Source of the DNA: Peribacillus frigoritolerans
GTDB lineage: Bacteria > Bacillota > Bacilli > Bacillales > DSM-1321
Direction: 5' to 3'
NCBI RefSeq assembly: GCF_001636405.1
Contig: NZ_KV440950.1
Span: forward strand, 953,712 to 1,017,711
DNA length: 64,000 nt
The translations under genes were made by a program, and so were the position numbers. The notes beneath the pieces were generated by a model. The model saw nothing but the letters and a program-made list of their open reading frames with translations. It did not search any database and was not told the origin of the DNA. Of this stretch, positions 1 to 64,000 are shown piece after piece; the stretch's first letter is position 1; every line of letters begins with the position of its first letter.

Positions 1-1
1 G

Positions 2-1966
2 GTGTACTCGGAATCCAATGGCTGGGCGAAAATCAAAGCCAATGGAAAGGATGGATATGTAAGCACGAAATATCTATCTGCTACAAAGCCAGGAACGGGA
101 TCAACGGCAGTCACGCCAGAAAAAACGACGACGAAATATGTAAACGTGAGCTCTGGAACGCTCAATATGAGAAAAAGCGGATCGGAAAGCGCGAGTATAG
201 TCGCAAAGCTGTCAAAAGGAACGAAAGTGACGGTGTATTCGGAATCCAAAGGCTGGGCAAAGATCAAAGCCAATGGAAAAGACGGCCATGTCAGTACCAA
301 ATATCTATCGACAACAAAACCAGGAACGGGATCAACGGCAGTCACGCCAGAAAAAACGACGACGAAATATGTAAACGTGAGCTCTGGAACGCTCAATATG
401 AGAAAAAGCGGGTCGGAAAGCGCGAGCATAGTAGCAAAGCTGTCAAAAGGAACGGAAGTGACGGTCTATTCGGAATCCAAAGGCTGGGCGAAAATCAAGG
501 CAAATGGGAAGGATGGGTATGTCAGTACTGACTACCTCTCAACGACAAAGCCTGGAACGGGCTCCAAACCATCCATACCTGAAATAACGACAACCAAATA
601 TGTAAATGTCAGCTCGGGTTCGCTGAATATGCGGAATAAGCCGTCGGATAGTGCTTCCGTCATTGTGAAATTGGCAAGGGGTGTAGAGGTAGAAGTCATC
701 TCGGAATCAAATGGCTGGTCAAAAATTAAAGCGTATGGCGGAGAAGGTTATGTCAGTACGAAATATCTATCAGCAACGAAGCCAGGTTCTGTACCGGGAC
801 TGAATCCAGATGGAGAAGTAAATACATTGGTTAAATATGTAAGTGTAAGTGATGGCTCGAGTCTGAATATGCGTTCAGCAGCATCGGCTTCCGCTTCAAT
901 TATAGCCAAGCTTGTAAATAATACGACCGTAACGGTGTATTCAGAGTCTAATGGCTGGTCAAGAGTCACGGCCAATGGAAAAACCGGATATGTCAGTACG
1001 CAATATTTAACGGCCAAAGCACCGGAAGGTCCGGGAAGCTCGAATGGATCGATAATCAGGATCGATAAAGAGTATAATCTTACGATGGAAAAGATGGTTG
1101 AAATTCAAATGGCCGTAAACGGTCAGACGGATAAGAAGTATAAAACCTACATACGCGAAGATGGATTAACTTTAATCAATTCAACAAAAGGTACCGTTAA
1201 AGGAACCGGATGGCGTGTCAGGGGCGGAGCTGGATCGAATTATTGGGCAGTCGGCCCTGTAAGCAATTATCAATCATTGACCATTAAATCAAAAGTAAGG
1301 GGCTCTGACGGATATTATTGGTATGAGGTGGACTATAACAAGACATGGGTAAATGCCAGTCCGGAAGATATGGAATATAATCTTAACCCAAATAATTTCG
1401 TGAATGATCCAGTCCATTCATTCCAATTCGTCAAGCTCTCCCAAGTCACCAACATGAACGTTTCTGAAGTGAATGATAGAATCCTTTCAGGCAAAGGGAT
1501 ACTACAAGGCAAAGCGGCAACCTTCACTGCGGCAGGGGAAAAATACGGGGTCAATGAAATCTACCTGATTTCACATGCTTTGCTGGAGACCGGGAATGGC
1601 ACTTCTCCATTAGCGACTGGCGTAAAGGTGAACGGGAAAACGGTCTATAATATGTATGGAGTCGGGGCGTTTGACGGAACGGCGCTAAGCAGCGGCGCTC
1701 AATACGCCTATAATGCGGGCTGGTTCACCCCGGAAGCGGCCATCATAGGCGGTGCTGAATTCATCGCCAAAGGATATATCTCTGCTGGGCAGGACACGCT
1801 TTATAAAATGAGGTGGAATCCTACAGCTGCAGAGAAATATGGATATGCATCACACCAGTATGCGACTGATATTGGCTGGGCAACAAAACAAGTGAAACAG
1901 ATTTATAATTTATATAGTTTATTAGATTCATATAAATTGACGATTGAGGTTCCTAAGTATAAATAA
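2..1966 (+). CDS. SH3b-repeat cell-wall glucosaminidase (5' end cut by window)
   Basis: This is the C-terminal 654 residues of a secreted peptidoglycan hydrolase, probably an endo-beta-N-acetylglucosaminidase of the LytD type. The gene enters the window already open. The reading frame begins inside an SH3b module, so the true start and signal peptide lie upstream. It is followed by four full SH3b modules (about residues 40-340) of the form YVNVSSGTLNMR...GWAKIKANGKDGYVSTKYL. A further SH3-like wall-binding segment (about 345-480) precedes a glucosaminidase domain (about 490-640) in which LLETGNG around residue 529 carries the likely catalytic Glu. Two of the modules repeat with a 231-bp period and are almost identical at DNA level, a sign of recent duplication. 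A strong hairpin terminator follows. The family assignment is firm; linkage specificity is inferred. Confidence 0.88.
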   Translation: MYSESNGWAKIKANGKDGYVSTKYLSATKPGTGSTAVTPEKTTTKYVNVSSGTLNMRKSGSESASIVAKLSKGTKVTVYSESKGWAKIKANGKDGHVSTKYLSTTKPGTGSTAVTPEKTTTKYVNVSSGTLNMRKSGSESASIVAKLSKGTEVTVYSESKGWAKIKANGKDGYVSTDYLSTTKPGTGSKPSIPEITTTKYVNVSSGSLNMRNKPSDSASVIVKLARGVEVEVISESNGWSKIKAYGGEGYVSTKYLSATKPGSVPGLNPDGEVNTLVKYVSVSDGSSLNMRSAASASASIIAKLVNNTTVTVYSESNGWSRVTANGKTGYVSTQYLTAKAPEGPGSSNGSIIRIDKEYNLTMEKMVEIQMAVNGQTDKKYKTYIREDGLTLINSTKGTVKGTGWRVRGGAGSNYWAVGPVSNYQSLTIKSKVRGSDGYYWYEVDYNKTWVNASPEDMEYNLNPNNFVNDPVHSFQFVKLSQVTNMNVSEVNDRILSGKGILQGKAATFTAAGEKYGVNEIYLISHALLETGNGTSPLATGVKVNGKTVYNMYGVGAFDGTALSSGAQYAYNAGWFTPEAAIIGGAEFIAKGYISAGQDTLYKMRWNPTAAEKYGYASHQYATDIGWATKQVKQIYNLYSLLDSYKLTIEVPKYK

Positions 1967-1975
1967 GGAAATGGA

Positions 1976-2010
1976 AAAAAACACATGAGTCCGGCTCATG
2001 TGTTTTTTTT
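1976..2010. terminator. Intrinsic terminator between glucosaminidase and rrf2
   Basis: A 9-bp stem, ACACATGAG (1981-1989) with CTCATGTGT (1995-2003), is followed by eight T on the plus strand and preceded by a run of A. It can therefore serve both convergent genes. Confidence 0.9.
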
Positions 2011-2011
2011 G

Positions 2012-2446
2012 CTACTCAGTTTTATCCTTTTCCAGAATCCCCTTGACGACATCCTCGATCGTCACCACTCCCAACGCCTTTTCCAAGGCAAGTTCAGCAA
2101 CGGAAAAGATGGGTTCTATTGTATCTTGTATATTTCTTCCAACGGTGCATGCTGGATTAGGATTTTCATGAATTCCAAATAATTCTTTATCGGAGACAAT
2201 GTTGACAGCGTGATAAACATCGAGCAAAGTGATATCCGACAATTCCTTGGCCAATGTCGCTCCGGCGATACCCGGCCGAACATTCACTAAACCTGCATTC
2301 TTCAGCATGCCAGTGATTTTTCTGATTAAGGCTGGGTTGGTGTTTACACTTTTTGCAATAAAATCGGAAGTGTTAACGCCTTCTTTGTTTATTTCTAAAA
2401 GAGATAATATATGGATTCCTACGGAAAAGCGGGTACTGATGGACAT
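2012..2446 (-). CDS. Rrf2-family transcriptional regulator, YwnA/HypR-like
   Basis: This 144-residue protein is a DNA-binding repressor of the Rrf2 family. The winged-helix core is residues 1-65 and the dimerisation helix is 105-140. It lacks the three-cysteine Fe-S signature of IscR/NsrR. It has one cysteine, Cys100 in NPACTVG, near the position of the redox-sensing cysteine of HypR-type Rrf2 proteins. B. subtilis ywnA sits next to ywnB, and a YwnB-like gene lies 1.8 kb away here, beyond bdbDC. The gene's own promoter contains a TGTAA-N9-TTACA site that recurs before bdbD and before the ywnB-like gene, so autoregulation and control of both neighbours are likely. Family is certain; thiol sensing and targets are inferred. 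Confidence 0.85.
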   Translation of the reverse strand: MSISTRFSVGIHILSLLEINKEGVNTSDFIAKSVNTNPALIRKITGMLKNAGLVNVRPGIAGATLAKELSDITLLDVYHAVNIVSDKELFGIHENPNPACTVGRNIQDTIEPIFSVAELALEKALGVVTIEDVVKGILEKDKTE

Positions 2447-2482
2447 CTCTTTTTTCTCTCCTTTAAATCTCTATTCCTATAT

Positions 2483-2520
2483 AGTATAAATTATTTAACA
2501 TGTAATTCAAGTGGTTACAA
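2483..2520 (-). promoter_or_regulatory. rrf2 promoter with candidate Rrf2 operator
   Basis: On the minus strand, -35 TTGAAT (2505-2510) and -10 TATACT (2483-2488) are spaced 16 bp. The dyad TGTAA (2501-2505), nine bases, TTACA (2515-2519) overlaps the -35, as expected for an autorepressor. Confidence 0.6.
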
Positions 2521-2615
2521 GCTATAATGGCCTGCAAGAATAATATTTATCCATTAACCGTTTCCTTGTCAAGTCACGCCGTTGCTGCAAAGGCAAAAAT
2601 AAAAGGTATGTGTAA

Positions 2616-2671
2616 TTGACAAACAAGCATGGTGAAACTTATATTATAACGTGTAAATGAATCAGTTACAG
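2616..2671 (+). promoter_or_regulatory. bdbDC promoter with candidate Rrf2 operator
   Basis: -35 TTGACA (2616-2621) lies 18 bp from TATATT (2640-2645). A dyad TGTAA-N9-TTACA follows immediately (2652-2670), covering the expected start site. The arrangement is the same as before the YwnB-like gene at 4149-4204. Confidence 0.65.
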
Positions 2672-2758
2672 GTGAAAGGTAACAGGAAAGGGGGAACTGA
2701 AATCGGCCGCCATGGCTGGATAAGGAATCGACACAACTACAAGTGATGGAGGTATATG

Positions 2759-3451
2759 ATGGCTAATAAAAAAAAGGGTAATCAAAAACAATCTTCTGCA
2801 TTCACGTTTTGGATCATCGGATTAATCGCAGTAATCATTATTGGCTTTATATTTTTAGCAAATGGGAAAAAAGACGAAGATACAGCCGTTAATGAAATCG
2901 ATTATAAATCACAACCATATTTGGGAGAAAAATCGGCTCCTGTCCAAATAGTGGAATTTGGGGACTATAAATGTCCAGTCTGTAAGACATTCGAGAAGCA
3001 ATTCTTCCCTTCTATACAAAGTGAATTGATTGATACAGGAAAAGCGCAATTTTATTTCATGAATTATTCGTTCATTAATGTCGATTCAACCAGATCCGCT
3101 AAATTCGCGGAAAGTGTTTATCAGGAATTAGGCAATGAGACCTTTTGGGAATTTCATGAGCTTTTGTTCGATAAGCAGCCAGCTGACTTGAAATATGAAA
3201 AGGAAGATGTCTTTACGGACAAATTCTTGGAAGAAACATTGAAAGAAATCGCAAATGAGAAAGATGTGAAAAAAGTCGTTACCTCTTTTAAAGCCAAAAA
3301 GTCCGAGGACCAGTGGAACAAGGATATGGAGTTGGCCGATGAATTGGGCGTTACTGGAACACCTTCCTTATTTGTCAATGGCAAGAAGTTTGAAGGAAAT
3401 ACAATCGATGATTTAGTGAAAATGGTTGATGATGCAGCGAAGGAGAAATAG
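2759..3451 (+). CDS. bdbD: Membrane-anchored thiol-disulfide oxidoreductase BdbD (DsbA-like)
   Basis: BdbD introduces disulfide bonds into exported proteins on the outer face of the membrane and is reoxidised by BdbC. The protein has about 230 residues. A Lys-rich N-terminus and a membrane segment (about 16-34) anchor a DsbA/thioredoxin domain with the active site CPVC at residues 72-75 and the cis-Pro loop TGTPSLFV near 198-205. Two ATG codons are adjacent (2756 and 2759). The GGAGG at 2748-2752 is better spaced for 2759. bdbC starts 2 bases after its stop, so the two are co-transcribed. The promoter carries a candidate Rrf2 operator, which would place disulfide formation under thiol-stress control. 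Confidence 0.9.
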   Translation: MANKKKGNQKQSSAFTFWIIGLIAVIIIGFIFLANGKKDEDTAVNEIDYKSQPYLGEKSAPVQIVEFGDYKCPVCKTFEKQFFPSIQSELIDTGKAQFYFMNYSFINVDSTRSAKFAESVYQELGNETFWEFHELLFDKQPADLKYEKEDVFTDKFLEETLKEIANEKDVKKVVTSFKAKKSEDQWNKDMELADELGVTGTPSLFVNGKKFEGNTIDDLVKMVDDAAKEK

Positions 3452-3453
3452 TG

Positions 3454-3864
3454 ATGAACAAGCCTCTATTATTTTCTTGGATCCTGTCCATCATCGCCAC
3501 TGCCGGAAGTCTCTACTTTAGTGAGATTCTACATTATGTACCCTGCACCTTTTGTTGGTACCAAAGGATCTTGATGTACCCGCTCGTCATCTTATTGGGC
3601 CGGGCATTTTATGAACAGGACCTGAAAATCTATCGATACATCCTCCCATTATCGATTTTGGGCATGGCGGTGTCAGGGTATCACTATAGTCTGCAAAAAA
3701 TTCCAGCACTACAGCATTTCGAAATGTGCCAAAGCGGTGTTCCCTGCTCAGGTGAGTATATAAATTGGCTAGGATTCATCACGATCCCGTTTTTGTCATT
3801 CATTGCCTTTACGCTCATCACAATCTGCATGGCACTGCTAATGAAAAAGAAAACCAGCATGTAA
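3454..3864 (+). CDS. bdbC: Disulfide oxidoreductase BdbC (DsbB-like)
   Basis: This 136-residue, four-helix quinone-coupled membrane protein reoxidises BdbD. Both expected cysteine pairs are present: Cys31-Thr-Phe-Cys34 after the first helix, followed by the family-typical WYQR, and Cys92/Cys98 in the second external loop (MCQSGVPCSGEYINW). Length fits BdbC. An in-frame GTG at 3451 overlaps the bdbD stop, but ATG 3454 lies 8 bases after an AGGAG-like sequence and is preferred. The gene is second in the bdbDC operon and is followed by a perfect 10-bp terminator hairpin. Confidence 0.92.
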   Translation: MNKPLLFSWILSIIATAGSLYFSEILHYVPCTFCWYQRILMYPLVILLGRAFYEQDLKIYRYILPLSILGMAVSGYHYSLQKIPALQHFEMCQSGVPCSGEYINWLGFITIPFLSFIAFTLITICMALLMKKKTSM

Positions 3865-3869
3865 TGAAG

Positions 3870-3901
3870 CGCACCATTCTAAAAGGAATGGTGCGTTTTT
3901 A
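3870..3901 (+). terminator. Terminator of bdbDC
   Basis: A perfect 10-bp stem CGCACCATTC (3870-3879) / GAATGGTGCG (3886-3895) with a 6-base loop is followed by a T run. Confidence 0.92.
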
Positions 3902-3904
3902 TTT

Positions 3905-4135
3905 ATATCGGATGAAAATATCGATGAAACTGCGGATATATCATCAAAAATCGGATTAATCGACGAAAAACAGCAATATATCAGCGAAAATCAGGATATA
4001 TCTCCGAAAATTGCAATATATAGACGAAGCAGCGGATATATCAGCGAAAATCGGACTATATCGACGAAAAACAGCAATATATCAGCGAAAATCGAATTAT
4101 ATCTCCGAAACAGCGGATATATCTCCGAAACACCT
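3905..4135. repeat. Tandem degenerate 20-21 bp repeat, about 12 units
   Basis: This intergenic stretch is built from about twelve copies of a unit close to ATATATCAGCGAAAATCGG. The core TATATC-NN-CGAAAA is kept and the period is almost constant at 20 or 21 bases, two turns of the helix. The varying period rotates the reading frame, no start codon with an SD serves it, and it lies between a terminator and a promoter, so it is not a gene. There are no spacers, so it is not a CRISPR array. Confidence 0.85.
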
Positions 4136-4148
4136 CTAAATAAAAAAG

Positions 4149-4204
4149 TTGACAAATCATTAACCTGTAACTTATATTATTACATGTAAGTAAATTAGTT
4201 ACAA
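4149..4204 (+). promoter_or_regulatory. Promoter of ywnB-like gene with two candidate Rrf2 operators
   Basis: -35 TTGACA (4149-4154) lies 18 bp from TATATT (4173-4178). Two copies of TGTAA-N9-TTACA overlap: one across the -10 (4166-4184) and one just downstream (4185-4203). They share a TTACATGTAA palindrome. The downstream copy aligns with the sites before rrf2 and bdbD. Confidence 0.65.
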
Positions 4205-4241
4205 TTAATATTTCAAAAACAATATATAGGAGGAATGTAAA

Positions 4242-4883
4242 ATGAAAATCGGTATTATTGGTGCGAGCGGAAAAGCTGGAAGTCTGATTTTAAAGGAAGC
4301 ATTGACTAGGGGACATGAAGTTACGGCCATTGTCAGGGATGAAGCTAGAGTCCAAATTCAAGGAGCTTCCGTATTGGAAAAAGACGTATTCGATCTGAAA
4401 GCAGAAGATATTAAAGAATTCGATGTTGTAGTGAATGCATTTGGCGCTGCTCCGGGGAAAGAACATCTGCATGTGGACGCAGGAAAAATCTTGATTGAAG
4501 CAATGAAAGGCGCTCCACAAACGAAACTGATCGTTGTTGGCGGAGCTGGAAGCCTTTTTGTTGACGAAGCAAAAACAATTCGTGTCCTGGATACGCCTGA
4601 GTTTCCTAAAGAATACTTTGCAACAGCGTTTAATCAATCCAAGAACCTTGGAGATCTGCAAAACGCCACTGACATACAATGGACCTTCATCAGCCCTTCC
4701 GCCTTCTTTGATCCGCAAGGAAATAGAACAGGCGGGTATAAACTGGGTAAAGACAACCTTCTTGTAAACTCGAAGGGCGAAAGCTATGTAAGTTATGCCG
4801 ATTTTGCCCTAGCAGTACTTGATGAAATTGAAAATCCGCAGCACATCAACCAGCGCTTTACCGTTGTTGCCGAAGCTGAATGA
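4242..4883 (+). CDS. NAD(P)-binding atypical SDR reductase, YwnB-like
   Basis: This is a 213-residue cytosolic protein of the NAD(P)H-binding NmrA/SDR-a type. The Rossmann glycine motif GASGKAG occupies residues 7-13. VVNAFGAAP (near 67) and VVGGAGSLFVD (near 100) are typical of YwnB-like and flavin-reductase-like proteins. The start has an AGGAGG about 8 bases upstream. In B. subtilis ywnB neighbours ywnA. Here the two are separated by bdbDC, but all three units carry the same operator. The substrate is unknown; a role in reducing quinones or other electrophiles is an inference from the regulator type. Confidence 0.82.
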   Translation: MKIGIIGASGKAGSLILKEALTRGHEVTAIVRDEARVQIQGASVLEKDVFDLKAEDIKEFDVVVNAFGAAPGKEHLHVDAGKILIEAMKGAPQTKLIVVGGAGSLFVDEAKTIRVLDTPEFPKEYFATAFNQSKNLGDLQNATDIQWTFISPSAFFDPQGNRTGGYKLGKDNLLVNSKGESYVSYADFALAVLDEIENPQHINQRFTVVAEAE

Positions 4884-4890
4884 TTTAGTG

Positions 4891-4920
4891 ACGTCTCTCC
4901 TCTGGGGTGACGTTTTTTTT
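4891..4920 (+). terminator. Terminator of ywnB-like gene
   Basis: A 10-bp stem with one mismatch (4891-4900 / 4904-4913) is followed by eight T. Confidence 0.75.
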
Positions 4921-5284
4921 ACGATAGTAACTTCTGAATCGACGCAGACTCGCCAAGTAAGACCGTTGATGTATATTTCATCGCTGATGAGGATCAAAGA
5001 GCCGACGGTGGGCACCGATAGGGAAGAAGCCGAGCGGAAATTGAAGAAGGTGAGATGATCAATAATTGATAAGTCTTTTGATCTATGAGCTGTAAGTAAG
5101 GAAATAAGGCCTTTTCCTTAAAAATCGGGGAAAGGCCTTAAATATTTTGGTTGCGTTTACAAATGAAGGAATTTTTTCTGTTAATATATTTACAAAAAGA
5201 GAGTCTATGTTACTATAAAAAGGATGATTCAGAAAAAAATGGGTTGTTTTGTTGATTTATCCTAATATGAAGGAGTTACAAAGA
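4921..5284. other. Gene-free gap with hairpin and gtaB promoter
   Basis: No convincing gene is present here. A short stretch near 4960-5060 encodes acidic, charged peptide in one frame and may be the residue of a decayed gene. A 12-bp stem AAGGCCTTTTCC (5106-5117) / GGGAAAGGCCTT (5128-5139) lies midway and lacks a good T run. A promoter-like pair TTTACA (5189-5194) and TACTAT (5211-5216), spaced 16 bp, precedes gtaB. Confidence 0.5.
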
Positions 5285-6172
5285 ATGAAAAAAGTTAAAA
5301 AGGCCATTATACCTGCAGCGGGATTGGGAACCAGATTCTTGCCCGCAACGAAGGCTATGCCTAAAGAAATGCTGCCAATAGTCGATAAACCAACTATACA
5401 ATATATTATAGAAGAAGCCGTGAAAGCGGGAATTGAAGATATAATCATTGTCACAGGAAAGAACAAACGAGCGATAGAGGATCATTTTGATAATGCGTAC
5501 GAACTAGAGAATAACTTAAGTGAAAAAGGGAAATTCGATTTATTAGAGAAGGTGCGATACCCATCCAATTTGGCTAATATCCATTACATTAGGCAAAAAG
5601 AACCGCGAGGCCTCGGACATGCTGTTTGGTGTGCACGTAACTTTATTGGTGATGAGCCATTTGCCGTCCTTTTAGGCGATGATATCGTGGAAAGCGATGT
5701 GCCCTCCTTGCGTCAATTGATCAACGAATATGATGCGACAGGTTCGTCCATCATTGGTGTGCAGCCGGTGAATGAGAGCGAAACACATAGATATGGCATC
5801 ATCGACCCGCTTACGCAAGATGGCAGGAGATACGAAGTGAACCGTTTCGTCGAAAAACCAAAACAAGGAACGGCACCATCCAACTTAGCCATAATGGGAA
5901 GATACATACTGACTCCGGAAATATTCGATTTCCTGGCCAAGCAGGAAACAGGGGCTGGCGGTGAAATCCAGTTAACGGATGCCATCCAAAAACTGAATGA
6001 AATCCAAAGTGTCTTCGCTTATGATTTTGAAGGGAAACGCTATGATGTCGGGGTTGTCGATGGCTTTGTGAAAACGACAATTGAATTTGCCCTGCAACGT
6101 CCCGATTTAAGAGACGACATTTTAAAAGTAATGGAAAATATCCTCGAAATGCACAAGGCAGTGGATAAGTGA
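5285..6172 (+). CDS. gtaB: UTP-glucose-1-phosphate uridylyltransferase
   Basis: GtaB/GalU makes UDP-glucose from UTP and glucose-1-phosphate, feeding teichoic acid glucosylation, glycolipid and exopolysaccharide synthesis. The 295-residue protein has the nucleotidyltransferase signature [17 protein letters not shown] at the N-terminus, LLGDDI, the FVEKP lysine region and [10 protein letters not shown], all typical of the family. An upstream in-frame start at 5249 is rejected because AGGAG at 5271-5275 is correctly placed only for ATG 5285. It heads a group with a CDP-glycerol/glycosyl transferase and galE, so its UDP-glucose probably goes into a surface polymer. Confidence 0.95.
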
Positions 6173-6212
6173 TCTTTTAATTTAATAGAGTAATTAGTTT
6201 AGAAAAAATCTC

Positions 6213-6244
6213 CAACTATTGATCATTCATAGTTGTTATTTTTG
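6213..6244 (+). terminator. Possible weak terminator after gtaB
   Basis: A 7-bp stem CAACTAT (6213-6219) / ATAGTTG (6229-6235) is followed by a T-rich stretch. Confidence 0.5.
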
Positions 6245-6309
6245 GTTACTGAAATGCAAACAAAATTTTGAATGGTGAATATAAATCCATAAAAGGGGAT
6301 GCCTATTTA

Positions 6310-9300
6310 GTGAATAAGAAGGTAATAAAAAGAAAAGTCGATTTCCTTAAACAGCCTATTGTTAATTTCCTATTAAAGGAAAATCATCAGCGTGTAAATA
6401 GATATGCAAAGTACTATGAGAAATTAAGCATTCAAAAAAACACCATTCTATATGAGAGCCGTGATGGAAACAGTATGACCGACAGTCCATACGCGATGTT
6501 TAAATATATGCTGGAAAATCAGGACTATCAAGATTTTGTGCACATTTGGTCCATCCAGGATTTCAGTGTCCTCTCAGGTGTAATGGCGAAGTATAAGGAT
6601 ATGCCGAATGTTCAATTTGTTCAACGTAATTCAAAGGAATATTTAAAGTGGTTGGCAACTAGTGAGTATTTAATCAATAATTCCACATTCCAGTCTTTCT
6701 TCATCCCTAAAAGCGATCAGATTTACATCAATACCTGGCATGGAACGCCCCTTAAGAATATGGGCTTTGATATACCCGGTAACCCTTCGGTCTCTCAAAA
6801 CGTGGTCAGGAACTTCTTGAGTGCAGATTTCATTTTGAGCCCTAATGCCCATACTACCAACATATTTACACATAGCTATAAGTTAAATGGATTGTATAAA
6901 GGTGTAATAATAGAAGAAGGATATCCAAGGATTGATTTGACGCTGAATACGAATCCGGGGGAGTATAAGGATTATTTAAGGACCCTGGGTTTGAAAATCA
7001 GTGATGCTAAGGAAAATATTTTATATGCCCCGACTTGGAAGGGGACGAACCTTGCCAAGGTGGATAATGATCTTCTTCAAATCATTGCTGATATTCATTA
7101 TTTACAAAGTCAAATCGGTGAACAATATAACTTATTAATTAAGGTGCATCCATTTCTATATAAAGAAGCGGCCAAGCATTCAGAAATCAAGGATCGACTA
7201 ATACCAGACCATGTGGATACAAATGAATTGCTTGCTGCAGTCGATTTGCTTATCACGGATTATTCCAGCATTTTCTTTGATTACCTTGTTACCGATAAGC
7301 CCATTCTATTTTACACTTGGGATACGGACGTTTATGCAGAGCAAAGGGGACAATATCTCCAAAATGACGAACTTCCGGGACCCATGCTTTTTAACTCAAA
7401 AGAATTGGCGCTAGCCATTAAAGATATTAAAGATGTGAAATTGAGATATTCCGATAAATATAAAAAAATGCAGGAAAAGTTCACGAACCATGAGGATGGA
7501 AAAGTAACAGAGAGAATAGTCAAAAATATATTCAATAAGTCTACGAAACAACTAAACACAATTACCGGGCTTGATTCCGCAAAGGAAAAAATATTAATTT
7601 ATCCGGGCGGTTTGAGGGATAACGGGATTACATCCTCTTTCCTTAACTTAATGAATAATATTGATTATGATAAATATGATGTCAGCTGTTTTACGGCCAC
7701 TCCTCACTCATACGAGGTTTTGAAAAATATGGGCAAGGTTAATAAGAATGTGCGTTTTCTATTCAAACCTGGCTTGCCTGTTTATAACATATTGGAAGTC
7801 TATAAAGATAAATTCATCCATAACAGAGGGGAAAGAGGTTTCTTAGGGAAGAAGCTTTACCCGGAAAATGCCTATATTAGAGAGCATGCACGTTTATTCG
7901 GCAAAACAAAGTTTGATTTTGTTATCGATTTTAGCGGTTATAGCCATTATTGGGCTAAATATCTGCTTGCGGCGGATGCAAAAAAGAAAGTTTGTTATAT
8001 GCATAATGATTTGCTTTCTGATAGTGAACGCATCATTAACGGAAAGAGACCGCACCGGATTAATCTAAGGGGGATTTTTTCGGTATACAATCGATTTGAT
8101 AAACTGGTAAGCGTGTCTGAGGGAACGATGGAATTAAACCGAAAGAATCTATTGGAGTATGCAGACTTCGATAAATTTGATTATGTAATGAATTCCATCA
8201 ACCCGGATAAAATCCTTCAAATCGAGTCAAATGAGCCTAAAGGTAGTGAAAATGATGAAAAGGCGATGATCACAGAAAACTTCAAAGCGAGGGCGATTTT
8301 AAGGGATGTCAAGGATAATCCTGTTTGGAATACCCTTCCGGGAATTTCGAATGCCGCTCAATTTCCATTGGAAGAACGATTTGAAGGTGCTGAAATCGTG
8401 ATTTCGAGGAAAAACCATGCTGATCAAAAGACTTTTTATAAATTCAGTCATGACAATCAAATGATAGGCTGGATTAGTGAAGAAGCTGTGGAGCTGCTGC
8501 CAGACAGCATCATTTATGAAAAAGAAGTGGACAAAGTGGCAAGGCTAGTGAGACCTCGATCGAACTATATTTGGTCCTTGCCGTATAAAGTTGAAGGAAC
8601 GTACAAAGTTTCCGGCAGTCATGATTTTAAAGGGATCATTGTAAAAGTCGATAGGGAAGCAAAAACCCAGCATTCGATTTATAGCAGAATATCAGTAAAA
8701 GACAAGACCATAGGCTGGATAGATAATTCGGCTTTATCCGTGCTTGAACATTGTACAATCAATGAAGACATGAGCTATAATGACAAGCTGCAAATCATGA
8801 TGAAAAGAAAATATATAATATCGCGAAACTATAAAAACAATAAAAAGTTCATCGATAAGATCGAGAATAGAACGCTGAAGGAAATAAACACCGGTAATCA
8901 GAAGTACGGTAAAATAACCAACCCGGAAGATCATACAATCTGGACGAAGGCATATCCGAACTACAAGGCTAAAAGAGTGAGCAAGGCAATCGACTTTGAA
9001 GGGCAAATCGTCAGAATCATCAAGTATAATAGAACCAACAAAGGCGGCTATTACCTTTTCGAGATAGACAATAAGATAATAGGCTGGCTAAATACTAGAG
9101 CATTTGAAATGATAGAAGAGCCAATGGTGTTAAAGGAACGGGAAGTGCGCGGCACTGCCGAAATTAAATTAGGCGATTATCATATATGGGATAAGCCTTA
9201 TGGGCTGCAAGATGCCATGGTCTTGGAAAATGGGCCAACCTTTAATGGCCGGATCGTTGAATTCGATAAAGAAGCGGTTACTCAACTTGGCACATATGCC

Positions 9301-9912
9301 CATATATCATTGGATGGGGTATCTATAGGCTGGATCGATAAACAGGCGTTAATCGTACAAGAGGTCCATGGGTTGGAAGTGAATGATCAATTCGTTCCAT
9401 ATCCTGATAAAAATGATTTTAACTTTGTCAATATGGGAAGGTTATCCCCTGAAAAAGGGCAAGATAATTTGATTCGTGCATTCGCAGGTTTTCATGGGAA
9501 ACACAAAAATAGTAAACTGTATATTTTAGGACAAGGACCTTTAAAGGAAGATTTGCAGGCAATCATTGATGAGCTGGACTTAAATCATTCCATTCATCTT
9601 TTGGGTCAGCTTGAAAATCCATTTTCGTTCATGGAAAAATGTGACTGCTTCGTTCTTTCCTCACATTATGAAGGCCAGCCTATGGTATTATTGGAGGCAA
9701 TGACCTTAGGAATGAAAATCATGGCTACTGATATAGTGGCTAACCGGACCGTTTTGGAAAACGGTAAATATGGTTTGCTTGTCGAAAATAGCATAGATGG
9801 ACTGGAAAAGGGCTTATCTACCATGGTTAGTGATGATAATCCTGAACTAGCGAAGTTTGATTACACCCAATATAATGGATTGGCCATGGAAACCTTCAAT
9901 AAATGCTTATAA
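6310..9912 (+). CDS. Fused CDP-glycerol glycerophosphotransferase / GT4 glycosyltransferase with internal GW-like modules
   Basis: This roughly 1200-residue protein is predicted to polymerise and decorate a teichoic-acid-like polymer at the inner membrane face. Residues about 40-420 are a TagF-type CDP-glycerol glycerophosphotransferase (TWHGTPLKNMG, YAPTWKG, LLIKVHP, LITDYSSIFFDY). About 430-640 is the acceptor half of a GT4 glycosyltransferase (IYPGGLRDNGITSS; YMHNDLLSDSERI). Four GW/SH3-like modules follow (about 645-1020), each ending near GWI or GWL. The donor-binding GT4 half closes the protein, with MGRLSPEKGQ and the EGQPMVLLEAM E-x7-E motif. The modules therefore split one GT4 fold. 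GTG 6310 is chosen because AAGGGG at 6293-6298 precedes it; a TTG at 6268 lacks a site. No secretion signal is seen. Confidence 0.82.
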   Translation: MNKKVIKRKVDFLKQPIVNFLLKENHQRVNRYAKYYEKLSIQKNTILYESRDGNSMTDSPYAMFKYMLENQDYQDFVHIWSIQDFSVLSGVMAKYKDMPNVQFVQRNSKEYLKWLATSEYLINNSTFQSFFIPKSDQIYINTWHGTPLKNMGFDIPGNPSVSQNVVRNFLSADFILSPNAHTTNIFTHSYKLNGLYKGVIIEEGYPRIDLTLNTNPGEYKDYLRTLGLKISDAKENILYAPTWKGTNLAKVDNDLLQIIADIHYLQSQIGEQYNLLIKVHPFLYKEAAKHSEIKDRLIPDHVDTNELLAAVDLLITDYSSIFFDYLVTDKPILFYTWDTDVYAEQRGQYLQNDELPGPMLFNSKELALAIKDIKDVKLRYSDKYKKMQEKFTNHEDGKVTERIVKNIFNKSTKQLNTITGLDSAKEKILIYPGGLRDNGITSSFLNLMNNIDYDKYDVSCFTATPHSYEVLKNMGKVNKNVRFLFKPGLPVYNILEVYKDKFIHNRGERGFLGKKLYPENAYIREHARLFGKTKFDFVIDFSGYSHYWAKYLLAADAKKKVCYMHNDLLSDSERIINGKRPHRINLRGIFSVYNRFDKLVSVSEGTMELNRKNLLEYADFDKFDYVMNSINPDKILQIESNEPKGSENDEKAMITENFKARAILRDVKDNPVWNTLPGISNAAQFPLEERFEGAEIVISRKNHADQKTFYKFSHDNQMIGWISEEAVELLPDSIIYEKEVDKVARLVRPRSNYIWSLPYKVEGTYKVSGSHDFKGIIVKVDREAKTQHSIYSRISVKDKTIGWIDNSALSVLEHCTINEDMSYNDKLQIMMKRKYIISRNYKNNKKFIDKIENRTLKEINTGNQKYGKITNPEDHTIWTKAYPNYKAKRVSKAIDFEGQIVRIIKYNRTNKGGYYLFEIDNKIIGWLNTRAFEMIEEPMVLKEREVRGTAEIKLGDYHIWDKPYGLQDAMVLENGPTFNGRIVEFDKEAVTQLGTYAHISLDGVSIGWIDKQALIVQEVHGLEVNDQFVPYPDKNDFNFVNMGRLSPEKGQDNLIRAFAGFHGKHKNSKLYILGQGPLKEDLQAIIDELDLNHSIHLLGQLENPFSFMEKCDCFVLSSHYEGQPMVLLEAMTLGMKIMATDIVANRTVLENGKYGLLVENSIDGLEKGLSTMVSDDNPELAKFDYTQYNGLAMETFNKCL

Positions 9913-9917
9913 AACGG

Positions 9918-9943
9918 GGGAGGTCCTTATAATTAGACCTCCC
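9918..9943 (+). other. Intercistronic hairpin between GT fusion and galE
   Basis: A perfect 8-bp stem GGGAGGTC (9918-9925) / GACCTCCC (9936-9943) has no T run. It may be a weak terminator or an mRNA-stabilising hairpin ahead of galE. Confidence 0.5.
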
Positions 9944-10005
9944 ACTAATGACATATGCGAGATTTAAAGATTCATTCAAGCTTAAAGTAAAAGGGGTAAT
10001 ACTAT

Positions 10006-10977
10006 ATGATTTTGGTCGTTGGCGGTGCAGGATATATTGGAAGTCATCTTGTAAAAGAGTTAGTGAAAACTGAAGAGGTTGTCATTCTGGATAATCTCTC
10101 AACTGGATTTCGTTCGCTGGTTGATTCGAAGGCCACCTTGGTGGAAGGGAATTTAGGGGACGAAGCGGTCTTGAATGAAATTTTCCTTAAGTATCCGATT
10201 AAAGCGGTCATGCACTTTGCCGCTAATAGCTTGGTCGGGGAGTCTGTTCAAGATCCTTATAAATACTATGATAATAATGTAGGTGCAACTCTTACATTAT
10301 TGAATACCATGCTCAAGCATGATGTTAAGAATTTCATTTTTTCATCAACGGCAGCTACGTACGGGATACCAAATGTGGATATGATTGATGAAGGTCAGCC
10401 AACGAATCCGATTAACCCATATGGCCGCTCTAAATTGATGGTGGAACAGATCTTAGGGGACTTTGCAAAGGCATATGGACTTCATTATGTCGTCTTGCGT
10501 TACTTCAATGCGGCCGGAGCACATGCGTCAGCAGAAATCGGTGAAAGCCATGATCCGGAAACACACCTGATTCCAATCATTTTACAGCATTTATTAGGTC
10601 AACGTGAGAAGATTTCCGTGTTTGGTACGGACTATGATACGGAAGATGGCACATGCATTCGTGATTATATCCATGTAACGGATCTAGCCCAAGCCCATAT
10701 AATCGCGCTTCAAGCCCTATTATCCGGAAAGAAGGATACGGCCATCTACAACCTTGGGAATGGAAAAGGGTTTTCGGTTAAGGATGTAATCGACACTTGC
10801 GAAAAAGTCACAGGAGTTAAACCGACAGTTGAGTATGCAGACCGTCGCCCTGGAGATCCAGCCCGCCTGGTTGCTTCGGCCGACAAGATATATGAAGAAC
10901 TCGGTTGGAAAGCATCGATAAATTTGGAAGAAATCATTGAAAGTGCGTGGAAATGGCATAAATCTCAAATGAATTAA
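10006..10977 (+). CDS. galE: UDP-glucose 4-epimerase
   Basis: GalE interconverts UDP-glucose and UDP-galactose (or the N-acetyl forms) using bound NAD. The 323-residue protein has the Rossmann motif GGAGYIGSH at 6-14, the catalytic Ser/Thr strand FSSTAATYG, the YGRSK Tyr/Lys pair near 140-144, and the RPGDPARL C-terminal signature. An AAAGGGG site precedes ATG 10006. There are no Leloir partners (galK, galT) nearby. With gtaB and the transferase fusion directly upstream, the likely purpose is galactosyl donor supply for a cell-wall polymer and not sugar catabolism. Confidence 0.94.
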   Translation: MILVVGGAGYIGSHLVKELVKTEEVVILDNLSTGFRSLVDSKATLVEGNLGDEAVLNEIFLKYPIKAVMHFAANSLVGESVQDPYKYYDNNVGATLTLLNTMLKHDVKNFIFSSTAATYGIPNVDMIDEGQPTNPINPYGRSKLMVEQILGDFAKAYGLHYVVLRYFNAAGAHASAEIGESHDPETHLIPIILQHLLGQREKISVFGTDYDTEDGTCIRDYIHVTDLAQAHIIALQALLSGKKDTAIYNLGNGKGFSVKDVIDTCEKVTGVKPTVEYADRRPGDPARLVASADKIYEELGWKASINLEEIIESAWKWHKSQMN

Positions 10978-11008
10978 TGGTCCCTTGGGACTCGGTAGTC
11001 ATTTCGGA

Positions 11009-11057
11009 CTGTAGACAAACTCGAAGAAAAAAAACGAGTTTGCCTGCAGTTTTTTTA
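11009..11057 (+). terminator. Terminator of galE (shares the CTGYAG-CAAACTCG repeat stem)
   Basis: A 15-bp stem, CTGTAGACAAACTCG (11009-11023) with CGAGTTTGCCTGCAG (11035-11049), is followed by T8. The same stem sequence recurs near 37970 and 49184, so this terminator belongs to a dispersed family. Confidence 0.9.
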
Positions 11058-11149
11058 TTTGAAGAATGTTCCAGCTGTTTTCAGAAACCCGCTCCCTTTC
11101 CGCCAACTGTATCGGGTCTTGGCTAGCCAGTAATACGGCAGTTTTCATT

Positions 11150-11974
11150 CTAAGCTTGAAGAGCTTTCCGGATTGATTTTTTCAGGGCTTTTACAAAATT
11201 TTGACGTGTTTCTTCGGTTAATTCCAATAGGGAAAGGTACGGATTTAAATCTTCCAGCTCTACTAATAAGAGTTCACCTTGCTCATTCCGACAGGCATCT
11301 ACTCGTTGGATGCCCCAATCAAGATTATTCCAATCAATAAATCGTTTAGCAAAAGCCAGGTCTGCTTCAGTAGGGACATATTCTTTTAATTCCCATCTTT
11401 TCTCTTTATCAGGCGCATAAAGGGCGTATTGAAATTCCTTATCGATAAAATAAAAAGAGACTTCATACTCAAAGTTGATAAATGGCTGTACCAATGTGTT
11501 CTTTGATTTTGTATCCATTTTATCTCCCAATTCTTCTTTCGCGGCAAATTCCAAACCGATGGAATCCGCGCCATCTTTAGGCTTCACTATATACGTTTCC
11601 ACATTGGGAAGTTTATGTAAAGATTCAAGTGTATCGATGGTCGGAATGACAGGAAATTGGGCTTTCGTCAGTTCAATTAAGTATTCCTTCCCGTTCATAT
11701 CAGCCTTTCCAACAAATGAGTTGTATGCTTTCAAATGGCCAGCAGCCACTCTATTACGGAATGCTAGATACTTGTCTTTAAAATTGGCTACTGGACCGGC
11801 ATTTCGAAAGACGATCAAGTCAAAATCCTTTTCAAACGTTTCAATGTCTTCAGGATGGCAAAGTACTAACTGAAAATCCTCTCTAAGCTTCGAGGTAAGG
11901 AACAAATCCTCCTCATAATAATTTCTTCCCTTTGCCTCATAGTATAAATCCGTTACGAATAATAGTGTCTGCAT
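11150..11974 (-). CDS. ATP-grasp ligase under T-box control
   Basis: This 274-residue soluble protein has an ATP-grasp fold of the RimK/D-Ala-ligase-like kind, which forms a C-N bond via an acyl phosphate. Motifs are YIVKPKDGADSIGL (near 130-145), LVQPFINFEYEVSFY (near 175), and the metal and ribose residues in WGIQRVDACRN and LLLVELEDLNPYLSL. The substrate cannot be read from sequence. The frame stays open 32 codons further upstream, but that part translates the T-box terminator, so ATG 11974 with AGGAG just before it is taken as the start. Control by an isoleucine-type T-box suggests a substrate or product tied to amino-acid supply, such as a peptide-forming ligase. This is an inference. 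Confidence 0.8.
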   Translation of the reverse strand: MQTLLFVTDLYYEAKGRNYYEEDLFLTSKLREDFQLVLCHPEDIETFEKDFDLIVFRNAGPVANFKDKYLAFRNRVAAGHLKAYNSFVGKADMNGKEYLIELTKAQFPVIPTIDTLESLHKLPNVETYIVKPKDGADSIGLEFAAKEELGDKMDTKSKNTLVQPFINFEYEVSFYFIDKEFQYALYAPDKEKRWELKEYVPTEADLAFAKRFIDWNNLDWGIQRVDACRNEQGELLLVELEDLNPYLSLLELTEETRQNFVKALKKSIRKALQA

Positions 11975-12017
11975 GACTCCTGAACCCGCTTTCCCGATAT
12001 TTTCATTGATTGGTTTA

Positions 12018-12262
12018 TATACAAAAAATCCCGCCTCATTAAGAGACGAGATTTTAACTCGCGGCACCACTCTTGTTTAATAATTAAACGCACATCCCAT
12101 TTAACGGGGGGAAACCGGTAAAGCTTACTGAAGCTTCGGCTTTACTTCTCGGGGATGATATTCGGTCAGATTCTGTACACTGGCTTTCAGCAAAGCACCA
12201 GCTCTCTTTGGAACAGAACGATAACGTACTCCTTCCCTTCATGGAATTTTACATTTGATGAA
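12018..12262 (-). promoter_or_regulatory. T-box leader, isoleucine-type specifier
   Basis: Read on the minus strand, the leader has Stem I with the AGTA element (in GGAGTACG) and a specifier loop CGAATATCA. The ATC triplet sits directly before the conserved purine, matching the glyQS layout, and reads Ile. Stem III (GTAAAGC / GCTTTAC) follows. The T-box proper is GAGTGGTGCCGCG at 12074-12062. Its TGGT would pair an A discriminator base, as in tRNA-Ile. A competing terminator (12055-12023, AAATCTCGTCTC with GAGGCGGGATTT, then T6) completes the switch. Uncharged tRNA should permit read-through into the ATP-grasp gene. Confidence 0.88.
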
Positions 12263-12270
12263 TTTGAGTA

Positions 12271-12299
12271 ATTGTATAATAGTCAGAAAATAAAATCAA
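12271..12299 (-). promoter_or_regulatory. Promoter of the T-box / ATP-grasp unit
   Basis: On the minus strand -35 TTGATT (12299-12294) and -10 TACAAT (12276-12271) are spaced 17 bp and place the transcript start just before T-box Stem I. Confidence 0.6.
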
Positions 12300-12397
12300 T
12301 GGTTGTTTCACTTACTGTAGGACGAAAAGGTAATATGGATAGAAATATAGAATTACTATTCAAGAGAAGCACCATCATTTAATAGGAGATGTTAGAT

Positions 12398-13286
12398 TTG
12401 CAAACGGTAAGGGTTTTTCATTACGATGCGTTCAGCAGTACACCGAATAAAGGAAATCCGGCAGGTGTGGTTTTAGATGCGGGTGGACTGACCGAAAAGG
12501 AAATGCAGGATATAGCAATGAAGGTGGGGTTCAATGAAACCTCTTTTCCGATGGAATCCGATATTGCCGATCTTAGGATCCGTTATTTCACACCGGGACA
12601 CGAAATGAATCTTTGCGGACACGCGACAATGGCTACCATCCATGCACTGAAGACCAGGGGATTATTGGATAAAGATGAGCTAATGATTGAAACAGGAGCT
12701 GGAATATTGCCAATCAAGATCCATCCGACGGCGGGGCCTGATATATATTACGATGAAGCAGGCCGCGCCGCAGTTTGAAGCATTTAACGGAGATAAAGCT
12801 GGCTTAGTCAGTTCTCTCGGCCTTGATATAGAAGATCTGGAAAGTGAATTACCTATTGTTTATGGAAGTACAGGTTTATGGACTTTACTGGTTCCGGTAA
12901 AAGAAAGAAGCTCATTTAAAAGGATGAAGGCCAACAATAGCCTGTTTCCGCAATTATTAAAGGAAATGCCAAGAGCTTCCGTTCATCCCTTTTGCCTGGA
13001 AACGTACGATAATGATGCCCATATGCATGCCCGGCATTTTTCCTCGCCCTTTTCAGGTACGCTTGAAGACCCGGTTACAGGAACGGCTTCAGGTGTAATG
13101 GGGGCTTATTATGCAAAATACATAAAGGATGATCTTGAAGGTGAGGTGCATCTGTTAATCGAACAGGGACATGAAATCGGAAAGGATGGCAGAGTTCGCG
13201 TTACAGCTACCAAGAACGATGGCACATACGATATTGAAATCACCGGGAATGCTGTCTACGTTAAAGATTTTGAAGTGGAAGTCTAA
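12398..13286 (+). pseudogene. PhzF-family isomerase/epimerase, frameshifted
   Basis: The two halves of one PhzF-like protein lie in different frames. The N-terminal part (to about 12740) carries [19 protein letters not shown], the catalytic-Glu strand FNETSF and the [12 protein letters not shown] motif. The C-terminal part resumes as [11 protein letters not shown] and continues through [15 protein letters not shown] to the end at 13286. A +1 shift is needed around 12740-12755, within GATATATATTACG. Joined, the product would be about 296 residues, normal for the family. TTG 12398 is preferred to ATG 12389 because AGGAG ends at 12388. A sequencing error cannot be excluded. A second, intact phzF-like gene is at 36952. 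Confidence 0.82.
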
Positions 13287-13327
13287 AGGTTCATACTGAG
13301 ATATAAGTCTGAAAAAGTATATTGAAA

Positions 13328-13369
13328 AACCCTGTGCTAAGACGTTACGTGTCTTAGCACAGGGTTCTT
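13328..13369. terminator. Strong bidirectional terminator after phzF remnant
   Basis: A perfect 16-bp stem AACCCTGTGCTAAGAC (13328-13343) / GTCTTAGCACAGGGTT (13351-13366), loop 7, lies between convergent genes. Confidence 0.88.
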
Positions 13370-13410
13370 GTAAATCAGAAACACGGGGTGGAAGCGCCAA
13401 TCGCTGTCCT

Positions 13411-14130
13411 TTAGATGAGGGTCACGCCGCTAAGATCAACCTTTGCTCCATGTAAAAAGTTGTAGGTGAGTTTATCCATCGAAGCTCCAGTAAAGTCGAT
13501 TTTCTTTAAATCGGACATCCGAAATTGAACATTGATGAGGGTGGCATCGCGAAATGATGCCTTTCTCAATGAAGAGCCTTCGAAAATGGTTTGTTTGAAA
13601 GTTTCCCCATCGAATATAAGACCAGATAAATTACAGCTTTTAAAATGGGTTTTATTATAAATGCTGTTCTTGAAAGTTACGCCTTTTAAATTGGCATTTT
13701 TAAATAAGGTGCTAGTTAAATTGGCGTTTTCAAAGATGCAATGATCTAAGTTACTGTTTTTAAATGTGCTGTTCGTCAGGTCGGAATGGCTGAAGTCAGA
13801 ACGGCTTAAATCGCAGGAATTGAACTTCCCATCATGGACCGAAACCGAGCGGAAGTCGGAATCCAATAAGCGATGCCTGGAATAGTCCATGCTTATCGCC
13901 TGCTCAAGGACATTGTATTGTAGGTTGAGGGATTCCATGAGCTCTGATACCTCCCCAATCGAATCAACAGTCAGCTTAAACGCTTCCTGTTCACTGGCAC
14001 CATTCCTTCTATGGTCATCGTATTTTTCCAGTAAATTTTGCAGCAGTTCTTCTTCCAATTCCGTTGCTGTTTTTGCACTTTTGTACGGGGCAAAAATGCT
14101 ATGAACATGTGCATTCAGTTTTTCAATCAC
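13411..14130 (-). CDS. Pentapeptide-repeat protein with N-terminal helical domain
   Basis: This 239-residue protein has an N-terminal helical segment (1-85: ELEEELLQNLLEKYDDHRRNGASEQEAFKLTVDSIG) resembling the short HAAS-type domain found next to PadR regulators. About twenty pentapeptide repeats of the A(D/N)LXX type follow from residue 90 to the C-terminus (LSRSDFSHSDLTNSTFKNSNL and so on). These should fold into a right-handed quadrilateral beta-helix. It lies 16 bases downstream of a PadR gene and is surely co-transcribed. In such pairs the HAAS-bearing partner is often a PadR target. Function is unknown; topoisomerase protection is one possibility but unproven. Confidence 0.82.
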   Translation of the reverse strand: MIEKLNAHVHSIFAPYKSAKTATELEEELLQNLLEKYDDHRRNGASEQEAFKLTVDSIGEVSELMESLNLQYNVLEQAISMDYSRHRLLDSDFRSVSVHDGKFNSCDLSRSDFSHSDLTNSTFKNSNLDHCIFENANLTSTLFKNANLKGVTFKNSIYNKTHFKSCNLSGLIFDGETFKQTIFEGSSLRKASFRDATLINVQFRMSDLKKIDFTGASMDKLTYNFLHGAKVDLSGVTLI

Positions 14131-14146
14131 ATTTCATCTTCCCTTC

Positions 14147-14476
14147 TTAGAGAAGGCGCTCAAGTATTCGCTTGGCCTGCTCCCAGTCATTTTTATTTTG
14201 GATATATGTGTTTTCCCCGATTGGGGTGATTTTGTAATATTTCCTTCTTCCGCCTTGTGTGGCATCTCCCCAATAAGAGATGATGCATCCATCCTTTTCC
14301 AGCCGTTTTAGGCTGGAGTACATCGTCGCTTCCTTAATTTCATATTGCTCGTTGGAATTCGTATATATCAGTTTGCTGATTTCATAACCATATTTATCGC
14401 CACTTTGCAGGAGTTTCAGAATCATCGTATCTACATGTCCGCGAAGCAAGTCAGAGGATAGTTGTCGTTGAACCAA
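14147..14476 (-). CDS. PadR-family transcriptional regulator
   Basis: A 109-residue winged-helix repressor of the PadR subfamily 2: LLRGHVDTMILKLLQSGDKYGYEIS, then the recognition segment EATMYSSLKRLEKDGCI and the wing GRRKYYKIT. The start is TTG 14476, set by AAAGGAGGTGAGGA a few bases before it. A TTGACT near 14512 and a TATAAG about 15-16 bp downstream suggest the promoter. The first gene of a two-gene operon with the pentapeptide protein, whose N-terminal domain is the type commonly paired with PadR. The effector is unknown. Confidence 0.88.
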   Translation of the reverse strand: MVQRQLSSDLLRGHVDTMILKLLQSGDKYGYEISKLIYTNSNEQYEIKEATMYSSLKRLEKDGCIISYWGDATQGGRRKYYKITPIGENTYIQNKNDWEQAKRILERLL

Positions 14477-14566
14477 ATCCTCACCTCCTTTGGTATATCT
14501 TATAATATATTACTATGACAGTCAAGGTAGTTTAGTTACTATGGATCATACAGATTTGGAGGGTTT

Positions 14567-14656
14567 ATGAAAAGAAACATGCCAATTTTCGTGAATCACT
14601 GCATTCGCATACTTTTAATTTTCCAGAGATATTATCCGCTTGGAAGGGATTTATGA
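14567..14656 (+). CDS. Possible 29-residue peptide or gene remnant
   Basis: An ATG directly after TTTGGAGGG opens a 29-codon frame (MKRNMPIFVNHCIRILLIF...). It ends shortly before the methyltransferase start. The SD is good but close to the ATG, and no family is recognised. It could equally be debris. Confidence 0.25.
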   Translation: MKRNMPIFVNHCIRILLIFQRYYPLGRDL

Positions 14657-14690
14657 TGTTTCATGGAAGAAGTATGTAAGGGGGGTGGGG

Positions 14691-15314
14691 ATGTTGAATA
14701 ATTCGTGGAATAAAGTGATTTATAAATTTTGGTCGCCGGTTTATGACAAAATCTTCAACTCTCATCTCTTTTTAGATGCCAGGAAAAGAATGTTTGAAGA
14801 GCTGGATTTTCATGATCATGCAAAGGTCCTGTTTGTGGGCGTAGGTACGGGGGCCGATTTGGAGTTGATCAAAAACCTTGACCTTGAGATAACGGCAATA
14901 GACCTGTCAGGAGATATGCTAAAAAAAGCGATGGGGAAATTTGATGATGCATCGATCAATTTCCTCGAGATGGATGCACAGCATATGGAATTCGCTAATG
15001 AATCGTTTGACTATGTAGTGGGAAGTTTGGTTCTTTCCGTCGTACCTGATGCCAATGAATGTCTTCGGGAAATGATCAGGGTTGTAAAATACGAGGGGAA
15101 AATAATACTATTCGATAAGTTTATTTCTAAAGATGAACGGCTTTCAGTGCCCAAAAAGCTGCTGAGGCCGATCATTCGATTTTTAGGAACGGATATTGGC
15201 TTGAGGTTTGAAGACCTGTTCAGCGGGCATGGGGATATTATGGAAATTGAAGAAGATCGGCCGATCATGCTGAATGGAATGTATAGAAAGATAATCATCA
15301 GTAAACGGTTGTGA
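14691..15314 (+). CDS. Class I SAM-dependent methyltransferase
   Basis: A 207-residue methyltransferase of the UbiE/phospholipid-N-methyltransferase-like type. Motif I is VLFVGVGTGADLEL (near 48), the acidic strand end is ITAIDLSGDML, and LEMDAQHMEFANESFDYVV corresponds to motifs II and III. The frame is open upstream to a TTG at 14640, but ATG 14691 follows an AAGGGGGGTGGGG stretch and yields the usual N-terminus (NNSWNKVIYKFWSPVYDKIF). Substrate is unknown; the N-terminal WSPVYD resembles lipid or quinone methyltransferases. It appears monocistronic. Confidence 0.85.
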   Translation: MLNNSWNKVIYKFWSPVYDKIFNSHLFLDARKRMFEELDFHDHAKVLFVGVGTGADLELIKNLDLEITAIDLSGDMLKKAMGKFDDASINFLEMDAQHMEFANESFDYVVGSLVLSVVPDANECLREMIRVVKYEGKIILFDKFISKDERLSVPKKLLRPIIRFLGTDIGLRFEDLFSGHGDIMEIEEDRPIMLNGMYRKIIISKRL

Positions 15315-15639
15315 GGACATCAGGATACCACATAGTGCTGAGTGTTGTTTTTTGGAAGCTAAACCGGATTCGCTGTAAAGAGCATGTAATATTTGACATG
15401 CATGTATAAAACCCATATCTTCCCTAACATGGTTAATGAGCTGATCCTCGGGTTATTGAGTAAGAACGGATCATACCATCAGAAGGCAGTTTGCATGCAT
15501 TTTTGATATCTTTAAATTCCAGTGAGTATTATATAAACAACAAGGTCCAATGGTGTCTCAACGTCATATGTAACGAATTTTTTATGCGGCTGTTACAGAG
15601 GAACCGGGCGAAATCAGTATAATTAAATGGTGGGATATA
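15315..15639. other. Gene-free gap
   Basis: No gene, strong hairpin or repeat is seen. A promoter-like TTGACA near 15394 with TATCTT 17 bp downstream is the only feature noted. Confidence 0.4.
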
Positions 15640-16359
15640 ATGGAAGAGGTGATGGTTTTGTCGGAGACGATTACAACCTATGAAGATCTATTGAACATGC
15701 TGGACTCATTATTGCGTGAACCAACTGGATTCTGGAATGGTTTTTATGAAGACCGCTCAAAAGGGGTTCCCTTTTTTGAAAATTTCCCTGATGAGAATTT
15801 GGTTTCATATTTTGATGGAGGGTTAATTGGGCCAGGGAAGGTTCTCGAGCTTGGATGCGGACCTGGCAGAAATGCCATTTACCTTGCTCAAAAGGGCTGT
15901 TCCGTTGATGCGGTGGACCTTTCGAAGGAAGCCCTTGAATGGGGAAAAGAACGGGCAGGAGATAAAAATGTCCAAGTGAACTTCATTCAAAGGAATATAT
16001 TTGATTTGGATATTGCAAATGGGCAATATGATTTCGTATATGATTCAGGTTGTTTTCACCATATTGCTCCACATCGAAGGATGAATTATTTGGAGATGGT
16101 GAAAAAGGCGTTAAGGCCTAAGGGGTTGTATTCGATTACTTGTTTTGTCGAAGGCGGCATATTGGGTGGTGCCGATATTTCAGATTGGGAAGTATATAGG
16201 CAAAGAAGCCTTAATGGCGGTTTAGGTTTTACTGAAGAAAAACTCAGAATGATCTTCAAGGAATTCGAAGTGGTGGAAATACGGAAAATGAGGAAAATGG
16301 AACAATCGGAAGAAACCTTTGGGGTGCAAGGTTTATGGACGGCTTTATTTATGAAATGA
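15640..16359 (+). CDS. Class I SAM-dependent methyltransferase (TehB-like)
   Basis: A 239-residue protein with an N-terminal recognition region ending FFENFPDENLVSYFD, then motif I VLELGCGPGRNAIYLAQKG (near 67), DAVDLSKEALEWGK, and DFVYDSGCFHHIAPHRR. This pattern is that of TehB-type and thiopurine-like small-molecule methyltransferases. ATG 15640 is used; an internal ATG at 15652, preceded by AGAGGTG, is an alternative and would shorten the product by four residues. It is monocistronic with a weak terminator after it. The substrate is not known. Confidence 0.84.
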   Translation: MEEVMVLSETITTYEDLLNMLDSLLREPTGFWNGFYEDRSKGVPFFENFPDENLVSYFDGGLIGPGKVLELGCGPGRNAIYLAQKGCSVDAVDLSKEALEWGKERAGDKNVQVNFIQRNIFDLDIANGQYDFVYDSGCFHHIAPHRRMNYLEMVKKALRPKGLYSITCFVEGGILGGADISDWEVYRQRSLNGGLGFTEEKLRMIFKEFEVVEIRKMRKMEQSEETFGVQGLWTALFMK

Positions 16360-16382
16360 GAAGACGAAATGGTTTTAAACCG

Positions 16383-16408
16383 AAGGATCTGGGATCAGGT
16401 CCTTTTTT
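16383..16408 (+). terminator. Terminator after TehB-like gene
   Basis: A short stem AAGGATC (16383-16389) / GGTCCTT (16398-16404) is followed by T6. The rest of the gap to 16686 shows nothing else. Confidence 0.6.
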
Positions 16409-16686
16409 GCGTGGAAATTGTTAACAAAAAATAAAAATGGTAAACTATAACAACACTATGAAGTTTTGGGAACGGGTTTTTAACAGAATGATAGATGAAG
16501 GCTTTTGCTGATCTTTTTTTTAAAACATGGTTTCAAAAACAGCTGGGAAGGTATATGGAAAGAGGGGGCCATCAGGAATCAGAGAGCATAAGGTTTTAAG
16601 TATGGAAGAGGTTGTCTTCGATGCTTGCTTTGTTGATAAATTAGATTTATCGATTGCTTTTTATAAAAACAAAATAGGAGGAGTTT

Positions 16687-17520
16687 ATGCACGTAAATAA
16701 AGAATTATATGCCTTTTTATTGGGTGTGGCAGCACAATTGACTGAGGATTGGTACGCATCCTTGAATAAAAGTGATAGTGCGGGTGTATATTGCTCAACC
16801 GATCCCAAAGTGATTAAAAAACTTAAGCAGCAGAATAATGAATTCCATTTACGTTTCTTTCAGGTCTTTGATACAGAGGAGAGGGAATTCTTTAAGCAGC
16901 TTGGTGATTGGATTGAAGAGATCGGACAGGATGAGCAGCATTTAAACACACCCATCTATTTTATATTGAGGGAGTTTTTCCGTACGCAAGAGCAATACCT
17001 GGGTTATATTGACCGGTTTGTGAAATTGCATGGAGATCAATATACACAGGAGGAAATAAACTCCTGGTATCGGATAGTGGTGAAGGTATTCAGTGAAGTG
17101 ATGGAGAGGTTTACGGAAGCGAATCATAGGTATGCCAATAAAATCATGAAAGCCCAACAGGCAACGATCGATGAATTGAGCACACCCATCATTTCCCTTA
17201 AAGATAACACGGCATTGCTTCCCCTGATAGGCGATATTGACACGACGAGGGGCATGTCCTTGCTTGAAAACACCTTACAAAAGTGCGCTGAAAAAAATGT
17301 CACCAGACTTTTCATTGACCTATCCGGCGTTCATTCAATAGATAGCGGATCCGCACACCAGCTGTCTCAATTGATTGAATCCTTGCATTTGATCGGAATT
17401 CAAACAACCCTTTCAGGACTTCGGCCGGAAATAGCCATGACTGCCGTTAAGCTTCAACTTCCTTTTGATAAAGTGACGATAAAGTCCACTCTTGCCCAAG
17501 CGATCAGTACGATAAAATAA
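16687..17520 (+). CDS. RsbR-family stressosome protein (N-RsbR plus STAS)
   Basis: A 277-residue homologue of the RsbR co-antagonists that build the 1.8-MDa stressosome with RsbS and gate the SigB general stress response. Residues 1-150 form the helical, globin-like sensor domain. A linker leads to the STAS domain (about 160-275: TPIISLKDNTALLPLIGDIDTTRG...GIQTTLSGLRPEIAMTAV). The first phosphorylation site of RsbRA corresponds to the Thr in GDIDT, which is kept. The second, usually Thr, aligns with Ser in SIDSGSAHQL. The SD AGGAG before ATG is good. rsbS and rsbT are absent, so it is an orphan paralogue like YkoB, YojH or YqhA. Confidence 0.88.
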   Translation: MHVNKELYAFLLGVAAQLTEDWYASLNKSDSAGVYCSTDPKVIKKLKQQNNEFHLRFFQVFDTEEREFFKQLGDWIEEIGQDEQHLNTPIYFILREFFRTQEQYLGYIDRFVKLHGDQYTQEEINSWYRIVVKVFSEVMERFTEANHRYANKIMKAQQATIDELSTPIISLKDNTALLPLIGDIDTTRGMSLLENTLQKCAEKNVTRLFIDLSGVHSIDSGSAHQLSQLIESLHLIGIQTTLSGLRPEIAMTAVKLQLPFDKVTIKSTLAQAISTIK

Positions 17521-17564
17521 TACATACATACCCTGGGCTCGGGCATGTTCGTTATAAATTTCAT

Positions 17565-17594
17565 CGAGAAGGCCTCCATATGGCGGTCTTCTCG
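17565..17594. other. Hairpin between convergent rsbR-like and ktrA
   Basis: A 10-bp stem CGAGAAGGCC (17565-17574) / GGTCTTCTCG (17585-17594) lacks a T run on either strand. It is possibly a bidirectional terminator. Confidence 0.5.
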
Positions 17595-17642
17595 TATGTA
17601 TTAGCAATCAAAATAGGAGCAAGAGCCGGAACCTGCCGGATT

Positions 17643-18299
17643 TTATTCAATATTGGCAAAGACGGCCAGATCTTCTTTATTGCCAACCACTAAAAGCATA
17701 TCTTTTTCATGGATATCCTGATCCGGTGACGGTGCTATGATAATTTCTCCATTACTCACGATGGCAATGACGCTGATATTATATTTTGCCCGTAAATCAA
17801 GCTCCCTGAGGCTTTTTCCCTTCATGCTCATGGGGAGGATGATTTCCTCGATATTGTATTCTTTAGAAAGCTCGATATAGTTCAGCATGTTAGGGGAAAG
17901 GAGCTGGTTCGCGACCCGTTCCCCCATATCCCTCTCAGGATAGATGACCCAGTCGGCACCGACTTTTGTGAGCACCTGACCGTGATTTTTATTAAGTGCT
18001 TTGGCAATGACCTTTTTGATCCCTAGCTCTTTTAAAAGCAAGGTAGTTAAAATGCTCGATTGCATGTCATTTCCGATGGCTACGATGACACAATCGAAAT
18101 TACGGATTCCGATTGCTTTCAATGTCTCTTCTTCGGTCGTATCCGCCATGACGGCATGGGTAACGTTCAGTTCCGCATTTTCGACTCTTTCCTCGTTCAC
18201 ATCAATACCCAAAACCTCTTGGCCTGCCGTATATAATCTATGGGCCACACTGGTTCCGAATCTGCCTAAACCTATTACGGCGTATTGTCGTTTTCCCAT
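17643..18299 (-). CDS. ktrA: Potassium channel regulatory subunit KtrA/KtrC
   Basis: A cytosolic RCK octamer subunit that gates the KtrB potassium channel. The N-terminal RCK/TrkA-N Rossmann domain has GLGRFGTSV at 9-17 and binds ATP or ADP, with the ribose-binding acid in GIDVNEERV. The C-terminal RCK_C domain (about 135-218), which binds c-di-AMP in this family, ends DMLLVVGNKEDL. It lies 23 bases downstream of ktrB in the same operon, under the c-di-AMP riboswitch, so the nucleotide would act both on transcript and on protein. Order ktrB-ktrA is the reverse of B. subtilis ktrAB. Confidence 0.92.
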   Translation of the reverse strand: MGKRQYAVIGLGRFGTSVAHRLYTAGQEVLGIDVNEERVENAELNVTHAVMADTTEEETLKAIGIRNFDCVIVAIGNDMQSSILTTLLLKELGIKKVIAKALNKNHGQVLTKVGADWVIYPERDMGERVANQLLSPNMLNYIELSKEYNIEEIILPMSMKGKSLRELDLRAKYNISVIAIVSNGEIIIAPSPDQDIHEKDMLLVVGNKEDLAVFANIE

Positions 18300-18322
18300 C
18301 TTTTACACTCCTTCATTCATTA

Positions 18323-19669
18323 TTATCCAATCATGATTTTCCCTTTTGGACGTCGGAACGGATCTGGCTTGCGCCTCATGGCGATAGCAAAGGCCAAAGT
18401 CAAAGGGCCAACACGGCCTGCAAACATCGTGAAAATGATGAGCATCCGGCCGACCGGTGATAATTCCGGGGTCAAACCCATTGAAAGTCCCACGGTGGCG
18501 AATGCTGAAGTGGCTTCGAACAAAATCATCAAGAAATCAGTTCCGCTTTCGGTGATGGTCAGCAGAATGGAGATGATTGAAACCATGAATACACCAATGA
18601 ACGTAACGGATAATGCTTTAAAGATCGTTTCACTCACGATACGGTGACGGAATAAGACCACATCACCCTTACCTTTGATCTGTGACCAAACCGTTCCTAC
18701 AAGCGTGGCCAATGTCGTCGTTTTAATCCCGCCGCCAGTCGATCCGGGTGAAGCCCCAACGAACATCAAGAAGATGATGAGCAGTAATGTAGGCTGGGTC
18801 AAATCAGGGATATTCAGCGTGTTGGAGCCTGCCGTCCTTGGTGATACCGATTGAAATAAGGACGACAGCATTTTGCCCATGAAAGATAAAGGCTGTAATG
18901 TCTTGGCGTTACCGAACTCGAATAAAAAGATTAAAATTGCACCTGTGATTGTAAGGATCAAGCTAGTCATCAGAACCACCTTCGTATGTACGGATAAACG
19001 ATGGGTGTCACGATATTCGTATAGTTCATTCATCACGATAAAGCCTATCCCGCCAAACGTGATGAGGAAGACGACGGTAAGGGTTACGAAGGGATCCGAT
19101 ACATATGGGGTCAAACTCCTGAATTCACCCATTAAATCAAAGCCGGCATTATTGAAATTCGAGATGGAATGAAAAACCCCGTAATAGATCGCCTTGCCGA
19201 TTGGCATGTCAAAAGAAAAGCGAATCGATAAGATAAGGGCACCCACACCTTCAATGATGGCCGTGAAAATTAAAAGCCGTTTCACTAATCTGACTACACC
19301 CGCCATGGATAGATTATTTAAGGACTCCTGCAAGAGTAACCTGCCTTTTAAGGAAATCTTTTTGCCTAGAAGGAAAAAGAAAAACGTCGCAAATGACATG
19401 AAGCCTAATCCGCCTACCTGAATCAGTGTTAAGATGACCAACTCACCAAAAGTGGTGAAGGTCGATCCCGTATCCACTACGACAAGCCCTGTTACACAAG
19501 TAGCGGATGTTGCGGTGAATAAAGCATCCAGAAAAGAAAGACCATTCCCACTTTCAGTGGAAATCGGCAGGGTCAATAAATAGGACCCGATAAGTATCAG
19601 GATGGCGAAGCCGAGTACAAGTATTTTTGGCGGATCTAACAAATTTTTTGCTTTTATCAAATTGATCAT
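18323..19669 (-). CDS. ktrB: Potassium channel membrane subunit KtrB/KtrD
   Basis: A 448-residue TrkH/KtrB-type Na+-dependent potassium-transporting subunit with four M1-P-M2 repeats. Selectivity-filter glycines appear in TSATCVTGLVVVD, SNFNNAGFDLMG, GASPGSTGGGIKTTT and TSAFATVGLSMG. The gating-loop region GASPGSTGGG is well kept. A weak TAGGTAGGG SD precedes ATG 19669. It is the first gene of the operon, with a ydaO-class riboswitch and promoter upstream. Potassium uptake is the clear role. Confidence 0.93.
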   Translation of the reverse strand: MINLIKAKNLLDPPKILVLGFAILILIGSYLLTLPISTESGNGLSFLDALFTATSATCVTGLVVVDTGSTFTTFGELVILTLIQVGGLGFMSFATFFFFLLGKKISLKGRLLLQESLNNLSMAGVVRLVKRLLIFTAIIEGVGALILSIRFSFDMPIGKAIYYGVFHSISNFNNAGFDLMGEFRSLTPYVSDPFVTLTVVFLITFGGIGFIVMNELYEYRDTHRLSVHTKVVLMTSLILTITGAILIFLFEFGNAKTLQPLSFMGKMLSSLFQSVSPRTAGSNTLNIPDLTQPTLLLIIFLMFVGASPGSTGGGIKTTTLATLVGTVWSQIKGKGDVVLFRHRIVSETIFKALSVTFIGVFMVSIISILLTITESGTDFLMILFEATSAFATVGLSMGLTPELSPVGRMLIIFTMFAGRVGPLTLAFAIAMRRKPDPFRRPKGKIMIG

Positions 19670-19807
19670 CCCTACCTAATAAAAATGAAATGTGTAAAAC
19701 TGTATGAATATCTTAACCATCAATCCTCATTCCGAATCTTTTTAAAAGGCATAATAAAAAGACCTGCGAAAACATCGAATAGCTGTATTGCCACAAAAAG
19801 CGTGCAA

Positions 19808-19978
19808 AAAAAGCTCCCGAAATAGGCGGTCTTATGACCTCCTTCGCTTTAGCCGACGAAGTTAGCTGACGGGTAGGATGGCGAAAGAGCTGATCTCATC
19901 CCTTCTGCAAGGCAGAATTAACCCCAAATGATTGGGTCCTCCGTACTCATTTACCATGAGTTTTGGCCGAAATGCATT
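19808..19978 (-). promoter_or_regulatory. ydaO-type c-di-AMP riboswitch controlling ktrBA
   Basis: On the minus strand the conserved blocks of the ydaO/yuaA class appear in order: GAGTACGGAGGACCC, TTGGGGTTAATTC, AGGGATGAGATC, and CCTACCCGTCAGCTAAC leading into GTCGGCTAAAGCGAAGG. An expression platform follows, where AGCGAAGGAGGTC can pair with GACCGCCTATTTC before GAGCTTTTTTT. It is an off-switch in known members: high c-di-AMP stops potassium-uptake genes. Exact edges are approximate. Confidence 0.88.
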
Positions 19979-19992
19979 AAATTGATAAACGT

Positions 19993-20022
19993 ATTCTACT
20001 CCCATCATTTAGCAGTTGTAAA
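19993..20022 (-). promoter_or_regulatory. ktrBA promoter
   Basis: On the minus strand -35 TTTACA (20022-20017) and -10 TAGAAT (19998-19993) are spaced 18 bp, just upstream of the riboswitch. Confidence 0.55.
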
Positions 20023-20094
20023 CCCCTAAATCGTAAAAAAATATTTCTTTAATAAAACTGAAAATTTACGTTTTATTTACATTAAAAAAACGTA

Positions 20095-20123
20095 TTGACA
20101 AATATTAGTTAGCACATTATGAT
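20095..20123 (+). promoter_or_regulatory. SigA-type promoter for the 20308 small gene
   Basis: TTGACA (20095-20100), a 17-bp spacer and TATGAT (20118-20123). The transcript would have a leader of about 180 nt before the 63-residue gene. Confidence 0.65.
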
Positions 20124-20307
20124 AGGTTCGATTAATCCAATTATGATAACCGGCATCGATGTACTTTATTCAATAATTTCAAGCAGAACAAGCTATTGCC
20201 AATCGAAATTTGTAATAGATATATTATGTTTCTTTTGTAAAAGATAAAGGAAAAAGCAGTACATCATTAGTTAAATTCAATACATTTTATTAAAAAGGCG
20301 GGCAATT

Positions 20308-20499
20308 ATGGAGAAGACGTTCAATAGATATGTTATTAATGCTACAGGCAAGGGTGGCCAAACATATTTAACACAATGCCAGGATAAAGATGCACTAAGG
20401 AAATGGATAGCCGATCATGAGGATCAAATCATCATGAATGAATTAAGGATAACGGATAAGAAAAAGAATCCGTTTTTAAAACTGTTTTCCCCAAGGTAA
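20308..20499 (+). CDS. Small basic hypothetical protein (63 aa)
   Basis: A 63-residue soluble protein of unknown function (starts MEKTFNRYVINATG, ends FLKLFSPR). AAAAGGCGGGC lies before ATG 20308. It is supported as a gene by a near-consensus promoter at 20095-20123 and a hairpin terminator at 20600-20627. No known domain is recognised. It is transcribed away from ktrBA. Confidence 0.65.
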   Translation: MEKTFNRYVINATGKGGQTYLTQCQDKDALRKWIADHEDQIIMNELRITDKKKNPFLKLFSPR

Positions 20500-20599
20500 A
20501 TCAACTGATTCTAACATTCATAGCGGTATTCAATTATTGTAATTCCCTGTGTTCTATCCAGGAACGGTGAGCGAAAAATCCATATCTTGTTTTGCTTTT

Positions 20600-20627
20600 A
20601 AACTCATTATATTTAATGAGTTTTTTT
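20600..20627 (+). terminator. Terminator after small gene
   Basis: A 9-bp stem AAACTCATT (20600-20608) / AATGAGTTT (20615-20623), loop 6, then T run. Confidence 0.85.
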
Positions 20628-20823
20628 GCGTTATTTACAGAATTGAACCGTTAATGTTAAAATTTAGTAATTACTAATGTGGACGTAGAGAAGAGAAAAG
20701 TAAAATGAAATGACCACTTTCCGAGAGCAGCCGAGGATTGTTGGGAATGTATGGGGGGCATCGCAAATTGGTCTCGTTCCTTGGGGACGGGGTTTTTTAT
20801 GTATGGCCAAAGGGGGAAAAGCG

Positions 20824-22083
20824 ATGACATTAAGAAATGCATTGGTATCCTGGAAATACCCTTCCATTCTTTTGTGCGGAATAGGTATCTCCAACTTCGG
20901 TTCTTGGGTGTATTTCATTGCCCTTAATTTAATCGTTCTGGATATGACTGGTTCAGCCTTGGCAGTAGCTGGACTTTATATCGTTAAACCGATGGCTGCC
21001 ATATTTACGAATGTGTGGGCAGGGAGCGTGATCGACCGGATAAACAAGCGGAACCTGATGGCGGCACTTGACCTATTTCGCACGGTATTCATAGTCTTGC
21101 TGCCATTGACTTCTTCTATTTGGGTCATGTATTCCCTTGTCTTCGTAATCAATATGGCAGGGACCATGTTCGGAACGACATCTAGGTCGTATATAACAAA
21201 ACTAATACCCGTTGAACAGAGGAAACGGTTTAATTCATTACGAAGCTTAATGGATTCTGGAGCTTTTTTGATTGGACCGGCGCTAGCGGGTATCCTTTTC
21301 TTGATCGGTACGCCCGTTTTAGCGATTTATATTAACGCGGCTGCCTTATTGTTATCCGGTATCATCACTCTATTCATGCCTAATCTTGAAAAGGATCATC
21401 GCCTTAACCAATCCAATCATTACCTGTCTTGGACCATCATGAAAAAGGATTGGGGCATCGTCCTGGACTTCAGACGGAAATCTTCCTATATCATGCTCAT
21501 TTATTTCTTATTCAGCTGCATGGTGGTGATGGAAACGGCCATCGACTCCCAAGAAGCTGCGTTTGCCAAGGCCGTGCTCCTTTTGTCGGACAGCGATTAC
21601 GGATTCCTTGTAAGCGTCGCCGGAGCAGGCATCATTGCTGGTGCCATAGTCAATGCCGTATTCATCAGTAAAGTGAAAATCTCGCACATGATTGGTCTTG
21701 GATCTTTATTTGTCTCGATAGGTTATATGATCTTTGCCTTTTCGAATTCCTTTTCACTGGCCGCCATCGGATTTTTCATCATTGCTTTTTCATTGGCTTT
21801 TGCCAACACTGGCTTTCAAACCTTTTATCAAAATAATATTCCTGTGGAAATCATGGGCAGGGTCGGAAGTGTTTTTGGATTGTTAGAAGCTTTATTGATC
21901 ATCATTACTACCGCAATCGTTGGTGTTTCAGCCCATTTCATTTCGCTTCGGTTCGTGGTGATTTCAGGTTCCCTGATCATGTTCGCTTTATCCATATGGT
22001 TGTCGATGCTTAGTATGAAGACCTCCAAGAGCAGGTATTATTCCGTTGGTGATGCAGAGATAGAAGCGAAGGAAAAGATGTAA
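20824..22083 (+). CDS. MFS efflux transporter
   Basis: A 419-residue major facilitator superfamily protein with about 12 membrane segments, of the enterobactin-exporter/macrolide-efflux-like MFS group (SNFGSWVYFIALNLIVLDMTGSALAVAG; the A-like loop AGSVIDRINKRNLM between helices 2 and 3). The frame is open upstream to 20710, but that stretch is leader sequence with a small hairpin and T run near 20777-20797. ATG 20824 follows AAAGGGGG at about the right distance and gives a normal MFS N-terminus. Substrate is unknown. Confidence 0.85.
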   Translation: MTLRNALVSWKYPSILLCGIGISNFGSWVYFIALNLIVLDMTGSALAVAGLYIVKPMAAIFTNVWAGSVIDRINKRNLMAALDLFRTVFIVLLPLTSSIWVMYSLVFVINMAGTMFGTTSRSYITKLIPVEQRKRFNSLRSLMDSGAFLIGPALAGILFLIGTPVLAIYINAAALLLSGIITLFMPNLEKDHRLNQSNHYLSWTIMKKDWGIVLDFRRKSSYIMLIYFLFSCMVVMETAIDSQEAAFAKAVLLLSDSDYGFLVSVAGAGIIAGAIVNAVFISKVKISHMIGLGSLFVSIGYMIFAFSNSFSLAAIGFFIIAFSLAFANTGFQTFYQNNIPVEIMGRVGSVFGLLEALLIIITTAIVGVSAHFISLRFVVISGSLIMFALSIWLSMLSMKTSKSRYYSVGDAEIEAKEKM

Positions 22084-22091
22084 TACGACTT

Positions 22092-22118
22092 AAAGGCATG
22101 TTGATGGCACATGCCTTT
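22092..22118. terminator. Hairpin between MFS gene and convergent tetR
   Basis: A perfect 10-bp stem AAAGGCATGT (22092-22101) / ACATGCCTTT (22109-22118). The T content is low on the plus side. Confidence 0.6.
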
Positions 22119-22128
22119 GATGAATCGT

Positions 22129-22728
22129 TCATTGGATGAATGTGCGCAATTGGCTGATGAAGTTCAAGATTTGAAAATGGATTTTCGCCATTTCTTCCGC
22201 CGTTTGTTCTTCACAGTTTTCCAGCCACTCAGTAATCACCCCTAAAATCGCCGATGTCAGGAAGGCGTGCATATACATGCGGAATGCTTCATCTTTAGCT
22301 GCTGGATGAAGGCTGATCAAACGCTCCAACAGTACTTCCCCGAAAACCCGTTTAATTTTTTTCGCAAAAGAAGGGTCGCCCTGATCACCAAGAATGGCTC
22401 TTAATGCGTGAGCATGTTCACTGATGAATTGAAAAATCGCTATGAAAGGCGGATAAAGTTGCTGTTGATTAAGAGCCAAAAAAGCCTCTTTAGGCAAAAT
22501 GGCAGTAATGCGGGTTTGAAGTTCATGTAACAATTCCTGCTGTAAGTGATCCATCAATTCATATTTATCTGTGTAGTGCAAATAGAATGTGCCCCGATTA
22601 ATATTGGCACGCTCTGCGATTTTCTTCACGGATACATGTGAGAACCCCTCTGCTTCAATAAGTGCAATAAAATGATGTTGTATCTGCTTTTTCGTCTTTT
22701 GTACCATATCCTCATGAATCGATGCCAT
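22129..22728 (-). CDS. TetR/AcrR-family repressor of the adjacent ABC exporter
   Basis: A 199-residue repressor. The N-terminal HTH (VSVKKIAERANINRGTFYLHYTDKYELMDHL, residues 28-60) is canonical for TetR. The C-terminal ligand domain resembles the TetR_C type seen with drug exporters. AAGGAGA precedes ATG 22728. It is divergent from an ABC-2 exporter operon across a 118-bp intergenic region holding a small palindrome (22810-22820), so it most likely represses that operon and itself until an inducer binds. Confidence 0.88.
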   Translation of the reverse strand: MASIHEDMVQKTKKQIQHHFIALIEAEGFSHVSVKKIAERANINRGTFYLHYTDKYELMDHLQQELLHELQTRITAILPKEAFLALNQQQLYPPFIAIFQFISEHAHALRAILGDQGDPSFAKKIKRVFGEVLLERLISLHPAAKDEAFRMYMHAFLTSAILGVITEWLENCEEQTAEEMAKIHFQILNFISQLRTFIQ

Positions 22729-22809
22729 GGAATGTCTCCTTCACTGAACATTTTTCCAAATGTGTTGATTGTATTAGTCCGAATGCTACCTTAGAATGAT
22801 GATACACTC

Positions 22810-22820
22810 AACACCGTGTT
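22810..22820. promoter_or_regulatory. Palindrome, candidate TetR operator
   Basis: AACAC-C-GTGTT lies between the divergent tetR and ABC genes, 27 bases before the ABC start. It is short for a TetR operator, so only tentative. Confidence 0.4.
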
Positions 22821-22846
22821 AATTAAAGAGGGAGGATGTGTGTGCA

Positions 22847-23572
22847 ATGAAAAATGCGATTTCCATTGACGGAATTGCTAAGGGTTTTCAGCAGAAGAAG
22901 GTCATTCAGCCATTGAGCCTGAATATTGAAAAAGGCGGAATTTTTGGCTTGTTAGGTCCATCCGGATGCGGAAAGACGACATTGATTAAAATGATTGTCG
23001 GATTGATTAAGCCCGATGCGGGTAAAGTCACGGTTCTTGATCATGAAGTGCCAAATGAAGCACTGTTAATGGATGTCGGCTATATGGCACAGTCCGATGC
23101 TTTATATACAGAACTGACGGGAGCTGAAAACCTCGAATTTTTTGCGAAGCTATACCGTTTTTCGAAAAAGGAACGAAGGGAACGCATCCAATATGCAGCT
23201 GAAATCGTACAGCTGACGAATGATTTGAACGTTCGGGTTGCCCATTATTCAGGGGGGATGAAACGCCGTCTATCACTTGCGGTTGCACTCATCCAAAATC
23301 CGGAGATTCTCATTTTGGATGAACCGACAGTAGGAATAGACCCTTTGCTGAAACAATCGATTTGGGAGGAACTTGAGCGTTTAAGAAATGAAGATGAAAA
23401 GACGATCATCATCACGACGCATGTGATGGGTGAAGCGGAGCGATGCGATAAACTGGCGATGCTGCGTGAAGGTGAAATCATCGCGGCAGGAACCCCTGAA
23501 GCTTTAAAAACTCAATTTGCCGCAGAAACGCTTGATGATGTTTTTTTAAGGATTGGAGGCGGGCTAAAATGA
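22847..23572 (+). CDS. ABC-2 exporter ATP-binding protein
   Basis: A 241-residue ATPase of the drug and lipid exporter (DRA/ABC-2) class. Walker A GPSGCGKTT is at 37-45, the Q-loop is in YMAQSD, the signature is YSGGMKRR, Walker B is LILDEPTVGID and the switch His is in TTHVMGEAERC. An in-frame GTG at 22838 sits only two bases after GGGAGG, so ATG 22847 is preferred. It overlaps the permease gene by four bases (ATGA), so they form one transporter, regulated by the divergent TetR gene. Confidence 0.93.
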   Translation: MKNAISIDGIAKGFQQKKVIQPLSLNIEKGGIFGLLGPSGCGKTTLIKMIVGLIKPDAGKVTVLDHEVPNEALLMDVGYMAQSDALYTELTGAENLEFFAKLYRFSKKERRERIQYAAEIVQLTNDLNVRVAHYSGGMKRRLSLAVALIQNPEILILDEPTVGIDPLLKQSIWEELERLRNEDEKTIIITTHVMGEAERCDKLAMLREGEIIAAGTPEALKTQFAAETLDDVFLRIGGGLK

Positions 23573-24585
23573 GAATTGCCTCTCTTGTTACTCGTATTAC
23601 CCAGCAGATGCGCCGGGATCGAAGGACGCTCGCTTTATTTTTCCTGGCTCCATTGCTCATTTTAACGCTCATGTATTTTATTTTCGATACAGAGGCAAGT
23701 GATTTGAAAATCGTTGTTACAGGCAGTGATGAAACGATCGTTAAAGCATTGAAACAAGCGGATTTTCAAGTGACGGCTGCTGAGGAATTCTCACGGGAAA
23801 AGATGATTGAAAAGGATACGGATGGCTGGCTGCATGTTGAAAATGGGAAAATGAAACTCACACTTTTGAACGACGAACCGACCCGGGCAAAGGCCGTTCA
23901 AATGCAAATGATGCAAGGCTTGCAAGGGAATGAAAAAAACACTCCTTCTATTGAGGAGAAATATGTTTACGGAGACGCCAACACAAAGGGTTTTGATACC
24001 TTCAGTCCGATGCTCGTCAGCTTTTTCGTTTTCTTCTTTGTATTTTTAATAGCGGGGATTGCGCTTTTGAAGGAGCGTACAAGTGGTACGTTGGAACGGC
24101 TGCTTGCCACCCCGATTAAAAGATACGAAATCGTAGCGGGCTATGTGATCGGATATGGCTTATTTGCTCTAATTCAAACCATAATTGTCGTGCTATATGC
24201 TGTCAATGTATTGGATATCGTCCTTGTTGGCTCCATTTGGCTCGTTTTACTGACGAATATACTGGTCGCGCTCGTTGCATTATCGCTAGGCACATTACTA
24301 TCGAGTTTCGCCACATCCGAATTCCAAATGGTACAATTCATTCCGCTGGTCATCGTGCCGCAAGTCTTCTTTACAGGGATTTTCCCATTGGATGGCATGT
24401 CAGACTGGCTCCAAAAAATCGGCAAGGTCATGCCTCTCTATTACGCATCGGATGCCATGAATGGCATTATGTACAAAGGTTTCACGTTCAATGAGGTCTT
24501 ACTGGATCTGCTCATTCTCCTGGCCTTTGCCATCGTTTTCATCACCATCAATATCATTAGCTTAAAAAAATACCGTGCACTATGA
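23569..24585 (+). CDS. ABC-2 exporter permease
   Basis: A 338-residue membrane partner of the preceding ATPase. One N-terminal helix (about 20-40) is followed by a large external domain (about 45-155) and five C-terminal helices with the ABC-2 signature LKERTSGTLERLLATPIKRYEIVAGY. This 1+5 layout is the YhfI/LinM-like drug-export type. Translational coupling with the ATPase is indicated by the ATGA overlap. A terminator follows. Substrate is unknown; TetR control suggests a toxic compound. Confidence 0.92.
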   Translation: MRIASLVTRITQQMRRDRRTLALFFLAPLLILTLMYFIFDTEASDLKIVVTGSDETIVKALKQADFQVTAAEEFSREKMIEKDTDGWLHVENGKMKLTLLNDEPTRAKAVQMQMMQGLQGNEKNTPSIEEKYVYGDANTKGFDTFSPMLVSFFVFFFVFLIAGIALLKERTSGTLERLLATPIKRYEIVAGYVIGYGLFALIQTIIVVLYAVNVLDIVLVGSIWLVLLTNILVALVALSLGTLLSSFATSEFQMVQFIPLVIVPQVFFTGIFPLDGMSDWLQKIGKVMPLYYASDAMNGIMYKGFTFNEVLLDLLILLAFAIVFITINIISLKKYRAL

Positions 24586-24607
24586 AATCAACAACTTAAC
24601 AAAAGAA

Positions 24608-24643
24608 GCCGGATTCCTGGAAAGTGAGGAACCGGCATTTTTT
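24608..24643 (+). terminator. Terminator of the ABC exporter operon
   Basis: GCCGGATTCCT (24608-24618) pairs with AGGAACCGGC (24627-24636) with one bulged A, followed by T6. Confidence 0.85.
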
Positions 24644-24681
24644 GTTACTGACATACTTTTAGTTGAAAAGGATCTAGATAC

Positions 24682-25131
24682 TTACACCTTTTTGACCATG
24701 AGCCTTTCATTGTTATAATCTGATTCGCCATTGAATGCAAAGCCGGATTTCCTATACAAATGAAGGGCAGCCTGATTATCTTCAACTATGTTTAAATAGA
24801 TTTCAGGACAACCATATTCTTCTATTATTCTTTTTATTAAAGCCTCCAACATGATACTTCCAAGCCCGAAACCCTGATGTGCAGCGTCAATGAAAAAGCG
24901 GTCTAACCACACTCTGCCATTTTCGCCTTCCCCAGGGAAAAATCCATACATCGCAAAGCCGACCAAGATATCATCATAATAGAGCCCAACTGGCCTGTAA
25001 TATTTACATTTCTTAGCGTCTTTTAAACATTGTTCAGTCGTTTCGATGTAAGCCTTTTGCTTTTCGTTTATTCGCAATTTCAAAATATCCGTTACCTTTT
25101 CTTTCGAGACTTCAATTATTGTAGTCTTCAT
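24682..25131 (-). CDS. GNAT-family N-acetyltransferase
   Basis: A 149-residue acetyl-CoA-dependent acetyltransferase. Motif A is RFFIDAAHQGFGLGSIMLEALIKRI, with the Q/R-x-x-G-x-G/A phosphate loop (QGFGLG) near 90. Motif B is YLNIVEDNQAALHLYRKSGF near 120. The DRFFIDxxxQGxGxG pattern is like spermidine/diamine acetyltransferases (PaiA/BltD-like GNATs). This is only a resemblance. The gene is monocistronic, transcribed toward the exporter, and its upstream side is the repeat island. Confidence 0.85.
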   Translation of the reverse strand: MKTTIIEVSKEKVTDILKLRINEKQKAYIETTEQCLKDAKKCKYYRPVGLYYDDILVGFAMYGFFPGEGENGRVWLDRFFIDAAHQGFGLGSIMLEALIKRIIEEYGCPEIYLNIVEDNQAALHLYRKSGFAFNGESDYNNERLMVKKV

Positions 25132-25240
25132 CAGTTATTTTCCTTCCTCATTTCACACTTGGTTATACGCTTTGTCATGATATATAAATACCCTAAGGTA
25201 TATATGGTTACGAACGTTTTTGATGTTAGTAAATCTGATC

Positions 25241-25336
25241 GTTGATTTCCACTCCAGGCACTCGGTTTCCGCGGGCGGTCCGCCCTCGGCCACGCTTTCC
25301 ACGTAGGAGTCTCGTACCTTCCGTTCCAATCAACTT
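25241..25336 (-). repeat. Family A repeat, copy A1 (short form)
   Basis: Runs from GTTGATTTCC to CCAATCAAC and is internally deleted (96 bp). The deletion creates a palindrome around GGGCGGTCCGCCC. It is flanked downstream by the family's AGATAGAATCC...GTCTACAAAC module. Confidence 0.8.
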
Positions 25337-25428
25337 TGTTTTATTTAGATAGAATCCTTTTGTCTACAAACTAGATAATATTTGTTTGCCGACAGTCTTT
25401 TTTTGTTTGTGGTTTATAATTTGGGAAC

Positions 25429-25550
25429 GTTGATTTCCACTTCAGGCACTCGCTTTCCGCGGGCGGGCGGGAGTCTCCTCGGCTCGCCTGCGGGGTCTCC
25501 CATGCCACGCTTTTCCCGCAGGAGTCTCGTACCTTTCGTTCCAATCAACT
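25429..25550 (-). repeat. Family A repeat, copy A2
   Basis: A full-length core of 122 bp, with ends GTTGATTTCC and AATCAACTTTG and the inner CTGCGGG and CCCGCAGG motifs. The next ~80 bp repeat the spacer that follows A1. Confidence 0.85.
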
Positions 25551-25637
25551 TTGTTTTATTTAGATAGAATCCTTTTGTCTACAAACTAGATAATTTTGTT
25601 TGCCGTCAGTCTTTTTTTTGGTTTATAAATTGGGAAC

Positions 25638-25754
25638 GTTGATTTCCACTCCAGGCACTCGGTTTCCGCGGGCGGGAGCCTCCTCGGCACGCCTACGAGG
25701 TCTCCAATGCCACGCTTTTCCCGCAGGAGTCTCGTACACCCGCTCCAATCAACT
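25638..25754 (-). repeat. Family A repeat, copy A3
   Basis: A 117-bp core in the same orientation as A1 and A2, completing a head-to-tail triplet with a period of about 190-210 bp. The apparent reading frames here are translations of the repeat. Confidence 0.85.
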
Positions 25755-25770
25755 TTGTGTTTTAAAAGAA

Positions 25771-26640
25771 AAAACTACAGGCTGCTCTATTCGGAACCAA
25801 GTTTGAGACTAGTTTACCCTTTAAGTTTTTTTCACCTGTAATCCTCATTGGATGGAAGAAATATGCGACACTCCAGCCGAAATACTGTCTAGCCGAGATC
25901 CCGTAGGCGCTTACGCCGAGGAGGCTTGGCAGACAGTCGGCGGAAAGGGAGCGGATTTCTGAAATCAGCTGGAATGTTTTCTAGAACAAACTGCAGGCTG
26001 GTCTATTCGGAACGAAGTATTAGACTAGTTTATCCTTTAAGTTTTTCACCTATAATCCTCATAGGATGGAAGAAATATGCGACACTCCAGCCGAAATACT
26101 GTCTAGCCGAGACCCCGCAGGCGCTCGCTTTGATGCGGCTTAGCAGACAGTCGGCGGAGGGAAGCGGAATTCTAAAATCAGCTGGAATGTTTTCTAGAAC
26201 AAACTGCAGGCTGGTCTATTCGGAACCAAGTATTAGACTAGTTTATCCTTTAAGTTTTTTTCACCTGTAATCTCATTGGATGGAAGAAATATGCGACACT
26301 CCAGCCGAAAATACTGTCTAGCCGAGACCCCACAGGCGCCACGCCGAGGAGGCTTGGCAGACAGTCGGCGGAAAGGGAGCGGATTTCTGAAATCAGCTGG
26401 AATGTTTTCTCGAAAAAACTGCAGGCTGGTCTATTTCCAACCAAGTTTAAGATTAGGTTATCCTTTAAGTTTTTTTCACCTGTAATCCTCATAGGATGGA
26501 AGAAATATGCGACACTCCTGCCGAAATACTGTCTAGCCGAGACCCCACAGGCGCTTACGCCGAGGAGGCTTGGCAGGCAGTCGGCGGAAAGGGAGCGGAT
26601 TTCTGGAATCAGCTGGAACGTTTTTTAAAAAAACTGCAGA
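25771..26640 (+). repeat. Family B tandem array, four units of about 215 bp
   Basis: The marker GGATGGAAGAAATATGCGAC recurs at 25850, 26064, about 26278 and 26494, giving a period of about 215 bp. Each unit contains a long stem: GCCGA...ACTGTCTAGCC on the left, GGC-AGACAGTCGGC on the right, with an inner GGCG-CTTA-CGCC hairpin in most. It ends with GAAATCAGCTGGAA. Open frames of 69-114 codons across the array track the repeat period and are not genes. The whole 25132-26781 gap contains only families A and B. Confidence 0.88.
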
Positions 26641-26665
26641 CAAATTCGGATTTCTCTGGAGTCTG

Positions 26666-26721
26666 AAAGAAACAGAGGTTTCTTTACAATCGTTATAAAA
26701 TAAACTATTGTAAAGAAAACC
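26666..26721 (+). other. Two mutually exclusive hairpins before the GntR gene
   Basis: The arm GGTTTCTTTACAAT (26677-26690) can pair backward with AAAGAAAC (26666-26673) to make a terminator-like stem. It can also pair forward with ATTGTAAAGAAAACC (26707-26721) in a 14-bp stem with one bulge. The layout resembles an attenuator, or an extended operator for the GntR protein that starts 61 bases later. Confidence 0.5.
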
Positions 26722-26781
26722 TATCATTCAGTCTAAATTATTGTTCTAAATCATTATGTATAGAGGAAGGTATATGGAAAT

Positions 26782-27480
26782 ATGGGTGTAAAGTATAGAA
26801 TGGTCGTAGAACAAATGGAGAAAGAAATATTAGATGGAAAATATACATTAAATACTAAGTTACCTACTGAAGAAGAGTTGATGAAGAAGTTCGATGTCAG
26901 CAGGAACACCATTAGAAAAGCAATCAACATATTGGTTGAGCAGGGTTATCTCTATCAAGTGCAAGGAAGCGGCATATTCCTAAGGGAATTTACCAGACCG
27001 GGCTGCATTTCGATGAGGGATATGGGTGGCTTAACCAAAGTGTTTCCCAATGATGAAATGAAAAGTAAAGTGTTGAAGTTAGAGTTAATAGAAGCCGATG
27101 AAAAATTGGCCAAACAAATGAAGTGCAATGTAAAAACCAAAATCTATAACCTGAAAAGGGTTAGATATTTAAATGGTCAACCCATTGTAATAGAAGAGTC
27201 CTTTTTCAATAAAGACATCATCCCCATCATAAATAAAGAAATCGCAAATGGTTCCATTTATGAATATATAGTCGAAGATTTGAAGTTGAATATCGGGTTT
27301 GCGGATAAAATCATTTCGTGTGAAAAACTTAATGACGATGATGCTGGGCTTTTGGACTTGCAGCCAGGTGATCCGACTTTAATCGTTGAAAGTACGGTCT
27401 TTTTAAAAGCGGGAGCCGTTTTTGATTTATCAATCGAGAAATATAATTACACTTCAGCCAAATTATTAACATTGACTTAA
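26782..27480 (+). CDS. GntR-family regulator with UTRA sensor domain
   Basis: A 232-residue HutC-subfamily regulator. The winged helix (residues 1-70: TKLPTEEELMKKFDVSRNTIRKAINILVEQGYLYQVQGSGIFL) is canonical. The UTRA domain (about 90-230: VRYLNGQPIVIEESFFN, IYEYI, LLDLQPGDPTLIVEST) senses a sugar phosphate or similar small molecule. No sugar operon adjoins, so targets are distant or lost. It stands alone between the repeat island and a terminator. The hairpins upstream may be its own control region. Confidence 0.88.
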   Translation: MGVKYRMVVEQMEKEILDGKYTLNTKLPTEEELMKKFDVSRNTIRKAINILVEQGYLYQVQGSGIFLREFTRPGCISMRDMGGLTKVFPNDEMKSKVLKLELIEADEKLAKQMKCNVKTKIYNLKRVRYLNGQPIVIEESFFNKDIIPIINKEIANGSIYEYIVEDLKLNIGFADKIISCEKLNDDDAGLLDLQPGDPTLIVESTVFLKAGAVFDLSIEKYNYTSAKLLTLT

Positions 27481-27511
27481 AAAGTGCAGGGAAATTCTTG
27501 AATAAGCTTTT

Positions 27512-27549
27512 ACGGTGTGAATGGGAGATATCGATTCACACCGTTTTTT
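27512..27549. terminator. Terminator between gntR-like and convergent tetR
   Basis: A perfect 11-bp stem ACGGTGTGAAT (27512-27522) / ATTCACACCGT (27534-27544) is followed by T6. Confidence 0.9.
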
Positions 27550-27555
27550 CTTCAT

Positions 27556-28143
27556 TCATTTCTCTTTTTCCCCAACGATCCCATAAAACAAAATCTTCAT
27601 AATATCCTCAGTCAAAGGCAGGATGCTTTGATAAACCTCTTCCCGTTGGATATATTCATTCATTGCTTTTATATAAAATAAAATCGCTTCATTAGATAAG
27701 TTCGGATCAACATATCCTTGTTCCTTCCCCTGGTTAAACAGATCGATAAAGCGGGGCAGGGCCTTTTCTGTATATATTTTTTCCATATAGTTGATTCCGG
27801 AAGAATATTCCTTCATTAAATATTGATAAAAATCTTCATGAATTTGTTTGGCTGTTTCCTTCTTCGTGAACATGAGCTGCTTTATTTTTTCAGGGAAGGC
27901 GATGTTGCTGGCCAGTATTTGTTCAAATTCATCCAATGCCTTATCTGTATAATAAACAAAAACCTCATGAATTAGATTATGTTTGCTTTCGAAGTAATTA
28001 TATATCGTTACTTGAGATACATTTGCTTTTTTTGCTATTTCCCCAATCGAAATCTTTTGGACACCATACTCCATGAATAAAGCTAAGGCAGCCTCCAATA
28101 TATTCAATTTTTTTTGTTCCCTGCGTCGTTGAAATCCGTCCAT
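27556..28143 (-). CDS. TetR-family repressor of the second ABC exporter
   Basis: A 195-residue TetR/AcrR protein. The HTH MEYGVQKISIGEIAKKANVSQVTIYNYFESKHNLIHEV (about 24-60) is clear. The C-terminal domain is unassigned. It is divergent from an ABC ATPase/permease pair. The 152-bp spacer holds a promoter flanked by AGTTCATAA and TTATGAACT, which fits repression of the exporter by this protein. Confidence 0.88.
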   Translation of the reverse strand: MDGFQRRREQKKLNILEAALALFMEYGVQKISIGEIAKKANVSQVTIYNYFESKHNLIHEVFVYYTDKALDEFEQILASNIAFPEKIKQLMFTKKETAKQIHEDFYQYLMKEYSSGINYMEKIYTEKALPRFIDLFNQGKEQGYVDPNLSNEAILFYIKAMNEYIQREEVYQSILPLTEDIMKILFYGIVGEKEK

Positions 28144-28196
28144 TGTTTCACCTCAATCTTAGTTTAATTAAAAATATGTAATAGAACAATTAAATA

Positions 28197-28243
28197 AGTT
28201 CATAAACTATTGTCAGGAATTCTTCTTTTGTATATTATGAACT
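28197..28243 (+). promoter_or_regulatory. Exporter promoter between inverted TetR half-sites
   Basis: -35 TTGTCA (28210-28215) and -10 TATTAT (28233-28238) are spaced 17 bp. AGTTCATAA (28197-28205) and its inverse TTATGAACT (28235-28243) bracket them. Confidence 0.55.
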
Positions 28244-28295
28244 AAATCAATTAAAATATTTCATATTTTTTCAATGAGGAAGAGGTGGATGAGGA

Positions 28296-29213
28296 ATGTC
28301 AGTATTGAAAACAACGGATTTAACGAAAAAGTTTGGAAAGTTCACCGCTTTAAATGGTGTGAACATTGAAGTGAATAAAGGGGAGGTATTTGGATTCATC
28401 GGTCCTAATGGTGCTGGAAAATCAACAACGATCCGTGTGCTGCTCGGGATTTTAAAAGCGACGGATGGGGAAGCGAAGATTTTTGGCAAGGATGCATGGA
28501 AAGATGCGGTTGAAATTCACAAGCGAATCGCGTATGTTCCGGGAGATGTGAACCTATGGCCCAACTTAACTGGCGGGGAAGTTATTGATCTATTTGTTGA
28601 ATTACGCGGGACGAACAATAAAAGCAGACGCGAAGAACTAATAAAAAAATTCGATTTGGATCCTTCCAAGAAATGTGGAACATATTCAAAGGGTAACAGG
28701 CAAAAGGTTGCTTTGATTGCTGCTTTCTCATCTGATGCCGACCTTTATATATTGGATGAACCAACATCAGGTCTAGATCCATTGATGGAAAGGGTTTTCC
28801 AGGAATGTGTGATGGACGCGAAAAATGAAGGAAAAAGCATATTGCTTTCCAGTCACATTCTTTCTGAAGTGGAAAGGTTATGCGATAAAGTGGGCATCAT
28901 TCGGCAAGGGCAAATAATTGAAACGGGAACATTGGATGAGTTACGTCATTTAACGAGAACAAGCTTGCTTGTCGAAACGAAGCAGCCTATTCCTGCTTTA
29001 GGGAATGTAAACGGTGTTCGGGATATCGTGATGAAAGACCAGGCACTTTCATTCCAAGTGGATACAGATGAGTTGGATAATGTCATGAAGTATATAAGCC
29101 AGTTTGGAATTGTGAAATTGGAAAGCGCGCCGCCTACATTGGAAGATTTATTCATGAGCCATTATGAAGGTGTAGGGAAGACTTCAGATTCTGGGGCGGG
29201 AGGTGCGTTATAA
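28296..29213 (+). CDS. ABC transporter ATP-binding protein (antibiotic-export type)
   Basis: A 305-residue ATPase: Walker A GPNGAGKST near 36-44, a degenerate signature YSKGNRQKVAL in place of SGGQ, Walker B LYILDEPTSGLD, and switch His in LLSSHILSEVERL. The C-terminal extension (220-305) is typical of drug and bacitracin-exporter subunits. An AGGAAGAGGTGGATGAGG stretch supplies the SD. Its stop overlaps the permease start by one base. It is probably TetR-regulated from the divergent gene. Confidence 0.92.
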   Translation: MSVLKTTDLTKKFGKFTALNGVNIEVNKGEVFGFIGPNGAGKSTTIRVLLGILKATDGEAKIFGKDAWKDAVEIHKRIAYVPGDVNLWPNLTGGEVIDLFVELRGTNNKSRREELIKKFDLDPSKKCGTYSKGNRQKVALIAAFSSDADLYILDEPTSGLDPLMERVFQECVMDAKNEGKSILLSSHILSEVERLCDKVGIIRQGQIIETGTLDELRHLTRTSLLVETKQPIPALGNVNGVRDIVMKDQALSFQVDTDELDNVMKYISQFGIVKLESAPPTLEDLFMSHYEGVGKTSDSGAGGAL

Positions 29214-30817
29214 TGGCGAACCAGTCCTATCATAATACAGGGAGACTCTCCCGATTCATCGTCCGGCAAGATCGGATTCGGATCCCTGTTTGGATCATTT
29301 CCTTATCCGTCCTTTCCTTTATGGTTGCGATGGCATTCACCGATCTGTACCCGACTGGGCTAGAAAGGCAAACCATTGCAGAAACGATGAAGAACCCTGC
29401 AATGACAGCGATGGTGGGGAAAGGTTATGGCCTGGATGACTATACAAACGGAGCGATGATGGCGCATCAAATGTTACTGTTAACCGCTATGGCTGTGGGG
29501 ATAATGAGTATTTTACTTGTTACACGCCATACACGCGCAGATGAAGAGGACGGCCGTATCGAAATGATCCGTTCTTTGCCGGCTGGACGATTGGCTAATT
29601 TATATGCAACCATTTCCGTATCGTTTGGAACGAATGCGTTGATCGCGATAATAATCGGTTTCGGGTTGTATGCTCTGGGAATAGAAAGCATGGATTTGGA
29701 AGGTTCCCTTATGTATGGAGCTGCTTTAGGGGCAACCGGTATTTTCTTCTCGGCAATAACGGCATTATTTGCCCAGCTTACCGAGAGTGCTCGAGGTACG
29801 ATGGGTTACTCCATCACTGTATTGCTTCTCTCCTATCTTATTCGGGCGATAGGGGATGTCAGCAATGAAACACTTTCCTGGTTTTCACCATTGGGTTGGG
29901 TTTTAGGTTCAGAAGTATATGTGAATAATTATTGGTGGCCAATCATCCTTACGATCGGTGCGGCAATCATTTTGGTTGCCTTATCTCTATATTTGAATGC
30001 CATCCGTGATTTGGAAGCTGGATTCATTCCGGCTAAGCCCGGCCGGAAATATGCTTCATCGTTTTTAAAAAGTCCGCTTGGTCTCGCGCTGAGGCTTCAG
30101 CGTACAGGATTGATCGCCTGGGCAGCCGGGATGTTCATTTTAGGAGCATCTTACGGTTCCGTTTTAGGTGATTTGGAATCCTTTTTTACAAAAAATGAAA
30201 TGATGGCCGAACTATTGGCGCCCGTTGAAGGCTATTCGCTGACAGAACAGTTCTTGACAATGTTGATGTCAGTCATCGCCATGATATGCACCATCCCGCC
30301 TTTAATGGCAATGTTAAAGCTTAAAGGGGAAGAAAAAAAGAACCATACTGAACATTTACTGAGCCGCGCTGTTTCCCGTACAAGGCTTATGGGCAGCTAT
30401 CTTATCATCTCCGTTATTGGCGGTTTTCTCATGCTTGCGCTTGCTGACATCGGTCTTTGGGCAGTCGGGAATTCCGTGATGGATGAAGGGGTTGCTTTCG
30501 GCACTATATTTAGTGCAGCGATGGTCTACCTGCCTGCGATGTGGATCATGATTGGTATCGCCGTGCTGTTTACTGGATTTGCACCAAAATTATCCGGTTT
30601 GACTTGGCTTTACTTGACCTACTCAATCTTAGTCGTTTATTTAGGGGGAATGCTTCAATTCCCGGAATGGATGGCAAAACTAACGCCATTTGGCCATATT
30701 CCGAAACTTCCTGTTGAAGATATGGACTTCATGAAAGTATTCATGCTTACAATCATAGCTATCTTATTACTGGCTGCAGGCTTTCTCGGATATAACAAAC
30801 GGGATATCCGCGGTTGA
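29213..30817 (+). CDS. ABC exporter permease (polyketide-antibiotic exporter type)
   Basis: A 534-residue permease with about 12 membrane segments in two halves. The pattern (ARTADEEDGRIEMIRSLPAGR-like cytosolic loop, here TRHTRADEEDGRIEMIRSLPAGRL in overlapping parts, then LAGF/EAGFIPAKPGRKYASS in mid-protein and a repeated LLSRAVSRTRL loop) fits the COG3559-type exporter family named for polyketide antibiotics. It pairs with the ATPase directly upstream (TAATG overlap). The real substrate is unknown. Confidence 0.88.
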   Translation: MANQSYHNTGRLSRFIVRQDRIRIPVWIISLSVLSFMVAMAFTDLYPTGLERQTIAETMKNPAMTAMVGKGYGLDDYTNGAMMAHQMLLLTAMAVGIMSILLVTRHTRADEEDGRIEMIRSLPAGRLANLYATISVSFGTNALIAIIIGFGLYALGIESMDLEGSLMYGAALGATGIFFSAITALFAQLTESARGTMGYSITVLLLSYLIRAIGDVSNETLSWFSPLGWVLGSEVYVNNYWWPIILTIGAAIILVALSLYLNAIRDLEAGFIPAKPGRKYASSFLKSPLGLALRLQRTGLIAWAAGMFILGASYGSVLGDLESFFTKNEMMAELLAPVEGYSLTEQFLTMLMSVIAMICTIPPLMAMLKLKGEEKKNHTEHLLSRAVSRTRLMGSYLIISVIGGFLMLALADIGLWAVGNSVMDEGVAFGTIFSAAMVYLPAMWIMIGIAVLFTGFAPKLSGLTWLYLTYSILVVYLGGMLQFPEWMAKLTPFGHIPKLPVEDMDFMKVFMLTIIAILLLAAGFLGYNKRDIRG

Positions 30818-30847
30818 TGGTTCGACTATGATTCTATTATTCCTGAA

Positions 30848-30892
30848 AAAAGCCTGATTTCTCGTTGTTTTAATGAGAGATCAGGCTTTTAT
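30848..30892. terminator. Terminator between exporter operon and convergent TSUP gene
   Basis: A 16-bp stem with one non-Watson-Crick pair (30848-30863 / 30875-30890), A-rich before and T-rich after, so usable in both directions. Confidence 0.9.
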
Positions 30893-30898
30893 TGGTTA

Positions 30899-31648
30899 TC
30901 AGTCATGGGGAATCAATAATAGTACACCTAGTGCCATGATGATGAAGAATAAATAACTTTCGAATTTCTTCGCGGGAATTCGCTTATTCATGAAGATTCC
31001 GAGACCTGTCGCAAGTAATATGGCTGGAATGGAATAAGCGTAAAGAATAAGTGAATCGGCTGTCCAAAGTCCGCCTAGCGCATGACCTGTCACGACCAGG
31101 ATACCGGATATCAGGAAATGGGCTTGCAATGTTCCGCGGAATCGATCTGGATTCCATCTTCGCAAAGTTCCATAGACGACGACCGGCACCCCGTTAAAGT
31201 TATAGGCGCTGCCAAGGGCTCCCGACGCAAAACCGAAGGGCCATACCCAGCCCTTCGAGTTAAGTAATGGTTTATCCACAGCCTGAAAAAGTCTTTGCTT
31301 TAGAAGAGAATATCCCCCATATGCAATCAAAAAAACACCCAGTGCAGAAGTGATGATCATAGAAGGTGCGTAATGGAGCAAAGCCAGGCCGGCTGGTATG
31401 CCGATCACCGTTGAAGCCGCCAGCCTGATTAATACCGAGCGTTCGATATGCCGCCATCCGCTAACGACGGTTAGTGAAGCGACGGTAAGACCAGCCAATC
31501 CAATCAGGGAAACCGAAGTATTAAGCGGTATATGAAGTAAGGCAAGCAGAGGCATGCTGACAATCGCTTCACCGAACCCGAACATCGTCCGCATCAAGGC
31601 GCCGATAAAGACTGCCGCCACCACCAATATGATGCTGCTGATCGTCAT
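30899..31648 (-). CDS. TSUP-family (TauE/SafE) anion permease
   Basis: A 249-residue membrane protein with about eight helices. It has the duplicated TSUP signature: GFGEAIVSMPLLALL near the N-terminus and GFASGALGSAYNFNGVPVVVYG in the second half. Members export or import sulfite, sulfonates or other organic anions. The open frame extends 26 codons upstream, but ATG 31648 has AGGAGGTG just before it. An extended -10, TGGTATAAT on the minus strand near 31690, is the likely promoter. It is monocistronic. Substrate is unknown. Confidence 0.87.
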   Translation of the reverse strand: MTISSIILVVAAVFIGALMRTMFGFGEAIVSMPLLALLHIPLNTSVSLIGLAGLTVASLTVVSGWRHIERSVLIRLAASTVIGIPAGLALLHYAPSMIITSALGVFLIAYGGYSLLKQRLFQAVDKPLLNSKGWVWPFGFASGALGSAYNFNGVPVVVYGTLRRWNPDRFRGTLQAHFLISGILVVTGHALGGLWTADSLILYAYSIPAILLATGLGIFMNKRIPAKKFESYLFFIIMALGVLLLIPHD

Positions 31649-32172
31649 TCGTTCACCTCCTAAAAGCACAATAACCCTTCTATAATTATACCATACCAAT
31701 CCAGTTTTAGACCGAGGTAACCGCACTTAAAAACGGGTTATTTAAGACCCTTTACACTCTTTTTAAAGCGTTTGATTAACTATTTAATGGAGAGGTACAC
31801 ACCCTTTGTTTTTGTTGTCTATGAGTCGAAAATGAGGCTGGGAAGGAGGGGGTATATCTTGAGGTGTTAATATATTTTGATGTGAGGGTTTTCTAACAGA
31901 TTAATAGAGGTAGCGCAGAATCGTTTGTTAAATTAAAAAGTTTCCTAAAGTATTGGGGGATTTGCTTTAACTCTTGTTCCTCTACTGTAATCACTCCCTG
32001 GTTTTTCTCAATAAAGAATCCGGGCTCACATTGGGAAGCAAAAATGATGCGTGTTTTTAGAGTATTCCCTATATTAGAATATCTTTTTCTACTAAAAATC
32101 AATTGTATTTTTATAGAAAAATTGTTATTGTTAACTTTAACTTATAAAATATGGGAAAAGGGGAAAGTTATA
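31649..32172. other. Gene-free gap, increasingly AT-rich
   Basis: Apart from the TSUP promoter near 31685-31700, no gene or strong structure is recognised. From about 32040 the sequence becomes very AT-rich, marking entry into the island with the secreted protein. Confidence 0.45.
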
Positions 32173-32916
32173 TTGAAAAAGATTAAAAGAGTATTAGTTT
32201 TAGTTTTAGCATTAACATTAACATTTATCTTTGTCACTCCAGAATCTAACACAAAAGCAGCAGAAACAAAAAGCAATCCTTTAGAATCACCAGAATCATA
32301 CATTGATTATTTGAATCAATTTAAGAAACAAACTCAAACTCGAACTTTTAGTACAAATACTACTGATACTGATGATGAGAATGTCGAAGAAATAATTGAT
32401 CAATTTAGTCAACTTTCATCTGAAAAACAAGAACTATTTTTAGATATTTTATCTAATACAGAATTAATGGCATTAGTGTATGCTGGAGAATCAGATGAAT
32501 TAGGTGAATATGCCGAGTATATTCAATGGACTGAATCAGATGAAACTCCATTAATTTCTACTTTCGCATCAACTAAAACTAAAACAATTAGTCATACTGG
32601 AACTTTAGGAGTTTTAGGAGTCCCTATTACAAAATATAAAATCACAGGAAAATATAATTATACTTCTAGTGGTGCTACATCAGCCCTTTCAACTAAAGGA
32701 GAAGTAGTCTATCATTATAATCCAACCATCGCTACAGATTTAACTTATTATGGTGGTTATATCAATAATAAAAAATATTACGGAGAGGTAACTTTTTATT
32801 ATAAAGTTGGAGTAGGATCGCTTGGTATTGTACAAATAGGAAATGTTTATCTTAAAGTATCAGGAAATCATCTAGGAAAACTCTCAGGTAGTATAAAAAC
32901 TTCTGTAAAAAAATAA
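32173..32916 (+). CDS. Secreted protein of unknown function
   Basis: A 247-residue exported protein. The start is TTG 32173, preceded by AAAAGGGGAAAG. Upstream codons are AT-rich leader. The N-terminus is a clear Sec signal peptide (KKIKRVL, a hydrophobic LVLVLALTLTFIFV stretch, then TKAAE as likely cleavage region). A Gln/Thr/Asp-rich segment (50-110) follows, then a C-terminal domain (about 145-247) rich in Gly, Tyr, Thr and beta-branched residues, with TGTLGVLGVPITKYKITG and LGKLSGSIK ending. No cysteine is present and no family is recognised. The codon use is distinctly AT-rich (TTA, ATT, AAA) against neighbours, suggesting acquisition. A small membrane-peptide gene follows. Confidence 0.75.
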   Translation: MKKIKRVLVLVLALTLTFIFVTPESNTKAAETKSNPLESPESYIDYLNQFKKQTQTRTFSTNTTDTDDENVEEIIDQFSQLSSEKQELFLDILSNTELMALVYAGESDELGEYAEYIQWTESDETPLISTFASTKTKTISHTGTLGVLGVPITKYKITGKYNYTSSGATSALSTKGEVVYHYNPTIATDLTYYGGYINNKKYYGEVTFYYKVGVGSLGIVQIGNVYLKVSGNHLGKLSGSIKTSVKK

Positions 32917-32940
32917 ATTTCACATATAGTAGGTGATTAT

Positions 32941-33030
32941 ATGAAAACTTGGAAGAAAATACTTATTAGTGTAGTATCAATTCTAATAATCTCTATGATA
33001 ATTGGAATTATAAGCTTTTATTCAATTTAA
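32941..33030 (+). CDS. 29-residue single-span membrane peptide
   Basis: The frame MKTWKKILISVVSILIISM... starts 24 bases after the secreted-protein stop, with TAGGTG before ATG. Three Lys, then an unbroken hydrophobic stretch to the end, make it a probable membrane peptide. A 14-bp terminator follows at 33049-33090, so the two genes form one unit. An immunity or toxin role is conceivable but unproven. Confidence 0.55.
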   Translation: MKTWKKILISVVSILIISMIIGIISFYSI

Positions 33031-33048
33031 AGTTTAATCTGCTAACCA

Positions 33049-33088
33049 AAACAAAGACCATCATTATAAGATGGTCTTTGTTTATTGT
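33049..33088 (+). terminator. Terminator of the secreted-protein unit
   Basis: A perfect 14-bp stem AAACAAAGACCATC (33049-33062) / GATGGTCTTTGTTT (33070-33083), loop 7. Confidence 0.9.
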
Positions 33089-33416
33089 GTGCCCAGCAGG
33101 GGTACACATTAAACGCCAAATCCTTTGATAGAGGTGAGTCCTTAAATAACAGAAGAGAAAAAAAGGTAAAAGTGAAAGACAATAAGCCCCTTGGCTACAA
33201 GTGGTTTATTTTGGTGTAACTGCGTACAATATCGCTAAGTTTCATCGAAAAAAAACAATGAAAAAGTAAAATTAATAAAATAGGGGGACATGAAAGGGAC
33301 ATTGATGGTTTTATTAAGGGAGTTTTCATGTACCCACAAAAACACTAGGCTTTGCCTAGTTCAACAACTTAGTTGGGGACAGTTTTTCCTTATGCTCTTT
33401 CTTCCACCAATACCTT

Positions 33417-33455
33417 TAAGTTATGACACTTTCCATTTAGATAAATCAAGTAATT
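33417..33455 (+). repeat. 39-bp direct repeat, left copy
   Basis: TTAAGTTATGACACTTTCC and the next 20 bases recur at 34062-34100 with one mismatch. The two copies are 645 bp apart. The 33091-33476 stretch holds no supported gene; a 7-bp palindrome ACTAGGC-TTT-GCCTAGT is at 33344-33360. Confidence 0.75.
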
Positions 33456-33475
33456 GGCTGAAGAAACAAAGGCAC

Positions 33476-33520
33476 AAAAAAAGGAAGAAGGACTTTTGTA
33501 GTCCCCCTTCCTTTTTTCGC
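33476..33520 (-). terminator. Terminator of the 38-residue membrane peptide gene
   Basis: AAAAAGGAAG...GGAC pairs with GTCC...CTTCCTTTTTT across a short loop. On the minus strand it lies 2 bases after the stop of the gene at 33522-33638. Confidence 0.8.
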
Positions 33521-33521
33521 T

Positions 33522-33638
33522 TTACTTTTTTGAAATTTTTCTTAATAAATATAAAGCGTATATGATAGCTGGTATAGCTCCAATCATTAAAATCATGTTT
33601 ATTAAACCAAATATAAAATAAGAAGGCGATACATTCAT
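33522..33638 (-). CDS. 38-residue hydrophobic membrane peptide
   Basis: On the minus strand ATG 33638 opens a 38-codon frame, MNVSPSYFIFGLINMILM continuing to ...YLLRKISKK. It has one long hydrophobic span and a positively charged C-terminus. A strong terminator follows directly. The SD is weak (AATAGGG, about 12 bases away). The charged tail and exact terminator position favour a real small gene. No function is assigned. Confidence 0.5.
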   Translation of the reverse strand: MNVSPSYFIFGLINMILMIGAIPAIIYALYLLRKISKK

Positions 33639-34061
33639 TTTAATTCAAAACCCTATTAATTTTAATTTTTATATGTGTATTATTCATTTGAAAAATTCCC
33701 CTTATTTAGTAAATTAATTATGTACTAGCAAATTATAAACTAATTTAACTATCAATTGTACATATTTTCCCACTAATTAGGAATGCAGTCCTTAAAATGT
33801 TTATTTACAACAAAAATTACTTTAATTGATTAAGTTGAATGTCAGATAAATTACACTCAGCATTGAACAAAATCCTGCAAATGAAAGAAACGCATAAGTT
33901 AGAGTACCTACTACCCCTATTGACGTTAACACCACAGCACTTGCCATTACCCTCAACACGTACAATGCAGGATGCAACTCACTACCTCAATAGAATGAGT
34001 GAATTAGAGATTAGATTAAGGATTAGAGTCAGGAACCTACGTGGGCCGATGTTAACCTCCG

Positions 34062-34100
34062 TTAAGTTATGACACTTTCCATTTAGTTAAATCAAGTAAT
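34062..34100 (+). repeat. 39-bp direct repeat, right copy
   Basis: The partner of 33417-33455. The enclosed DNA includes a 77-codon open frame (33839-34072) with a biased, possibly once-coding C-terminal half. It has no SD and no recognised family, so it is treated as debris of a former mobile or accessory gene. Confidence 0.7.
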
Positions 34101-34116
34101 TATTTTCCTGCATAAG

Positions 34117-34146
34117 AAAAGGCTGAAGTGGAAATACTTCAGCCTA
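34117..34146 (-). terminator. Terminator of the small secreted protein gene
   Basis: A perfect 10-bp stem AGGCTGAAGT (34120-34129) / ACTTCAGCCT (34136-34145). On the minus strand it is followed by TTTTCTT. Confidence 0.85.
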
Positions 34147-34224
34147 AAAAACCCTATATTTTAGAAGAATATCCTTTAGCATTTACGAATCAATCTCAGG
34201 TCTTTTTTTCATTCAGTTAGTGAA

Positions 34225-34608
34225 TTAATCATAAAAGATTAGATGCATATCACTGTTAGTCCTTGATTTCGCAAAAAATTCTGCTTCATTTCCTCCATCA
34301 ACAAAGTTACCAATACCCCGGAAAATACCACATTGGCCTCGATCTAAATATCTTACCCCTACATAATCATTATAACTGTCAGGATCATACTCCCATAATT
34401 CAACTTTTAACTTACCCGCTGGACCCACGTAAGAATCCCGACAAATCTTATAATCACCACCAGTAGAGGCAAACTGATCACTTTCAGCACCGTTAGAATA
34501 AAGAGATTGTTCTCCTAAGTAATCCCAGCCACTTGCAAATGTAGAAGAAGGGAACAACAACGCAGCTAACAATATCACAGCACTCATTTTAAACATCTTC
34601 ATGCTCAT
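34225..34608 (-). CDS. Small secreted two-cysteine protein
   Basis: A 127-residue protein with a Sec signal peptide (KMFKMSAVILLAALLFPSSTFASG, cleavage near 26). The mature ~100-residue domain begins WDYLGEQSLYSNGAESDQF. Two cysteines (in YKICRD and GQCGIF) could form a disulfide. Aromatic and Gly-rich content with a DGGNEAEFFAKSRTNSDMHLIFYD tail suggests a compact beta fold. An AGGAGGAATGAG SD precedes ATG. No family is recognised. It follows a small gene at 34649 and has its own terminator. Confidence 0.7.
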   Translation of the reverse strand: MSMKMFKMSAVILLAALLFPSSTFASGWDYLGEQSLYSNGAESDQFASTGGDYKICRDSYVGPAGKLKVELWEYDPDSYNDYVGVRYLDRGQCGIFRGIGNFVDGGNEAEFFAKSRTNSDMHLIFYD

Positions 34609-34648
34609 TCCTCCTCACCCGTTTTGATTTATTATTTTCCATATAATT

Positions 34649-34858
34649 CTAATCAATATTTTTTATATTATCATCTATCCAAAGATTCACTTTTTCATGA
34701 AGCGTTTTTGTAGTATCCACTACTTCATGCCTAATATATGGAATTAGAGAAAAAAATGAAATGTGCTCGTCATTCAGTTTTGAAATGTATTTCTGAATCA
34801 TGTTTAAACTTTTAAGCCTTACCGGATCAAGTAAACGGTTTACCTCTGAATCCACCAT
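34649..34858 (-). CDS. Hypothetical small protein (69 aa)
   Basis: A 69-residue acidic/basic helical protein (MVDSEVNRLLDPVRLKSLNM..., ends NLWIDDNIKNID), 40 bases upstream of the secreted two-cysteine gene. No SD is evident before ATG 34858, and upstream DNA is gene debris, so it may be the tail of a broken gene. Confidence 0.4.
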   Translation of the reverse strand: MVDSEVNRLLDPVRLKSLNMIQKYISKLNDEHISFFSLIPYIRHEVVDTTKTLHEKVNLWIDDNIKNID

Positions 34859-34877
34859 TTGTGTAGAGACGTCCCGA

Positions 34878-35100
34878 TTTCAAATACCAGCAATCAGCAG
34901 CATAGTTGCTGCTAAACTAACACAGCAATCCATGGAATAGGCCAATGCTGAAATTCTTTCATGCTCATAAGCTTTGATCTTAAATGAATCCTTTCCTTCA
35001 ATTACTTCGGCTTCTAAAGCCCCTCTAAAAACCGTATGCCTGCAGTCTCATTTAAAATACATGGACGCCCACCATACATTCCCTGGAATTGATAGCTGCC
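34878..35100 (-). pseudogene. Decayed gene of unknown family
   Basis: On the minus strand GSYQFQGMYGGRPCILNETAG in one frame and EVIEGKDSFKIKAYEHERI continuing to CCVSLAATMLLIAG in another look like parts of one protein separated by a frameshift near 35015-35030. Neither has a proper start. The family is not recognised. Confidence 0.35.
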
Positions 35101-35231
35101 ATTATTATTTTTTTCCCTATATCCTTTACAGGCTTATGAACACATTCATTTAATGAGTGTTGAACGCAAAGAACATATTAGGGCTATCCAGGGAATAAAA
35201 TGAAAGGGATATTTTAAAGGAAAGCGGGGCT

Positions 35232-36650
35232 GTGCATGTGAAAATCCATGTGGTGAATAGGGGGGATTCTTTGTGGGGAATTTCCCAGCAGTATGGTGTC
35301 AGTATCAACCGGATTGTTCGGATCAATGGCCTTGAAAATCCAGATAAGCTGGTGATTGGCCTAGCCCTTTTGATTCCTGAACCTTATCTTCAGTACAGGG
35401 TTCAGCAAGGGGATACTCTGAATAATATCGCAAATCAGTTTGGAATTACGGTACAGGAAATCATGCAATCGAATCGCATCACAAATCCTTCCGCTATCTA
35501 TCCAGGGCAGAGACTAACCATCCCGGTTATTTATCATACCGTAAGGGAACGAGATACCCTTTATGATATAGCGAGACGTTATGGAACGACAGTTCAGGCC
35601 ATTATGCAGATGAACAGGATTACAGATCCGTCCAATATCCATATCGGACGGATAATGAGGATTCCCCAGAAACCAAAACCCATCATTGAAGTAAATGGTT
35701 TTACAAACGTTTACGGGCAAGCCGGTGCGGAGCAAGTACGTGAAGTAGCCTACGATCTGACCTACGTAAGTCCATTTGGTTATAGAATGAGGCAAGATGG
35801 CAGCTTAGAAGTCATTGATGACATCCCGACGATACGGGCGGCACAGTCGACTGGCGTCATACCCATGATGTGCATAACGAATTTTTCCGCGACGGAAGCG
35901 GGAACTCAGCTTGCCCATACAATACTTTCCGATTTAAATTTAGTGGAAACATTATTAACCAACGTCATAAAAACGATGAAAGATAAAGGGTACCGTGGAT
36001 TGAATATCGATTTTGAAAGTGTAGCACCAGAGGACCGTGATTTCTATAATCGCTTTCTCCAAAGAGCAGTGGATCGGTTGCATCCTGAGGGTTACTTTGT
36101 GTCATCCTCCCTTGCCCCAAAAACTAGCGCCAATCAAAAGGGGCCATTAGTTGAGGCACATGATTATCCTGTTCACGGACGGCTGCTCGACTTCGTGGTG
36201 CTGATGACATATGAATGGGGTTACCGAAAGGGGCCGCCGCAGGCAATCTCCCCCATTAATGAAATAAAGCGTGTCCTTGACTATGCCGTAACGGTGATAC
36301 CAACAAATAAAATCTTCATAGGATTTCAAATTTATGCACGGGACTGGCTTATTCCTCATGAAGAGGGACAGGAAGCAGAGACTTTCGACATGCAGGAAGC
36401 GATCAGACGCGCCGTCCAATATAATGCAGAAATAAAATATGACGAGACAGCCCAATCTCCTTATTATAGGTACAAAGATGATCAGGGACGCACACATGAA
36501 GTTTGGTTTGAGGACGCACGCAGTGCCAAAGCCAAATTCGATCTGGTGAAGATTTACAGGTCAAGGGGTCTCAGTTATTGGGTACTTGGTTATCCGTTCC
36601 CCCAGAATTGGGAACTGCTTGGGGATACATTCATTGTACGGAAACTGTAG
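35232..36650 (+). CDS. LysM-GH18 spore peptidoglycan glucosaminidase, SleL/YaaH-like
   Basis: A 472-residue protein with three LysM domains (about 4-48, 53-98, 101-146; each like RVQQGDTLNNIANQFG...IYPGQRLTIP) and a GH18 domain (about 150-470). The catalytic signature is GLNIDFESV at 256-264, with Glu262 as acid/base. There is no signal peptide, as in SleL/YaaH, which assemble onto the forespore and cleave cortical muramic-lactam peptidoglycan in germination. The start is GTG 35232 or GTG 35238; AAAGCGGGG lies before both. It stands alone with a terminator after it, and is probably expressed in the mother cell. Confidence 0.9.
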   Translation: MHVKIHVVNRGDSLWGISQQYGVSINRIVRINGLENPDKLVIGLALLIPEPYLQYRVQQGDTLNNIANQFGITVQEIMQSNRITNPSAIYPGQRLTIPVIYHTVRERDTLYDIARRYGTTVQAIMQMNRITDPSNIHIGRIMRIPQKPKPIIEVNGFTNVYGQAGAEQVREVAYDLTYVSPFGYRMRQDGSLEVIDDIPTIRAAQSTGVIPMMCITNFSATEAGTQLAHTILSDLNLVETLLTNVIKTMKDKGYRGLNIDFESVAPEDRDFYNRFLQRAVDRLHPEGYFVSSSLAPKTSANQKGPLVEAHDYPVHGRLLDFVVLMTYEWGYRKGPPQAISPINEIKRVLDYAVTVIPTNKIFIGFQIYARDWLIPHEEGQEAETFDMQEAIRRAVQYNAEIKYDETAQSPYYRYKDDQGRTHEVWFEDARSAKAKFDLVKIYRSRGLSYWVLGYPFPQNWELLGDTFIVRKL

Positions 36651-36697
36651 GGTGTTTTGTTACGGCAAGGTAGATCACATAATTGATATAGTGATGG

Positions 36698-36728
36698 GCA
36701 GCTTTTTTATAAAGCTGTCTATTTTAGT
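36698..36728 (+). terminator. Terminator after SleL-like gene
   Basis: GGCAGCTTT (36698-36706) can pair with AAAGCTGTC (36712-36720), followed by TATTTT. The rest of the gap to 36951 shows nothing else. Confidence 0.65.
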
Positions 36729-36951
36729 ATTTCGAAATGCACTACAAGAATTACCGGTTTTTTATGACAACGTTTAAAATCGTCTGGAACCTGAGTAGAT
36801 AAAGGGACTTAATCGAGGACGCCATATGGTGGTCCTTTTCATTTTAATGAGAACTCTTTAAAAAACTAAGGGAGTGGTCATTCAAAAAAGGAAAAGGGCT
36901 CCTCATTGTGGAATTAGGAGATTAGAATATCACTTACCGGAGGCATATTTT

Positions 36952-37737
36952 ATGGAACTAACCATCATAAATACGTTTACAGATCAACCTTTTAATGGAA
37001 ACCCTGCTGCAGTCTGCCTTCTTACCGTGGAAAGTGACAGCGAGTGGATGCAGAGCATAGCTAAAGAGTTTAATATGCCTGTTACCGCTTTTATTCAACC
37101 TCATAATGGTGAATGGAAGCTGCGATGGTTCACACCTTCCATTGAAATCCCGATTTGTGGACATGGGACGCTGGCAAGCTCTTTCTTTTTATGGGATAAA
37201 GGATACGTGCCAAGGAATCAGCCGATTGCCTATCAGACGAAAAGCGGGCTTCTCACTGCAAAATTCGTTGAAGGAATGGTTCAGCTGGAATTTCCGTCAT
37301 TAAGGGAGAAGGAGACCGCTGCCCCTGATTTACTGATAAAGGCTTTAGGTGTTGTGCCTGCGTATGTTGGGCAAAACAAATGGGATTTTCTAGTCGAAGT
37401 TCAATCAGAGGAAATCGTAAGGAATTTAAAGCCGGATATAGACTCCATTGGCCAATTGCCGGTTCGGGGCGTCATCGTGACGAGTCAATCCGATAACAGT
37501 GAATATGATTTCGTTTCACGTTTCTTTTCCCCTGCGCAAGGCCTTGACGAAGATCAAGTAACCGGCTCGGCCCATTGCTGTCTGGGCCCCTATTGGAAAA
37601 GCAAGCTGGACAAAAGTATTTTTATAGCTTATCAGGCATCGGAAAGAGGCGGACTGTTGAAAGTTGAAGTAACGGAAAACACAGTTAAACTTTCCGGCCA
37701 TGCCGTCACAATATTCAAAGGGAACTTAACCATCTAG
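36952..37737 (+). CDS. PhzF-family isomerase/epimerase (intact)
   Basis: A 261-residue PhzF-like protein with two half-domains of the diaminopimelate-epimerase fold. Recognised segments are NTFTDQPFNGNPAAVC, ICGHGTLASSFFL and GLDEDQVTGSAHCCLGPYW. The catalytic Glu of characterised PhzF members lies in a strand before helix 2. Here that segment reads AKEFNMPVTAFIQP, with Met-Pro where NE is usual, so activity may differ. Upstream in-frame codons to 36874 are not used, because GGAGG (36939-36943) serves ATG 36952. Substrate is unknown. The second PhzF locus, at 12398, is frameshifted. Confidence 0.85.
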   Translation: MELTIINTFTDQPFNGNPAAVCLLTVESDSEWMQSIAKEFNMPVTAFIQPHNGEWKLRWFTPSIEIPICGHGTLASSFFLWDKGYVPRNQPIAYQTKSGLLTAKFVEGMVQLEFPSLREKETAAPDLLIKALGVVPAYVGQNKWDFLVEVQSEEIVRNLKPDIDSIGQLPVRGVIVTSQSDNSEYDFVSRFFSPAQGLDEDQVTGSAHCCLGPYWKSKLDKSIFIAYQASERGGLLKVEVTENTVKLSGHAVTIFKGNLTI

Positions 37738-37754
37738 ATAATAAAGGAGGTTCG

Positions 37755-38035
37755 GAATGGTTTCATCCCTAACCATGATTTTAAAACAAGACTAGAATAT
37801 CCATAATGTTTTTTTACTATAACCCTCATTGGATGGAAGAAATTTGCGACACACCTGCCGAATACCTGGCTAGCTGAGACCCCACAGCCGCCTGAGTCGA
37901 GGAGGCTTGGCAGCCAGTCGGCGGAAAGGGAGCGGGTTTCTGAAATCAGCTGGAATGTTCTTTGAAAAAACCGCAGGCAAACTCGCTTTTCTTCATTTAT
38001 GTACAGTCTGAGAGAGAGCTAAATCTCTCTTTTTT
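37755..38035 (+). repeat. Family B copy B5 with trailing terminator module
   Basis: This holds the 5' module (AACCATGATTTTAAAACAAG), the body (GGATGGAAGAAATTTGCGAC to GAAATCAGCTGGAATG) and the CGCAGGCAAACTCG stem module. It ends in a terminator GAGAGA-GCTAAA-TCTCTC-T6 near 38015-38035. The main stem here uses CTGGCT/AGCCAG where other copies use CTGTCT/AGACAG. From 38036 to 38387 no further gene is seen. Confidence 0.85.
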
Positions 38036-38387
38036 ATTTTTGGTTAATTTAGGTATAAAGACCAAGGGTGATACCGGCTGAAACTGATGCTATTTTACTA
38101 GTGAATCGTTTTATTGATATATCATCTATCTGTTACTAGGTATTTTAGGGTGACTATAATGAAAATATTCTGTTAATATTCGGTGCAGTATTGTAAATTT
38201 GTTTTAAAATTGGATTATTTTGTTGTAATATAGGAGATACACGAATCTTTAGAGGAAAAAAGTAGGGTGGATTTGTGTATGGGTAAGTAAATTTGTCGGA
38301 ATTCATTTTTTTGGAAAAGTGTGTCAATTATATGGATAAGTTAGCAGAATGTTATGCCAGTATAGAACTAATGGGGGGATTACGATA

Positions 38388-41198
38388 ATGGGGAAAAAGA
38401 AAATCGTAAAAATTGCTTCAGCTACCATAATGGCTGCGACAACGATCGTAGCAGTAGCGCCGGCACCATCGGATGCTGCCACTAGCCTTAATAGTAAAAT
38501 CAAAACGGCCAAGGCCGCCATCAAAAAACCATTCGATACCTATTTCTACACTTCTAAACTCGCTTCAGTGTCCACTGTTGAAAAACAAATCAAGTCTGCA
38601 AAACAAGCAAAAAAAGACATCAACTCTACCATTAAAAAATCAATGTTAAGCAAAAAAGAAAAAGATGCCAAATACAAAGAAATCGAAGCTTATGATAAGT
38701 ACATCACTCGTTCGGAAGGTTATGTAAAAGGATATAGAGCGGCTGAGAAAGCAAAAGCTGCACATGGCAAATCGATTGGCAACCTTACGAATTCAATACT
38801 TGCCAAGAAATCCATTGATATCAGGAATCAATACGAGGCACTGGATAAAGCCGTGAAAAAGGCAGATAAGGATATTAAAGATACGGTTTACGGTGCGAAA
38901 ATCGAAAAGCTCCTATACGATAAATTCACTAAAGCGACCAAAACAGCTTTGAACGGTGACCTGAAAGTTCCATACTACTATGAAAAAGCTGCTTACTGGG
39001 TGAAGAAAGGTGATTTGAAGACCGCGGATAAGCGCATGCAGACCGTTTCTTCACAATTGAAGAAGGTCAGCAAAACATCCAAGCTCGGAAAAGCCATACA
39101 CGCCTATGTTAAAGAAGTGAAAGGTAAGTATGATGATGCGGTATATGCAGAAAAGAAAAAAGAAGTGGCAAAGCAGGTCAATGTCTATGTAGCTCTTGCA
39201 AATGGGGAACTTAAAACGAAAGAACAGATAAAAGCGGCTAAAAAGGCCAGAGCCGACATCCATTTAAATGGGATCAAGGAGTCGGACCGAAAGGAATTCG
39301 AAACGAAAATAGCATTGGCGGATAAGAAAGTAGCTGCTGCTAAAGAAGCTTTGAAAAATCCACGGAAGGCAATCACGCTTTCCTTGATGCATACGAATGA
39401 CACGCATGCCCACTTGGACAATGTGGCCAAAAGGGTGACGGCTGTTAAGGAAGTGCGCAAGAGCAAGCCGCAAGCTCTTTTGGTTGATGCAGGTGATGTA
39501 TTCTCGGGAACTCTCTATTTTAATGAATTCAAAGGGCAAGCGGATCTTCGCTTCATGAACTTAATGAAATATGACGTCATGACATTCGGGAATCATGAGT
39601 TTGATTTGGGTTCAAGCGCCGAAGGGCATCAAGCTTTGGCTGACTTCATTAAAGGGGCAAAGTTCCCGTTTGTCAGTTCCAATGTGGACTTCTCCAAAGA
39701 TGATAAGTTCAAGGGACTATTCTCGGATTTGATTTCAAGTAAGCCAGAGCAAGGGAAAATATACAATGGCATCGTAAAACAAGTGGATGGCCAAAAGGTA
39801 GGGTTCTTCGGGCTTACGACTGAAGAAACGAAAGATATTTCAAGTCCAGGAAGTATAGAATTCGAAAATTATCTTGAAGAAGCCGAAAAAGCGGTCAAGG
39901 CATTCAAAGGCATGGGTGTCAATAAGATCGTTGCCGTATCCCATATTGGTTACGATGATAATGCGGCATATGACAATGATTTAACATTAGCTGCCAAGGT
40001 CAAGGGCATCGACGTGATCGTGGGCGGACATAGCCATACGCAGTTAAACGCCCCCGTTGTTATTGATAAGGATGATAAGGGGAAAACGAAAGATCCCACA
40101 GTCATCGTTCAAGGGTATCAATATAGCGACTATTTAGGAACGATCGATGTGGAATTCGATAAGAAAGGCAAGATTGTCGGACAAGCCGGTCAGCTGATTA
40201 AGCTTTCTGAAAAACAGGATGATGCCGAAGCGGCAAAAGTGCTCGAAACATACTCCTCGAAGATTAAGGAGCTGAAGGAAACGAAGACTGGGGCAACAGC
40301 TGTAAAGGCCTTGGAAACCCCTCGTGATTCAGGTGATGAAACGAAACCGAGTGTTCGTAAAAATGAAACGGAACTGGGTAATTTAATTACGGACGGAATG
40401 CTTAGTAAAGCGAAGGAATTCAATAAGGATACGGTAATGGCATTTCAAAATGGCGGGGGAATCCGCGCTGGCATCGATCAAGGTGAGATCACTTTAGGGG
40501 AAATCCTCACCGTTTTACCGTTTGGGAATACGTTAGCGACGATGAAGCTCACGGGTGCAGAAATCAATGAAGCATTAGAGCATAGTGTAAGCCTGGCCCC
40601 TAAGGAAAATGGCGGCTTCCTGCATGTTTCCGGAATGAAATTCAGCTACGACAGTTCGAATGAAGCAGGCAATCGTGTGACAAAGGCAGAAGTCCTGGGA
40701 CAAGATGGAACATATTCCGAATTGGATCCAGCGAAGGAATATACCGTGGCGACCAATGCTTTTACAGCCAAGGGCGGAGATGGATTCACCGTATTCAAGA
40801 AGGCTTATGAAGAAGGAAGAGTGACGGATATAGGCCTCGCTGATTGGGAGAATTTACGTGATTATGTAAGCGGGCTGAAAACTGTCGATCCAAGCATCGA
40901 AGGACGCATCAAGGATGTGGCTGGAAGCAATACAGACCCGACTGTGGTATTGGCTAAAGACTTTGGCGGAACGGCTGATGCGCCAAAAACACATGAAGGC
41001 AATGTAGTTGTGGATATCACGGATATTGCTTCATTGGAACATGCAGTGGTTAAAGGGAATCTTACATTAACGGGAACTCCTCCGGATGATTTTACTTTTT
41101 CAGAGGTTACAGTAGAGGGTGATTTGGATTTATCGGGACTTAATGGTAAGACCGTAAGCCTGAGCGGTGTCACGGTGAATGGCGAAACCATTCTTTAA
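38388..41198 (+). CDS. Secreted 5'-nucleotidase / cyclic phosphodiesterase with N-terminal S-layer-like helical region
   Basis: A 936-residue exported enzyme that should dephosphorylate extracellular nucleotides. The signal peptide is residues 1-30 (KKKIVKIASATIMAATTIVAVAPAPSDAA, cut after ADA-like site). Residues 32-320 are Lys-rich helices resembling SbsC-type wall-binding regions. The metallophosphatase domain (about 330-600) has HTNDTHAHL, DAGDVFSGT, GNHEFDLG and GGHSHTQ. The 5'-nucleotidase C-terminal domain (about 640-840) has ETELGNLITDGM and QNGGGIRAGI. A short beta-rich tail (about 870-936) ends the protein. The frame is open to 38349, but GGGGGG at about 38373 marks ATG 38388. It probably forms an operon with the nuclease gene 54 bases downstream. 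Confidence 0.9.
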   Translation: MGKKKIVKIASATIMAATTIVAVAPAPSDAATSLNSKIKTAKAAIKKPFDTYFYTSKLASVSTVEKQIKSAKQAKKDINSTIKKSMLSKKEKDAKYKEIEAYDKYITRSEGYVKGYRAAEKAKAAHGKSIGNLTNSILAKKSIDIRNQYEALDKAVKKADKDIKDTVYGAKIEKLLYDKFTKATKTALNGDLKVPYYYEKAAYWVKKGDLKTADKRMQTVSSQLKKVSKTSKLGKAIHAYVKEVKGKYDDAVYAEKKKEVAKQVNVYVALANGELKTKEQIKAAKKARADIHLNGIKESDRKEFETKIALADKKVAAAKEALKNPRKAITLSLMHTNDTHAHLDNVAKRVTAVKEVRKSKPQALLVDAGDVFSGTLYFNEFKGQADLRFMNLMKYDVMTFGNHEFDLGSSAEGHQALADFIKGAKFPFVSSNVDFSKDDKFKGLFSDLISSKPEQGKIYNGIVKQVDGQKVGFFGLTTEETKDISSPGSIEFENYLEEAEKAVKAFKGMGVNKIVAVSHIGYDDNAAYDNDLTLAAKVKGIDVIVGGHSHTQLNAPVVIDKDDKGKTKDPTVIVQGYQYSDYLGTIDVEFDKKGKIVGQAGQLIKLSEKQDDAEAAKVLETYSSKIKELKETKTGATAVKALETPRDSGDETKPSVRKNETELGNLITDGMLSKAKEFNKDTVMAFQNGGGIRAGIDQGEITLGEILTVLPFGNTLATMKLTGAEINEALEHSVSLAPKENGGFLHVSGMKFSYDSSNEAGNRVTKAEVLGQDGTYSELDPAKEYTVATNAFTAKGGDGFTVFKKAYEEGRVTDIGLADWENLRDYVSGLKTVDPSIEGRIKDVAGSNTDPTVVLAKDFGGTADAPKTHEGNVVVDITDIASLEHAVVKGNLTLTGTPPDDFTFSEVTVEGDLDLSGLNGKTVSLSGVTVNGETIL

Positions 41199-41252
41199 AC
41201 GGTTTTCAAATGATTGCTGAGCCAATGAAAAAAAGTTGGAGGGGTTGAGATC

Positions 41253-44200
41253 TTGAAGAAGAACGGGATAAGCAAGCTTTTCTTTGCCATACTGATCGTA
41301 CTGTCAACGGTTCTGCCAAATGCAGCCGCAGCAAATGCCGAAGGGACAATATCGGTCGTGGAAGCGATTAATAATAACAGCGGAACGGCGACGGTGAAGG
41401 GATATATCGTCGGTACAGCTAAAAGCGGTACAAGCTATCAACAAACATCGCCTTTTACTGAAAGTACGAACATAGGCATTGCCGATAGTCCGGATGAAAC
41501 GGATGTTAAGAAAATCATGCCTGTTCAGCTTCCAGCCGGAAGTATCCGAACGGCTTTGAATTTGGTCGAACATCCGGAATTACTTAAAGCGCAGGTGACG
41601 ATTACGGGGAAGCTGGAAAAGTACTTTTCAGTACCCGGCCTGAAATCCGCAACGGATTTCACGATCATCACTGATGGGGGAACAACCCCTGAACAGCCTG
41701 ATGTGAAGGTTCTGGATTCCATTGCCGAGGCGCGCACGAATACGGAAGATGTCGTGCAGGTCGATGGGGTGGTAACGACAGGACTTGGTTATTGGGGAGG
41801 AAAAGGTTTTTATATCCAAGATGAAACGGCAGGGCTATATGTTTATGGTTCTTCGTGGCCTGCGGAAGTAAAGCAAGGGGATAAGGTTAGATTAATCGGA
41901 CGTGTATCCGCTTATAATAAGGAATTACAAATCCAACCAACTTCCCTTGAAGTCGTATCTTCTGATAATGAACTTCCTGTAATCCAAAAGGTTGATGCCT
42001 CAGGGGTCAATGAGGATACACAAGGTGAGCTGGTCACCATCGATAAGGCGACCATTACAGAATTGGCCCCATCGGGCACATACGGAACATTCGAATTCAA
42101 AGCGGAAGATATTGAAGGGAAATCCGTCATCGTTCGCCATGATAACCGGACCGGTTCGAGCTATGAAGATTTCGTGAAAAGCTTTAAAGCAGGGGATGTC
42201 ATTTCCGTAACCGGAATCGGATCGAGGTTCAATGACACGTACCAGTTGAAGCCGCGTGGTATTGAAGATTATGAACTGGTGAACAAACCGGCCGTTTACA
42301 CGGATATTTTCCCTGGTACGGTTAGTGAAAATACAAAGGTATCACTTGAATCTGGTTGGGAAGGAGCGAAAATCCATTATACGCTGGATGGATCCGCACC
42401 AACGTCTTCAAGTGCTGTGTACACAGAACCTATCATTTTAACGAAAGATACGGTCATCAAGGCAATCGCTGTCAACGACAAGACATCGGAAGTTTTCACA
42501 TTTGCCTATACCGTTAATAAAACCACTGAAGTGAAGATTCGTGACATTCAGGGGATGAATCATTTTTCATCTTATGAAACTCAACTCGTCTCAGGTGTGG
42601 AAGGTGTCGTCACTTATGTAAAAGATGCGAATAACTTTTACATGCAAGATCCCAACCCGGATAAGGACTTAACGACTTCCGAGGGAATACTTGTGTATAA
42701 CAAAGCGCATGGCCTAAAAGCGGGCGATCATGTCAAAGTGGCAGGTAAAGTCGCCGAATGGTATATCGAAGGATACGCTGAAATGAAAACGACGGATCTG
42801 CCGACAACTGAATTGACCAATACGACGATTGAAAAGCTTGGCACTGCATCGATGCCAGAACCGATCGTCATCGGAAAGGATGTCATTCCGCCGTCTGAGA
42901 ACATTGATGATGATAGATTGACAGATTTTAATCCGGGTGAAGACGGTATTGATTTCTACGAGAGTCTGGAAGGAATGCTTGTAGAAGTATATAACCCGAA
43001 AGTGGTTGCTCCTCAAGACTATGGTGAATTGGTCGTGATTCCAGGGAGTATGGAAACGACGACTGCAGTTGGCGGCGTCAAAATAACGGAAACGGATTTC
43101 AACCCTGAAAGAATTACTCTGGATATAAATGATGAAACATTTGCAGCCAAAACGGGTGATTTCTTTGAAGGTTCGATCACGGGTGTGATCAGTTATGGAT
43201 ATAGCAACTATAGGGTAGTGACGGATAAAGCCCAGCTGCCGGCGTTAAAGGATGGCGGTACGGCTCGGGAAGTGACATCTTTAGAGAAGGATGCTGATGA
43301 GCTATCGATCGCTTCCTATAATATAGAGAATTTCTCCACTCAAACCGCAAATTCGAAAGTTGAAACGATCGCAGCATCCATCATTACCAATCTTAAACAA
43401 CCCGATATCATCGGAGTAACGGAGATGCAGGATAACGATGGGGCAACAGATAGCGGGACAACGGATTCTGCCCAAAGTGCCAAGAAGTTAACCGACAAAA
43501 TAAAAGAGCTGGGCGGACCGCAATATCAATACATCGATATCGCTCCAGAAGATAAACTTGATGGCGGTGCACCTGGCGGGAATATCCGTGTAGGCTTTTT
43601 ATATAATGCCGACCGTGTCAAATTGACTGAAGGAACGAAAGGGACGGCAACACAGTCCGTGGCTTTCAAAGATGGAAAACTTACCTTGAACCCTGGACGA
43701 ATCGAGCCTGCCGATCCCGCCTTCAAATCAAGCAGAAAGCCTTTAGCGGCTCAATTCGAATTTAAAGGCGAAAGCGTAGTGGTGGTGGCCAATCATTTCA
43801 ATTCCAAGGGCGGTGACCAGCCGTTATTCGGCAAAAACCAGCCACCTGTCCTTTCAAGTGAAACGCAAAGGCTTCAAATTGCCTCCATAGTCAATCGGTT
43901 TGTCAGTGATATCAAGTCACAGGATGCCGAAGCGAATATCGTCTTGCTTGGAGACTTTAATGATTTTGAATTTTCGGCTCCGCTTAAAACATTGAAGGGC
44001 AAGGATTTAACCAATATGATCGAGAAAGTCCCTTTTGAGAAACGTTATTCTTACACCTATCAAGGCAATTCACAAGTACTGGACCATATCCTGGTATCGA
44101 ATAATATGGCCGCGGCCACAAAAGTCGATATTGTCCATATTAATTCATCCTTCATGGAAGTTCACGGAAGGGCTAGCGATCATGACCCTGTATTGATTTC

Positions 44201-45584
44201 AACCACTTTATCTGAATCAGGCGGAGTTGAAACTCCCGCTCCAGAAAAAACATATAAACTGACAAACGTTAAAACGAAAAAACTTACGATTGCTTCACCT
44301 AGTGCTTTAATCGATCTTGATGAAACATCCAGCTTCGAAGAAGGTATCTGGTTAAAAGGCTCATATGCTGTACTCAAAGGCCTTGGGCTGAAGAATGCTG
44401 CTGTGACGATTAAACCGGATAAGGATGGGGCAATCATTGATTTTGGCGGCATGGAAGTGAAGGAAGTAATCATTGATAATGCTAATGTAAAAGAAATCAG
44501 AGGCGCTGAAAATGTTCAGAAATGGTCGGTAACAGAAGGTGTCGACACATCGAATATCAAATTTGTCGATTCCAAGGGGGAAGCAATTGCTTCCCCTTTC
44601 GACCCTAAAGAAAATCATGCGCCCGTCTTAACGAAAACACTGGAAAATCTTGAAGTGAAAGCCGGTTCAAAGGTAACCATCGATTTAAGTGAGCACTTCT
44701 CAGATCCTGATGGGGATAAGCTGACCTTTTCATCCACTATCGGTACAGTCACTGGCCAGACATTAACGCTTCCTGCAAATGAAGCTGGAACATACCTTGT
44801 CGCAGTCAAGGCCGAGGACCAGCTATCGGAAACGGTTGCCCGTTTCACGTTGACCGTATCGAATGATAAGCCGCTTGAAGTTTATTACGAAACGGCGGCA
44901 GGAAAAACGGGAACGGAATTGAAAGCGGTTCTGCACTCGATAATTAAGGGCCATACGATGTTATCTTATGATCAAGTGTGGAATGCCCTTAAAGAAACGG
45001 ATGAAGATCCGGTGAACAAACAGAATGTCATCTTGCTTTACTCTGGAAAATCGATCTCGGAGAACGCGAATGGGGGCAATGCCGGACAATGGAACCGCGA
45101 ACATGTTTGGGCAAAGTCCCACGGTGATTTTGGGACAAGCAAAGGTCCCGGGACAGACCTTCATCACCTCCGTCCCGCTGATGTGACAGTCAATGGAAAA
45201 CGGGGCCACCTTGATTTCGACGAGGGGGGTCAAACATATAGTGGATGTGAATGTAAGTTTGATTCAGATTCATGGGAGCCGCCAGACCATGTTAAAGGCG
45301 ATATAGCACGGATGCTATTTTACATGGCCGTCCGATATGAAGGAAACGGCGAGTTGGATCTTGAATTATCCGATACAGTCAATACGTATCCGAAGCCGCT
45401 TCATGGAAAGCTATCGACACTCTTGAAATGGAATGAACTCGATCCAGTCGACGATTTCGAGAGCCATCGCAATGATGTCATTCAGGATTGGCAAAATAAC
45501 CGCAATCCATTCATCGACCATCCTGAATGGGCATCCGAAATTTGGGGTGCCGCTGAATCCAGAGATGAAAAAAAGGCGAGTTAA
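41253..45584 (+). CDS. Giant secreted protein with two nuclease domains
   Basis: A 1443-residue exported protein. It has a signal peptide (1-30), a YhcR-like OB/DUF6359 region (about 32-130), a second OB-like domain (about 150-235), a chitobiase/Fn3-like module (about 350-410, KIHYTLDGSAPTSSSAVYTEP) and a third OB-like domain (about 420-520). An endonuclease/exonuclease/phosphatase domain spans about 684-985 (IASYNIENF, VTEMQDNDG, NHFNSKGGD, LGDFNDFEFS, SDHDPVLIS). A cadherin-like domain (about 1122-1205) and a C-terminal EndA-type endonuclease I domain (about 1210-1430, NREHVWAKSHG, DLHHLRPAD) follow. TTG 41253 is preceded by GGAGGGG. No LPXTG or S-layer anchor is seen. It follows the nucleotidase gene, so DNA would be cut and dephosphorylated in one extracellular pathway. 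Confidence 0.9.
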   Translation: MKKNGISKLFFAILIVLSTVLPNAAAANAEGTISVVEAINNNSGTATVKGYIVGTAKSGTSYQQTSPFTESTNIGIADSPDETDVKKIMPVQLPAGSIRTALNLVEHPELLKAQVTITGKLEKYFSVPGLKSATDFTIITDGGTTPEQPDVKVLDSIAEARTNTEDVVQVDGVVTTGLGYWGGKGFYIQDETAGLYVYGSSWPAEVKQGDKVRLIGRVSAYNKELQIQPTSLEVVSSDNELPVIQKVDASGVNEDTQGELVTIDKATITELAPSGTYGTFEFKAEDIEGKSVIVRHDNRTGSSYEDFVKSFKAGDVISVTGIGSRFNDTYQLKPRGIEDYELVNKPAVYTDIFPGTVSENTKVSLESGWEGAKIHYTLDGSAPTSSSAVYTEPIILTKDTVIKAIAVNDKTSEVFTFAYTVNKTTEVKIRDIQGMNHFSSYETQLVSGVEGVVTYVKDANNFYMQDPNPDKDLTTSEGILVYNKAHGLKAGDHVKVAGKVAEWYIEGYAEMKTTDLPTTELTNTTIEKLGTASMPEPIVIGKDVIPPSENIDDDRLTDFNPGEDGIDFYESLEGMLVEVYNPKVVAPQDYGELVVIPGSMETTTAVGGVKITETDFNPERITLDINDETFAAKTGDFFEGSITGVISYGYSNYRVVTDKAQLPALKDGGTAREVTSLEKDADELSIASYNIENFSTQTANSKVETIAASIITNLKQPDIIGVTEMQDNDGATDSGTTDSAQSAKKLTDKIKELGGPQYQYIDIAPEDKLDGGAPGGNIRVGFLYNADRVKLTEGTKGTATQSVAFKDGKLTLNPGRIEPADPAFKSSRKPLAAQFEFKGESVVVVANHFNSKGGDQPLFGKNQPPVLSSETQRLQIASIVNRFVSDIKSQDAEANIVLLGDFNDFEFSAPLKTLKGKDLTNMIEKVPFEKRYSYTYQGNSQVLDHILVSNNMAAATKVDIVHINSSFMEVHGRASDHDPVLISTTLSESGGVETPAPEKTYKLTNVKTKKLTIASPSALIDLDETSSFEEGIWLKGSYAVLKGLGLKNAAVTIKPDKDGAIIDFGGMEVKEVIIDNANVKEIRGAENVQKWSVTEGVDTSNIKFVDSKGEAIASPFDPKENHAPVLTKTLENLEVKAGSKVTIDLSEHFSDPDGDKLTFSSTIGTVTGQTLTLPANEAGTYLVAVKAEDQLSETVARFTLTVSNDKPLEVYYETAAGKTGTELKAVLHSIIKGHTMLSYDQVWNALKETDEDPVNKQNVILLYSGKSISENANGGNAGQWNREHVWAKSHGDFGTSKGPGTDLHHLRPADVTVNGKRGHLDFDEGGQTYSGCECKFDSDSWEPPDHVKGDIARMLFYMAVRYEGNGELDLELSDTVNTYPKPLHGKLSTLLKWNELDPVDDFESHRNDVIQDWQNNRNPFIDHPEWASEIWGAAESRDEKKAS

Positions 45585-45599
45585 ATCGGAGATCGAAGG

Positions 45600-45628
45600 G
45601 AAAAGCAGCCTGATGGCTGCTTTTTTTT
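45600..45628 (+). terminator. Terminator of the nuclease operon
   Basis: AAAGCAGCC-TGAT-GGCTGCTTT with T8 (stem 45602-45623). Just after, at about 45660-45685, lies a fragment of the family B 5' module (ACATGATTTTAAAAG). Confidence 0.9.
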
Positions 45629-45805
45629 AGTTTGATTACACAGGTAATTAGAAAGTGCCTCACCCCGAACATGATTTTAAAAGAAAACGGCATGTAAGTG
45701 AATGGGTTAATTATCTTAAAATACTGAAGAATCAAATATTATTTCTAGGTTAAATAATAAAAAATATTGGTAGGTATGTTATGTAATATATGTTAATATG
45801 GGATA

Positions 45806-45829
45806 TGCAATGAAAGGGTTTTCATTGCA
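45806..45829 (+). promoter_or_regulatory. Perfect palindrome upstream of L-serine dehydratase genes
   Basis: TGCAATGAAA (45806-45815), loop GGGT, TTTCATTGCA (45820-45829): a 10-bp perfect inverted repeat about 105 bases before sdaAB. It has no T run, so it reads as an operator or a 5'-leader hairpin. The remaining 45630-45933 gap is AT-rich and otherwise unremarkable. Confidence 0.55.
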
Positions 45830-45933
45830 GAAATAATAAAAATATTTTAATATAGTAATAATGCCGCTTTTTGATCTTCATTCACTTTAAAAGACGGTTA
45901 AAAAATTTATTGCCAGAAATGGGGCATTACACG

Positions 45934-46596
45934 ATGAAATACAGATCTGCATTCGATATAATCGGTCCCGTCATGATTGGACCTTCAAGTTCACATACAG
46001 CAGGAGCTGCCAGAATTGGCAGAGTAGCAAGGACATTATTCGGAAAGCAACCGAAGAAAGCGATTATTTCTTTATATGGTTCTTTTGCAAAAACATACAG
46101 GGGACACGGTACGGATGTTGCTGTCGTAGGCGGGATCTTGGATTTCGATACGGATGATGAACGAATCCCTGCCTCTTTAACGATAGCGGAAGAAGCCGGT
46201 ATGGACGTTTCCTTTACAATCGAGGATACTGTGATGGATCATCCTAATACAGTCAAAATCAGATTGTTCGACGAGGATAAGGAATTGGAACTTGTCGGGA
46301 TCTCGATTGGCGGCGGAACGATAGAAATAACGGAGCTGAATACATTCAAGCTCAAATTGTCAGGGGAAAACCCAGCCATTTTAGTCGTGCATAACGATGT
46401 GTTTGGAATCATATCTTCCGTTTCGACCGTATTGGCGAATCATGAAATTAACATTGGTCATATGGAAGTTTCACGAAAAGAAAAAGGTCAAATGGCTCTC
46501 ATGGTGATTGAAGTCGATCAGAAAATCCAGAGCGATGTGATGAAGGAAATTGAAGGATTGGAAAACGTGTCGCAAGTCATAAGGATGGTTGAATGA
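45934..46596 (+). CDS. sdaAB: L-serine dehydratase, beta subunit
   Basis: A 220-residue subunit of the two-chain iron-sulfur L-serine dehydratase that deaminates L-serine to pyruvate. The N-terminal SDH-beta domain has FDIIGPVMIGPSSSHTAGAARIG. The C-terminal ACT domain (about 148-220: PAILVVHNDVFGIISSVSTVLANHEINIGHMEVSR) probably binds serine allosterically. ATG 45934 with GGGG ten bases upstream is chosen over an in-frame ATG at 45871. It is followed 40 bases later by the alpha subunit gene, and a 10-bp palindrome lies upstream. Confidence 0.94.
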   Translation: MKYRSAFDIIGPVMIGPSSSHTAGAARIGRVARTLFGKQPKKAIISLYGSFAKTYRGHGTDVAVVGGILDFDTDDERIPASLTIAEEAGMDVSFTIEDTVMDHPNTVKIRLFDEDKELELVGISIGGGTIEITELNTFKLKLSGENPAILVVHNDVFGIISSVSTVLANHEINIGHMEVSRKEKGQMALMVIEVDQKIQSDVMKEIEGLENVSQVIRMVE

Positions 46597-46636
46597 TCAT
46601 CATTAAAAGTGCTGGCATAGATATGGAGGTAAAAAC

Positions 46637-47512
46637 ATGTTCCGAAATGTAGCAGAGTTAGTAGAACTTGCTGAAAGTAAAAATGTGAAAATCGCGGAAA
46701 TCATGATTTTACAAGAAATGGAGTTCTCAGGCCTGTCGAGAGAACAGATCATCGAAAAGATGGACAGGAATTTGACAGTGATGGAACAAGCGGTGGAAAG
46801 AGGCCTGAAAGGTGTGCAATCCGTGACAGGCCTAACGGGCGGAGATGCCGTTCTTTTGCAAAATTATATCAAGTCGGGCAAGGCACTGGCAGGTAATTTA
46901 TTATTGGATGCCGTCAGTAAAGCTGTTGCCACGAACGAAGTGAATGCAGCAATGGGAATGATCTGTGCCACTCCGACTGCAGGTTCTGCGGGAGTTGTCC
47001 CCGGTACATTATTTGCCGTGAAAGAAAAATTAAACCCGACCCGGGCAGAGATGATTGAATTTCTTTTCACTTCCGCTGCCTTCGGATTCGTGGTTGCAAA
47101 CAATGCTTCCATTTCTGGAGCGGCTGGTGGCTGCCAAGCAGAAGTGGGCTCGGCAAGCGGAATGGCCGCAGCTGCGATAGTGGAACTGGCCGGCGGTACA
47201 CCAAGCCAAGCGGCAGAAGCGATGGCGATCACTTTGAAGAATATGCTTGGATTGGTTTGTGACCCAGTGGCTGGGTTGGTTGAAGTTCCTTGCGTGAAAC
47301 GTAACGCAATGGGTGCATCCAACGCAATAACGGCAGCTGATATGGCACTTGCGGGCATTACGAGCCGCATTCCATGTGACGAAGTGATCGATGCCATGTA
47401 TAAAATAGGATTGACCATGCCGGTTGCACTTCGTGAAACGGCAGAAGGCGGCTTGGCTGCGACTCCTACTGGGCGAAAATTGGCAAAGGAAATTTTCGGT
47501 TCATATAAATAA
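46637..47512 (+). CDS. sdaAA: L-serine dehydratase, alpha subunit ([4Fe-4S])
   Basis: A 291-residue catalytic subunit. The SDH-alpha fold has TPTAGSAGVVPG for substrate phosphate or carboxylate binding. The cluster cysteines are seen in GAAGGCQAEVGSASGMAAAA, LGLVCDPVAGLVEVPCVKRN. An ATATGGAGG SD precedes ATG 46637. It is the second gene of sdaAB-sdaAA and ends at a strong terminator. The enzyme is oxygen-sensitive by class and supports growth on serine. Confidence 0.95.
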   Translation: MFRNVAELVELAESKNVKIAEIMILQEMEFSGLSREQIIEKMDRNLTVMEQAVERGLKGVQSVTGLTGGDAVLLQNYIKSGKALAGNLLLDAVSKAVATNEVNAAMGMICATPTAGSAGVVPGTLFAVKEKLNPTRAEMIEFLFTSAAFGFVVANNASISGAAGGCQAEVGSASGMAAAAIVELAGGTPSQAAEAMAITLKNMLGLVCDPVAGLVEVPCVKRNAMGASNAITAADMALAGITSRIPCDEVIDAMYKIGLTMPVALRETAEGGLAATPTGRKLAKEIFGSYK

Positions 47513-47518
47513 ACATCC

Positions 47519-47556
47519 AATCCCATTAACAATAGGTTTGTTAATGGGATTTTTAA
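47519..47556 (+). terminator. Terminator of sdaAB-sdaAA
   Basis: A perfect 14-bp stem AATCCCATTAACAA (47519-47532) / TTGTTAATGGGATT (47538-47551), loop 5, then T-rich. Confidence 0.92.
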
Positions 47557-47799
47557 TTTGTCTTAAAAATAAATGAGGCTATTTTTGTGAATGAAAAAAG
47601 GAAATTAGAGGAAGACCGAGCGATTTGGCGTTTTTGGACACGGGGATGGAAACAGTCGTTGAAAAATCTGAATTATCAGTGAATATGGAGCCATAGCAAC
47701 TTTGTGAGTTATCCCTTTCAATGATAAGATGAGTACGAAATTCACTATGGGAAGGATTGATTCTTCATTAATTTTCTCGAACTAACGTACACGTCGGCA

Positions 47800-47958
47800 A
47801 TGGAAAAAGCGATGTTTCAGGCTCATGGAATCGGCTATGCACTATATGCTCAAAAACTGGAGCAACGCATGATGGTTGAACAAGAACGGGAACAGGATTA
47901 TCTACAGGGCAGGCGTATATCAGAGGAGATGAGAGCCAATCTTTTTTTGGGGAGCTAA
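47800..47958 (+). CDS. Possible 52-residue protein or gene remnant
   Basis: The frame MEKAMFQAHGIGYALYAQKL... is charged and helical, and is followed by a terminator (48006-48030). No SD is visible before ATG 47800, and the frame stays open to 47761 without a better start, so it may be the tail of a lost gene. The 47557-47799 stretch shows nothing else. Confidence 0.35.
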   Translation: MEKAMFQAHGIGYALYAQKLEQRMMVEQEREQDYLQGRRISEEMRANLFLGS

Positions 47959-48005
47959 TTTCGATCTGCGATATCGATAACATAAACGAAAAAATCTGGA
48001 AAAAG

Positions 48006-48032
48006 GAGCAATCGAAAAGATTGCTCTTTTTG
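48006..48032 (+). terminator. Terminator
   Basis: GAGCAATC (48006-48013) / GATTGCTC (48019-48026), then T5. It may end the small frame at 47800-47958. Confidence 0.8.
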
Positions 48033-48117
48033 TCCGGCCATAAAGGGTAATTTTCCATTAAAAAGAAGGAAACATCACTTTTAAATAGAATGTACGTTCA
48101 TGAAGAGGAGGATGGTC

Positions 48118-48657
48118 TTGTTGGAGAAAAGAGCATTGCTAGTATCAGCATTACCGGGATATGAAGAGGAAATTGGGCGGTGGCTATGGTGTTTAGAAGA
48201 TGTTCGCCGTACGCTTATATCAGAATTGACTGGAATCAGCCAAAATATACTCGATTCGAAAATCGATGAAAGGCAAACGATTGGCTCGATGTTATATCAC
48301 ATCGCGCTGATAGAGGCAGATTGGTTATACGAAGAGGTCCTTGTTACGGAATGGGATACGGAAATATCCGCGTTGTTTCCAGTAGGGTGCCGTGCTGAAG
48401 ATGGCTCCCTAAATCATATTGAAGGACAAACATTGGACGAACATTTCTACCGACTCAATAAGGTGCGTGAGGTATTTCTTTCAAACTTCCGCACGATGGA
48501 CCTGAAGGAGTGGCGTAAACCGAGGGTGCTTGATCAATATGACGTCACACCTGAATGGGTCGTTTACCATTTGATTGAACATGAATCACATCATCGAGGT
48601 CAGATTTTCCAATTGCTGAAGAAATTACGGAATAAATGTGAAATTAAAGAAATGTGA
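48118..48657 (+). CDS. DinB-like four-helix metal-binding protein
   Basis: About 179 residues of the DinB/YfiT superfamily, whose members are metal-dependent four-helix proteins, some acting as thiol S-transferases. The His ligands are seen in TIGSMLYHIALIEADWLYEEV and in the C-terminal HLIEHESHHRGQIFQLLKKL. ATG 48100 precedes the SD AGAGGAGG (48104-48111), so TTG 48118 (or 48121) is the probable start. The last codons fall in a 16-bp tandem duplication. A second DinB protein is at 58718. Substrate is unknown. Confidence 0.85.
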   Translation: MLEKRALLVSALPGYEEEIGRWLWCLEDVRRTLISELTGISQNILDSKIDERQTIGSMLYHIALIEADWLYEEVLVTEWDTEISALFPVGCRAEDGSLNHIEGQTLDEHFYRLNKVREVFLSNFRTMDLKEWRKPRVLDQYDVTPEWVVYHLIEHESHHRGQIFQLLKKLRNKCEIKEM

Positions 48658-48673
48658 AATTAAAGAAATGTGA
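48634..48673 (+). repeat. 16-bp tandem duplication at the dinB-like stop
   Basis: AAATGTGAAATTAAAG occurs at 48634-48649 and 48650-48665, followed by a partial third copy (AAATGTGA). Since 16 is not a multiple of 3, copy number changes the C-terminus. Confidence 0.85.
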
Positions 48674-48689
48674 TGTTTTATCCCTGCTA

Positions 48690-48845
48690 TCAACATGGTC
48701 TCACACCGAACCATGATTTTAAAACAGGACTAGATTATCCTTATTGTTTTTTTACCGTTATCCACAGGAATGTTTAATAAATAAAGAACGCGTAGATAAA
48801 CTTGCTTTTCTTTCAGTCTGGAGCTGCCTTTATGGCAGCTTTTTG
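48690..48845 (+). repeat. Internally deleted family B element with terminator
   Basis: The family B 5' module (CTCACACCGAACCATGATT, ACTAGATTATCCTTATTG) is joined directly to a GGAATGTTT-type 3' end and a trailing stem, with the body lost. It ends in terminator GAGCTGCC-TTTAT-GGCAGCTTTTT (48821-48845). No gene is supported between 48658 and 49252; a 71-codon frame at 48802 overlaps the terminator. Confidence 0.6.
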
Positions 48846-49183
48846 TATGTTGAGTTACGGTATGGTTGGATATTTATGGTGGATTACCCATAATGAGTTA
48901 CGGTTTATGGTATATTGGTTAATGTCAATCTTCAACATGGTCCAAGACAAGACGGAGGAAAAAAGAATATTTCTCGGAGTGATGATGTGCTTACGTTTTT
49001 ATTTGTTTTTAAATTAAAGAACAGGTCCAAGCCTTCACGGATGAAAGCATTGAGGTTTCCGATCTTATGAGGTTATAGCGGTCAGTGCTATAAAAGACGG
49101 TGACGCCATCGTAAATTGAAATTGAAAACAAGACTTGGTTATGGTTTATGGGATGAAACCAACTGAGACGTTTTTTAATAAAA

Positions 49184-49226
49184 AAACTGTAGGCAAACTC
49201 GCTTATCTCGAGTTCATCTACAGTGT
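49184..49226. repeat. Dispersed CTGTAG-CAAACTCG hairpin
   Basis: CTGTAGGCAAACTCG pairs with CGAGTTCATCTACAG, the same stem as the galE terminator. An A-run precedes it, so on the minus strand it can act as the terminator of the brnQ-like gene. Confidence 0.7.
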
Positions 49227-49252
49227 ATATGCCTGGACTGATTTTATATCAT

Positions 49253-50593
49253 TTAATCAATTTGGTGATCATGACCGAATTTCGACTTTAAGACGCTGCT
49301 TGCATACCCAATGAATCCTCCAACAATGGCAGGGATGATCCACCCAAGCCCAGCTTCATACATAGGAAGTATTGCAGTGAAGAAATCATTGATGAAAGTA
49401 ATGTGTACACCTGCTCCATTTAATCCATCAAATAGACTGACGATGAATGTTAAAAGTAAGCTGCCTTGATAAACTTCAGGTCTTCCCTTAAATAAGGAAT
49501 GAAGAAATGTTAGGAAGATCAAAACAATGGCTAATGGATAAATGGCTGTCATAACCGGTACTGAAATGGCAATTAACTCAGTTAGTCCAATATTGGCAAT
49601 GATTGCACTGAAAATGGATAAACTTATGGCAATCGTTTTGTAAGGCAGACTTGGAAATAGTTTATGGAAGTACGTCGAGCAAGAGGTAATGAGTCCTACG
49701 CTCGTCGTAATACAAGCTACTGTGATCATTAAGCCCAATAATAGCCCGCCATATGAACCAAAGTAGTAATCCGAGACTTTCGCCAAGATAATGCCTCCAT
49801 TATCCAAGCGTCCAAGTTCCCCAACGCTTGAAGCACCCATATAAGAGAGAGCTGTATAAATGGTAGCAAGGATAACCGCCGCAATGGCAGTCGCTTTTCC
49901 ACAAACGATCATGATTTGTTTTTTTGTTTTGGCACCTTTTTCTTTGATGGCATTAATGATGATGATGCCAAAAACAAAAGATGCAAGAGTATCCATGGTT
50001 AAATATCCTTCTCTGAACCCGTTAAAAAATGGTTGAACCATATAGTGCTCGGCAGGTGCTTCAAAATCTCCAATTGGATTAACGAAAGCGACTACCACCA
50101 GGATTCCAATGAACGTCAACTTGATGGGTGTCAAAACTTTCCCCACAATTTCGACAATTTTCGCAGGATTGAGCGAAAGAAGACATGAAAGTGTAAAAAA
50201 GATGATGGTGAAAATAAGTAAAGGCAATGGACCTGGATCTTCAGGCAAAAAAGGTTTTACACCGATCTCAAAAGAAACGTTTCCTGTTCTAGGCATGGCG
50301 AATAATGGACCAATGGCTAAATAAAGAATGGTTGTGAATACAATACCAAATACTGGATGGACACGGCTCGCTAATGATTGTAAGTCATCTTTTCCAGAAA
50401 AACCGAGTGCCAGTACACCAAGTAACGGTAATCCTACTCCTGTGACCAAAAACCCTGCATTAGCCGACCAGATATTCATGCCTGCCGATTGACCAAGCAT
50501 TGGCGGGAAAATTAAATTCCCTGCACCGAAGAAAAGGGCAAATAACATGAACCCAATCACTACTATAAATGAAGATGGAACCTTATTAGACAA
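49253..50593 (-). CDS. brnQ: Branched-chain amino acid carrier (LIVCS family)
   Basis: A 446-residue cation-coupled importer of Leu, Ile and Val with about 12 membrane segments. Family features are GFMLFALFFGAGNLIFPPMLGQSAG at the N-terminus, ARVHPVFGIVFTTILYLAIGPLFAMPRTGNVSFE, and ITVACITTSVGLITSCSTYF. The frame opens at 50611, but TTG 50593 is served by GGAGGG at 50600-50605. A near-consensus CodY box lies 44-58 bases upstream of the start, matching known CodY repression of BCAA uptake. It is monocistronic. Confidence 0.93.
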   Translation of the reverse strand: MSNKVPSSFIVVIGFMLFALFFGAGNLIFPPMLGQSAGMNIWSANAGFLVTGVGLPLLGVLALGFSGKDDLQSLASRVHPVFGIVFTTILYLAIGPLFAMPRTGNVSFEIGVKPFLPEDPGPLPLLIFTIIFFTLSCLLSLNPAKIVEIVGKVLTPIKLTFIGILVVVAFVNPIGDFEAPAEHYMVQPFFNGFREGYLTMDTLASFVFGIIIINAIKEKGAKTKKQIMIVCGKATAIAAVILATIYTALSYMGASSVGELGRLDNGGIILAKVSDYYFGSYGGLLLGLMITVACITTSVGLITSCSTYFHKLFPSLPYKTIAISLSIFSAIIANIGLTELIAISVPVMTAIYPLAIVLIFLTFLHSLFKGRPEVYQGSLLLTFIVSLFDGLNGAGVHITFINDFFTAILPMYEAGLGWIIPAIVGGFIGYASSVLKSKFGHDHQID

Positions 50594-50636
50594 AATAAAC
50601 CCTCCGACCAAAATTTGCTATTTTAGAAAATTATTA

Positions 50637-50710
50637 AATTTTCTAAAAATTATATAAACAGTAATACTAAGACCGTACAGTATTATAACTAAATTAAATT
50701 GATATTTCAA
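50637..50710 (-). promoter_or_regulatory. brnQ promoter with CodY-like box
   Basis: On the minus strand -35 TTGAAA (50710-50705) and -10 TATAAT (50687-50682) are spaced 17 bp. Downstream of the start point, AATTTTCTAAAAATT at 50637-50651 differs from the CodY consensus AATTTTCWGAAAATT at one position. It is part of a longer TTTTAGAAAATT dyad. The rest of the 50711-50925 gap shows nothing notable. Confidence 0.7.
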
Positions 50711-50925
50711 TATATTTTTTGTTTTTTATTATTTACCTTGATGATCAGTGGTCCGCCCTTATCTTATTTTGAACATCTAAAGGCTGCTCATACTCATGAA
50801 ATTTGAAATATAAAGGAAATGAGGATGCGGAAAAAACTGCTTTGCGTCGTGCAGTTTGAGCTCACGATAAAAAGTGAGAATTTAGAAGCGGTATTAATTG
50901 TGGAAAAATAAGGAGGTGTTTTAGA

Positions 50926-51147
50926 ATGGTTGAAAAAATACTGGGATTATTCTTTGAAAAACGGAAACAAAACAAAAAGGATGTTTTATCACTAATTTTG
51001 ATATTCGCGCTTTCCATTGTTAATATAGTAGGGTATTTCACGGATATGGACTTATTTTGGCTATCTGGCATTGTATCAATTGCAATCATCATTCTTGCGG
51101 CATCGATATATTTTGAAGGAAAAAGAAGCAGGGAAAATGATGGTTAA
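50926..51147 (+). CDS. Small two-helix membrane protein
   Basis: A 73-residue protein. The N-terminus is charged (MVEKILGLFFEKRKQNKKD), followed by two hydrophobic segments (about 20-38 and 44-62) and a charged C-terminus (FEGKRSRENDG). AAGGAGGTG at 50910-50918 is a near-perfect SD. No family is recognised. It is monocistronic and followed by repeat DNA. Confidence 0.7.
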   Translation: MVEKILGLFFEKRKQNKKDVLSLILIFALSIVNIVGYFTDMDLFWLSGIVSIAIIILAASIYFEGKRSRENDG

Positions 51148-51262
51148 ACTTCTGTTTTAGTTTGAGGGGGTGTTAGGCTAATTGTAGTTGTTTAATCAAT
51201 AAAATAAAATGACGTTAAAATAACAATTATTACTTTTATTAAGGACTGGTACTTCAATAAGG

Positions 51263-51509
51263 GAGCTGCTTTGGCAGCGCTTGAGTTTGTAGACAAAAGG
51301 GGTTTATCCAAAATTTCAAAACAAAGTTGGTTGGAGCGGGTGTGCGAAACTCCTGCGGGAAAAGCGCACCGAGGAGGATCCTGGACCGCCCGCGGAAAGC
51401 GAGTGCCTGTAGTGGAAATCGAAATTCGAGGTTTTATAAACCCAAATAAAAACTGAGGAAAACTTAATTTTCAAAGGGTTTGTCTACATTTAGGCTGCAT
51501 ATGCAGCTC
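51263..51509 (+). repeat. Family A element A4 with long terminal inverted repeats
   Basis: The outer arms GAGCTGC (51263) and GCAGCTC (51503) and the inner arms TGTAGACAAA (51288-51297) and TTTGTCTACA (51479-51488) enclose a family A core (about 51325-51425) read in the opposite sense to A1-A3. This shows the fullest extent of the family, 247 bp. The right end doubles as a terminator with T7. No other gene lies in 51148-51694. Confidence 0.8.
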
Positions 51510-51694
51510 TTTTTTCATGGAGCGATACTTTTTAAATTAGAAATTGAATCGAAGCTCTAAGGTATCCTTTCAACGGGAGTAAAAATAACTTGCACTCAAC
51601 AGGGTTTGTATAGTCTTCTTCTGTCAATAATGGTTATGGAATCAGAATTTCTGCGTTTTGTCTATAACTTACCGTTTTGTCGTGAAAGGAACTT

Positions 51695-52801
51695 ATGAAA
51701 ATGCTCGAGAAGGGTAAAATCGGAAGCCGTCAACTGTTGATATTAGTGATTCTATATACGCTTGGAGATTCTATTTTAGTCCTTCCCTCCGTTGTCGCTT
51801 CCGAAGCTGAACAAGATGCTTGGATTTCGGGCATGATAAGCGTGGCAATAGCACCGTTATTGATTGTTTTGATATATGAGGCCTTAAGGAAATGTTATCC
51901 TGATTTAACATTAGTGGAATACAGCCAAAAAATTCTGGGGAAGTGGCTGGGAATGGCAATTTCTCTTCTATTTATAAGCTACTTCTTTATAACTACAGCG
52001 ACTTATCTGAGTGAAATTGGTGATTTTATGATAAGTCATATTATGCCTGATACTCCAATTCAAGTGATCATGATTCTTTTTATGAGTGTCGTCCTCATGG
52101 CCGCGCGTCTTGGTTTGGAACCTTTGGCCCGAAGCGCGGAAATATTTTTCCCCTTTGTTTTATTACTGATATCAACCTTGATAATTCTTCTGCTTCCTGA
52201 GATTAAATTTCAAAACCTGCAACCCGTATGGGAGGGGGGAGTGAAACAGGTTATACGGGGTTCTATACCATTTTTTGTTTTTCCGTTTATTGAACCGGTT
52301 GCGATTCTAATGATCCTCCCGTTCGTAAGTCAAAAAGCCAAAATAAGAAAAAGCCTTTTTGTCGGTCAATTGTTGGCTGGAAGTGTTTTGATCATTATAA
52401 CCATGTTAGCCATTCTTGTACTTGGTTCCGAGTCAACGATAAGACAAAATTATCCAATCTATATGTTGGCAAAGAAGATAAATATCGCTGATTTCCTGAC
52501 GCGGCTGGAAGCAATAATAGCCATAATATGGTTCATCACAATTTTTATTAGATTTAGTTTGTTTTTTTATGTGACCGTTTTAAGTACGGCACAAACGTTA
52601 AAATTGCAAGATTATCGTCCTCTGGTTTTTCCGTTTGGTATCCTCTTGATTGCCTTTACTCTGATGATGTCACCGAATATTGTCCATTATAATAAATTCA
52701 TTACAGAAATCTGGCCGTTTTATGCCATGACATTCGGGTTTCTGCTGCCATTGATATTACTAATAATCGCCAAAGTTCAGAAAAATGATCAACGTAACTA
52801 A
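51695..52801 (+). CDS. GerB-type endospore germination permease (orphan)
   Basis: A 368-residue membrane protein of the GerAB/GerKB spore germinant receptor family (APC superfamily fold, about 10 helices). It starts KIGSRQLLILVILYTLGDSILVLPS and carries SYFFITTATYLSEIGDF, FPFIEPVAILMILPFV and WFITIFIRFSLFFY, typical of GerB subunits. GerB proteins bind the nutrient germinant together with A and C subunits. Neither gerA nor gerC adjoins. AAAGGAAC lies before ATG. It is flanked by family A elements on both sides, which suggests loss or movement of its partners. Confidence 0.88.
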   Translation: MKMLEKGKIGSRQLLILVILYTLGDSILVLPSVVASEAEQDAWISGMISVAIAPLLIVLIYEALRKCYPDLTLVEYSQKILGKWLGMAISLLFISYFFITTATYLSEIGDFMISHIMPDTPIQVIMILFMSVVLMAARLGLEPLARSAEIFFPFVLLLISTLIILLLPEIKFQNLQPVWEGGVKQVIRGSIPFFVFPFIEPVAILMILPFVSQKAKIRKSLFVGQLLAGSVLIIITMLAILVLGSESTIRQNYPIYMLAKKINIADFLTRLEAIIAIIWFITIFIRFSLFFYVTVLSTAQTLKLQDYRPLVFPFGILLIAFTLMMSPNIVHYNKFITEIWPFYAMTFGFLLPLILLIIAKVQKNDQRN

Positions 52802-52975
52802 GGCGGGTCTATCTATTAAGAAACAAGTGTAAAATTCTATTAGAAGCTCAGGTGTCATTCCATTAAGGGCGAATTCTTTAAAAAAGCATGCTTTCCTTAA
52901 TGAACTAATGGGTGCTTTTACTTCAATAATGCAGCTCTCACTTTGTCGACAAAAGGATTTTACCTAAAATTTTAA

Positions 52976-53103
52976 AGTTGATTGGAACGGAGGGTGCGAG
53001 ACTCCTGCGGGAAAAGCGTGTCGAGGGGAGACCCCGCAGGCGCAAGGCCGAGGAGGCTCCCGGACCGCCCGCGGAAAGCGAGTGCCTGTAGTGGAAATCA
53101 ACT
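52976..53103 (+). repeat. Family A element A5
   Basis: A full core from AGTTGATTGGAACG to GTGGAAATCAACT (128 bp) with imperfect terminal inverted repeats. It is preceded by the family flank TTTGTCGACAAAAGGATTTT. It runs directly into a family B copy. Confidence 0.85.
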
Positions 53104-53280
53104 GAACTAGATTATCCTTAATGGTTTACTGTTTTATTAAACCTCTTATTGGATTGAAGAAATTTGCGGCACTCCTGCCGAAATACTGGCTAGTTCTGAC
53201 CCCACAGACGCTTGCGTCGAGGAGGCTTGGCAGGCAGTCGGCGGAAAGGGAGCGTATTTCCGGAATCACTGAACGTTTTT
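53104..53280 (+). repeat. Family B element B6
   Basis: This begins ACTAGATTATCCTTAATGG, has TTGGATTGAAGAAATTTGCG, and ends TCACTGAACG before T8. The inner hairpin is GACGC-TT-GCGTC, a paired change from GGCG/CGCC in the tandem array. Confidence 0.8.
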
Positions 53281-53295
53281 TTTGTATTACTAAAT

Positions 53296-53379
53296 AGTCA
53301 AATCGACTATTAAAAATAGTTTGACTTTTTTAACAATTATGTTTATATTTGGTTTAATACTAACTACCGTTAGTTAATA
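53296..53379 (+). promoter_or_regulatory. Promoter and TetR-type operator of the ureohydrolase operon
   Basis: -35 TTGACT (53321-53326) and -10 TATATT (53344-53349) are spaced 17 bp. Just downstream lies the dyad ACTAAC-TACC-GTTAGT (53359-53374), extended by AAT/TTAAT flanks. Its inverse matches a site in the tetR promoter at 57628-57649. A terminator-like stem AGTCAA/ACTATT with AATAGT/TTGACT (53296-53326) insulates it from the repeats and contains the -35. Confidence 0.7.
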
Positions 53380-53432
53380 TAGTGCAAAAAAGTAGGTGTT
53401 AGACATAAAAAGTAATTCAATGAATCATACTT

Positions 53433-53446
53433 TGTAAGCGATTACA
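53433..53446 (+). promoter_or_regulatory. cre box (CcpA site)
   Basis: TGTAAGCGATTACA matches the catabolite-responsive element consensus TGWAANCGNTNWCA at every fixed position. It lies about 85 bases downstream of the predicted promoter and 54 before the start codon, a roadblock position for carbon catabolite repression. Confidence 0.75.
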
Positions 53447-53499
53447 CATTGTATTTGTAAATCATATCAGTAGACTTTTAAAACCAGGAGATGATAATT

Positions 53500-54438
53500 A
53501 TGAAATATCCACTTACACCAGATGTAAAGCCAGAGTTTTGTACAACAGGAACTTTTATGCGTTTACCTTCTCAAAAGCATGATGCAAAGCTGGCAATTGT
53601 AGGTATGCCTTTTGATACAGCAGCATCTTTTCGGGTAGGAGCCAGGTTTGCTCCCCAAGCCATTCGCCAATCATCCATGACCCTGTTTCCTTATCATCCG
53701 ATTCATAATGTATATCCTTTTGAACAAATGAACGCCATTGATATTGGCGATATCCCTGTTATTCCCCATAATATTCATCGAAGCTATGAGCTAATGAAGG
53801 AATCCATTCATGAATTGATGTCCAAAGGGGTCATACCGATTGGATTAGGGGGAGACCATTCTGTTACTTTAGCTAGTTTACGAGCTGCGGCAAAGGTATA
53901 TGGACCAGTAGCCATGATTCATTTTGATTCCCATACAGATACCTGGGATACATATTATGAGGAAAAATATTGGCATGGATCTCCTTTCATTCGTGCCCAC
54001 GAAGAAGGTTTACTGCAGGAAGATAAAGTGTTTCAAATAGGAATCCGCGGCACGCTAAACCACTCTGGAGATTTACAGGCAAGCCTTGATTTAGGCTATC
54101 GCCTGATTACAACTGGTGAACTTTCCAATCGTGGATTTGAAGATGTTTTGAAAGAGATTAGAAAAACGATTGGTAACACCCCTTGTTTCTTGACATTTGA
54201 TATAGATTTCGTTGATCCTTCTTTTGCCCCAGGAACAGGTACACCTGAAATTGGTGGTTTTAGCAGCTATGATACATTAAAAATGATACGTTCTCTAACT
54301 GAATTTAACTTTATAGGATATGACGTGGTTGAAGTGCTGCCTTCATATGATCCAAGTCAAATCACTTCACTTTTAGCGGCAACACTTGTACATGAATTTG
54401 CCAGCCTGGCAGCATTAGGTGCGAAAGAAGATAATTAA
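53500..54438 (+). CDS. Ureohydrolase (agmatinase/guanidinobase hydrolase family)
   Basis: A 312-residue Mn2+ (or Ni2+) ureohydrolase that splits a guanidino compound to urea and an amine. Metal-binding motifs are GGDHS near 116, DSHTD near 143-147 (from HFDSHTDTWD) and DID near 233-235 (TFDIDFVDPSFAPGTGTPE). The loop DTWDTYYEEKYWHGSPFIRA resembles agmatinase-like enzymes. The usual DAH is DSH here. AGGAG lies about ten bases before ATG 53500. It is the first gene of a catabolic operon with an APC permease and an amidohydrolase. The substrate could be agmatine, guanidinobutyrate or another guanidine; sequence alone does not decide. Confidence 0.87.
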   Translation: MKYPLTPDVKPEFCTTGTFMRLPSQKHDAKLAIVGMPFDTAASFRVGARFAPQAIRQSSMTLFPYHPIHNVYPFEQMNAIDIGDIPVIPHNIHRSYELMKESIHELMSKGVIPIGLGGDHSVTLASLRAAAKVYGPVAMIHFDSHTDTWDTYYEEKYWHGSPFIRAHEEGLLQEDKVFQIGIRGTLNHSGDLQASLDLGYRLITTGELSNRGFEDVLKEIRKTIGNTPCFLTFDIDFVDPSFAPGTGTPEIGGFSSYDTLKMIRSLTEFNFIGYDVVEVLPSYDPSQITSLLAATLVHEFASLAALGAKEDN

Positions 54439-54494
54439 AATCACTTTAACTTAAAAACAGCCCATTTATTTAATAAAGGAGGCAGCTCTTTGCG

Positions 54495-55862
54495 ATGAAA
54501 GGATTCCCCGAGCTTAAGCGTTCACTGAATACAAGATATGTAATTGTATTTGGACTTTCCTTTATGGCGCCAGTGACAGTCTTTAGCACATATGGCATCG
54601 CTATTGATCGTACCCATGGAATGATTCCGACAGCATACATAATCGCGTTAATTGTCATGCTATTCACTTCATATAGTTACGCAAAAATGGTTCAGGTATA
54701 TCCCACTACCGGGTCAGCTTATACCTTTGTGCAGAAAGGAATTAATTCACACCTTGGTTTCCTGGTAGGATGGGTGATTTTATTGGATTATCTTTTCAGT
54801 CCTATGATCAGCGCTTTACTTTTTGGGATTATGGTGAATGCTTACTTCCCTGGTATTCCTATCGTTGCCGTTATCATTTCTTTTATCATTGCTGTGACAG
54901 CGATTAATATTTTTGGAATTAAGGTCGCTGCAAATGTGAATACCTTTTTGGTGATATTTCAATTTCTTTTTATCATGATCTTCAGCCTGCTTTGCATAAA
55001 TGGACTTTTAGCAGGAAAAGGCACCGGGGAGTTATTTTCTAAAGATCCTTTTTTTAGTCCAGACGTGAATATTAATAATCTGCTTTCGATTGTACCTTTA
55101 TTATGTTTTAGTTTTCTTGGGTTTGATGCGGTTACTACACTTGCAGAAGAGACCAAAAATCCGAAAAAAACACTTCCTAAAGCTATTTATGCTACGACAT
55201 TGATTGGAGGGTTATTATTTGTTGCAGCTACCTATTTTTTACAATCAATTTTCCCGAATTTCAATGCTTTTAAGAACCCTGATACAGCTATAGTCGATAT
55301 CATGATTTATACCGGGGGTAATTTTCTGAATAGTTTGTTTGTTGCTGTCGTAGTGACATCCGCTACTTCTTCTGCGATAGCTTCAGGAGGCAGCGGAGCC
55401 CGGATTTTGTATGCAATGGGGAGAGATAATGTTCTGCCTAAGCGGATTTTCGGATATGTTTCTCCAAAATTTCAAACGCCCATATTCAATATCTTGATCA
55501 TTGCTTGTGTTGCAATGAGCGCCGTATTTTTGGATATCGCAACGGCTACTTCTTTCATTAATTTTGGAGCATTGTTTGCTTTTACTTTCGTTAATCTTGC
55601 AGTGTTTATCCATTATTTTGTGAGACAGAAGCAGAGATCTCCTAAGAGTATCATTTTATATTTCCTTCTTCCCTTAATAGGCACCGGCATAACTATATTG
55701 TTTATGACAAAGTTGGATATCCATTCATTAGTATTAGGAATCACATGGATGACAGTAGGGTTCATTTACTTATTGTACTTAACAAAAATGTTTAAGGAAC
55801 GTCCTCCTGAACTGAATTTTGCAGAGCAAAAAGAAGAATTCGATGTGAAACTCGTGCAATGA
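54495..55862 (+). CDS. APC-family amino acid/polyamine permease
   Basis: A 455-residue, 12-helix APC transporter of the PuuP/amino-acid-permease type. The N-terminal YVIVFGLSFMAPVTVFSTYG motif and the GFDAVTTLAEETKNPKKTLPKAI loop are characteristic, as are SGGSGARILYAMGRD and NFGALFAFTFVN. AAAGGAGG precedes ATG. It lies 56 bases after the ureohydrolase gene, so it probably imports that enzyme's substrate or a related amine. A terminator is lacking between the genes. Confidence 0.88.
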   Translation: MKGFPELKRSLNTRYVIVFGLSFMAPVTVFSTYGIAIDRTHGMIPTAYIIALIVMLFTSYSYAKMVQVYPTTGSAYTFVQKGINSHLGFLVGWVILLDYLFSPMISALLFGIMVNAYFPGIPIVAVIISFIIAVTAINIFGIKVAANVNTFLVIFQFLFIMIFSLLCINGLLAGKGTGELFSKDPFFSPDVNINNLLSIVPLLCFSFLGFDAVTTLAEETKNPKKTLPKAIYATTLIGGLLFVAATYFLQSIFPNFNAFKNPDTAIVDIMIYTGGNFLNSLFVAVVVTSATSSAIASGGSGARILYAMGRDNVLPKRIFGYVSPKFQTPIFNILIIACVAMSAVFLDIATATSFINFGALFAFTFVNLAVFIHYFVRQKQRSPKSIILYFLLPLIGTGITILFMTKLDIHSLVLGITWMTVGFIYLLYLTKMFKERPPELNFAEQKEEFDVKLVQ

Positions 55863-55905
55863 TCAGTTACTGTTTTATTATTTTGAATGAAAAGAGGTAA
55901 ACTCC

Positions 55906-57549
55906 ATGACTATTAAAAAAGCGGATATTGTCCTTTCCAGTGATGCTATTTTCACAGGGCTTACACTTGAGCCAACGTCTGGGGCAATAGCTATCTTAGG
56001 TGACAAAATTTTGAGTGTAGGATCAAAAGCAGAGATTGAACAATTTATAGGAAGTGGGACAAAAGTATTTAACTATGGCAATCAATTGATTATGCCTGGA
56101 TTTCATGATTTTCATCTCCACATCATGTTCAGTGCACTAAGTTTAACTAGTATTAATTTATTTGAAGCCAGGTCAGCTCAAGAAGTGGCTGCAAAAGTAC
56201 TGGAATTTTCTAAAGAATGTCCTGAGGAAGGATGGATTATCGGCATGCAATGGGATGCAGGTTATTGGCATGATAAACAAGAGCCCCATTATAGAATTCT
56301 TGACGCTGTCATTCGAGATCGTCCTGTCGTTCTTTTTCATGCTGAAGGTCATTATACATGGGTGAACAGTAAGGCCATGGAATTAGCAGGAGTTACTGAG
56401 GAAATACGTGATCCGGATTTTGGTCGCTATGAAAGAGATAAGAATGGTTTACTTACTGGAATTTTATATGAAGAAGCCCAGCAAATCGTTTTAAAAGAGG
56501 CATTACGGTTAACACAAAATAAAAAAGAAACGATATTAAAAGAGTTTTTACGATTGTTATCGCAATATGGAATTACTTCTGTAAACGATTTGTTTGCGCC
56601 AATAGATGACTTCCTTCAAGACTATGATCTTTTTGAGAAATTGGATAAGCAAGGAGAATTAACGACTAGATTTCATATCACTCCTGAATTGGATGGCAAT
56701 TTGGACAAAGCTCAAATACTTAGAAATAAATATGTATCAAAGAAACTGCAATTCTCGGGATTAAAGCAATTCGTTGATGGAACAGTCACGGGTCATACCG
56801 CTTACTTCCTGAAACCTTACTCCGATCAATTGGATATTTGCGGTCATCCAGCTCTTGATCCAGAAGTATTGATCGATCGAGTTGTTAAAGCGGATGAACT
56901 CGGATTTAGAATCAGGTTTCACGCTATTGGAGATGCGGCAATTCGTTTAGCTTTAGACGCTTTTGAAGAAGCTGTACGCAAGAATGGAAAAAGAGACTCA
57001 AGGCATACAATCGAGCATATTGAAGTAATTGATTCGGATGACATTGAACGTTTTTCAAAACTGGGGGTCATTGCCTCGATGCAGCCTGATCACATGGCTG
57101 CTTCATCCAGAGAGGTATATTCTTCAATAATAGGTCCTGAAAGGGAAAAAAATGTTTTCCTGACGAAGTCGCTATTAAATACAGGTACATCTTTAGCTTT
57201 AGGAACAGACTTTCCGGTATCCATCTCATTAAATCCAATGCGGCAAATATATACTGCGATTACTAGAGTGGATAGTAGCGGAGATTCACAAAACACATGG
57301 CATCCTGAACAAAAACTCACTTTGGCAGAGGCATTGCAAGCATATACATATGGCTCAGCCCATGGATGTTTCAGGGAGCACGAGCTAGGTACAATAGAAG
57401 AGGGGAAACTTGCTGACCTTGTGGTATTAGACAGAAATCTATTTGATATTCCAGAATGTGAAGTGCTAAAAACTAAAGTGGAACTAACAATAAACGATGG
57501 GAAAGTTGTGTATAAAAGCGAAGAAACTTCTTTATCAAGCATATTCTAA
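55906..57549 (+). CDS. Amidohydrolase-superfamily enzyme, YtcJ/NfdA-like
   Basis: A 547-residue metal-dependent hydrolase with the two-domain amidohydrolase fold. The first metal motif is PGFHDFHLHI (His71, His73), followed by FHAIGDAAIRLALDAF, HTIEHIEVI, SMQPDH and the final metal Asp in LGTDFPV. This family includes N-substituted formamide deformylase and many enzymes of unknown substrate (YtcJ). AAGAGG precedes ATG 55906. Being third in the operon, it may deacylate or deformylate a derivative of the amine produced or imported. This is inference from context. Confidence 0.87.
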   Translation: MTIKKADIVLSSDAIFTGLTLEPTSGAIAILGDKILSVGSKAEIEQFIGSGTKVFNYGNQLIMPGFHDFHLHIMFSALSLTSINLFEARSAQEVAAKVLEFSKECPEEGWIIGMQWDAGYWHDKQEPHYRILDAVIRDRPVVLFHAEGHYTWVNSKAMELAGVTEEIRDPDFGRYERDKNGLLTGILYEEAQQIVLKEALRLTQNKKETILKEFLRLLSQYGITSVNDLFAPIDDFLQDYDLFEKLDKQGELTTRFHITPELDGNLDKAQILRNKYVSKKLQFSGLKQFVDGTVTGHTAYFLKPYSDQLDICGHPALDPEVLIDRVVKADELGFRIRFHAIGDAAIRLALDAFEEAVRKNGKRDSRHTIEHIEVIDSDDIERFSKLGVIASMQPDHMAASSREVYSSIIGPEREKNVFLTKSLLNTGTSLALGTDFPVSISLNPMRQIYTAITRVDSSGDSQNTWHPEQKLTLAEALQAYTYGSAHGCFREHELGTIEEGKLADLVVLDRNLFDIPECEVLKTKVELTINDGKVVYKSEETSLSSIF

Positions 57550-57618
57550 ATCTTATCTTTTAGAGAAAGAACCATGTTCCAAGGTGTTAAATATTTAGTT
57601 TAAAAAAGGAAATGAGTT

Positions 57619-57649
57619 TATAATGAAATTAACTGACGTTGGATAGTTT
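57619..57649 (+). promoter_or_regulatory. tetR promoter (-10) and operator
   Basis: -10 TATAAT (57619-57624) is followed by ATTAACTGACG...TAGTTT (57628-57649), which matches the inverted operator at 53355-53379 at 17 of 22 positions. It sits at the same place relative to the -10. No strong -35 is seen. Confidence 0.6.
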
Positions 57650-57660
57650 GGAGGCTCATT

Positions 57661-58239
57661 ATGACAAAAAATGAAATAAAAAACATTTCCTTATCACTTT
57701 TTACCAAGTACGGATACGAGGGAACTGCTTTATCGGAAATTGCCAAGGGGGTAGGTATACAAAAACCCTCAATCTATAACCATTTCAAAAATAAGGATGA
57801 CCTTTTCTTGTGTCTGTTTGAAGAAATCCTGGAAGAGCATATAAACCAGGTCGAACAATTTGTCGAAGAGATAAATACACTCTCTTGTGAAGAAAAGCTA
57901 AAGCACATCCTTCTAGATACTTGTAACTATTATAAAAACCATGAAGATAAAGCAACATTTTTAAAGAGGGCAATGATTTTCCCGCCGGAGCATTTGAAGC
58001 ACATCTTAAATGAAAGTTTCCTTAGATCTGAAGAATCATTTTCCGCTATCTTACATGCTATCTTTGTCGAAGGAATAGACAAAAAAGAAATACGCCAAGG
58101 GAAAATCGAGAACTTAATCATGTCTTATTTCTGTTTGATTGATGGGATATTCATGGAATTTTCTTATTATGGTAAAGAGAATATGGAACCTAGAATTCAG
58201 AATATATGGGAAAATTTTTGGTATGGACTAAGTGGATGA
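57661..58239 (+). CDS. TetR-family regulator of the ureohydrolase operon
   Basis: A 192-residue TetR/AcrR protein. The HTH KYGYEGTALSEIAKGVGIQKPSIYNHFKNKDDLFLCLFEE spans about 16-55. The C-terminal effector domain resembles the TetR_C group paired with catabolic and transport genes. GGAGG (57650-57654) serves ATG 57661. The related dyads before this gene and before the ureohydrolase gene imply autoregulation and repression of the operon, relieved by an amine or guanidino ligand. Confidence 0.88.
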   Translation: MTKNEIKNISLSLFTKYGYEGTALSEIAKGVGIQKPSIYNHFKNKDDLFLCLFEEILEEHINQVEQFVEEINTLSCEEKLKHILLDTCNYYKNHEDKATFLKRAMIFPPEHLKHILNESFLRSEESFSAILHAIFVEGIDKKEIRQGKIENLIMSYFCLIDGIFMEFSYYGKENMEPRIQNIWENFWYGLSG

Positions 58240-58328
58240 TACGTTCAAAAAGTTCATGCTCTAAAAACGATCAAATAGGAATATTTATCTGCTCATTCCG
58301 ATTAAGTCTGTGGGCTGTACAGTGATTC

Positions 58329-58437
58329 GTTGATTGGAACGTAGGGCACTCGCTTTCCGAGGGCGGTCCGCCCTCGGCGACTATGCGCCTGTGGGGTCTC
58401 CCCCCACGCTTCTCCCGCAGGAGTCTCGCGCCTAAAA
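58329..58437 (-). repeat. Family A element A6 (rearranged)
   Basis: The core runs from GGCACTCGCTTTCC to GCAGGAGTCTCGCG, with a perfect palindrome CCGAGGGCGG-T-CCGCCCTCGG. Both ends look recombined: the left end reads GTTGATTGGAACGTA, a right-end sequence in place of the left one. No other gene lies in 58240-58717. Confidence 0.75.
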
Positions 58438-58717
58438 TCGAAGTCTCTTCCAATACCCTGAAATTGGTAAAGTCCCATCGAACATATAAAAGATAACTTT
58501 ACGATTATCAGTTGTTCTTTCTCAGTCAACACAACTTATGATAAACTTATATTATCAGAATTTTCCGAATAACGGACATTCATTGTTCCGTTAAAGGGCC
58601 AATTTAATTGAACAAGGAATTGGCATGACACCTTGGTTAGTTATCTAAAACACGTCGCAAATGAATGTTGACCAAAGGGATTATCTATTAAAGGGATTAA
58701 ATTGGAGGGAATGGAAA

Positions 58718-59212
58718 ATGGATGTAAAGACCCTTTTATTACAACAATGGGCAAGCTGCTTAGATGAAGAAGACTGGTTTCCACCACTTGAAAAAGTGCT
58801 AGAGGATATTACTTTTGAACAGGCAATATGGAAACCAGCTGATGGGGCAATGAATTCCATTTGGGAATTAGTTTGTCATTTACTTTTCTATGAAAAGAGA
58901 TTTCTGATGAGGTTTCTTGGTGAAACAGAGAATGAACCACAGGCAGAAAATAATCAATCTACATTTCGACTACAAACTGAGACGTTAGAAAATTGGAAAG
59001 AAACAAAACAAGAATACTTTAATGTTCATCGCGAACTTGGAAAAGTACTAGCAAAGTCAGAACATGAAGATTTGTATAGACAGGTCCCGGGTGAAGATAA
59101 TTCATTAGTGCTTGAACTGAAGAGTTTAGCCATGCACGACGCATATCATATTGGGCAAATTGTATTCCTTAGTAAAATGCAAGGAGCTTGGCCAGAGAAA
59201 CGCAGCTTTTAA
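58718..59212 (+). CDS. DinB-superfamily protein
   Basis: About 164 residues with the DinB four-helix fold. Metal His are expected in WELVCHLLFYEKRFLMRFLG and in the C-terminal LAMHDAYHIGQIVFLSKMQG. The frame opens at 58661, but GGAGGG at 58702-58707 supports ATG 58718 (MDVKTLLLQQWASCL). It is a distant paralogue of the DinB protein at 48118. Function is unknown; relatives include thiol transferases and stress-induced proteins. Confidence 0.85.
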   Translation: MDVKTLLLQQWASCLDEEDWFPPLEKVLEDITFEQAIWKPADGAMNSIWELVCHLLFYEKRFLMRFLGETENEPQAENNQSTFRLQTETLENWKETKQEYFNVHRELGKVLAKSEHEDLYRQVPGEDNSLVLELKSLAMHDAYHIGQIVFLSKMQGAWPEKRSF

Positions 59213-59267
59213 AAATGCTTCATTAGCTTTACAGTTATTCGATTATAGGGAGCTTTAATGAATAAGA

Positions 59268-59303
59268 ACGGGAACGTCCAAATCGGACGTTCCCGTATTT
59301 TAT
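59268..59303 (+). terminator. Terminator of DinB gene
   Basis: A perfect 12-bp stem ACGGGAACGTCC (59268-59279) / GGACGTTCCCGT (59285-59296), loop 5, then ATTTT. Confidence 0.9.
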
Positions 59304-59319
59304 CTTATAGAGAAAAAAA

Positions 59320-59447
59320 CCCTTATTGGGGAAGACATATGCGACACTCCTGCCGAATAACCGGCTAGCCGAGACCCCACAGACGCTTGGCAGATAGTCG
59401 GCGGAAAGGGAGCAGATTTCTGAAATCAACTCGAACGTTTTTGAGGG
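59320..59447 (+). repeat. Family B element B7 (degenerate)
   Basis: The TATGCGACACTCCTGCCG to GAAATCAACTCGAACG segment lacks the inner hairpin. Its main stem is partly unpaired (CCGGCT against AGATAG). Confidence 0.75.
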
Positions 59448-59462
59448 TTAGTAAACCAGATC

Positions 59463-59588
59463 GTTGATTTCCACTCCATGCACTCGCTTTCCGCGGGCGG
59501 TCCGGGGAGCCTCCTCGGCAAGGCCTGCGGGGTCTCCCTTGGCCACGCTTTTCCCGCAGGAGTCTCGTACCTTACGTTCCAATCAACT
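59463..59588 (-). repeat. Family A element A7
   Basis: A full core from GTTGATTTCCACTCC to CCAATCAACT, in the A1-A3 orientation, sandwiched between two B elements. Confidence 0.85.
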
Positions 59589-59599
59589 GGAACGTTTTT

Positions 59600-59790
59600 T
59601 AAAATAAAAACTGCAGGCTGGGCTGGTCTATTCCGAACCAAGTTTAGTTTATTCTTTGAATTTTTCTCCTGTACTCCTTATTGGATGGAGGAAATATGCG
59701 AGACCCCACAGACGCTTGCGTCGAGGAGGCTTGGCAGACAGTCGGCGGAAAGGGCGGATTTCTGAAATCAACTCGAATTTGCCTGAAAGT
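59600..59790 (+). repeat. Family B element B8
   Basis: The AAAACTGCAGGCTGG leader and GGATGGAGGAAATATGCGAG to GAAATCAACTCGAA. About 30 bases of the left stem arm are missing. The inner hairpin is GACGC-TT-GCGTC, as in B6. Confidence 0.8.
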
Positions 59791-59794
59791 AAAC

Positions 59795-60325
59795 TCACAA
59801 TTCCTTTGTCTTAATCCTTTTGATTAACTCTTCAAACCAAGATATTGTGTGATCTGTTCTGGTCGAAAAATAACCCTCCAAAAATTCACGAATATTCTCG
59901 TTGCCTTTAGGTTCAGGCTCGAAATTCCCAAGCTGCTCCCAAATAGCCTTGATGGACTTTACTTTTCTTTCTAATATATCTACTACTTTATCCCGGTCCA
60001 CATACTTGATGTTGGCTAAACCAACAATCATATCCTTGATTTCATCCGCACTTTCAAATAATTTATAGATTTTTTTTGGTAGTTCTTCTCGACCCTTATC
60101 CGTAATCGCGAATACCTGTTTATCAGGCCGATGTTCTTCTTTTATCACTTCAACCGGCTCGACTAAACCTTGTTTCACCAATGATTCAAAATGGTAGTAC
60201 AGTTTACTTTCCGTTAATCCGCCCAGGCGATCCAATGGAATGGGTTCTGAAAGCTGCTTTTTTAATTTATAAGGATAATTTTTATCCTCCATCAGCTTGC
60301 TCAATATAAAAATTTGAATAGACAT
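59795..60325 (-). CDS. PadR-family regulator (long form)
   Basis: A 176-residue PadR subfamily 1 protein: a winged helix in residues 1-85 (IFILSKLMEDKNYPYKLKKQL, GLTESKLYYHFESLVKQGLVEPVE, VFAITDKGREEL) and a helical C-terminal dimerisation arm (about 100-176). It lies 46 bases downstream of the YhgE-type gene on the same strand, so it is probably co-transcribed and represses the pair through the inverted repeats at 61593-61638. Confidence 0.87.
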   Translation of the reverse strand: MSIQIFILSKLMEDKNYPYKLKKQLSEPIPLDRLGGLTESKLYYHFESLVKQGLVEPVEVIKEEHRPDKQVFAITDKGREELPKKIYKLFESADEIKDMIVGLANIKYVDRDKVVDILERKVKSIKAIWEQLGNFEPEPKGNENIREFLEGYFSTRTDHTISWFEELIKRIKTKEL

Positions 60326-60371
60326 TTTCTACGCTCCTTTAAGAAGTATTATCTCCTTATTGTAGCAAAAC

Positions 60372-61553
60372 CTAAGCTGTGATTTCTGCCGCTTTCTTTT
60401 CAACTTCTGTTTCAGAAACCTGTACTGGCATCGGATTGTGTAAAAACGCGACAATAGCCATGTTAATTAACATCGCAACGGCACCTACCGCAGCCATTGA
60501 CCAAATATACGGACTTGGACTGATGCTGCCAAATAGGTTTGCAAAGTATGCTTGCACCGAGTAATACATCGGTGAAATGTGGCTCATCCATTCATATGGT
60601 GCGTGCATCATATCACGTGAGATGGTGGCACCATTCGCTATTGTTTGCATTAATAAAATCGGTAAGTTTAAAATCATGCCGCCTTCACCAAATAAGAAGA
60701 TTAAAATCGCGGTGAAATTAAAACATACCATATAGTTCAGTATTTGTTGACCTACTATACCGAAGAATAGGTCACCGCTCGGCTTATCAATTAAATAGGC
60801 TACACCTACAGCGATGATTGATGAAACCACGGCAATCAATAATGCAGCCATTTGCACATAAGTGAATAAACGTGTTTTGCTTGCTTTTCCCCGGCTGGCT
60901 CTAAATGCACCTACTAATTGCATGGCCCCGATCATCGCCCCTACATAACCGGCCATTGTTAAGAACATCGGCAGCATATTATGATTCATTCCATCGGGTA
61001 TTTCATTGATTGTAACGACATTTCCTACATAGGATTTCTCAATTTTTTCGGCTAATTCAGCGGCTTGCTTTTCTGGTACATTAAAATTCACCAATACACC
61101 CTGAGCTGTTTGTTGCGAGAATTGTGTGCTTAACTGATTGTTAATTTCAGTTACGACAGAATTCATGGTAGAAGAAACGACTGTTGCCCCTGCCTCATTG
61201 ATTGTAAAGTCGATGCTTGATGACGCTTCACCTTTTTGAATATTTTCAGAGAAGGTTTTTGGGATGTGTACGACTAATGCTAAATCATTGTGTTCCAAAT
61301 CTTTTAAGGCTTGGTTATTTGTTATATCCGTCTCGATTTCTTTAAAGGGTAAATTTTCTTGTAAATTTTCGGCGATCATTGCCCCATTTTTACCAGCATC
61401 ATCATTGATGATGGCGATAGGTAATTTATCGACATTTCCTGGAATGGCTGTATACCCAGGCAAGAAGATGCCTAGCATGGCAACAGCATAGAAAATCCCC
61501 ATAAAGATTGCTGCTGTTGCACCTCTTGTTTTTAAGAATGCAGTAAATTTCAT
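60372..61553 (-). CDS. YhgE/Pip-type ABC-2 membrane protein
   Basis: A 393-residue membrane protein. One N-terminal helix (about 13-34) leads to a large external domain (about 38-205: LPIAIINDDAGKNGAMIAENLQ, ALVVHIPKTFSENIQKGEA) and about five C-terminal helices. This is the YhgE/Pip (DUF3533) ABC-2-like architecture used by MmpL- or drug-efflux-related proteins and ESX-associated components. No ATPase gene adjoins. An AAAGGATGG SD precedes ATG. It is followed by padR, and its promoter has a pair of 12-bp inverted repeats. Confidence 0.87.
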   Translation of the reverse strand: MKFTAFLKTRGATAAIFMGIFYAVAMLGIFLPGYTAIPGNVDKLPIAIINDDAGKNGAMIAENLQENLPFKEIETDITNNQALKDLEHNDLALVVHIPKTFSENIQKGEASSSIDFTINEAGATVVSSTMNSVVTEINNQLSTQFSQQTAQGVLVNFNVPEKQAAELAEKIEKSYVGNVVTINEIPDGMNHNMLPMFLTMAGYVGAMIGAMQLVGAFRASRGKASKTRLFTYVQMAALLIAVVSSIIAVGVAYLIDKPSGDLFFGIVGQQILNYMVCFNFTAILIFLFGEGGMILNLPILLMQTIANGATISRDMMHAPYEWMSHISPMYYSVQAYFANLFGSISPSPYIWSMAAVGAVAMLINMAIVAFLHNPMPVQVSETEVEKKAAEITA

Positions 61554-61592
61554 ATGTTGATTCCATCCTTTTGTTTTAAAGTATATTACTCA

Positions 61593-61665
61593 ATTCTAAG
61601 TACTCAAGTTATAGTAATTTAAAAGAAGTACTTAGAATTTTATTTTATTTTTTACATAAAGTCAA
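61593..61665 (-). promoter_or_regulatory. yhgE-padR promoter with 12-bp inverted repeats
   Basis: On the minus strand -35 TTGACT (61665-61660) and -10 TAAAAT (61642-61637) are spaced 17 bp. AGTACTTAGAAT (61627-61638) and ATTCTAAGTACT (61593-61604) form a perfect 12-bp inverted repeat over the start region, the probable PadR operator. The rest of 61666-61953 holds only a possible cwlJ promoter. Confidence 0.7.
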
Positions 61666-61953
61666 TCGAAAAATTTTATGTTTCCTTATTCAAAAGAAAA
61701 TCTCCCGACACTTTGTTGGGGGGGAATTTGTTATTTAGATTCCTTCCGCAACCTTGTGTGCAAAAAAAATCCTTCTCTGGCTAGCATATAGAATCTTGAT
61801 TTCATTTCATTCCATTAAGACACCCATTTTCTCGGTGTTACTAAACGAGTTTAATACGGCCTCGACAAAAGCCTCTACTGAAGGAGAGTGTCATTTTCAC
61901 AATGATGACATTAGTGCAGGCTGTTTTTCATACGATATATTTGGGGTGGAAAA

Positions 61954-62397
61954 ATGCCAAGAGTAAGTTATCGAAGTTCAGACGTGGATTTAATGGCAAG
62001 GATGATGAGAGCTGAAGCCGAAGGTGAAGGACTGCAAGGAATGTTGTATGTTGGAAATGTAATTGTTAATCGCCTTAAGGCAAATTGTTTAGACTTTAAA
62101 GAGTTAAGAACAATTCCACAAGTCATTTTTCATGTACAAGGAGGAAATTATTCTTTTGAAGCCGTTCAAAAAGGTAATGTATTTTATCAAAGAGCGAGAA
62201 CTGCTGAAAAAAGATTAGCAAAACAGAATTTGGATTATTGGAGGCAACACCCAGGGAAATATGCGCTTTGGTATTTTAATCCATATGCTCCATGCCCACC
62301 GACTTGGTACGATCAACCTTTTGCCGGTCAATTTAAAAATCATTGTTATTATGAACCAAAACCTGGAACATGTGAAAGTGTTTATACAGGAGGTTAG
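61954..62397 (+). CDS. cwlJ: Spore cortex-lytic enzyme CwlJ
   Basis: A 147-residue SleB/CwlJ-type hydrolase that depolymerises spore cortex peptidoglycan during germination. It is close to B. subtilis CwlJ along its whole length: VDLMARMMRAEAEGEG with the catalytic Glu, GMLYVGNVIVNRLKANC, the YQRARTAEKRLAKQ segment, KYALWYFNP and CESVYTGG at the C-terminus. There is no signal peptide, as expected for a protein made in the mother cell. GGGGTGG precedes ATG 61954. A SigE-like -10, CATACGAT at 61929-61936, is present but very close to the SD. Its usual partner gerQ is not adjacent. Confidence 0.93.
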   Translation: MPRVSYRSSDVDLMARMMRAEAEGEGLQGMLYVGNVIVNRLKANCLDFKELRTIPQVIFHVQGGNYSFEAVQKGNVFYQRARTAEKRLAKQNLDYWRQHPGKYALWYFNPYAPCPPTWYDQPFAGQFKNHCYYEPKPGTCESVYTGG

Positions 62398-62413
62398 GCC
62401 GTTATTTCATTTC

Positions 62414-62442
62414 AAGGAGCTGATTAGCAGCTCCTTTTTTTT
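62414..62442 (+). terminator. Terminator of cwlJ
   Basis: AAGGAGCTG (62414-62422) / CAGCTCCTT (62428-62436), then T8. Confidence 0.92.
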
Positions 62443-62520
62443 AGGCAATAATCGGGCACTCCAACAAGGTTTTTTTGGTAAAATAAAGGGGGAAATGAGT
62501 TGTTGTTTGGGGGATTTTTA

Positions 62521-62706
62521 GTGAAGGCTATAATATTTTATATTGTTGGGGGTTTCATTCTCTATATAGTTATTGAAACAGCAGTGAGAAGAGGAATTAA
62601 CCATTCAAATATTGGTCAATTTCTTGAAAAAAAGTATGGAATGAAGGAAGATAAAAAGTCTTTTCTTGATGATGATTTGGATAATGAAAATAAGAAGGAT
62701 TATTAA
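62521..62706 (+). CDS. Small single-span membrane protein
   Basis: A 61-residue protein with one N-terminal membrane helix (KAIIFYIVGGFILYIVIETAV) and a charged, acidic C-terminal tail (KKYGMKEDKKSFLDDDLDNENKKDY). GTG 62521 with GGGGGA upstream is taken as the start; the frame extends to 62500. No family is recognised. It has its own terminator. Confidence 0.65.
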   Translation: MKAIIFYIVGGFILYIVIETAVRRGINHSNIGQFLEKKYGMKEDKKSFLDDDLDNENKKDY

Positions 62707-62714
62707 AACAAGGG

Positions 62715-62738
62715 AGGTTGCTGCGGCAACCTTTTTTT
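62715..62738 (+). terminator. Terminator of small membrane protein gene
   Basis: AGGTTGC (62715-62721) / GCAACCT (62726-62732), then T7. Confidence 0.88.
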
Positions 62739-62835
62739 AGAGGGGATGTTAATGTACGAACTCTTTTTATAATACAAATTCAACAAGACAACAATGATAT
62801 TCCTCAAACAGGCTCCAGTTTGTCGGATAGCACAC

Positions 62836-63198
62836 TTATTCAGCATCTTTCCGAGGGCGACGAAATTCGGCGTAGTAGACCTTTCTTTTCTTTGGTTCGG
62901 ATTCAATATTTTCGATGAATGCTGCTTTGGCTTTCTCCAGTAACAACCCCTTTAATTCCCGAAGCTTCATTGGTCCCACTCCTGGCATCTTATCAGGTAT
63001 ATGTACTTCGAAATCCCCCTGGCGTTTATAAAAGCGGATGCTAGCAAGCCCCGTTCTTTCGGCTTTCCCCAAGGTATATGCAAATTCAAATCGCTGCTGA
63101 ATGAATGAAGATAACTCAGGCAGCCCTAAACCTTCATAGAGGGGAGGGAATTCATGATAAACGGGAGGTTCTATGAATGATATTGAAGAAATCTTCAA
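62836..63198 (-). CDS. Conserved-looking hypothetical protein (120 aa)
   Basis: A 120-residue protein of unknown family. TTG 63198 is chosen because GGAGGAG precedes it; the frame extends to 63231. It reads KISSISFIEPPVYHEFPPLY..., with an R/K-rich C-terminal part ending in KRKVYYAEFRRPRKDAE. A central stretch (LSSFIQQRFEFAYTLGKAERTGLASIRFYKRQGDFEVHI) looks like a mixed alpha/beta domain. No neighbours hint at function. Confidence 0.65.
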   Translation of the reverse strand: MKISSISFIEPPVYHEFPPLYEGLGLPELSSFIQQRFEFAYTLGKAERTGLASIRFYKRQGDFEVHIPDKMPGVGPMKLRELKGLLLEKAKAAFIENIESEPKKRKVYYAEFRRPRKDAE

Positions 63199-63627
63199 AT
63201 GGATACTCCTCCTTTGGCGGAATAAAGACATACATACGTTGCCTATATTATTGTGCTCTGGGCCAATTTTTTAAACATCCATACAGCGGTATTGCTTTCC
63301 TGTAACCAGGAACTGTCCAGCTTTTTATTAGGGCTCCTCAGCATTTTTCCTATACTGCAATATCAAGATATCCAATCTATACTTATTATCAAATTAAAGT
63401 ATTCTACTTAAACTAAAGCGTACTTTACTTTGAACACCTGGAACTGAGCAGCAGTTCCGGGAGCCTTTCTAAATGTTTAGCCGTATGATTTTTTTTAAAA
63501 AGATATGCATGTACGGGGTTCATTTAATAATTATTATATAAAACATAACAAAAAATCACGGTCCCTTTATGCGGATATAAAATTCTAGAGTTATTCTTAA
63601 TTTACATCTAGAGGGAGGGATCCGAAG
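63199..63627. other. Gap before nucleotidase-like gene
   Basis: No gene is seen. A stem CTGGAACTG / CAGTTCCGG near 63439-63460 has no T run. The GAGGGAGGG at 63610-63618 is the SD of the next gene. Confidence 0.45.
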
Positions 63628-64000
63628 TTGTCAAAATTTCAGGCCATAACTTCTTTGTTCATCTTGGTATTTATCATCATTTTCGTATCTTATAAAATCA
63701 CAGCATTCTCATCCAATCATTCCACATCCAACCGCTACATTCAACTACAATTATTAGGCGTTAATGATTTTCACGGCCAACTAAATAAATATCAAATGTT
63801 TTCAGGAACCATGGCAGGCGGTGCTGAATACTTGGCTGCCTATTTAAAAAAATATAAACAAGAAAACACAAATACATTACTCGTTCATGCTGGCGATATG
63901 GTAGGAGGAAGCCCTCCAATCTCTTCTCAATTTCAAGACGAACCCACGATTGAATTTTTAAACCTCCTGCATTTTGATGTCGGGACACCTGGAAATCATG
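63628..64000 (+). CDS. Secreted 5'-nucleotidase-like metallophosphatase (3' end cut by window)
   Basis: The first 124 codons of a metallophosphatase/5'-nucleotidase (UshA/YfkN family). TTG 63628 lies about nine bases after GAGGGAGGG. The N-terminus is a membrane signal (KFQAITSLFILVFIIIFVSYK). The catalytic domain begins LQLLGVNDFHGQL with the D-x-H metal motif, followed by LVHAGDMVGGSPPISSQF and DVGTPGNH at the window end. The frame runs off the window without a stop. It would be a second extracellular nucleotidase besides the one at 38388. Confidence 0.85.
   Translation, partial: MSKFQAITSLFILVFIIIFVSYKITAFSSNHSTSNRYIQLQLLGVNDFHGQLNKYQMFSGTMAGGAEYLAAYLKKYKQENTNTLLVHAGDMVGGSPPISSQFQDEPTIEFLNLLHFDVGTPGNH

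What the first reader, a model, noticed from the sequence alone, without database searches (positions are those of the whole stretch)
53296..58239. TetR- and CcpA-type controlled guanidino/amine catabolic operon of unknown substrate
Ureohydrolase, APC permease, YtcJ-like amidohydrolase and TetR are arranged in order. A promoter is followed by a dyad ACTAAC-TACC-GTTAGT that recurs inverted at the tetR promoter, at the same distance from the -10. A full-consensus cre box (TGTAAGCGATTACA) lies downstream. Uptake, urea release from a guanidino group and amide or formamide hydrolysis would form a new degradative route. Genes and sites are seen; the pathway is inferred.
Basis: partly seen in the sequence, partly recalled or inferred. 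Interest (0 to 1): 0.75.

Follow-up and report, generated by a model that had tools for sequence, protein, structure and literature searches.

The report
TetR-controlled agmatine degradation operon in Peribacillus
A Peribacillus bacterium carries a small, switchable operon that most likely imports and breaks down the natural amine agmatine; its DNA switch is real and conserved, and the exact job of one of its enzymes is still unknown.

Summary
Ureohydrolase, APC permease, YtcJ-like amidohydrolase and TetR genes lie in order. The dyad is a real operator, read off-register: the conserved unit is a 20-bp palindrome, ACTAACTACC|GGTAGTTAGT (window copy: 2 mismatches). It stands upstream of the ureohydrolase in 19 of 19 loci that carry the tetR gene; a degenerate inverted copy follows the tetR -10. 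The cre box is present in 5 of 5 Peribacillus loci and 0 of 17 others.

The 'unknown substrate' is most likely agmatine. In two genomes an agmatine deiminase gene adjoins the orthologous operator-APC-amidohydrolase-tetR unit. The ureohydrolase passes one agmatinase model but misses a stricter one. The amidohydrolase family is linked to agmatine or polyamine genes in 19 of 27 loci not brought in by the ureohydrolase; all 7 amidohydrolase genomes found with agmatine deiminase have it within 27 kb.

Best reading: an AguR-like, substrate-induced operon. APC imports agmatine or a conjugate, agmatinase gives putrescine and urea, and the amidohydrolase probably frees the amine from an amide. That reaction is inferred only; a rival, a new agmatine deiminase, stays open. 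New variant of a known kind.

The parts
53321..53349 (+). Promoter of the operon, TTGACT-17-TATATT
   Evidence: TTGACT lies within 50 nt upstream of the operator in 18 of 19 tetR-bearing ureohydrolase loci
53359..53378 (+). TetR operator, 20-bp palindrome ACTAACTACCGTTAGTTAAT (2 mismatches from ACTAACTACCGGTAGTTAGT)
   Evidence: in 19 of 19 tetR-bearing ureohydrolase loci at 4 or fewer mismatches (18 of 19 at 2 or fewer); single site in the genome at 3 or fewer
53433..53446 (+). cre box TGTAAGCGATTACA (CcpA-type site)
   Evidence: present in 5 of 5 Peribacillus loci, 0 of 17 other ureohydrolase loci with the operator
53500..54438 (+). Ureohydrolase (Arginase family), most likely agmatinase
   Evidence: context
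54495..55862 (+). APC-type amino acid/amine permease
   Evidence: an APC gene lies within 300 bp of the amidohydrolase in 26 of 39 loci
55906..57549 (+). YtcJ-like metal-dependent amidohydrolase (Amidohydro_3); invariant H70, H72, K287, H339, H371, D435
57619..57624 (+). -10 element TATAAT of the tetR promoter
   Evidence: TATAAT within 80 nt upstream in 36 of 37 tetR copies, some of which are the same gene fetched twice
57628..57647 (+). Second, inverted and degenerate copy of the operator at the tetR promoter (ATTAACTGACGTTGGATAGT)
   Evidence: sister loci have ATTAACTAACGTTAGATAGT
57661..58239 (+). TetR-family regulator
   Evidence: co-occurs with the operator

Best explanation
This is an inducible agmatine-catabolic operon. 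Shown by sequence conservation: a TetR-family regulator is co-conserved with a 20-bp operator just downstream of the -10 of the operon promoter, with a second, weaker copy at its own promoter. Inferred: without inducer the TetR represses; agmatine or a close derivative releases it, as agmatine releases AguR in Pseudomonas aeruginosa; the cre box adds glucose repression through CcpA in Peribacillus. Inferred: the APC permease imports agmatine or an agmatine/putrescine conjugate; the ureohydrolase is an agmatinase that makes putrescine and urea; putrescine is then degraded by enzymes coded elsewhere. The YtcJ-like amidohydrolase is most likely an amidase that frees agmatine or putrescine (or a breakdown product) from an N-acylated form, so that conjugated and free amine enter the same route. 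Likelihoods: agmatine as the substrate of the cluster about 0.75; amidohydrolase an amidase of acylated agmatine or putrescine about 0.45.
For: (1) In G393 and G336 the operator-APC(71%)-amidohydrolase(74-75%)-tetR(74%) unit lies directly downstream of an agmatine deiminase gene (TIGR03380, 548 bits, cut-off 382, scored for G393; the G336 gene is 98% identical). (2) The ureohydrolase passes the NCBIfam agmatinase equivalog TIGR01230 (222 bits, cut-off 174; whether guanidinobutyrases pass it too was not tested) and has an aromatic residue (Trp149) where E. coli agmatinase has Tyr155 (role of Tyr155 from passages of PMC8125230). (3) Of 61 related ureohydrolase loci without this tetR, 43 have a putrescine aminotransferase, an aldehyde dehydrogenase or a glutamate dehydrogenase in the stretch fetched (families); this is so in only 2 of the 19 with tetR. 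(4) Amidohydrolase-family loci: 23 of 39 examined have agmatinase, agmatine deiminase or carbamoylputrescine amidase within 12 kb, and 31 of 39 if putrescine aminotransferase and Pot transporter are added; without the 12 loci that are the window or came through the ureohydrolase search, 11 of 27 and 19 of 27. (5) 7 of 42 amidohydrolase genomes tested have agmatine deiminase, and in all 7 it lies within 27 kb. (6) In G421, G285 and G326 one island holds AguA, AguB, putrescine aminotransferase, aldehyde dehydrogenases, Pot transporter, an acetyltransferase and the amidohydrolase, so there it need be neither the deiminase nor the carbamoylase. (7) Operator: 19 of 19 tetR-bearing loci; among 61 without tetR only 3, whose contigs end soon after the ureohydrolase or within the amidohydrolase.
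Against: Best solved-structure hits of the ureohydrolase are guanidinobutyrase (234 bits) and guanidinopropionase (224), ahead of agmatinase 7lol (206); the stricter agmatinase model PRK02190 is missed (289 against 302); the Trp68 loop of E. coli agmatinase is absent. The deiminase gene in G393/G336 lies upstream of the operator, so it is a neighbour of the TetR unit and not shown to be under it. 8 of 39 amidohydrolase loci have none of the markers: L120 (own tandem), L126, L165, L167, and L130, L174, L175, L176 of one family. In 14 Peribacillus genomes the amidohydrolase sits directly beside carbamoylputrescine amidase with no agmatine deiminase in the genome, which suits the rival reading.
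Confidence: 0.62

Rival explanations
1. The amidohydrolase is a new, non-homologous agmatine deiminase (iminohydrolase) that turns agmatine into N-carbamoylputrescine; in the window it gives a second exit for agmatine beside agmatinase.
For: APC-amidohydrolase-AguB units without AguA: 14 of 15 Peribacillus genomes with an AguB of 70% or more identity have the amidohydrolase next to it (coordinates; G024 is the exception), and none of the 15 has a PAD_porph deiminase. The AguB beside the amidohydrolase in L127 and L166 is 80-82% identical to the AguB beside a true AguA in L131. Deaminations of formimino and guanidine-like groups are known elsewhere in the amidohydrolase superfamily (recalled).
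Against: In G393/G336, G294, G421/G285/G326 and G101 the amidohydrolase is linked to a true agmatine deiminase, which would make it redundant. It keeps the lysine of two-metal amidases, while superfamily deaminases are as a rule mononuclear (recalled). AguB-like hits at E up to 1e-60 also occur in 45 of 121 genomes, many with neither partner, so AguB alone is a loose guide.
Confidence: 0.2
2. The operon degrades 4-guanidinobutyrate (or another guanidino acid): the ureohydrolase releases urea and GABA, and the amidohydrolase opens or deacylates a precursor.
For: Top PDB relatives are guanidinobutyrase and guanidinopropionase; aldehyde dehydrogenase and glutamate dehydrogenase near the related ureohydrolases also suit a guanidinobutyrate-to-GABA route.
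Against: Agmatine deiminase and carbamoylputrescine amidase are recurrent partners of the amidohydrolase; TIGR01230 is met; the site holds Trp149 where guanidinobutyrase and guanidinopropionase have Asn (alignments).
Confidence: 0.15
3. The amidohydrolase hydrolyses N-acylated putrescine-derived products (for example N-acetyl-GABA) after oxidation, like the last step of a blocked-amine pathway, and the ureohydrolase merely shares its inducer.
For: An acetyltransferase (GNAT) gene lies within 12 kb of the amidohydrolase in 9 of the 27 loci not brought in by the ureohydrolase search, directly beside it in L163 and L169, as a rule with Pot transporter and oxidase genes.
Against: No acetyltransferase, oxidase or dehydrogenase in the window operon; the window clade is distinct from the Pot clades (tree).
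Confidence: 0.2

Closest known systems
aguR-aguBA of Pseudomonas aeruginosa (TetR-controlled agmatine deiminase operon)
   Same: A TetR-family repressor at the promoter of agmatine-degrading genes; released by agmatine (passages of PMC4287709).
   Different: There deiminase plus carbamoylputrescine amidase; here agmatinase plus permease plus YtcJ-like amidohydrolase. Orthology of the two regulators was not tested.
Acetylpolyamine amidohydrolases PA0321/PA1409 of P. aeruginosa
   Same: Amidases that make acylated polyamines usable; their genes are induced by acetylputrescine and agmatine (passages of PMC4784309).
   Different: Relatives of histone deacetylases (fold recalled), unlike the Amidohydro_3 enzyme here; analogous at most.
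Amidohydro_3 / YtcJ-like amidases (metal-dependent bile salt hydrolases)
   Same: Same Pfam family; amide hydrolysis, predicted two metals bridged by a carboxylated lysine (passages of PMC13081902, a preprint).
   Different: Substrates are bile-acid and other N-acyl taurines; BwBSH1 is a 101-kDa protein.
Agmatinase SpeB (E. coli, 7lol)
   Same: Arginase-fold ureohydrolase, same catalytic motifs; TIGR01230 met.
   Different: 206 bits in phmmer, below guanidinobutyrase; Trp68 loop missing here; Trp in place of Tyr155. That 7lol is the E. coli protein is recalled.

Membership tests
Agmatinase | Arginase-family fold with GGDH, DxHxD and DxD metal motifs | tested here: met
   PF00491 292 bits; GGDHS, DSHTD, FDIDF in the alignment
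Agmatinase | Score above an NCBIfam agmatinase cut-off | tested here: inconclusive
   Equivalog TIGR01230 222 against 174.3, met; subfamily PRK02190 289.3 against 302, not met
Agmatinase | Aromatic pocket for the amino group of agmatine (Tyr155, Trp68' in E. coli) | tested here: inconclusive
   Trp149 stands at Tyr155; Trp68 loop absent (residue roles from passages of PMC8125230)
Agmatinase | Hydrolysis of agmatine to putrescine and urea | not testable with these tools
   needs an enzyme assay
Guanidinobutyrase/guanidinopropionase | Asn after the DxHxD(T/V) motif, as in 3nio and 3nip | tested here: not met
   Trp in the window protein (alignment); that this residue marks the family is my inference
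TetR-type repressor with operator | TetR_N domain plus a co-conserved palindrome at the target promoter and at its own | tested here: met
   the own-promoter copy is weak and not found in some loci (for example L044, L048, L062)
AguR (agmatine-responsive TetR) | Induction by agmatine; orthology to AguR | not tested
   AguR sequence was not fetched; induction needs an experiment
YtcJ-like amidohydrolase (Amidohydro_3) | PF07969 and the six metal-site residues HxH, K, H, H, D | tested here: met
   346 bits; H70, H72, K287, H339, H371, D435 invariant in 12 sequences and aligned with 3icj
N-substituted formamide deformylase | Deformylation of N-substituted formamides | not testable with these tools
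   One database entry bears this name (P0106); no functional evidence
Acetylpolyamine amidohydrolase (HDAC superfamily) | Histone-deacetylase fold | tested here: not met
   The protein is Amidohydro_3; it could only work like one
CcpA regulon | cre consensus near the promoter, conserved | tested here: met
   in Peribacillus only; presence of CcpA and glucose repression not tested

The most novel reading that the evidence does not exclude
The YtcJ-like family in this operon is a so far unassigned enzyme of agmatine/polyamine metabolism in Bacillales: a metal-dependent acyl-agmatine/acyl-polyamine amidohydrolase, unrelated in fold to the known acetylpolyamine amidohydrolases, or else a new agmatine deiminase. 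Either would give a function to a sizeable unassigned subfamily.
Probability: 0.55. Interest if true: 0.6.

Novelty: new variant of a known kind. Interest (0 to 1): 0.45.

Why it matters
It turns an 'unknown-substrate' operon into a testable agmatine operon with a defined 20-bp operator, gives a candidate agmatine-responsive sensor for Bacillales, and predicts a polyamine role for a subfamily of YtcJ-like amidohydrolases, a family with few known substrates (recalled). Peribacillus strains are often plant-associated (recalled), and acylated agmatines such as coumaroylagmatine are plant compounds (listing).

Tried and rejected
Riboswitch control (for example guanidine riboswitches): Rfam at gathering thresholds finds none near the operon. 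A wider regulon in the own genome: only one operator at 3 or fewer mismatches. The AlphaFold model of the amidohydrolase from 12 sequences is weak (mean pLDDT 64, pTM 0.70); its fold search returns the uncharacterised hydrolases 3icj and 3igh first, which adds nothing on substrate, so no pocket argument is made. Protein search with the amidohydrolase: 1329 proteins at the cut-off, but the 120 listed are all 97% or more identical and of little use. Literature: searches, seen as listings with the start of the abstracts (20 of 41 papers listed, 15 of 17, all in the others), showed no description of this operon or of a YtcJ-like enzyme in agmatine metabolism; that holds for the open-access library and these terms only. 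PMC8766522 (passages) has a ytcJ mutant but no substrate. Considered and rejected: that the amidohydrolase is merely the carbamoylputrescine amidase (redundant beside AguB).

Dropped rows: L090 was left out of the 80 ureohydrolase loci because no single open frame in it passed 65% identity; it has no operator at 4 or fewer mismatches. The 27 unbiased amidohydrolase loci are a choice of mine from the hits, not all of them. Seven amidohydrolase genomes were not tested for agmatine deiminase. Ten of the 40 operator genomes got no locus and were not looked at.
Full report
WHAT IS THERE. The window lies in a Peribacillus genome (5.46 Mb; near-identical proteins are mostly named P. frigoritolerans). 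Four + strand genes follow each other: ureohydrolase 53500-54438, APC permease 54495-55862, YtcJ-like amidohydrolase 55906-57549 and TetR 57661-58239. The first three are 56 and 43 nt apart; tetR follows after 111 nt with its own -10.

THE SWITCH. Of 80 ureohydrolase loci (79 of the 80, L090 dropped, plus the window), 19 carry an orthologous tetR (45% identity or more), and all 19 have the operator upstream of the ureohydrolase: 0 mismatches in 1, one in 13, two in 4, four in 1. They are Peribacillus, Priestia abyssalis, Bacillus wudalianchiensis, Neobacillus, Gottfriedia, Fictibacillus and unnamed Bacillus strains. Of the 61 without tetR, 3 have it (L052, L059, L066); their contigs end inside the amidohydrolase or 260-500 nt after the ureohydrolase, so a tetR may lie beyond. 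TTGACT stands within 50 nt before the site in 18 of 19. The tetR promoter has an inverted copy, ATTAACTAACGTTAGATAGT, in sister Peribacillus loci; in the window it is degraded (57628-57647). In Gottfriedia-type loci a related site, GCTAACAACAGTTAGT, stands there; in some others (for example L044, L048, L062) none was found. Across 397 genomes of the order the operator at 2 or fewer mismatches occurs in 40, the reversed control pattern in 6. Of the 40, 12 sites lie at the ureohydrolase and 2 beside agmatine deiminase; 16 lie elsewhere, 15 of them near a distant TetR relative; 10 were not looked at.

THE cre BOX. TGTAAGCGATTACA at 53433-53446 fits the consensus and starts 68-74 nt after the operator start in 5 of 5 Peribacillus loci, but in 0 of 17 other ureohydrolase loci with the operator, and not in L158 or L159. 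The exact 14-mer occurs at three places in the genome. So catabolite control, if real, is a Peribacillus feature.

THE SUBSTRATE. The strongest clue is in two genomes, G393 and G336. There the tetR (74%), amidohydrolase (74-75%) and permease (71%) orthologues, with the operator before the permease, lie directly downstream of a gene that scores 548 bits with the agmatine deiminase model (cut-off 382). Agmatine deiminase and agmatinase use the same substrate. The deiminase gene is upstream of the operator, so it is a neighbour and not shown to be regulated by this TetR. Second, the ureohydrolase passes TIGR01230 agmatinase, although its best solved relatives are guanidinobutyrase and guanidinopropionase and it misses the stricter PRK02190. 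Third, the 61 related ureohydrolases without tetR (67-82% identity) have putrescine aminotransferase, aldehyde dehydrogenase or glutamate dehydrogenase in the stretch fetched in 43 cases; the 19 with tetR in 2, so the tetR operon itself leaves putrescine to other loci. The own genome holds 8 arginase-family genes; one lies beside a gene whose place and size suggest spermidine synthase (L122; my inference, no model was run), so the window copy is probably catabolic and not biosynthetic.

THE AMIDOHYDROLASE. It belongs to Amidohydro_3 with H70, H72, K287, H339, H371 and D435 invariant in the 12 sequences aligned and matched in 3icj, as expected for a two-metal amidase. I examined 39 loci. An APC gene is within 300 bp in 26. 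Agmatinase, agmatine deiminase or carbamoylputrescine amidase is within 12 kb in 23; adding putrescine aminotransferase or Pot transporter gives 31. Twelve of these loci are the window or came in through the ureohydrolase, so they are biased; the other 27, chosen from the hits, give 11 and 19. Loci with no such marker: L120, L126, L130, L165, L167 and L174-L176. No matched control regions were counted. Of 42 amidohydrolase genomes tested for agmatine deiminase (23; 19; 7 more were not tested), 7 have it, and in all 7 it lies 1.9-27 kb away on the same contig. These 7 belong to four families only, but a 27-kb reach on each side is 1-2% of such a genome.

In G421, G285 and G326 one island runs amidohydrolase, Pot transporter, FAD oxidase, aldehyde dehydrogenase, acetyltransferase, aldehyde dehydrogenase, putrescine aminotransferase, AguB, AguA (labels by similarity to genes scored). 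The steps from agmatine to GABA are there without the amidohydrolase, so I read it as an additional amidase that frees the amine, or a product of it, from an acyl form. P. aeruginosa has functional analogues, PA0321 and PA1409, induced by acetylputrescine and agmatine (PMC4784309, passages). Against this: in 14 of 15 Peribacillus genomes with close AguB the amidohydrolase is the immediate neighbour of AguB and no AguA was found, and AguB beside the amidohydrolase in L127 and L166 is 80-82% identical to AguB beside a true AguA. That is the pattern expected if the amidohydrolase replaced the deiminase. Clades may differ in substrate: in the tree of 44 sequences the window clade, the AguB clades and the Pot clades are separate, with one exception (L125, with AguB, falls among the Pot rows).

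HOW IT WORKS. TetR holds the operon down at the 20-bp site; the inducer, probably agmatine as with AguR (PMC4287709, passages), lifts it; permease and two enzymes are made together; tetR partly controls itself. Conservation of sites and order is shown; repression, inducer, transport and both reactions are inferred.

NOVELTY. The logic is known (TetR-controlled agmatine use). The gene set, the operator and the linkage of a YtcJ-like subfamily to agmatine enzymes were not seen in the listings of searches. I rate it a new variant of a known kind, with one step, the amidohydrolase, that deserves an assay.

CHECK. Changed: the paralogue identity range, the 2 of 19 contrast, the dropped locus L090, the mixed verdict on the agmatinase cut-offs, and the wording of what was not examined.

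Noticed in passing
L183-L198 (operator hits): In other Bacillales families nearly the same operator stands near a distant TetR relative (31-37% identity, in 15 of the 16 loci looked at), often with pairs of about 105-115 aa genes; one gene each in L187 and L195 was confirmed as small multidrug resistance (SMR) protein. The TetR subfamily may thus sense cationic amines or guanidines in general.
   Followed up: partly
L120 (own genome, about 3272000-3278300): A tandem APC-amidohydrolase-APC-amidohydrolase array (52-54% to the window enzyme) with no agmatine gene beside it.
   Followed up: partly
L018 and L213 (G024): In one Peribacillus genome (87% complete) the amidohydrolase match carries a stop and ends early, and the ureohydrolase is split over two open frames: a decaying operon or sequencing errors.
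   Followed up: no
window 52966-53270, 58327-58370, 59331-59754: GC-rich interspersed repeats, direct and inverted, flank the operon on both sides.
   Followed up: no
window 12039-12251 (-) and 19836-19978 (-): A T-box leader and a c-di-AMP riboswitch (Rfam), far from the operon.
   Followed up: no
tree: The amidohydrolases of the Peribacillus operon group with those beside agmatine deiminase in G393/G336 and not with those of the same gene order in Priestia, Neobacillus and Gottfriedia, which hints at replacement of this gene within a conserved operon.
   Followed up: partly
L158 15761-17008, L235 near 12518: An N-carbamoylase/allantoate amidohydrolase-type gene near agmatine deiminase, aminotransferase and aldehyde dehydrogenase suggests a route from agmatine through ureido intermediates that needs no AguB.
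   Followed up: no
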